IMG/VR virus record: IMGVR_UViG_3300032088_000110
Coordinates: 1 to 21,385 of that record
DNA from: a virus
Reading direction: 5' to 3' (one strand)
DNA length: 21,385 nt
Shown: one piece after another, positions 1 through 21,385 of the stretch
How the letters are laid out: every line of letters begins with the position of its first letter
Position numbering within the stretch: position 1 is the stretch's first letter
Program-made: the position numbers and the translations under genes
The notes under the pieces: generated by a model
Seen by the model: only the letters and a program-made list of their open reading frames with translations
What the model was told of the DNA's origin: nothing
The model's database searches: none

Positions 1-744
1 AAGACTAAAATCAATGCCTAATTGTTCTGCGGCATCACTAGCTTCTTTGCTCGGTTTTAAAATATTGGTCAGCGTTGCTTTTAATCCTGTCACTGCTTCT
101 GTTGTTGCAATACCTTGAGTGGTTAGAGCAGATATAGCACCTAATGTTTCTTGAAAAGACAAACCTGCCGTAGATGCTGTGGCGGCTACTTTACCGATAC
201 TGCCAGATAACTCTCCTACTGTGGTTTTACCTGCTTTCATTGCTACAAAAAATGCGTCCGATACTGAAGAAGCATTTCCCATTTCTATGCCGTAAGCATT
301 TGTAATACTGGTAAGACCATCCACAGCAGTCGTAACATCAGTGACACCGCCTATTGCTAGTTTGTTTGCCGCTGTGAGCAAAGATGTTGCTTCTTCTGCG
401 CTACTAGCACCTGCCGATATTGCTTGATAAAAAGATTGTGCTTGTTGAGTAGGTGAACCGCCGAACTGAGCCGCTAAATTTTTAGCTTCTTGAGTAAGTC
501 TTGGCATATCGGTGTTATCACTGAGCAAAGTATTTACTTCACCCATAGCGGCACTGAACTCATTGGCTTGTTTCGCTAGTCCAGATAACGCTTTTGCACT
601 GAAAGCCGCCGCAACAACAGGAGCAAAAGCTCTCAAAGCACCAGTAGCGAGTCCTGCACTTTTTTGCATACCGCCAAGGTCTTTGCTTGCAGTTCTTACA
701 CTTCGGCTGTCGGCTCTTATTTCTAAAGTTGCTACATCAACCAT
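1..744 (-). CDS. Tail tape measure protein, N-terminal part (runs off window)
   Basis: Visible N-terminal 248 residues of a tail tape measure protein, which sets tail length and passes through the tail tube. The start is the ATG at 744, preceded by a TTGAGGT Shine-Dalgarno sequence. It opens MVDVATLEIRADSRSVRTAS and continues with the Ala/Gly/Ser-rich helical repeats typical of the TP901/PhageMin_Tail core, for example AISALTTQGIATTEAVTGLK and ASDAAEQLGIDFS near the window edge. It follows the tail-chaperone pair directly, the canonical place for this gene. The C-terminus and any lysozyme or transmembrane segments lie outside the window. No stop interrupts the frame from 744 to 1. The family call is firm from content plus position. 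Confidence 0.9.
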   Translation of the reverse strand, partial: MVDVATLEIRADSRSVRTASKDLGGMQKSAGLATGALRAFAPVVAAAFSAKALSGLAKQANEFSAAMGEVNTLLSDNTDMPRLTQEAKNLAAQFGGSPTQQAQSFYQAISAGASSAEEATSLLTAANKLAIGGVTDVTTAVDGLTSITNAYGIEMGNASSVSDAFFVAMKAGKTTVGELSGSIGKVAATASTAGLSFQETLGAISALTTQGIATTEAVTGLKATLTNILKPSKEASDAAEQLGIDFSL

Positions 745-748
745 GCTT

Positions 749-1527
749 TTACCTCAAATTACTATTTCTTAGAGCGAGTTTAATCTGGTCATCTTCTGTT
801 GCTTCATGCTCTATTGATCTATACGGCGCACTTACTACAGCATTGTTATATCTTTGTGCGCAAGAATCATAAATCGCTGACAGTTTTTTTATCGTTGTAG
901 ACTCCCACATTGTTAGGGTTATACCTGTCAAATTACACCAACTACTAATTTCTTGCCACGTTAACCCTGATACACCCATTTCGACAAGCAAATCTATAAT
1001 GTAAGAAAAAGGCGCAATTTCTGGCATCATTGGGTCAGGGTTCGACTCAATTCTTGCCTTCGTTGCGCCTTTTGCTGTGGTAGTGAGCCAAGCCCAATAC
1101 CTTACATAATCTTCAAGTAGCTGGCTGATTAAAAAACATAATTAGCCCTATCTGCCGCCGCTTCTAACACTTGCTCGGCGATCCATGATCTTTTATCGTA
1201 AATCATCAAAGCGTTGTCCTTGTTACATTTCAACGTCTCTTCGTTATAAACAATGCCAGACCATGAAACTGTACATTCAGCAAGAATCTCTCTTAATGAG
1301 CGTTCTACTTCTGCCGTTGGTACTTTACCGTTCCTGTACTTGTTAGCATTTTTGGCTTCAAGTCTTTTTGCACACTGAGTCCATTTTGTTGAATCTTTGC
1401 CAAGAACTTTTATGGTCAAAGTCTTGCCATCTTCAGTCTCTAAAATTTCCCCTGTTACTGGGTGGTGCAAATCAACAGCGATGCCAGAGTTTGCGGCTTC
1501 TTTCAGATCAAATTGCGCTAAATCCAT
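749..1527 (-). CDS. Tail assembly chaperone, -1 frameshifted long form (gpGT-like)
   Basis: Predicted fusion made when some ribosomes slip back one base on the T run at 1131-1136. After the Phe codon at 1134-1132, base 1132 is re-read and translation continues as LISQLLEDYVRYWAWL, then through the frame ending at 749. The -1 frame is open from 1141 to the stop at 749, so the product is about 259 residues: 132 from the G-like frame plus 127 from the T-like frame. Most of the downstream frame could also begin at the ATG pair at 1030, but no good Shine-Dalgarno precedes it, and the coding-like stretch upstream of that ATG argues for frameshift expression. The T domain normally recruits tail tube subunits. 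Slip efficiency cannot be judged from sequence. Confidence 0.75.
1129..1137 (-). other. Programmed -1 frameshift site
   Basis: On the minus strand the sequence is GTTTTTTAA, read in frame as GTT TTT TAA. It is not a standard in-phase X XXY YYZ heptamer: tandem slippage would pair the Val tRNA with TGT. Single-tRNA slippage of Phe-tRNA from TTT to TTT next to a stop codon is possible and yields Phe-Leu at the junction. The location, at the end of the G-like gene with an open T-like frame, is the usual one for phage tail chaperones. Confidence 0.65.
1129..1527 (-). CDS. Tail assembly chaperone, short form (gpG-like)
   Basis: A 132-residue protein between the tail tube gene and the tape measure gene, the position of lambda gpG-type chaperones that coat the tape measure protein before tube polymerisation. 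It starts MDLAQFDLKEAANSGIAVDL and contains a beta-rich segment (HHPVTGEILETEDGKTLTIK) common in Gram-negative tail assembly chaperones. It ends in TAT GTT TTT TAA: the stop lies directly on a run of six T, and the -1 frame is open beyond it, giving the longer product annotated separately. Family assignment is by position, size and the frameshift arrangement; the sequence itself is poorly conserved in this family. Confidence 0.8.
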   Translation of the reverse strand: MDLAQFDLKEAANSGIAVDLHHPVTGEILETEDGKTLTIKVLGKDSTKWTQCAKRLEAKNANKYRNGKVPTAEVERSLREILAECTVSWSGIVYNEETLKCNKDNALMIYDKRSWIAEQVLEAAADRANYVF

Positions 1528-1538
1528 TTTTAGTCACC

Positions 1539-1994
1539 TTATGTAGTAGTGACTGTCGGCCTCGTGCGCTCAAGTTGTATAGTCCTCTGAACTATAGCAT
1601 CTGCGCCCCCAGCGACAGTATCAAAAGAAACAACCTTGCCTGTAAAATAATCATCAGTTGCATCTCGGTAAGTTACCCTGATGGCATAATCATTATCTGA
1701 AGACAGAGCCGCGAGTACGATAATTTGCCCAGCATCATCATCATCTCGGTTGATAGTAATGCTATCAGCCTGATTATTAAATGTGCCTTTGTACTTATCG
1801 GTTGAGCGTTGCGCGATTGGGTTAGAAGTAACAACCACAAATGCTTGTCCACCTGCTGTCCAATCAGTTACCTGACCGATAGCGGTGTAAGTGACTGATG
1901 GATAGCCATTAGTGGCATCATCATCAAATTGAGTTGGAAGACTTGCCGAAATACTTATCGTAGTCTCGGCTAGAGTTTGGACTGCGTTAGGCAT
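1539..1994 (-). CDS. Major tail tube protein
   Basis: A 151-residue, beta-rich protein in the slot of the major tail tube subunit: after the tail terminator and before the tail chaperones. It begins MPNAVQTLAETTISISASLP, with motifs recurrent in siphovirus tube proteins such as the early segment YTAIGQVTDWTAGGQAFVVV and the later FTGKVVSFDTVAGGADAIVQ followed by RTIQLERTRPTVTTT. The subunit would form stacked hexameric rings around the tape measure protein. Length fits lambda gpV-like N-domain tubes without an extra Ig-like C-terminal domain. A Shine-Dalgarno-like GAGGTGATTT lies just upstream of the ATG. Confidence 0.82.
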   Translation of the reverse strand: MPNAVQTLAETTISISASLPTQFDDDATNGYPSVTYTAIGQVTDWTAGGQAFVVVTSNPIAQRSTDKYKGTFNNQADSITINRDDDDAGQIIVLAALSSDNDYAIRVTYRDATDDYFTGKVVSFDTVAGGADAIVQRTIQLERTRPTVTTT

Positions 1995-1997
1995 AAA

Positions 1998-2396
1998 TCA
2001 CCTCGTTATAAATGCTAAATATGTTATCGAAACTACGATGGTATACCAAGACTGTTCAACGATACCAGCTTGGCGGTTTACTGAGCGTATTGTCGCAGAT
2101 TGCGAAGAATATGCAACGGTACTCCCAATTGGGTAATGCGCCATTATTGCCTCAGCTTTTGTTTTAGCGGCAATCGCTCCTGTTTCTACAGGATAACGCA
2201 AAATAATTCTGAAGATACCTGACGTTTCATTCATGTCAGCAAGCGTCAGTGCATCTATTGGATTTGGTAAATTGATAAGTTCAGCATATTCAGTACCCGA
2301 TACTGGTGTATAAGGCATATTTTCATGGCTTATAGATAGCCCAAAATTGCCATCAATGTAAGATTGAAGAAACGCTTGATCTATTTTTATACTCAT
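1998..2396 (-). CDS. Tail terminator-like protein (DUF4128 / gpU-like)
   Basis: A 132-residue protein beginning MSIKIDQAFLQSYIDGNFGL. Length, the early conserved start of the fold, the segment ILRYPVETGAIAAKTKAEAI and the terminal beta segment (SWYTIVVSITYLAFITR) fit the DUF4128/tail terminator group, whose members cap the tube and join it to the neck. It sits between the gp10-like protein and the tube subunit, as expected. Its start overlaps the end of the upstream gene by four bases (ATGA), indicating coupled translation. The family name is from memory of the pattern, not a search. Confidence 0.7.
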   Translation of the reverse strand: MSIKIDQAFLQSYIDGNFGLSISHENMPYTPVSGTEYAELINLPNPIDALTLADMNETSGIFRIILRYPVETGAIAAKTKAEAIMAHYPIGSTVAYSSQSATIRSVNRQAGIVEQSWYTIVVSITYLAFITR

Positions 2397-2749
2397 CGCG
2401 TCTCTTTCCGCACTATCGTTTCAATTCTTGCCATGTTTTTAGCCACCATGCCGTCTTTTTGCTCGTAGATACCAACATACGGCAAATTATTCGTAAGATA
2501 AGTGATTGTGCCAACGCCTACTTCAGAAATCATATCTGTTATTGTTGCGCTACCCGACTTATCTTCTCGTTTAGTCTCTGTTCGTATAGGTGTCATTGTA
2601 CTGGCTTGCCAATTTCCTCGCATACGACCTGTATCGACTCTGGTATCTCTTATTACGCCACTAAATAATTCTATTTGAATGGCGCGAGTTGCTTGATCAA
2701 GCGTCGATCCTGTTTTTTTTGCCCATGCTGATATATCTACCTTCGCCAT
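2393..2749 (-). CDS. HK97 gp10-like head-tail joining / tail completion protein
   Basis: A 118-residue protein starting MAKVDISAWAKKTGSTLDQA at the ATG at 2749, which overlaps the stop of the head-closure gene in TAATG. The same frame is open further upstream to 2824, but that stretch lies inside the preceding gene and reads Cys-rich and unlikely. The motif DTRVDTGRMRGNWQAS is the hallmark of the HK97 gp10/lambda Z-like family, and the Tyr-Val-Gly-Ile-Tyr-Glu segment (PYVGIYEQKDGMVAKNMARI) is the usual second conserved block. The product is expected in the neck or tail completion complex. Confidence 0.85.
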   Translation of the reverse strand: MAKVDISAWAKKTGSTLDQATRAIQIELFSGVIRDTRVDTGRMRGNWQASTMTPIRTETKREDKSGSATITDMISEVGVGTITYLTNNLPYVGIYEQKDGMVAKNMARIETIVRKETR

Positions 2750-3108
2750 TATCTTCTTGCCTGCACAAAATAAACCAAAGCAATACCTGCCGGCTTTGAC
2801 TCTGTTACTGAAACAATTGACCAATCTTCACTTTCTATAGTGATTTTGTCTGTTGTTAATGGCTGTACGGTTTTGTCTAAAATTATTAACCTATCACTGG
2901 ATAAAATACGAGTACCATCCACAAGCTCGTTAGCGTACTTCTGAACGATTATTTTTGGACTGTATGTAACCGTGCTCCCTGCAACAACATCGCCTGTGAC
3001 AGGGTTTATAGAGCCTCCTGTGGTGCGTTTAATTGTACCGACAGCACCAAACTTCGTTAAAAGTTTAGAAGCAGTTGCCGCCATGCTGTTGTAAAAAGTT
3101 GCACTCAT
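2749..3108 (-). CDS. Head closure / head-tail adaptor protein
   Basis: A 119-residue small beta-barrel-type neck protein, beginning MSATFYNSMAATASKLLTKF. The segment TIKRTTGGSINPVTGDVVAG followed by a Tyr-Ala-Asn-Glu-Leu-Val-Asp-Gly-Thr block and SSDRLIILDKT is characteristic of head-tail stopper proteins (SPP1 gp16 / lambda FII-like). It is flanked by the connector and the gp10-like protein, the normal order. Start and stop overlap both neighbours by one base. Confidence 0.78.
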   Translation of the reverse strand: MSATFYNSMAATASKLLTKFGAVGTIKRTTGGSINPVTGDVVAGSTVTYSPKIIVQKYANELVDGTRILSSDRLIILDKTVQPLTTDKITIESEDWSIVSVTESKPAGIALVYFVQARR

Positions 3109-3617
3109 TAGCCCATCACCAGAGGTATAGTCGCTCCGTTATTTGTCATCAAAGCCGCCAACAATGCCTGACTTCTGGATCTTCTTGCAATCCTTTGACT
3201 GTCAGTTAATGCGTATTCAACTTCTACCGCGCCAACTACCACTTCTTTTTTGACACCTACTGAACCAGATTGACTGAGATTGTACAAATCTTCACCAGCA
3301 TTAATATCTAAAGCAAGAGACATTTGACATTGTTTGACCAATGTTGGTATTTCGTCACTTTGCCAAGAAAAATTTTGTATATCGGTAAGCCCATTTCGCG
3401 GATACGATAGTGGTTGGTATCTTTGCACCATGTCACCCATAAGTTGAGACTCTTTAGTCGCAATATATTGTGCCGCTGATATTAATTGAACTCGATAAGT
3501 ATCAGTATCATCTACAGTTATACCTAAATCACTTGCATAAGCTATATATTCAGCCGCAGTGACATAGGTATTGGCATTTGTGACTATTGCGCCAGTTTCG
3601 ACTATGAGAGTTGCCAT
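3108..3617 (-). CDS. Head-tail connector (DnaT-like / gp6-like adaptor)
   Basis: A 169-residue protein beginning MATLIVETGAIVTNANTYVT. The N-terminal segment with NTYVTAAEYIAYASDLGI, then an Ala-rich helix (QLISAAQYIATKESQLMGD) and the YPRNGL segment, match phage proteins usually annotated as DnaT-like ssDNA-binding or head-tail connector. In this genomic position, right after capsid genes and before head closure, it is most likely the adaptor ring attached to the portal rather than a DNA replication protein. Start and stop overlap both neighbours by one base. The DnaT-like label is family nomenclature and not evidence of DNA binding. Confidence 0.75.
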   Translation of the reverse strand: MATLIVETGAIVTNANTYVTAAEYIAYASDLGITVDDTDTYRVQLISAAQYIATKESQLMGDMVQRYQPLSYPRNGLTDIQNFSWQSDEIPTLVKQCQMSLALDINAGEDLYNLSQSGSVGVKKEVVVGAVEVEYALTDSQRIARRSRSQALLAALMTNNGATIPLVMG

Positions 3618-4021
3618 TATCTTTTCCTTGATGTTTTCTTAGCAATTTTTTTCGGCTGGCTTGATACCTTTTTGCCTTTTGCTAAATCTTCTCTTTTCTT
3701 TCTGTTCGTTGCACCTAACTCTTGTGGGCTTAATGCTTCTCTTGCCTTTCTCGGTAAATACCTTTCACCTGTTGCCTTTTTTCCTTGCGTAGAATTTTTG
3801 CCTGATCCTGTGCCCCAATCTTGCTTCGTCCACTTTGTAAGACTTTTCGCCGCTTTAGTTTTTCCTGTAGTGTAACCGCCGCCTGCTTTTTCGTACTCTT
3901 TAGCCAATAATTGAGCTTTTCTAGCACTCCATTGACCTGCTGACCCACCTTTTGTACCGCGCATTACCTTGTTCTTAAGTTTTTCGCGTAGGCTGGGCTT
4001 ATCATATGGACTTTTAGCCAT
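3617..4021 (-). CDS. Small highly basic protein, DUF5872-like
   Basis: A 134-residue, Lys/Arg-rich protein starting MAKSPYDKPSLREKLKNKVM. It contains GGSAGQWSARKAQLLAKEYE followed by KAGGGYT, then TKWTKQDWG, a GERYLPRKAREALSPQE block and ATNRKKR. I recognise this order (QWSARKAQ, then GGGY, then W-x-x-x-x-W, then RYLP) as the DUF5872-type protein found in aquatic phages and giant algal viruses; I recall this and could not check it. Function is unknown. Strong positive charge and a place in the capsid/neck operon suggest DNA or virion association. It overlaps the downstream connector start by one base and the upstream micro-ORF stop by one base. Confidence 0.72.
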   Translation of the reverse strand: MAKSPYDKPSLREKLKNKVMRGTKGGSAGQWSARKAQLLAKEYEKAGGGYTTGKTKAAKSLTKWTKQDWGTGSGKNSTQGKKATGERYLPRKAREALSPQELGATNRKKREDLAKGKKVSSQPKKIAKKTSRKR

Positions 4022-4065
4022 TACTTACCTCTCGGCTTGCGTTTCTTTTTGCCTTTGTTATACAT
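4021..4065 (-). CDS. Micro-ORF encoding a 14-residue Lys/Arg-rich peptide
   Basis: ATG at 4065 encodes MYNKGKKKRKPRGK and stops with TAA that overlaps the next ATG in TAATG. It is preceded by a good Shine-Dalgarno (TAGGAG, six bases before the ATG) that starts in the stop codon of the upstream gene. Ten of the 14 residues are Lys, Arg, Gly or Pro. It may be a real short basic protein, or a translated spacer that couples ribosomes from the DUF6321-like gene to the DUF5872-like gene. The spacing and overlap pattern matches its neighbours exactly. Confidence 0.5.
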   Translation of the reverse strand: MYNKGKKKRKPRGK

Positions 4066-4074
4066 AATAATCTC

Positions 4075-4356
4075 CTACCATTTAACTTTATCTGACCAAT
4101 ATGCGGCAGACATTTTGCCTTTCGCAATGTTTTTAGCATGACGCGCTTTGAACGATGCCCTTCTGGCGGCATTCGCTTTTGATTCGTTTTCTCTTTTCGG
4201 TGAACCAGATACACCTTGTTGACCAAATCGTATTGTCTTTGTTTTATCACCTTCTTTGGCAACAACAACATGACTTTTGGTTGGGTGTTTTGGAGTTCGT
4301 TTGGCTTGGTTGTATTTATCCAAACCTAGACGAGTTAATCGTGGGTCTTTTGCCAT
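4075..4356 (-). CDS. Small basic protein, DUF6321-like
   Basis: A 93-residue basic protein beginning MAKDPRLTRLGLDKYNQAKR. It carries the block RTPKHPTKSHVVVAKEGDK then KTIRFGQQGVSG and ends with RASFKARHAKNIAKGKMSAA plus YWSDKVKW. I associate this pattern (HPTKSH, IRFGQQG, FKARH..NI.KG.MSAAYW) with DUF6321-type proteins of marine phages and nucleocytoplasmic viruses; the label is from memory. The final block resembles a conserved Trp-containing DNA- or RNA-binding tail, but no function is known. It follows the coat-gene terminator hairpin, so its expression may depend on readthrough. Confidence 0.72.
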   Translation of the reverse strand: MAKDPRLTRLGLDKYNQAKRTPKHPTKSHVVVAKEGDKTKTIRFGQQGVSGSPKRENESKANAARRASFKARHAKNIAKGKMSAAYWSDKVKW

Positions 4357-4369
4357 GATAACCTCGGTA

Positions 4370-4394
4370 GGAAAAGGGGAGGTTGCCCTCCCCC
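4370..4394 (-). terminator. Intrinsic terminator after the coat protein gene
   Basis: On the minus strand, seven bases after the coat stop codon region, GGGGAGG-GCAA-CCTCCCC forms a perfect 7-bp stem with a GNRA-type GCAA loop, followed by TTTTCC. The short U tract suggests partial termination, which would make coat mRNA exceed that of downstream neck and tail genes. Confidence 0.75.
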
Positions 4395-4400
4395 TAAGTA

Positions 4401-5567
4401 TTACTCACCTAATAGGACAGCGGCAAAGTCTGGCTTCCAAACTTTGTATCCGTACAAACAAGCAACATCAAACATTGCTTTGTTATAGCCCTTATATGCG
4501 GCAACCTCGAAGACCATTCCAGACACATCGTCTTGAACTGTGAGTCTATCAGTTGCGGCATCACCACCATTAGGCTGTGCCATTGCTCGCATACCAACTT
4601 CAACTGCGGCTTTATGGAAAGCAACATTTCTTGCTCCACCATCAAGTACAGTGATTGCAGTAGCTGAAGCACCTATTGCTACACGAAGACCCGGCGCGCC
4701 TATTTCAATAGTGCCGCCACCAGATACGTCAGCGTCCCCACTAGTAACAACGTACTTGTTAGTGTCGCCAGCAAAAGTAATGACGTCACCGACAACAATA
4801 GTACCAGTACCTGCAGAAGCCAATGTGAGAGTAGTTGCGCCAATCGCGTAACCTGCATCATCAGTAGTTGCACTTGAACCAGTCCCCTTTGTTACGCTTG
4901 CAATACCTGCAGACTCTTTAATCATCATTCCCTGAAGATCAAGCAAAGTGCCTTGTCGTAGTAACTCATCGTTACCAGCTTGGTTAGCAGATGTTAATGA
5001 AGCCAACTGACGGAGTCTTGTACCAGCGTGGCTGTTCATTACGATAGTAGATTGACCATCGTTAACAGGTGCGCCATTGTCAGCAAGAATTTGTCGCAAG
5101 TGTGCAACGTCATTAAAGTTACTACCGAAAGGTGCTGTACCTGCTGTGCCGTGTGCACGTGATGCATACTTAGCAACGTCAGCGGCTACTTCGCTTTCAA
5201 TTTGATTTGAGATTGCTCTCATTGCTTGCTTGATTTGATCACCGTAGATGGTTTCGAAACCAGAGCCATTGTTGACGTGCTTGATGTCTTCGCCTGTCCA
5301 AGGAATCTTGACCGAAGCAGTTTGCGATAGCGTCATTACTTTGCTATCTACTGTTTGGTCAACGCCTTCTGGGATAGTCATTGACGGTGTTACTGTTGTG
5401 ACAGCTTGCGAACGAGTTGCGAACGAACGAATTGTATCGCCCTGCGCCGCTCTTTCTGTAGCGTCTGAGTTGATTGTTGCTGACGGAATAACGCCTACAA
5501 GTTCACGACCAACGATGTCTGCCGCTTTGTAGATGTCTGCCGCTAAGTCAGTTAGAACATTAGCCAT
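4401..5567 (-). CDS. Major capsid protein, P22 coat-like
   Basis: A 388-residue coat protein. It begins MANVLTDLAADIYKAADIVG, and the N-terminal half (residues about 1-210) shows the P22 gp5-type pattern: RELVGVIPSATINSDATERA, SVKIPWTGEDIKHVNN, then IVMNSHAGTRLRQLASL. Residues about 225-310 form a Gly/Ala/Thr-rich beta segment (YAIGATTLTLASAGTGTIVV onward) that looks like an inserted surface domain. The C-terminal block resumes with RNVAFHKAAVEVGMRAMA and ends KPDFAAVLLGE. It follows the scaffold gene, has an AAAGGT Shine-Dalgarno and is followed by a terminator, as expected for the most abundant late protein. Assembles the icosahedral shell on the scaffold. Confidence 0.9.
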   Translation of the reverse strand: MANVLTDLAADIYKAADIVGRELVGVIPSATINSDATERAAQGDTIRSFATRSQAVTTVTPSMTIPEGVDQTVDSKVMTLSQTASVKIPWTGEDIKHVNNGSGFETIYGDQIKQAMRAISNQIESEVAADVAKYASRAHGTAGTAPFGSNFNDVAHLRQILADNGAPVNDGQSTIVMNSHAGTRLRQLASLTSANQAGNDELLRQGTLLDLQGMMIKESAGIASVTKGTGSSATTDDAGYAIGATTLTLASAGTGTIVVGDVITFAGDTNKYVVTSGDADVSGGGTIEIGAPGLRVAIGASATAITVLDGGARNVAFHKAAVEVGMRAMAQPNGGDAATDRLTVQDDVSGMVFEVAAYKGYNKAMFDVACLYGYKVWKPDFAAVLLGE

Positions 5568-5579
5568 GAGATTTACCTT

Positions 5580-6296
5580 TTAGTCATCTTTAACTTTACC
5601 GCCGCTTTGGACGAATTGTTTTCGTTGCGATTGGTTCATTTTATTAAAATCTTCACGAACCACCTCATTGATACTAGCCCCACTAGTCTCATTGCCACCT
5701 GTACGCCCTGCGCCGTTGGCTTTTGTCCCAACTATAAGCGGAGCAAATGCCACGCTATTTTGGAATTCTGCTTTAAGCTCATCAATCGTCATCGCTGATG
5801 GCTTCCCGTCTTTGTCCAGAACAACCGTTACAGGTTGACCGTCTCTAAAATCTGCCTTCAATCGCATTTGTAAATGTGGCAACAATACATCAGATGAACC
5901 CTGTACAGCTATTTCTTGGGCTATCTTCAGTGCAGTTTGACCGCTTGTTAGATTAACGATAGTGCTAGACATTTTTGCCAGTTCTTCGTTTAACTCTTTT
6001 TCGCGTGTCGAATACTTTTCTTGCCAACTTTTATCTAATGCTTCTGTGTCATTACCCTTTTTTGCCGCCTCAAGTCTAGCAATCTCCGCTTCTTCTGCCG
6101 CTTCTTTTGCCTTTTTTGATGCCGCCTTTTTTTCGGCTAACAACTCTTCAACTTTATTTTTCAAACCAGTTAAGTCTTCATTCACTGGCTTAGGTATACC
6201 ATCTACTTTTAACTGATACCCTGTATCGGTTGGCTCGTATAAGCCCTGCAAAGTTTCGTCTATACCTTCTAAAGTTTCTACCGTAAAGTTTATCAT
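5580..6296 (-). CDS. Capsid scaffolding protein
   Basis: A 238-residue protein beginning MINFTVETLEGIDETLQGLY. Residues about 43-115 are a charged Ala/Glu/Lys coiled coil (LLAEKKAASKKAKEAAEEAE). The following segment (HLQMRLKADFRDGQPVTVVL, DKDGKPSAMTIDELKAEF) is found in GP20-like scaffolds, and the C-terminus is basic and polar (KMNQSQRKQFVQSGGKVKDD). Gene order directly before the coat gene supports the scaffold role: it templates procapsid assembly and leaves before packaging. It is the first gene behind a near-consensus promoter. Confidence 0.83.
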   Translation of the reverse strand: MINFTVETLEGIDETLQGLYEPTDTGYQLKVDGIPKPVNEDLTGLKNKVEELLAEKKAASKKAKEAAEEAEIARLEAAKKGNDTEALDKSWQEKYSTREKELNEELAKMSSTIVNLTSGQTALKIAQEIAVQGSSDVLLPHLQMRLKADFRDGQPVTVVLDKDGKPSAMTIDELKAEFQNSVAFAPLIVGTKANGAGRTGGNETSGASINEVVREDFNKMNQSQRKQFVQSGGKVKDD

Positions 6297-6338
6297 TTTA
6301 TCACCCTGTGATTATTAAGCCCTGCTTATGATTCGGTA

Positions 6339-6366
6339 ATTGTAACTTGCAAAAAATTAATGTCAA
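6339..6366 (-). promoter_or_regulatory. Sigma70-type promoter for scaffold and coat genes
   Basis: On the minus strand, TTGACA (6366-6361) and TACAAT (6344-6339) are separated by 16 bases: a perfect -35 and a 5/6 -10. It lies in the 72-bp gap between the head morphogenesis stop and the scaffold ATG, one of the few gaps in the late module. Confidence 0.7.
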
Positions 6367-6368
6367 TG

Positions 6369-7451
6369 CTATGTGAGATTCGCCTTTGCGAATGCCGTTG
6401 GCTCTAATTCTTTCATTTGTTGCAAAGTCATTGGTTTAAAGTTTTTACCCAACTGCAATTCAGCAAACTTTTCTGAAGATAAACCTCCGCGCCGCAACAA
6501 CGCGCCTTTTGTTTTGCCTATCGCATTGTTTTGAAAATCTGCTGGTTGTTTTTTCAACCAACCATAATACGTTTGGTCAGCAGGTACCGAGGTTACACCA
6601 GATTCTCCTCTTGCTGATCGCGTTGCCCCTTCTTGTAAAGACTTGAACCTCCTGTCGAGCACTGGAGCCATCGTGCTTCTACAATTCGGGTGGATAGGTG
6701 GTCTTGGTCCTTTATCAACTGGATATACTGTGCCATCAAGACTTCTGCACGTTGCCGATGTACGACTGTCTAATGTGCTTACCCACTGAACGCCTTTTAT
6801 TATGTCAGAATTATCTTGCCAAACTTGTTCTCTTGCTTGAACGGCGGCGTGTTGTAAGGCTGTGCGTGTGATGGTCTTTGCGGTGTTGTTTACCTGATAG
6901 AGTATGCCGTTGGTATATTTTTGCGCTCTCGTACCTCGGATATTTTGCAAAATTTGATTTGTTGTCTGACCTTCGTAATACCCTGCCGAGATTGCACCTG
7001 CAACTCTATCTAGCGTTTTCTTTGACATATCTTTTATAAATGGCTGGAGCAATTTGCCATTATCGGCACCAACCATAGTCAATGGGTTATTAAACACAGC
7101 AAACTCAAGGGCGGCGGCTGTTGGAATATTGAAGTCAGCCTGTATAACTTGACCCAAGGACTTCCGCTCGAATCCAGATTCGTAATCAGCCAAATCTACC
7201 GCTTGTGCAGAAACCTCAGAAGTGAACTCATCAGCTAAGATATTTAAGTCCGAGCGAACCGAAAATAATAGTTGATTAAGTCTATCTCGGCTAAAAGTTG
7301 TAAGATCACGCCCTGCCAATCTACCAGTGATAGTCGTATTAAGGTCTTTTAAAAACTTATCAGCTTTATTAGCTTCACCAGTTTTAAGCCTTTCTAAATA
7401 AACTTGATGTCGAGTCGCTATATTTATCAACTCTTCTGGAGCTTGCGCCAT
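6369..7451 (-). CDS. Phage head morphogenesis protein (Mu F / SPP1 gp7-like)
   Basis: A 360-residue minor head protein beginning MAQAPEELINIATRHQVYLE. The N-terminal two thirds are helical. Residues about 225-262 hold the Mu F signature: WVSTLDSRTSATCRSLDG followed by a proline-rich stretch and PIHPNCRSTMAPVL, with the paired Cys and the HPNCR motif. It lies directly after the portal gene (TGATG overlap), the usual partner order, and probably enters the procapsid with the portal. The C-terminal segment after residue 285 (YYGWLKKQPADFQNNAIGK) is the conserved tail commonly seen in this family. Confidence 0.88.
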   Translation of the reverse strand: MAQAPEELINIATRHQVYLERLKTGEANKADKFLKDLNTTITGRLAGRDLTTFSRDRLNQLLFSVRSDLNILADEFTSEVSAQAVDLADYESGFERKSLGQVIQADFNIPTAAALEFAVFNNPLTMVGADNGKLLQPFIKDMSKKTLDRVAGAISAGYYEGQTTNQILQNIRGTRAQKYTNGILYQVNNTAKTITRTALQHAAVQAREQVWQDNSDIIKGVQWVSTLDSRTSATCRSLDGTVYPVDKGPRPPIHPNCRSTMAPVLDRRFKSLQEGATRSARGESGVTSVPADQTYYGWLKKQPADFQNNAIGKTKGALLRRGGLSSEKFAELQLGKNFKPMTLQQMKELEPTAFAKANLT

Positions 7452-8854
7452 CAGTCATCCTCGAGGTCTGGCATACTTTCTTGCATACCAATCTCGTCTT
7501 GATAATCTTCTAGTGACTTTTCGTTATTCACCAAACCATGTTTTTTCTTCCATTCGTACAAATCACTAATCGGTAAGACACCTTGTAAAAATGAAGCAAC
7601 CATAGCTGTCAACATCTGCGGTGTTGTTTCTGGTTCAATGAAATCTTGGCTTATTGTGTACTGATATTCAGCCTCTCCGCTGACACCCATGAATTGCCCT
7701 GCCATTTTCAGGGCTACGGAATACGCTTCGGAGACGTTGTGTGCTATCAGGGAGAGAACCGAATGCTGTGCCATTAACTCACCATCAACCTGTGATGCAG
7801 TTTTCGCAACTGAGCCTGTCTGCATATACATAGCACCTAGCCCAATCATCATGGTAATTTTGTCGTTCATTGCTTCACGAGCCAGCATATTTGGGCTTGC
7901 TTGTGCAAAATCAAAAACCTCACCGCTCGGTACACCGATTAATCTGCCAGAACCAATCCGCATATTATTATCTTTCATCAAATCAATTGTTTCTTGATTA
8001 AGACCCGACATCCACGGTTGAACTTGACCAACTGTAAAAACAGAATCTTCATAGATTGCAGAATTGTTAAGATGCCCTACGTTAATTTTGGCAAGATCAT
8101 ACATTGGTGGGTGGTCTACATGAGACGTATTACATTCAGAACCCACGAAAACAAAGGGAATATAGTCGAGTGAAGCACCAGAACCATCTTTCGGGGTTGT
8201 CTTTAAATGAAGTGTCCATTCTTTTTTGTCATTTAATCGCCATTCTTTTTGTTCGTAAACGCCATCAGTAAGACAGAGCTCTATAATTATTTCAACAGAT
8301 TGGTATTCGTAACCGTCCATTGACTCATTAACACTGCTTTGTAATGTGATGAGAACAGGTTGTAGCTTTGAACCTACCCTTTTCAATTGCCAATTTATAA
8401 TCTGTCTGGCATCAAATCGTGTGATCGTGGCAAATATATTTTGACTATTTATGTCTGCGCGAGAAACTTCACCTTCAGTGGTTGGGAAATCAATTAATAA
8501 ACCACTTCGACCAATACGCAATACATCACGCACCACATCTTGCGATTGCTGGTAAATAGAAGCCCCTGCGCCATCTACGTCATAATTTACATAAGATAAT
8601 TCATCAGGAACAGTAATAGACGGAGTTTTGGCGAAAGCCTTACCGATTAAGCCTCTGCTTGTGTAACCTGCTACAGCAGAAAATACAGCACGCTTTTTGA
8701 AAGTTTTATTTCTTTCGATGTTTTCAACAGAAGTATCAAGCCGATCTAATTCTAAAATGTATTTATCAAGATTTTTTGAATCGCAAATATCATTTATGAG
8801 ATTCCACTTTTCGATATTTTCTGTGTACTTTTTGTTTTTTGAGTCAATAGTCAT
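7451..8854 (-). CDS. Portal protein (DUF4055-type)
   Basis: A 467-residue portal protein. The N-terminal region contains the typical early block FSAVAGYTSRGLIGKAFAK, and a mid region RIGRSGLLIDFPTTEG with DARQIINWQLKRVGSK. The central segment SALYEDSVFTVGQ-like (read here as NSAIYEDSVFTVGQVQPWMS) and the later Ala/Gln-rich stretch around ASQVDGELMAQHSVLSLIAH match DUF4055 portals, which form the dodecameric ring through which DNA is packaged. The ATG overlaps the terminase stop in ATGA. Slightly short compared with many portals but with both conserved halves present. Confidence 0.85.
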   Translation of the reverse strand: MTIDSKNKKYTENIEKWNLINDICDSKNLDKYILELDRLDTSVENIERNKTFKKRAVFSAVAGYTSRGLIGKAFAKTPSITVPDELSYVNYDVDGAGASIYQQSQDVVRDVLRIGRSGLLIDFPTTEGEVSRADINSQNIFATITRFDARQIINWQLKRVGSKLQPVLITLQSSVNESMDGYEYQSVEIIIELCLTDGVYEQKEWRLNDKKEWTLHLKTTPKDGSGASLDYIPFVFVGSECNTSHVDHPPMYDLAKINVGHLNNSAIYEDSVFTVGQVQPWMSGLNQETIDLMKDNNMRIGSGRLIGVPSGEVFDFAQASPNMLAREAMNDKITMMIGLGAMYMQTGSVAKTASQVDGELMAQHSVLSLIAHNVSEAYSVALKMAGQFMGVSGEAEYQYTISQDFIEPETTPQMLTAMVASFLQGVLPISDLYEWKKKHGLVNNEKSLEDYQDEIGMQESMPDLEDD

Positions 8855-10095
8855 CGCGCCATACCCATGTCTGTTACCACGATAGGTCTACCCAGTGACC
8901 ACTTGCGGTGTAAGAAGTAACCTACAGCATCGACCCAGTCATCTATTGCAGGATGTTCACTAAACTTTTCTGGTGCGCCCTTCACATATCCTTGCGACTC
9001 TATCGCGTCAGTTAAATTCGGGCATTTGTCTGTGTTTATAAGCAAACGATCATGGCTCAATAGCCCATTTACTGCGTTAACTCTATCTCGGATTAACGGA
9101 TTTGCTTTCGGACAGTCCACAGCATAACCATTCGATCTTATTATATCAATATCTGAACCAGTTGCGTTAGTCGTTCCGCTTTTACCAGATGCGTCAGGAT
9201 AGCAAGTAATTTTTCGCCCTTTTTGCGCATACTTGCTTAGTCTGAGGCAAAAATCCCTAGTATCTACGCAAACAAATTCATCAACAACGATAGGATTGTT
9301 GTTTTCAATCAAACAAATTAGTACACAACACCCACCGATATTGAAGTCTATGCCAACGTGAAGCATTTTGTCTTCATCGGTGAGCTCTCTGTTTGTGTGG
9401 TGCTTTTCTCGTTTAAAAAAATGATAAACTTTATTCGCAGAAAGGCTTACAAATTCACCTTTCAAAAACAAATCAGCAAGCACTGGGTCGTAGTTGTCTA
9501 ATATTTGCTGAACGTAGCCTTCGGGCAAAAAGGGGTTTGATTGTGTAGGCGATTTTATGACAGTGTAGCCATCTTGTAACGATTTGACCCATTTTTGATA
9601 TACGAACCCACTGTAGCCCTGATCTGGCGTGGTTACACAGCCAATTGTATTACCTGCTGGGTAGGTTGTTTTTTGCCGATTACGCTCAGTTATTTTTCGC
9701 CAAACCAGAGCCGCCTTATCTTTTGGTAAAGTATCTAACTCATCAACGATACTATGCGCTACCTCGTACGCAACGATTCTTTCTGGTCTATCATATGATC
9801 TAAGAATAACCATTCCGTAGCCATGAATAGCAATCGTATACTCTGCGCGATTAGTTTTATACCCAAGACCAAGTGCTTCAAGTTCTTCTTCGAAACCAGT
9901 TAATGCGCGTAGTCTCAACAAATCGTAGGTTGGCATATAGTAACCGCCATTCGTGCTCGGGTCCGAAAGCATCAAACAAATCAGTCTCGATATACCTGCT
10001 TTGGTCTTACCACTACCCAATCCCCCGACAAGCGCAGGGTATTTTGATTCGCTACAAACGAATTCTTCTTGGGGTTCAGTCAGGGACAGTTGCAC
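8851..10095 (-). CDS. terL: Terminase large subunit
   Basis: A 414-residue packaging ATPase and nuclease. Walker A is GGLGSGKT (residues 24-31), a Walker B-like IVDELD lies at about 116-121, and a coupling motif TTPDQGYSG follows at about 155-163. The nuclease domain begins at HVGIDFNIGGC with Asp250 as the likely first metal ligand, a second acidic site around VVDEFVCVDT and Asp301 in CYPDASG; a late DDWVDAVGYFLHR provides another acid. The start is GTG at 10095 and overlaps the small terminase gene by 20 bases; no strong Shine-Dalgarno is visible, so translation is probably coupled. The protein docks on the portal and translocates DNA. Confidence 0.92.
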   Translation of the reverse strand: MQLSLTEPQEEFVCSESKYPALVGGLGSGKTKAGISRLICLMLSDPSTNGGYYMPTYDLLRLRALTGFEEELEALGLGYKTNRAEYTIAIHGYGMVILRSYDRPERIVAYEVAHSIVDELDTLPKDKAALVWRKITERNRQKTTYPAGNTIGCVTTPDQGYSGFVYQKWVKSLQDGYTVIKSPTQSNPFLPEGYVQQILDNYDPVLADLFLKGEFVSLSANKVYHFFKREKHHTNRELTDEDKMLHVGIDFNIGGCCVLICLIENNNPIVVDEFVCVDTRDFCLRLSKYAQKGRKITCYPDASGKSGTTNATGSDIDIIRSNGYAVDCPKANPLIRDRVNAVNGLLSHDRLLINTDKCPNLTDAIESQGYVKGAPEKFSEHPAIDDWVDAVGYFLHRKWSLGRPIVVTDMGMAR

Positions 10096-10456
10096 GAACG
10101 ATCTGTATTACGTTATCTGTGCTGGTGGATATTGTAGTGGTGTCTTGTTCTTTCCAGCCTGCTTGTGTCTTTAAATAAAATATTGCCGCTGTGACGTTGC
10201 CATTTTGTGCTTGGTTGACTAAATTACCTGCCACACTTGCAATAGCTTTTCCCTTGCCTTTTTTATAAGCATCAGAAACTTCGGGCTGACGCTCCTCGAT
10301 GGCACGAAAAGTTGTTTCCGATATACCAAAATAATCTGCCAACTGGCTTTTAGTTAAGACAGCAGATAAACGCTCAACCATTATTGTGTCTTCGTCATCG
10401 AATACTTTTGTTGGTCTGCCGCCACCTTCACCTTGATTGCCTATTTTCATAATCAT
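10076..10456 (-). CDS. terS: Probable terminase small subunit
   Basis: A 126-residue protein upstream of and overlapping the large terminase. After a Gly-rich lead (GEGGGRPTKVFDD), residues about 30-60 form a helix-turn-helix (LTKSQLADYFGISETTFRAI) followed by KGKGKAIASVAGNLVNQAQN and FYLKTQAGWKEQ, a pattern shared with many small terminases that bind pac or cos DNA. Three in-frame starts lie close together (GTG 10459, ATG 10456, ATG 10450); ATG 10456 is chosen because a GAG lies eight to ten bases upstream. It overlaps the stop of the cytidylyltransferase-like gene. Confidence 0.78.
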   Translation of the reverse strand: MIMKIGNQGEGGGRPTKVFDDEDTIMVERLSAVLTKSQLADYFGISETTFRAIEERQPEVSDAYKKGKGKAIASVAGNLVNQAQNGNVTAAIFYLKTQAGWKEQDTTTISTSTDNVIQIVRATVPD

Positions 10457-10857
10457 CACTTTTTGCTCAATCTGTTGCGTAGTTCGGTTGAAGAAAACCT
10501 GTGCTTTCTAGAGTTAAAAAATATGGGTATATGTAACTTATTGCCTGTAAATGCTCTATTCCTGTACTCTTCACCGACAAATCGTATATGTATAGGCTGT
10601 GTGGTTAATATCGCCATTAAGTCTTGTTCGGTGCAATAGGGTATAACTTCGTCAACGTATTTGCTCCCAGCAATTTGAATATAACGCTCTACAATACTCT
10701 GAACTGGTTTATTTTTTTCTGGTCTTTCTAGCGACGGATCTACTTGCAAGCAACAAATTAGATAATCACAGTGCATTTTTGCTTCTCGTAACATGGCAAC
10801 ATGACCTGCGTGCAGTAAATCGAAGCATGAAGCTGTGATACCTACTTTAGGACACAT
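10456..10857 (-). CDS. Cytidylyltransferase-like (TagD/glycerol-3-phosphate cytidylyltransferase-type) protein
   Basis: A 133-residue protein of the small nucleotidyltransferase fold. Residues 4-19 read KVGITASCFDLLHAGH with the HAGH nucleotide-binding motif (residues 16-19), and the C-terminus has RFSSTELRNR, the ISST-x-LR-type motif of the same family. Such enzymes make CDP-activated polyols or similar compounds from CTP. Lying directly after the glycosyltransferase (11-base overlap) and before the terminase genes, it may make an activated group for DNA modification; wall or surface polymer precursors would be the alternative in other contexts. Substrate cannot be told from sequence. Confidence 0.82.
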   Translation of the reverse strand: MCPKVGITASCFDLLHAGHVAMLREAKMHCDYLICCLQVDPSLERPEKNKPVQSIVERYIQIAGSKYVDEVIPYCTEQDLMAILTTQPIHIRFVGEEYRNRAFTGNKLHIPIFFNSRKHRFSSTELRNRLSKK

Positions 10858-11773
10858 ATTTTTTTACACTCATACCGTAATTATTTACTTTTTTACCAGT
10901 AACTACTTCTTGATTTTTAATCAGCTTTTGTTTTTTAAAACCAGAATAGTCAACATGATGATGCCATCTGTTATAACGCCATGTTAATTTTGAAACATCA
11001 GGATGTACTTTAACTTGCATTTGGCTTTTAGCAATCGTTCCTGTATCTGCGTACCTATCGCCTTTCTGAACGATGCCTTCTTTGTGATAGAACTCTTCTG
11101 TATTGCCGCCTTTAACAACTTGAGTGCCAAGTTTTTCTTGCAAAAAAGCATAAAATTGTACGGTACACCAGCCTGCCTTAAGCATATCGAGCGATAAAAT
11201 AGTATCTTCGTTATATCTGCCGCGCCAACGGAAAGACAAATCATTGCGAATAAAGTTACAACTATAAATTCTAGTATTTGTTATAAATGGTGGAAATTTC
11301 GTTCTTGCAGGTGCGAACATCATGTAACACGGACCTGCCATTGCAATATTTTTATATCGCAAACAAAAATCTTCCATCGCGCGCCAGAATGCAGAATTTT
11401 CTACTTTAATCCTTTGATTTTTATTCAATCTACGAAATGAAGCGATGTTATCGTCCATGACCCAGTGATGTGTAAAGCCATTTTTTATTGAATGTTCCCA
11501 AGCAAAATTTCTTGCAGGACCGGGTCCGGTGCTTTTTGTTAAACCATGCTCGTCACACAACTCGTATTTCTCTTTGTACGTCATATCCAGCGGTAATATA
11601 GTCGCAGATAATTTCATTTCTCGAACTGCGTTTTCGTAATCGTTAACTTGATCTGGTTCGACCACAACATAGTGTTGCACGCTCATCAGTGTAAGAGCTT
11701 TACTGGTGATCATATACTCAGCGCGACCTTTACTGGGCACATATAATGGAAATTGTGGGTAGGTGTCAGACAT
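10847..11773 (-). CDS. Glycosyltransferase of the TET-associated (TAGT) type
   Basis: A 308-residue protein with a GT-A-like N-terminal half. Residues 9-17 read PLYVPSKGR, followed by YVVVEPDQ; GPGPARNFAWEHS is at 83-95 and HWVMDDNI at 103-110, where the DDN acid cluster is the probable DXD-type sugar-nucleotide/metal site. Later blocks include FRWRGRYNEDTILSLDMLKA. I recognise this motif series as TAGT, a family tied to glycosylation of hydroxymethylcytosine or related DNA bases in phages; the label is from memory. It overlaps the ParB-like gene by eight bases. No TET/JBP dioxygenase or hydroxymethylase is in this window, so the acceptor base is unknown. Confidence 0.78.
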   Translation of the reverse strand: MSDTYPQFPLYVPSKGRAEYMITSKALTLMSVQHYVVVEPDQVNDYENAVREMKLSATILPLDMTYKEKYELCDEHGLTKSTGPGPARNFAWEHSIKNGFTHHWVMDDNIASFRRLNKNQRIKVENSAFWRAMEDFCLRYKNIAMAGPCYMMFAPARTKFPPFITNTRIYSCNFIRNDLSFRWRGRYNEDTILSLDMLKAGWCTVQFYAFLQEKLGTQVVKGGNTEEFYHKEGIVQKGDRYADTGTIAKSQMQVKVHPDVSKLTWRYNRWHHHVDYSGFKKQKLIKNQEVVTGKKVNNYGMSVKKYVS

Positions 11774-12386
11774 ACCGCTTATCTTTCAATACATCGTTTT
11801 CTTTTTGCGGAAACCAAAAAGATTTAGTTTTTCCTGTATCTTGCACACCAATACGAGCAAAAAATTCTTTGACATCTTCTTCTGTATCAAAATGCACAAT
11901 AACGTGACGCATAGACTGTGCATTTGGCTGGTTAAACTCAGGCATATCACTCCATTCTTCGTGTGCGTCTACCTCGCCTTCTTCTTTTTCCAGAAAAATG
12001 TTGCTGATTTCTCCGCTATCAAAGCCCAGCGTACTGTAGTCAAAGTCTAATTCTGCAAGAGTTTCCAGTTCAATTTTCAACAGACTTTCGTCCCACTGAG
12101 AATTCAAAGCAAGTTTGTTGTCGGCAATAATATAAGCCTTTTTCTGAGCCTCTGTGAGTTCGGTAAGTTTTATTGTTGGAATTTTATCTATGTTTAACAA
12201 ATCTGCGGCAAGCACGCGACCATGACCTGCTATAATCATGTCTTGATCGTCTATTAGAACTGGATTGGTAAAACCGAACTCTTGTATAGAAGATGCAATC
12301 TGCTTGATCTGTGCATCTGTATGCGTGCGAGAATTATTTACGTAGGGTATTAAATGAGATATTGGTTCGTATTTGATTTTTAGCAC
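11766..12386 (-). CDS. ParB-like nuclease-domain protein
   Basis: A 206-residue protein with the ParB N-terminal fold. After MLKIKYEPISHLIPYVNN it has SRTHTDAQIKQIASSIQEFG, FTNPVLIDDQDMIIAGHGR (GHGR at 54-57, the nucleotide-binding box) and KAYIIADNKLAL. A distinct C-terminal block (RHVIVHFDTEEDVKEFFARI, then KTKSFWFP) accompanies ParB-like proteins of phage DNA-modification loci. GTG at 12386 is preferred to GTG at 12392 because GGGGG with a five-base gap precedes it and because related proteins start near this point. Its function here is probably DNA modification or modification-linked, not chromosome partition: no ParA or parS is visible. Its ribosome-binding site is buried in a hairpin. 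Confidence 0.75.
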   Translation of the reverse strand: MLKIKYEPISHLIPYVNNSRTHTDAQIKQIASSIQEFGFTNPVLIDDQDMIIAGHGRVLAADLLNIDKIPTIKLTELTEAQKKAYIIADNKLALNSQWDESLLKIELETLAELDFDYSTLGFDSGEISNIFLEKEEGEVDAHEEWSDMPEFNQPNAQSMRHVIVHFDTEEDVKEFFARIGVQDTGKTKSFWFPQKENDVLKDKRYV

Positions 12387-12389
12387 AGT

Positions 12390-12427
12390 CACCCCCAGTG
12401 ATGCGTTTAGCCTCTAGCTTGGGGGTG
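12390..12427 (-). promoter_or_regulatory. Hairpin that can hide the ribosome-binding site of the ParB-like gene
   Basis: On the minus strand CACCCCCA (12427-12420) pairs with TGGGGGTG (12397-12390), 8 bp, around a 22-base loop. The 3' arm contains the GGGGG Shine-Dalgarno and lies immediately upstream of the GTG at 12386. On the plus strand the same stem is followed, after a gap, by nine T, so weak terminator activity against antisense transcription is also possible. Confidence 0.55.
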
Positions 12428-12447
12428 ATGTTACCAGTTTTTTTTTG

Positions 12448-12705
12448 TTATGCAACATTAGCCATAATTGCTAGTCTTGCTCTCGGTCGTTTGCCAACTT
12501 TTATCGTATCAAACTCATATATTAAATTAAGGTCGAGTAACTCACGCACTCTTGGAGTGACAGAATTTATTTCCCACCCGAGTTCTTTTGCTATTTGATG
12601 CCTTGTAACCTTTTTTTTGCGCTTAATCACACGCATAACTGCTCTTCTGGCAAGCGGCAATGTGTCAATGATGTCTTTATAAGCGATTATTGAGTTATTG
12701 TGCAT
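12448..12705 (-). CDS. Winged helix-turn-helix DNA-binding protein
   Basis: An 85-residue protein from the ATG at 12705, which has AAGGAG six bases upstream; upstream in-frame starts overlap that site. Residues about 13-70 read as a winged helix: LPLARRAVMRVIKRKKKVTR, then the recognition part QIAKELGWEINSVTPRVREL and a wing LIYEFDTIKVGKRPRARLAI. This is close to small phage MarR-like or replication-initiator-like regulators. Lies at the head of the late module, between the early genes and the modification cassette, so it could regulate either. No partner or effector domain is present. Confidence 0.7.
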   Translation of the reverse strand: MHNNSIIAYKDIIDTLPLARRAVMRVIKRKKKVTRHQIAKELGWEINSVTPRVRELLDLNLIYEFDTIKVGKRPRARLAIMANVA

Positions 12706-12715
12706 GGTCATCTCC

Positions 12716-13051
12716 TTATTCGTGAAAGTAAGCATTTTTTATATCGTCTTCATATCCCAAAATCTCTGCTTTCGCAAAGGCTCTGAAAATCTTTAGGTAG
12801 GCTGTTCGCAATTGCCAAGCATGATGATGGTCAAGGCAATCGACGAATTCCATTAAAAGTTTGTCTAGCTCTTCGTATACATCTAGCTCATAGGTTTGGG
12901 CATAATTCAGTGCGTGTTCTAAAAAATGGCGATCATTTTTGCTCATATGCCGCCATGTAATATCAAGCACCTCGGGGGCTGGGTCTACTTCTTCGCCTTT
13001 AACTAAAGCAGGTAAGTGCTGTCTAAGTATCTGTGAAATTTCAAGGCTCAT
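12716..13051 (-). CDS. Conserved-type phage hypothetical protein
   Basis: A 111-residue, helix-rich acidic protein beginning MSLEISQILRQHLPALVKGE. It contains HHHAWQLRTAYLKIFRAFAK near the C-terminus and no recognised enzyme motif. The ATG overlaps the stop of the upstream gene (CTATGA) with a GGAG Shine-Dalgarno, placing it in the same operon as its small neighbours. Function is not recognised. Confidence 0.75.
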   Translation of the reverse strand: MSLEISQILRQHLPALVKGEEVDPAPEVLDITWRHMSKNDRHFLEHALNYAQTYELDVYEELDKLLMEFVDCLDHHHAWQLRTAYLKIFRAFAKAEILGYEDDIKNAYFHE

Positions 13052-13251
13052 AGTCTGTACTCCGGCTTACATACTGATTCAAAAATTTCACGATAGTCAG
13101 GATGCCCATTTTTATTGTGATGCCACAATACTACATTTTCGCAGTATCGCTTTTCGGCATCTTTAGCAATTTGTAGTTCAGATGGCATACCGTTTAATTG
13201 AGAAATTAAGTAGATAGATGCAATCGCTAGTATTCCGTAAAATGCGTTCAT
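13048..13251 (-). CDS. Small protein with N-terminal membrane segment
   Basis: A 67-residue protein beginning MNAFYGILAIASIYLISQLN. Residues about 3-19 form one hydrophobic helix (signal anchor). The polar remainder has a possible ligand set: Cys37, HH at 43-44, and a late Cys-Lys-Pro. It resembles small inner-membrane proteins scattered through phage early regions, whose role is unknown. It overlaps both neighbours by four bases. Confidence 0.7.
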   Translation of the reverse strand: MNAFYGILAIASIYLISQLNGMPSELQIAKDAEKRYCENVVLWHHNKNGHPDYREIFESVCKPEYRL

Positions 13252-13649
13252 GCTCTAAGCCTCGCTACTGGCATTTCCATGTGATTAGGTATGAATATAC
13301 AGTCTGTAATAAAATCAATAATTTTATGGTCGTAGAAACGCACCCATTCTGTTTCGTATTCACCCGATTCTTCATTGTAGTTTGATTTTCTGTGGAAGCA
13401 TTCAATGGTTGATGTAGCGCAATCTATGTCGTATCGAAATTCCGTATCACCATGCATCTCGTGACCTACGGTTATTTCGGCGCGTGGATTGCCTTTGATA
13501 AAAGATTCTGCGCTGACCTTGCCATTTTTTTCCATTTCTTGTAATTTTTCTGCCGCTCCAGTTGGGTAATTGTCGTGATGTACATAAATACAAATGTCTC
13601 GACCTGATAGTGCATTGTTGGTGAAGTTATAAGTGCCTCGTGTTGCCAT
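13248..13649 (-). CDS. Phage hypothetical protein with GTY...YPTGAA pattern
   Basis: A 133-residue protein beginning MATRGTYNFTNNALSGRDIC. The block ICIYVHHDNYPTGAAEKLQE is one that recurs in uncharacterised phage proteins (GTY... IYIH.DGYPTGAA), so it is a genuine gene family, but I do not know its function. AAGGAG is present nine bases before the ATG. It lies in the small-gene cluster downstream of the palindromic-operator promoters. Confidence 0.72.
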   Translation of the reverse strand: MATRGTYNFTNNALSGRDICIYVHHDNYPTGAAEKLQEMEKNGKVSAESFIKGNPRAEITVGHEMHGDTEFRYDIDCATSTIECFHRKSNYNEESGEYETEWVRFYDHKIIDFITDCIFIPNHMEMPVARLRA

Positions 13650-13680
13650 GTTGTTTCTCCTTGATAGTTTTTGTTATTGC

Positions 13681-13941
13681 TTAGACATTATTATTGGCAA
13701 TTCTCAGTGTGTCAAATTTATTTTTACTTAATTCAATTTTAAATTGATTTAACAAACATTCAACTTCACTTTCGGTAACGTAGTATTTCTCATGGATATA
13801 CTGACTGTCTTCTAGTGTATGAATGATCTGTTGGAATGAAGAGCGAACCATATCGTTGAGTAATCGTTCTGACTCATCGCTAGGTTTGCATTCAGGGTGA
13901 TACGTGTCGGTTGAATATTGATTACAGGCTAAGCAGTTCAT
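13681..13941 (-). CDS. Small zinc-ribbon-like protein
   Basis: An 86-residue protein beginning MNCLACNQYSTDTYHPECKP. Residues 3-18 give a CxxC...HPEC set (Cys3, Cys6, His15, Cys18), enough for one zinc site. The rest is helical and acidic with no known domain. A second gene nearby (start 14658) has the same N-terminal arrangement (CxxC then HPKC). The ATG overlaps the stop of the 59-residue gene upstream. Function is unknown; a DNA or protein adaptor role is possible. Confidence 0.72.
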   Translation of the reverse strand: MNCLACNQYSTDTYHPECKPSDESERLLNDMVRSSFQQIIHTLEDSQYIHEKYYVTESEVECLLNQFKIELSKNKFDTLRIANNNV

Positions 13942-14117
13942 AGCGTTTCTCCGTCATAAAGTAACTTCTCAACACGATGATATTTAGCAAGTGAAGGCAA
14001 CAAAGGAACAACAAACTTTTCAGCATATTCTTCTTTAGTTAAAACCGTCAAACCGCTTTCAATAGATAAATAGCAAGCTCCATTTGTATCTACGATGTCA
14101 AAATTAAATTTATTCAT
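13938..14117 (-). CDS. Small hypothetical protein (59 residues)
   Basis: ATG at 14117 with AAGGAG at nine bases upstream opens a 59-residue frame: MNKFNFDIVDTNGACYLSIE and onward to KLLYDGETL. The stop overlaps the next start in CTATGA. Composition, ribosome-binding site and coupling support a real gene. No function is recognised. It is the first gene after the large inverted-repeat region at 14143-14331. Confidence 0.72.
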   Translation of the reverse strand: MNKFNFDIVDTNGACYLSIESGLTVLTKEEYAEKFVVPLLPSLAKYHRVEKLLYDGETL

Positions 14118-14142
14118 TGATGTTTCTCCTTTTTGTTTTGGT

Positions 14143-14331
14143 GGGCATTCAAAGGATTTGCCTATATTGAAGCCTTTCGTGCTTCGACTCGTAAGGGGAA
14201 CGGTATAGACTAAAGTTCAACTATTTATCTTAAAGCTAAATCCGTTTACCGCGAATCGCAATTAAGGGAACGTTTCACCGAGGTCGCACTATTTACCTTC
14301 ACGATGATATAAACAAATCCTTTCAATGTCC
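14143..14331 (+). ncRNA. Non-coding block closed by an 18-bp inverted repeat; possible structured RNA
   Basis: GGGCATTCAAAGGATTTG (14143-14160) pairs with CAAATCCTTTCAATGTCC (14314-14331) at 17 of 18 positions, one as G-U. Inside, CTATATTG (14162-14169) pairs with CGGTATAG (14201-14208) with two G-U pairs, enclosing a smaller CCTT.CG/CG.AAGG hairpin. All three G-U pairs are valid only for a plus-strand RNA; on the minus strand they become A-C. No gene-like ORF with a Shine-Dalgarno fills it. The alternative is a small element with terminal inverted repeats (MITE-like), though no target duplication is seen. Strand is a weak inference. Confidence 0.5.
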
Positions 14332-14338
14332 TCCTGAA

Positions 14339-14354
14339 GCCCCCCGAAGGGGGC
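14339..14354 (-). repeat. UUCG hairpin plus Shine-Dalgarno unit, copy 1
   Basis: On the minus strand GCCCCC-TTCG-GGGGGC forms a 6-bp GC stem with a C(UUCG)G loop, followed by TTCAGGAGG. Unlike the other two copies, no ATG follows at the expected distance; the non-coding block follows instead. Confidence 0.75.
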
Positions 14355-14361
14355 GGTTGAT

Positions 14362-14658
14362 TTAGTTTAATGTATATATTTCTAATTCTTGGCTTACATT
14401 AAATACTGCTTTTCCGATTTCATCATCACTTAGAATGTCGCCGTATTTCAAATTTAACTCTTCTCCGTAATTCATTAGCCCAAGCAAACTTACTTCGTGA
14501 TTTTTGGATAATTGAATTTTTGCATAATCTTTAATAGCTTCTGTAGACTTAGCGAAAAAATCATCTTCACACTTGGGGTGAGCATACCTGTAATCATTAT
14601 CTAAACAGGCGTTTTCATCATCGGCTACGTATTCATCACAATATTTACAAAATGGCAT
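14362..14658 (-). CDS. Small zinc-ribbon-like protein
   Basis: A 98-residue protein beginning MPFCKYCDEYVADDENACLD. Cys4, Cys7, and later the AHPKC pair (about residues 26-30) form a CxxC...HxxC zinc site like that of the gene at 13681-13941; the rest differs. It is translated from the hairpin-linked AGGAG at copy 2, seven bases before the ATG. No known domain beyond the zinc site; function is not recognised. Confidence 0.74.
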   Translation of the reverse strand: MPFCKYCDEYVADDENACLDNDYRYAHPKCEDDFFAKSTEAIKDYAKIQLSKNHEVSLLGLMNYGEELNLKYGDILSDDEIGKAVFNVSQELEIYTLN

Positions 14659-14673
14659 TTTTAATCTCCTGAA

Positions 14674-14689
14674 GCCCCCCGAAGGGGGC
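14674..14689 (-). repeat. UUCG hairpin plus Shine-Dalgarno unit, copy 2
   Basis: Identical 16-base GCCCCC-TTCG-GGGGGC stem-loop on the minus strand, followed by TTCAGGAGATT and the ATG at 14658. No U tract follows, so this is not a normal terminator. Confidence 0.8.
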
Positions 14690-14696
14690 AGTTGGT

Positions 14697-14885
14697 TTAC
14701 TTGGCTTTTTTACCATTTATTGTTATGGCTGATGCAGTTTCTATCTCTTGCGCTTTGATGCCTTTAACGTGCCATTCGCTTCTGGCTATAGCCATGAATG
14801 TTTTTTCACCGCCATTGGTGCAGAACCATTCCTCAGCATCAGCATCTCTGTTAAGTGTGATTATATCGCCTTGTCGTATGAACAT
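14697..14885 (-). CDS. Small hypothetical protein, first gene after promoter A
   Basis: A 62-residue protein beginning MFIRQGDIITLNRDADAEEW and ending ITINGKKAK, probably a small beta-barrel. It is preceded by AAAAAGGTAAATAAAT as ribosome-binding region, and this leader is repeated almost exactly upstream of the gene at 15979. No function is recognised. Confidence 0.7.
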   Translation of the reverse strand: MFIRQGDIITLNRDADAEEWFCTNGGEKTFMAIARSEWHVKGIKAQEIETASAITINGKKAK

Positions 14886-14917
14886 ATTTATTTACCTTTT
14901 TAGTTAATGTTGGGTAC

Positions 14918-14945
14918 ATGATATATCTTTCCCACGCATTGTCAA
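14918..14945 (-). promoter_or_regulatory. Promoter A for the small-gene operon
   Basis: On the minus strand, perfect TTGACA (14945-14940), 16-base gap, TATCAT (14923-14918, 5/6). It aligns over about 80 bases, including the leader and ribosome-binding site, with promoter B. Confidence 0.7.
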
Positions 14946-14958
14946 AGGTTTTTTTACA
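14940..14958. promoter_or_regulatory. Palindromic operator, copy A
   Basis: TGTCAA-N7-TTTACA, one mismatch from the perfect TGTAAA-N7-TTTACA of copy B, and overlapping the -35 box of promoter A. Probably a dimeric repressor or activator site. Confidence 0.5.
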
Positions 14959-15017
14959 AATATCTTAATTATTTTGTCATTTTATTGTAAGTGTATGTTT
15001 TTATTATAGAAAAAATA

Positions 15018-15275
15018 TCAATTATTTTCGTAGATTGTCTTTAAAAGCTTGAATTTTTTGCTGTAAATCTCAATTTTGGGGCTTCTTTGCTCTCCGCATT
15101 GTGTGTCAAAAGCGTAGATTTTGGCATCGTCTATCGCCCATTCTTTGCGATGATGTTCACTCAAATTCGTATGATTGCCATCGTGATCATATTTGCAGAC
15201 CATCCAACAATTCCATTCCTCGCACCAGTCAACAACAACTTTTGACCAAATCATTTTTTTTTCTTTATTCACCTG
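15018..15275 (-). CDS. Small hypothetical protein
   Basis: An 85-residue protein. GTG at 15275 is chosen because GGAGG lies five bases before it; a TTG at 15287 and an ATG at 15254 (MIWSKVVVDWCEEWNCW) are alternatives. It is Trp- and Cys-rich in the first third and ends KIEIYSKKFKLLKTIYENN, which resembles the EIVMYSKNF part of the upstream neighbour; the two may be distant paralogues. No function is recognised. Confidence 0.65.
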   Translation of the reverse strand, partial: QVNKEKKMIWSKVVVDWCEEWNCWMVCKYDHDGNHTNLSEHHRKEWAIDDAKIYAFDTQCGEQRSPKIEIYSKKFKLLKTIYENN

Positions 15276-15477
15276 CACCTCCAACACCGTCAGCGTCTAT
15301 GAAATTTTTTGAATACATTACGATTTCTGGAAACGTGAACTCGCCAGCACAATACTCCCAAATATCCCAGCAGTCATTGTGTAGAGTGATCTCAACAACA
15401 AAACCATCATCGTAAAAATCTGCTACTTTGGCACAGCGTTTTTTGCCAAGTGCTTTTTTAAGTTGAGGTATAATCAT
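15265..15477 (-). CDS. Small hypothetical protein
   Basis: A 70-residue protein beginning MIIPQLKKALGKKRCAKVAD and containing LHNDCWDIWEYCAGEFTFPE. It is translated from AGGAGG seven bases before the ATG at 15477, part of hairpin copy 3. Its end overlaps the GTG start chosen for the next gene. Function is not recognised. Confidence 0.7.
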   Translation of the reverse strand: MIIPQLKKALGKKRCAKVADFYDDGFVVEITLHNDCWDIWEYCAGEFTFPEIVMYSKNFIDADGVGGAGE

Positions 15478-15493
15478 TTCTCGCCCTCCTGAA

Positions 15494-15509
15494 GCCCCCC
15501 TAAGGGGGC
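15494..15509 (-). repeat. Hairpin plus Shine-Dalgarno unit, copy 3
   Basis: On the minus strand GCCCCC-TTAG-GGGGGC, the same stem as copies 1 and 2 with one loop base changed, followed by TTCAGGAGG and the ATG at 15477. Confidence 0.78.
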
Positions 15510-15525
15510 GGTGGTTGTAAAGTTT

Positions 15526-15744
15526 TTATTTAAGATATGTCACACCTTTAATTTTTGCGTTCAAAGACTGTTCAATCTCTTTAAGAAAAAAGTTTATAGA
15601 ACTTGATGCTCCTGTCGCTCTACCTTTCCAATATTTTGCCATTTTCAAATCTTTACTTTGACAAGATTGCTTTACGTTCTCAGTAAACTGTATTAATTCT
15701 TTTTGAGATATTTGTAATCCTTTGGTCCAAGTATCAATGTTCAT
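15526..15744 (-). CDS. Small hypothetical protein
   Basis: A 72-residue protein from the ATG at 15744: MNIDTWTKGLQISQKELIQF, helical and basic, ending KEIEQSLNAKIKGVTYLK. The frame is open further upstream to 15945, but that part lies over the better-supported gene 15749-15979. GGAG lies nine bases before the ATG. No function is recognised. Confidence 0.68.
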   Translation of the reverse strand: MNIDTWTKGLQISQKELIQFTENVKQSCQSKDLKMAKYWKGRATGASSSINFFLKEIEQSLNAKIKGVTYLK

Positions 15745-15748
15745 ATTT

Positions 15749-15979
15749 TTAAGCTCCGTATTTTTGTAAAGTTTCAATTGCATCTTTTTTAGTTTCGTAT
15801 GGTGCGTCGTGGCATTCCCAATCACCATCGAAATTAAAAAATGTTCGCCACCCCTTGCCCATGTCAGAATCGTTAGAAAATTGAAGTTGAACCAATGTTT
15901 CTGGTTTGATGCCTTGAGTATCAGTAACGTTAACGTCATAACCAAATTTGGTTCTTTTTGTTTTTGTTTGATACCTCAT
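15749..15979 (-). CDS. Small hypothetical protein, first gene after promoter B
   Basis: A 76-residue protein beginning MRYQTKTKRTKFGYDVNVTD, with a beta-rich middle (WRTFFNFDGDWECHDAPY) and a helical C-terminus. Its leader AAAAAGGTAAACAAAC repeats that of the gene at 14885. Function is not recognised. Confidence 0.7.
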   Translation of the reverse strand: MRYQTKTKRTKFGYDVNVTDTQGIKPETLVQLQFSNDSDMGKGWRTFFNFDGDWECHDAPYETKKDAIETLQKYGA

Positions 15980-16011
15980 GTTTGTTTACCTTTTTAAATG
16001 AATGTAGGGAC

Positions 16012-16039
16012 ATACTAATCCGTACTCACTCAATGTAAA
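16012..16039 (-). promoter_or_regulatory. Promoter B
   Basis: On the minus strand TTTACA (16039-16034, 5/6), 16-base gap, TAGTAT (16017-16012, 4/6). Same layout as promoter A, with which it shares upstream T/A tract, operator and leader. Confidence 0.6.
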
Positions 16040-16052
16040 GATATTTTTTACA
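16034..16052. promoter_or_regulatory. Palindromic operator, copy B (perfect)
   Basis: TGTAAA-GATATTT-TTTACA, a perfect 6-bp inverted repeat with a 7-bp spacer. Its left half on the plus strand is the -35 box of promoter B on the minus strand, so protein binding would block or shape RNA polymerase access. Confidence 0.55.
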
Positions 16053-16103
16053 AATAACGCAACTATTTTTAAATTAATTGATAAGTTATTGTTTTGTCTA
16101 AGG

Positions 16104-16517
16104 TTAAATATTCAACTTTTTTCGCATTTCTGCGATTCTTTTGCGTATTTCTTCGGGTGGCAAAGGGTCTTTGGTCGGTTTCACGTGGAACGTACGATGG
16201 CTTTTATGACTCACTGTCAATCGGCATATGTTCCTAAAATGAGGCAAAGTTAGAAAATCGAGATGGTCTTGGCAAGCTCTGATGCCATCAAGATATTCTT
16301 GTTCAGTAAAGTCTTTAGTCAGTGACCGATGCCAAACTTTCATCTCTGTACTCCCGACAGGATCAGTGACTTTTTTCATTGCCTGTAAGATTCTCCAGCC
16401 CTTCGCCATAGTTTCGGCTGAGATATTCTCTGAGTTTTTGGTCTGCTTGCTCTGATTTACTGAGTCGTTCAACTTGTTGATAAGCGTCTGCGCTGACTTC
16501 ATCGTCGAATCGTTCAT
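16104..16517 (-). CDS. Possible replication protein P-like (helicase loader-type) protein
   Basis: A 137-residue protein. From about residue 37 it reads MAKGWRILQAMKKVTDPVGS, then EMKVWHRSLTKDF, GIRACQDHLDFLTLPHFRNI and CRL. This W..L..F..., G...C, LP.FR..C pattern is like the C-terminal part of lambda P-type helicase loaders and related phage replication proteins. The start at 16517 (AGAGGT ten bases upstream) makes it overlap the previous gene by 155 bases; internal ATGs at 16502 or 16409 would shorten the overlap. Function is inferred from pattern and from its partner; moderate confidence only. Confidence 0.55.
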   Translation of the reverse strand: MNDSTMKSAQTLINKLNDSVNQSKQTKNSENISAETMAKGWRILQAMKKVTDPVGSTEMKVWHRSLTKDFTEQEYLDGIRACQDHLDFLTLPHFRNICRLTVSHKSHRTFHVKPTKDPLPPEEIRKRIAEMRKKLNI

Positions 16518-16755
16518 TCTTAAGGTACCTCTCTACTGCTTGGAAATTAGGTGAAAATTGCCCTGCGGAGCGTAATTTCATTTTTGAATCTGCTTGTCGT
16601 TGATAGCTTTTTATAATGTAATCTACATCATCTGCATCAATCTGCATTTTCTGAAATACTTTATACGCTTTGATTTTTGAGCCTTTTTCTCCAAGACTTG
16701 AATCGAAAGCGTCCCATAACCTTTGAAATTCTGTCGAGTATTTAGTTCTGTTCAT
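16363..16755 (-). CDS. Possible replication protein O-like (C-terminal domain type) protein
   Basis: A 130-residue protein beginning MNRTKYSTEFQRLWDAFDSS. The segment FQRLWDAFDSSLGEKGSKIK (A.KVFQKM) followed by YIIKSYQRQADSK, FSPNFQAVERYLKNERFDD fits the repeated module at the C-terminus of phage replication initiators (F..FW..Y....K..A...W...; YIPHP.TWLN..RWED). Here it stands alone, without an N-terminal DNA-binding domain. CAGGAGG is six bases before the ATG, and this is the first gene on the minus side of the divergent control region. Replication role is likely but not proven. Confidence 0.55.
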   Translation of the reverse strand: MNRTKYSTEFQRLWDAFDSSLGEKGSKIKAYKVFQKMQIDADDVDYIIKSYQRQADSKMKLRSAGQFSPNFQAVERYLKNERFDDEVSADAYQQVERLSKSEQADQKLREYLSRNYGEGLENLTGNEKSH

Positions 16756-16785
16756 GCAACCTCCTGTTAAATTTTCTTTTTTGTT

Positions 16786-16804
16786 TGTGAAAAATATCTT
16801 TAAA
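16786..16804. promoter_or_regulatory. Palindromic operator, degenerate copy C
   Basis: TGTGAA-AAATATC-TTTAAA, same half-site spacing as copies A and B, embedded in a longer match to promoter B (TTTGTgAAAAATATCTTTAa, then ctGAGTG). It faces the plus strand, the opposite way from A and B. The -10 at the matching distance (TTAAAG, 16821-16826) is poor. Confidence 0.42.
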
Positions 16805-16850
16805 CTGAGTGCGTAAAACCTTAAAGGAGTTTCACCCTGTTTTCTTCTAT

Positions 16851-17101
16851 CGCGCTACAGTTTTTGGTGTATCGAATATGGTGTCTATTGATCTATATTA
16901 AGCATTAACAGATCAGGCATTTTCGCTCTCAGGTATCGCCGTCTCGTGGGTTTTATTATTCCCACGCCTCATGCCCACCAAAACTGTATCGGCGAATCAG
17001 GTTAGCTTGATCGAATGTAAAGAAATGGTAGAATAACCCAGTCGGGTATCCGTTCTCACCTTCTCTCACATCGGATTTTAGGCTTCCCACAGCCACCGAC
17101 T
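16851..17101. ncRNA. Highly folded non-coding block; candidate regulatory RNA or leader
   Basis: Closing helix: TACAGTTTT (16856-16864) with AAAACTGTA (16980-16988), then GGTG (16866-16869) with CACC (16976-16979). Inside, TGATCT/AGATCA (16889-16894/16910-16915) and TTAA-GCA-TTAA form one hairpin; the next base starts GGCAT/ATGCC (16916-16920/16971-16975), which encloses CGTGGG/CCCACG (16945-16950/16961-16966). Helices abut with no gap, as in a real junction. Beyond it CGAATCA/TGATCG forms a hairpin (16993-17013), and AGTCGG/CCGACT (17040-17045/17096-17101) encloses ATCCG/CGGAT. Nearly all pairs are Watson-Crick, so the strand cannot be told. It may be a cis leader, a small RNA or an origin. 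Confidence 0.5.
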
Positions 17102-17171
17102 TTCCCATTTAAAAACAAAACCTCTCTAAAGTAAAATTTTATTTTATTTTCTCTAAATATTAAAAAGATTC

Positions 17172-17200
17172 TTTACTTATTGCCAAGAATATTTGATAAT
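17172..17200 (+). promoter_or_regulatory. Promoter of the recombination operon
   Basis: TTTACT (17172-17177, 4/6) and GATAAT (17195-17200, 5/6) with a 17-base gap, preceded by a very A/T-rich stretch that could act as an UP element. Transcription would start near 17207, just upstream of the Erf-like gene. Confidence 0.65.
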
Positions 17201-17230
17201 GTCTGCTCAATCAATAAAAGGGAGAAAACA

Positions 17231-17821
17231 ATGGAAACAAGTAATGAGGTAAATGAGTTAGCTGAAGCATTATCTAAGATGCAAGGTGAGTTAGGCAAAG
17301 CAGAAAAGAGTGGTAAGGGTAATTATGGCAAACACGCGAAAATCGAAGATGTCATAAATGCCTGCAGAGTTCCTTTGGCAGATAACGATTTGAGCGTGGT
17401 TCAAGTCCCACGGAGTGCTGAGAACGGCATTAGTTTACAAACCCGAATCATGCACAAAAGCGGACAGTGGCTACAAGATGAACTGACCATGGCTATCACT
17501 ACAAAGGCAACGCCGCATGAATATGGCAAGCTGATTACTTACATGAGGCGATATGCATTAGCGGCTATTCTGGCAGTTGCGCAAGAAGATGATGACGCCC
17601 AGTCAATGCAAGTCACTACAGAAAAGCAAAATAGTGACAAGCCAATAGATAAAAGTCGAGTTATAGCTATTCAGAATTTACTCGATAACGATCTAGATCG
17701 TATTGGTAATTTTCTCAAGGCTTGCAATCTCGATAATCTGAGCAAAATTATGCAATCTGATTACGACAACCTTGTTGAGAAAATAACTGCTTCTAATAAA
17801 AAACGTACGGAGGATAAGTAA
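17231..17821 (+). CDS. erf: Erf-like single-strand annealing recombinase
   Basis: A 196-residue protein starting at the ATG at 17231 with AAGGGAG six bases upstream; upstream codons to 17180 lack a ribosome-binding site and cover the -10 box. The Erf core is clear: LAEALSKMQGELGKAEKSGK, then YGKHAKIEDVINACRVPLAD, SLQTRIMHKSGQWLQDEL, and EYGKLITYMRRYALAAILAV ending in the acidic AQEDDDA. The product anneals complementary strands, working with the YqaJ-type exonuclease and SSB encoded just downstream. C-terminal 70 residues are a helical domain of no known role. Stop overlaps the next ATG in TAATG. Confidence 0.9.
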   Translation: METSNEVNELAEALSKMQGELGKAEKSGKGNYGKHAKIEDVINACRVPLADNDLSVVQVPRSAENGISLQTRIMHKSGQWLQDELTMAITTKATPHEYGKLITYMRRYALAAILAVAQEDDDAQSMQVTTEKQNSDKPIDKSRVIAIQNLLDNDLDRIGNFLKACNLDNLSKIMQSDYDNLVEKITASNKKRTEDK

Positions 17822-17985
17822 TGGGTAAAGTAATAGACGCAAAAGAAAAGTTTACAAGTAGTAAAGAAAAAGATGATAATAAGCAAGTGAATGATTACGA
17901 AGTTAACAGTGCAACAATAGCGATGAAAATGCTAGAAGAATTAAACAGCTATTTTATGCCAAAAGGAGAAGACTATGAAAAATGA
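17821..17985 (+). CDS. Small hypothetical protein (54 residues)
   Basis: ATG at 17821 overlaps the Erf stop and opens MGKVIDAKEKFTSSKEKDDN, ending YFMPKGEDYEK. It is Lys/Asp/Glu-rich, then helical. GGAGGATAAGTA upstream can serve as ribosome-binding site and the gene fills the space to the next start with an 11-base overlap. No function is recognised; the context suggests an accessory of the recombination module. Confidence 0.7.
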   Translation: MGKVIDAKEKFTSSKEKDDNKQVNDYEVNSATIAMKMLEELNSYFMPKGEDYEK

Positions 17986-18247
17986 GTGCCCTGTAAGTAT
18001 TGACGAATTGAGACATGATGCCCAAGAACATCAAGTAACAATCGAAGAAGATCCCGATGTAGAGTTACGAGAACCTGCTTCGGAGATGAGTGAAGAAACG
18101 CAAAGGCAATTTGACTGCATCCAAGCTCTCGTAGATGATTGGCGCGAAGAAAACACAGACCCTTATTTATTAGGCTGTAAGTTTTTTTTCTACATGAATC
18201 AAGAGTTGAGCCTTCAACTGCGTGACATCAAGAAGCAATTAACATGA
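17975..18247 (+). CDS. Small acidic hypothetical protein
   Basis: A 90-residue acidic protein beginning MKNECPVSIDELRHDAQEHQ, with AAAGGAG upstream of its ATG and the stop overlapping the exonuclease ATG (ATGA). The latter half (FDCIQALVDDWREENTDPYL) is helical. It sits between annealase and exonuclease, so a partner role is possible, but nothing identifies one. Confidence 0.72.
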   Translation: MKNECPVSIDELRHDAQEHQVTIEEDPDVELREPASEMSEETQRQFDCIQALVDDWREENTDPYLLGCKFFFYMNQELSLQLRDIKKQLT

Positions 18248-18864
18248 TTATTTTGGATTGTGAGCAAGGCTCGGAAGAATGGTTCAAAGCGCGGTTAGGT
18301 GTACCAAGCGCAAGTAATTTTCATCGAGTCATAACGCCCACAGGAAAGTTATCTTCTCAACTTGACAGTTATGTGAATACTCTGGCTAGTGAAATTATCA
18401 CTGGTCAGCCGTATTCTACTTTCACGAGTGATGCAATGCTCAGAGGTACTGAACTGGAACCTATCGCTAGGAATAACTTTTCTTTTTTAGAAAGTGTAAA
18501 AGTTGAAGAAGTAGGTTTTTGTATGCGAGAAGATATTAAGGTCGGTTGTTCACCTGATGGGGTTATTGATGAGCGAGAAGGCTTAGAAATTAAATGTCCT
18601 TTGGCACACAATCATCTTGAATACTTGCGACAAGGCGAATTACCTGCGAAATACATCGCTCAAGTTCAAGGGTCTATGTATGTAACAGACTTCGAAGTCT
18701 GGCATTTTTACAGCTACCACCCAGACTTTGCAGAAAATCTATCAGTAGAAGTATATCGCGATGAGGTTTTTATAACCCAATTAAAAGATCACCTTACAAG
18801 AGTTACTGACTTGATTGGTGAATATGTAGAAAAATTTAAAAAAGGAGATGAAAATGTTAAATAA
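18244..18864 (+). CDS. YqaJ-type viral exonuclease (lambda Exo-like)
   Basis: A 206-residue PD-(D/E)XK exonuclease. It opens IILDCEQGSEEWFKARLGVP, with SASNFHRVITPTGK after it, the usual N-terminal block. GTELEPIARNNF (Glu70 region), CSPDGVID with Asp105, GLEIKCP with Glu115 and Lys117, and YIAQVQGSMYV with Gln140 form the active site. It resects double-stranded ends so that the Erf-like annealase can act. It is coupled by ATGA to the gene before it and overlaps the start of ssb. Confidence 0.92.
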   Translation: MIILDCEQGSEEWFKARLGVPSASNFHRVITPTGKLSSQLDSYVNTLASEIITGQPYSTFTSDAMLRGTELEPIARNNFSFLESVKVEEVGFCMREDIKVGCSPDGVIDEREGLEIKCPLAHNHLEYLRQGELPAKYIAQVQGSMYVTDFEVWHFYSYHPDFAENLSVEVYRDEVFITQLKDHLTRVTDLIGEYVEKFKKGDENVK

Positions 18865-19234
18865 AGTACAGCTAATCGGTAATTTAGGGCGTGACCCAGA
18901 AGTAAAAACGACTGCCAAAGGCAACGAAATGTGTACGTTCAATCTTGCAACTACTGAAAGGTGGAACGATAAAAATGGTGATAAACAAGAACGAACAGAA
19001 TGGCATAGAGTTGTTTTGTTTGCGAAACTTGCTACTTTGGCAAACGATTATTTACACAAGGGCAGTAAAATTCATTTAGAAGGAAAAATTCGCACCAGTA
19101 GCTACGAGAAAGATGGTGAGACAAGATACAGCACCGAAATTTATGGTGATAGTTTTATTTTTTTAGATTCTAAGAAGTCTAACGATGCACCAAAGGCAAA
19201 GGTAGATAGTTTTGATGATGATATACCTTTTTAA
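18854..19234 (+). CDS. ssb: Single-stranded DNA-binding protein
   Basis: A 126-residue SSB: MLNKVQLIGNLGRDPEVKTT, then FNLATTERW, RTEWHRVVLFAKLATLAND, YLHKGSKIHLEGKIRTSSYE form the OB fold. The tail is acidic and ends DDDIPF, the conserved protein-interaction tip. ATG 18854 is preferred because AAGGAG is six bases upstream and ATG 18848 lies within that site. It works with the exonuclease and annealase, and in phage replication. A hairpin follows the gene. Confidence 0.95.
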   Translation: MLNKVQLIGNLGRDPEVKTTAKGNEMCTFNLATTERWNDKNGDKQERTEWHRVVLFAKLATLANDYLHKGSKIHLEGKIRTSSYEKDGETRYSTEIYGDSFIFLDSKKSNDAPKAKVDSFDDDIPF

Positions 19235-19237
19235 AAA

Positions 19238-19268
19238 AGCCCCTAAGGTGAGCGTGCCTGTAGGGGCT
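19238..19268. terminator. Strong hairpin after ssb
   Basis: AGCCCCTA pairs with TAGGGGCT (8 bp), continued by AGG/CCT with one bulged G. On the plus strand the tail is AAAGGTAC, not a U run. On the minus strand six T follow, so it reads as an intrinsic terminator against antisense transcription, or as an mRNA stabiliser for ssb. TTCAGGAG comes just after it, as at the three other hairpins. Confidence 0.5.
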
Positions 19269-19344
19269 AAAGGTACTTCAGGAGAGAAACAAATAACAAA
19301 ACAAAGTTAAGTTACAAAACCAGATTATCAACAAGGAGAAAGAA

Positions 19345-19560
19345 ATGCAACAAGCAAATATCGGTGCAAGCGTTATCGAGGCGCAATACATTAAAAGAAT
19401 ATCTACCGCTGAATTAGCCAATATACTAGGTGAAAGCAGGCAGTCTGTTTATCATTTGAGAAAACAAAAATCAGCAGGTATTCATAAAGTGCAAAGATTG
19501 GCAGGTATTTTTGAAATGCCTTTAGTCGATTTTATCAATTTAGGGTTTAAAAATGACTAA
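19345..19560 (+). CDS. Small helix-turn-helix DNA-binding protein
   Basis: A 71-residue protein with AAGGAG six bases before its ATG. Residues about 19-55 form a Cro/CI-type helix-turn-helix: ISTAELANILGESRQSVYHL, followed by KQKSAGIHKVQRLAGIFEMP. No oligomerisation or ligand domain is present. A small phage regulator is likely; whether it reads the TGTAAA-N7-TTTACA operators is not known. Confidence 0.72.
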   Translation: MQQANIGASVIEAQYIKRISTAELANILGESRQSVYHLRKQKSAGIHKVQRLAGIFEMPLVDFINLGFKND

Positions 19561-19729
19561 TGACGATCAAAAAAAAGCTATGAGTGAAAAAATTGCTGAA
19601 CAAATAAAAGAATATTTGGCAAAAGGTGGGAAAATTACTAAATTGCCAAATCAGGCTTTTTCGCAAACGCATGATACTGAATACGTTAAATTACAATTAA
19701 GGAAACGTAATAAAAATGGACCATCTTAG
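19553..19729 (+). CDS. Small basic hypothetical protein (58 residues)
   Basis: ATG at 19553, overlapping the helix-turn-helix gene by eight bases, opens MTNDDQKKAMSEKIAEQIKE and ends KRNKNGPS. The stretch EYLAKGGKITKLP recurs in short phage proteins of unknown role. Its stop overlaps the next gene by 14 bases. Confidence 0.68.
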   Translation: MTNDDQKKAMSEKIAEQIKEYLAKGGKITKLPNQAFSQTHDTEYVKLQLRKRNKNGPS

Positions 19730-20159
19730 TTGGCAGATTAACTCAGAGCATAGCTTGCAGTGCTTCATAAAGTTTATTACCGAAGAATATAACGAAAAAA
19801 GTGTTCTTACGGTTACTTGGCAGAATGGCAAAAAGCGAACGAATCGGCAAAACAATGCTTTGATGCTTTATTGTCGATTACTAGCAGATGCTTTAAATTC
19901 TGCAGGGCTTGATATGAAGCGAACTTTAAAGCAAGAAGTGGATATAAGTTGGACTCAAGAATCTGTACTTGAGCATCTTTGGAGACCGATACAGAAACTC
20001 ACAATAAACAAAAACTCAACAACTGAAGCGAAAACAGATGAATACAGCAAAGTTTATGACGAGCTTAATAGGCACTTGAGCCAAAAATTTGGAATCAGTG
20101 TGCCATTCCCCTCGAAGGAGTACCACTATGATTCTCGACACATACCGAAGAACCGTTGA
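19716..20159 (+). CDS. NinB-like recombination protein
   Basis: A 147-residue protein. It has the pattern of NinB-type phage proteins: GKKRTNRQNNALMLYCRLLA, then AGLDMKRTLKQEVDISWTQE, EHLWRPIQKLTINKNSTTEA, and LNRHLSQKFGISVPFPSKEY. In lambda, NinB (Orf) binds SSB-coated DNA and stands in for RecFOR mediators, which fits the ssb, annealase and exonuclease genes next to it. Identification is from remembered motif order rather than a search, so a related but distinct family remains possible. Confidence 0.62.
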   Translation: MDHLSWQINSEHSLQCFIKFITEEYNEKSVLTVTWQNGKKRTNRQNNALMLYCRLLADALNSAGLDMKRTLKQEVDISWTQESVLEHLWRPIQKLTINKNSTTEAKTDEYSKVYDELNRHLSQKFGISVPFPSKEYHYDSRHIPKNR

Positions 20160-20319
20160 ACAGGCTAATCAGCAACTTTTAACTGGTCTGGAGCATTATG
20201 ATAAACGCGAATTGAAACTTGTGTTTAACAACCTCATGAATATGCACAGAGATATGTATACTCAGTATTTAAAATTCTATTCGGAGCATTTAGATGATAG
20301 TAAGCATAGAGGTGAATGA
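20128..20319 (+). CDS. Small helical hypothetical protein
   Basis: A 63-residue protein from ATG 20128 (AAGGAG seven bases upstream): MILDTYRRTVEQANQQLLTG, rich in Met, Tyr, Asn and Leu, ending HLDDSKHRGE. It begins inside the end of the NinB-like gene (32-base overlap). No function is recognised. Confidence 0.7.
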   Translation: MILDTYRRTVEQANQQLLTGLEHYDKRELKLVFNNLMNMHRDMYTQYLKFYSEHLDDSKHRGE

Positions 20320-20437
20320 AGAAGAAGCAGAAGAACTAATTTCTATTGCTGAAAATTTAACTGGTTCAATAGAAGATTTGAAAGATTTGATCTTGGAATT
20401 AAAGGGCATCATTCGTGAACAGAAAAAAATGTCTTGA
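20294..20437 (+). CDS. Small acidic coiled-coil-like protein (47 residues)
   Basis: ATG at 20294, GGAG seven bases upstream, opens MIVSIEVNEEEAEELISIAE and continues as one amphipathic helix (DLKDLILELKGIIREQKKMS). It overlaps the gene before by 26 bases and the NinG-like gene by 23. The composition and ribosome-binding site support it, but it is short. Confidence 0.6.
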   Translation: MIVSIEVNEEEAEELISIAENLTGSIEDLKDLILELKGIIREQKKMS

Positions 20438-20816
20438 AACCATACAGTTATTAGCACGCATAGCCGCCGCTGATGATAATGGTTACGTTCAGTGCGTATG
20501 CTGTGGCGTAATTAAGCACTACAAAGACGGAATGCATGGCGGGCACTACATCGGAAAGGGTCATAGCTCATATTGGAGTCTGCAAATTGAAAATGTACAC
20601 CCACAATGTGCTTCCTGTAATATCATGGGCATGAGGTACGGAACAGCCGCTATAGAGTACACTCGCTGGATGCAGGATTATTATGGCGATGACTTTGTAG
20701 CTGATATGCTTTCTAAGAAAAAACAACCCATGAAGCATTATAAGAAAGATTACGAGGATATGTACAAAGAATGGAAAGAACTCATTAAGTATCACGAATC
20801 GAGAGTCGGACAATGA
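20415..20816 (+). CDS. ninG: NinG-like (Rap) HNH-type recombination endonuclease
   Basis: A 133-residue protein from GTG 20415. CVCC (Cys27, Cys30) and CASCN (Cys65, Cys68) bind zinc, with HGGHYIGKG (His41, His44) and NVHPQC between them, as in NinG/Rap, a Holliday-junction nuclease related to HNH enzymes. It should resolve recombination intermediates made by the genes upstream. Lambda NinG is longer, so this is the short, core-only form. Stop and next ATG overlap (ATGA). Confidence 0.82.
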   Translation: MNRKKCLETIQLLARIAAADDNGYVQCVCCGVIKHYKDGMHGGHYIGKGHSSYWSLQIENVHPQCASCNIMGMRYGTAAIEYTRWMQDYYGDDFVADMLSKKKQPMKHYKKDYEDMYKEWKELIKYHESRVGQ

Positions 20817-21052
20817 CAGTTTTTAAATATGCTCAAATCGATAATAAATTTTATAAATTAATGAGTCATGATGAGTTAATAACATGGGCTGAGAAATTAC
20901 CCGAGTTTGAAGACAAAGACTTTATCGGCATTCTAACTCTCATGGTCAATCACAATATTTTTTTAGATTTCATGGAAGATAAATTAGAACTACAAGAAGA
21001 ATTCGACAAATTTTTAACGGAGCGATACAACGAAAAAGGAGTAAAACATTGA
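20813..21052 (+). CDS. Small acidic hypothetical protein
   Basis: A 79-residue acidic protein beginning MTVFKYAQIDNKFYKLMSHD with helices thereafter (DKDFIGILTLMVNHNIFLDF). It is coupled at both ends. It shares general size and composition with the next gene, but the sequences do not align well by eye. No function is recognised. Confidence 0.72.
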   Translation: MTVFKYAQIDNKFYKLMSHDELITWAEKLPEFEDKDFIGILTLMVNHNIFLDFMEDKLELQEEFDKFLTERYNEKGVKH

Positions 21053-21240
21053 AGCCAATAATGCCGATGACAAATGATGAGTTACAAGAATGGATTATAA
21101 GTAGTGCCGAGAAGTTAGAAGGTGATGATTTACGCGCAGTCGGTACATTTATACGTACCAATAATGATATAGCTGGTTTTTTTAACGATAACCCAAACAT
21201 CAAACAAGCGTTTATTGATCATGCGGAGTCTAAAAAATGA
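21049..21240 (+). CDS. Small acidic hypothetical protein
   Basis: A 63-residue protein. TTG at 21049 is chosen because AAGGAG stands seven bases upstream; ATG 21061 is the alternative. It reads MKPIMPMTNDELQEWIISSA, then DDLRAVGTFIRTNNDIAGFF, all helical and acidic. No function is recognised. The stop overlaps the next ATG. Confidence 0.66.
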   Translation: MKPIMPMTNDELQEWIISSAEKLEGDDLRAVGTFIRTNNDIAGFFNDNPNIKQAFIDHAESKK

Positions 21241-21385
21241 GCACGTTAGAAAAACAAATCGGCGGTAATCACTACAAAGACATGAAAATACAACCGATTG
21301 AATTCATTGTAGCTAACGATATTCCCTACCGAGAAGCTAATATTATCAAATACATTTGTAGGCATCGGTCGAAGAATGGCAAAGA
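21237..21385 (+). CDS. DUF3310-like protein, N-terminal part (runs off window)
   Basis: Begins MSTLEKQIGGNHYKDMKIQP, with IEFIVANDIPYREANIIKYI, CRHRSKNGK. GGNHY, the P-x-E-F/YI and the IIKYICRHR..K.G blocks are the signature of DUF3310, a family often annotated as nucleotide kinase without firm proof. The final part is lost at the window edge. AAAAAATG overlaps the stop of the gene before it. Confidence 0.85.
   Translation, partial: MSTLEKQIGGNHYKDMKIQPIEFIVANDIPYREANIIKYICRHRSKNGK

Follow-up and report, generated by a model that had tools for sequence, protein, structure and literature searches.

A virus record of 21,385 bases, referred to throughout as the window, carries between two small genes an inverted repeat at 14143–14331 that a first-pass annotation had read as the closing helix of a structured, non-coding element. 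The locus raises the questions of whether the repeat marks a genuine RNA, which strand encodes it, and what such an RNA might do. The closest cultured relatives of the window's terminase and coat protein are less than 60% identical.

The inverted repeat and its covariation in related phages

A repeat search confirmed the inverted repeat, the arms of which reach 14140–14167 and 14307–14334 when extended (28 nt each, 82% Watson-Crick, 139 nt apart). No open reading frame of at least 50 aa lies within the element or in the gap between the genes at 14362–14658 and 13938–14117, which agrees with the non-coding assignment, and a hidden frame is excluded by stops inside the conserved core and by 1-nt insertions and deletions among the copies. 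The fold z-score of the single sequence is −2.96 for the plus strand and −3.77 for the minus strand, and the element ranks seventh among 886 windows of 190 nt after GC correction; a strict inverted-repeat score, which permits no G-U pairs and few mismatches, does not exceed chance. The single-sequence evidence for structure is thus moderate. Elsewhere, a 35-nt inverted repeat at 16023–16057 and 16781–16815 (86% complementary, 723 nt apart) is the longest in the latter half of the window.

The search of other loci that the first-pass annotation had proposed recovered ten related copies, all on IMG/VR phage contigs and one per record, giving with the window 11 copies, nine of them distinct. Comparison of the element by blastn with 76 loci carrying a related terminase yielded a single homologue, L010, while scans of IMG/VR with the conserved-core pattern yielded L078, L079, L080, L082, L083, L084, L086, L087, and L110. 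The copies form four sequence groups: class A (L010, L079, and L080), class B (L078, L082, L083, and L084), class C (L086, L087, and L110), and the window, which stands as its own group. The phages carrying class A and the window have structural or recombination genes in common; a different terminase or primase-helicase is common to classes B and C, and inspection of the reading frames of class C revealed a polymerase and a primase-helicase, both of T7 type. No obligatory partner protein is common to all classes, although the contigs of class C are short.

Relatives were absent from the INPHARED phages and the PLSDB plasmids. The 20 pattern matches in GTDB lack complementary arms on inspection and are all chance, and 369 genomes from the class of the gammaproteobacterial metagenome-assembled genome G015 gave no model match in a run without positive control. 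The IMG/VR pattern matches L085, L108, L109, L111, L112, and L127–L137 are likewise chance, later IMG/VR scans returned only chance matches in coding sequence, and the weak model match L059 was discarded, its core being absent. The element is so far found in uncultured phages only.

A hand-built structure fitted to the first seven copies left 93.0% of cells paired, with double changes in 16 pairs, and none of 500 shuffles did as well. The covariance model built from these seven relatives (R1), from which the window was excluded, finds the window copy with a score of 88.2 bits (E=1.2e-17), at 14333–14140 of the minus strand. Across the eleven copies (nine distinct), 93.5% of cells are paired, and double changes occur in 20 of the 45 pairs, in 52 cells altogether. 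Controls gave 19.0 ± 3.5 such cells in shuffles, none of 500 reaching 52, and 2–12 with the partners slid; fitting the alignment to the structure biases these counts somewhat in its favor, but the margins are nonetheless large. The arms of the closing helix differ throughout among classes A, B, and C, yet they remain complementary. This strong covariation, the outcome of a check across related phages suggested at the outset, settles what the single-sequence statistics had left moderate, and together with the match of R1 to the window it bears out the label "structured". Sequence comparison thus indicates that the element is a real structured RNA, the letters of which vary among phages while the folded shape is retained.

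The RNA had been assigned to the plus strand, antisense to the genes around it. In the minus-sense reading, however, the family shows 40 G-U cells against 13 A-C cells, the latter being those that would read as G-U on the opposite strand, and this excess identifies the minus strand as the RNA. Model R1 scores only 20.6 bits on the plus strand of the window, against the 88.2 bits of the minus strand, and in each of the 11 copies the element runs in the direction of the genes beside it. The plus-strand assignment is therefore rejected.

Architecture of the fold and the enlarged window copy

The consensus is a three-way junction of about 139 nt, consisting of a 27-bp closing helix (P1), a hairpin of 5 bp and 7 nt (P5), and an arm whose core (UAAAUAGU / CGUUCC) is nearly invariant. 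The features of the window copy and its surroundings are as follows.

14140–14333, minus strand: whole structured RNA, 194 nt against the 139-nt family consensus, found by model R1 built without the window
14306–14333, minus strand: closing helix P1, 5' strand; both-side changes in 12 of 27 P1 pairs among nine sequences
14141–14168, minus strand: closing helix P1, 3' strand; covariation counts and pairing in the window
14296–14303, minus strand: P2a (CGU) and P2b (AAGG), 5' strand; partner 14190–14196
14190–14196, minus strand: P2b (CCUU) and P2a (ACG), 3' strand; pairing
14286–14295, minus strand: core A, 5' strand UAAAUAGUGC, including the short pairings AAU and GUG; UAAAUAGUG conserved
14197–14207, minus strand: core A, 3' strand UAUACCGUUCC; GUG/YAY and AAU/GUU pairings in every copy
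14277–14285, minus strand: P3, 5' strand GACCUCGGU; GAC/GUC becomes GGC/GCC in class C
14208–14216, minus strand: P3, 3' strand ACUUUAGUC; covariation and pairing
14169–14185, minus strand: hairpin P5, 5 bp and 7-nt loop, GAAGC-ACGAAAG-GCUUC; covariation
14217–14276, minus strand: 60-nt insertion in the P3 loop, window only; exactly 60 inserted nt in the model alignment
14339–14354, minus strand: GC-rich hairpin immediately upstream; also at the ordinary gene junctions 14666 and 15486
14126–14131, minus strand: AAGGAG, Shine-Dalgarno of the following gene, about 9 nt past P1; from the sequence
13938–14117, minus strand: downstream gene, 59 aa, no family; reading frame and family search
14362–14658, minus strand: upstream gene, 98 aa, no family; reading frame and family search
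14918–14945, minus strand: promoter-like site TTGACA-16-TATCAT; consensus match only

The 27 pairs of P1 are interrupted by a single conserved A.C mismatch, which is an A-U pair in class C. In the consensus, the arm runs through P2a, P2b (GGG/CCC in the family), the core UAAAUAGUG(C/A) opposite (YAY)CGUUCC, P3 (GAC/GUC, GGUC/GACU), and a tetraloop. The string UAAAUAGUG is the same in all copies and is followed by C or A. Inspection of the core, outside the counted structure, revealed that the AAU/GUU pairing is invariant and that GUG faces CAU, UAU, CAC, or UAC, pairable in every case. Unlike P1 and the P5 loop, which vary, the core is invariant.

Hairpin P5 always consists of 5 bp and 7 nt, has 100% of its cells paired with both-side changes in three of five pairs, and, in the window and in classes A and B, directly abuts the 3' strand of P1. 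Its loop reads CUAGAAC, CCGUAAA, CUAGUAC, or ACGAAAG; a role of P5 as an anticodon-arm mimic, given this variable loop sequence, is speculation. The elements of L082 (91–229) and L083 (4623–4761) are 96% identical with the P5 loop swapped (CCGUAAA and CUAGAAC), and the loop CUAGAAC of L083 also occurs in class A. The swapped loop may determine specificity, or it may be the trace of recombination.

Analysis of the window copy indicated that its core is duplicated. The insertion holds a second core B (GAAACGUUCC at 14276–14267 and AUAAAUAGUUGA at 14228–14217), which is the core repeated and turned by 180 degrees, so that GAAACGUUCC opens the insertion and AUAAAUAGUUGA closes it. Core B is closed by helix P4 (CUUAA/UUAAG, 14266–14262 with 14233–14229), and the motif was also detected as a 12-nt direct repeat, ACTATTTAYCTT, with a spacing of 68. 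The lowest-energy fold of this copy (−55.9 kcal/mol) departs, in the part enclosed by P1, from the comparative structure (−44 to −48 kcal/mol), and the inner fold given here therefore rests on comparison rather than on energy.

Genomic setting and exchange of neighboring genes

A GC-rich hairpin similar to that of the window precedes the element in every copy sequenced on that side. Within the window, the succession of such a hairpin and a Shine-Dalgarno on the minus strand, GCCCCCTTCGGGGGGCTTCAGGAG, occurs at three junctions (14331–14367, 14666–14702, and 15486–15522). Farther off, genes matching a PHROGs glucosyl-HMC glucosyltransferase (10847–11773) and a nucleotidyltransferase of the heptose-adenylyltransferase type (10456–10857) stand side by side and adjoin the terminase genes; this pair is possibly concerned with DNA or sugar modification.

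Comparison of the loci revealed that the element remains 91–100% identical while the flanking genes change completely. In L083 and L084 the element and the upstream side are identical and the downstream genes unrelated; L087 and L110 have a 97% identical element and a common downstream gene, with unrelated upstream genes; L082 and L084 share the downstream gene and differ upstream. Among L010, L079, and L080, the element is 91–96% identical, while neither flank rises above the background level of a global alignment (about 58–63%). The break points are the GC-rich hairpin before the element and the Shine-Dalgarno after it.

The terminase of L002 is 97% identical to that of the window, and this phage has a small gene and a plain hairpin at the place of the element, followed by the same downstream gene. 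The exchanged stretch (L002 6135–6520, window 14138–14670) replaces the 98-aa gene, hairpin, and RNA element with a 112-aa gene and a hairpin. A normal reading frame at this place in a related phage had been named beforehand as evidence against the RNA; L002 does carry one, yet the RNA is not refuted, and the finding marks it as an accessory cassette. As the recombination with L002 breaks at one of the three hairpins, these may be cassette borders. The element is an accessory, self-contained unit, always in the orientation of its neighbors; because those neighbors are interchangeable and the element constant, it is an independent non-coding cassette and not a gene-specific riboswitch.

L083 (5006–5878), L084 (2807–3679), and L082 (511–1383) carry an antirestriction gene of the ArdC type, separated from the RNA downstream by one position in gene order (one gene upstream). 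The L083 protein matches ArdcN and MPTase-PolyVal in Pfam, and the L082 and L084 proteins are nearly identical to it. The gene is near class B copies only and is a weak hint at counter-defense.

Possible modes of action and comparison with known systems

The element is probably a small phage RNA that acts on something in the host, and among the options listed by the first-pass annotation the phage small RNA fits best. We consider the odds even that it is, more specifically, an autonomous-cassette structured non-coding RNA, transcribed early, freed by RNases, and acting in trans on a host factor through its core. The element would be transcribed inside an early operon mRNA, as suggested by its position between the hairpin and the next Shine-Dalgarno and by the lack of a terminator of its own; the promoter-like site at 14918–14945 could drive the operon through it. 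Host RNases would then free the RNA from this mRNA, with the 27-bp P1 as a plausible RNase III substrate. The freed RNA would act in trans, its invariant core being the putative binding site for a factor of the host, to be titrated or mimicked by the phage either for counter-defense or to take over a host RNA-binding protein or nuclease. The rotated core B of the window copy would provide a second binding site, by analogy with the repeat expansion in phage decoy RNAs. There is no room for an own promoter between hairpin and element, and the RNA may therefore act only within the mRNA.

An intercistronic element acting in cis, an RNase III site or 5' stabilizer that tunes the half-life of the mRNA or the translation of the next gene, is a serious contender that we nevertheless hold to be unlikely. 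The constant co-directionality fits it, as does the position a few nucleotides after the hairpin and about 8–20 nt ahead of the Shine-Dalgarno; it would tolerate independence of a specific downstream gene, and P1, with 27 pairs and one conserved mismatch, is long enough for RNase III (helix of at least 20 bp). T7-like phages process long helices between early genes at RNase III sites, and the element resembles these in being a long co-directional helix between early genes. Such processing, however, needs neither an invariant core nor a three-way junction with a covarying P5 nor a duplicated core, and L002 has the same downstream gene after a plain hairpin. Action in trans is preferred because selection fixes the core and not the helix, and because the core is duplicated in the window.

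A conserved core within an interrupted helix just before a start codon would also suit a ligand-binding riboswitch for the downstream gene, but this is improbable: near-identical copies precede unrelated downstream genes (L083 and L084), the window holds no minus-strand terminator-like site at 13200–17300, no Shine-Dalgarno pairing common to all classes was seen by inspection, and no Rfam riboswitch matches. The riboregulator option, taken as a regulator of the next gene, is likewise unsupported, as both flanking genes are exchanged around an unchanged element. Just as improbable is a self-cleaving ribozyme or RNA-processing catalyst, suggested by the invariant unpaired core nucleotides, the compact junction, and the string UAAAUAGU, which we take to resemble part of the pistol ribozyme (a lead rather than a test); no Rfam ribozyme model matched the window or L010 at an E value of 10, and no cleavage-site pattern was recognized. 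The transposable element proposed earlier, a small non-autonomous one of the MITE kind, would account for the long terminal inverted repeat and for the patchy presence and horizontal spread among relatives. It is very improbable, however, since it is the interior that is conserved and the arms, though still complementary, differ completely among classes, a pattern opposite to that required of a transposase site; moreover, each record has one copy, the element always takes the same orientation and the same niche between hairpin and Shine-Dalgarno, no transposase was seen, and the L002 exchange takes in a neighboring gene and so leaves no clean empty site. A chance inverted repeat without function, which the moderate single-sequence statistics alone might allow, is refuted by the covariation in ten homologues and has a negligible probability.

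With the trans-acting small RNA as the preferred reading, the element might represent RNA effectors of a new class in phages, modular three-way junctions in which the invariant core of an interrupted helix captures a host protein of defense or RNA metabolism and in which some copies add binding capacity through an inserted second core related to the first by two-fold symmetry; this proposal is tentative and somewhat doubtful. Only a small number of phage non-coding RNAs have been described, and where the role is known it is in several cases that of a decoy or of a host-RNA mimic. For this one, the comparative evidence is unusually clear, it occurs in phages with differing packaging genes, and its travel independent of its neighbors suggests that it has a function on which selection can act. 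The conserved core is a concrete bait for a partner, and the two-core window copy is a natural test of a separable binding module.

Searches of the window and five related loci with the 4227 models of Rfam 15 gave no match at the gathering threshold, and at E values up to 10 only chance-level matches for the element itself. Around the relatives, low thresholds gave a single match, a weak one to PhotoRC-I, which falls on the pre-element hairpin of L010, a generic UUCG hairpin. ARAGORN found 0 tRNA or tmRNA genes, and no catalogued RNA family has the same fold. The element is a new RNA family within the phage-encoded structured RNAs, although an unindexed description is possible.

Several known systems offer comparisons. 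The manA and wcaG RNAs are orphan structured RNAs of phage and marine origin found by comparative genomics (PMC2864571); like them, the element is an RNA of conserved structure for which environmental sequence, phages included, is the main source, but they are reported to lie beside recurrent kinds of genes, whereas its neighbors are interchangeable. RNA anti-CRISPRs (Racrs), which copy a CRISPR repeat, are a published precedent for phage decoy RNAs (PMC10651486), and the element resembles them as a small non-coding RNA that a phage genome carries by itself, with no cas genes. Unlike Racrs, it has no CRISPR model match above chance: similarity to the type I-F repeat is within chance in four of five copies tested and exceeds chance only in L010 (reached by 5 of 500 shuffles), whose TACAGGCAG..CTAGAA resembles that repeat but is not conserved, so that a CRISPR-repeat mimic was rejected. 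A second precedent for phage decoy RNAs is pseudo-ToxI of phage PhiTE, in which phages expand the number of repeats to escape the type III toxin-antitoxin system ToxIN (PMC3475682). ToxI consists of tandem pseudoknot repeats of about 36 nt, and no such tandem pseudoknots were found here: 10 of 11 copies are one unit of about 139 nt, a single three-way junction, and the repeat of the window is a rotated internal loop. Pseudo-ToxI mimics a host RNA to neutralize defense, whereas no host RNA counterpart of the element is known. What the two have in common is a phage-encoded non-coding RNA in which the copy number of a binding module, putative in our case, changes (PMC3475682).
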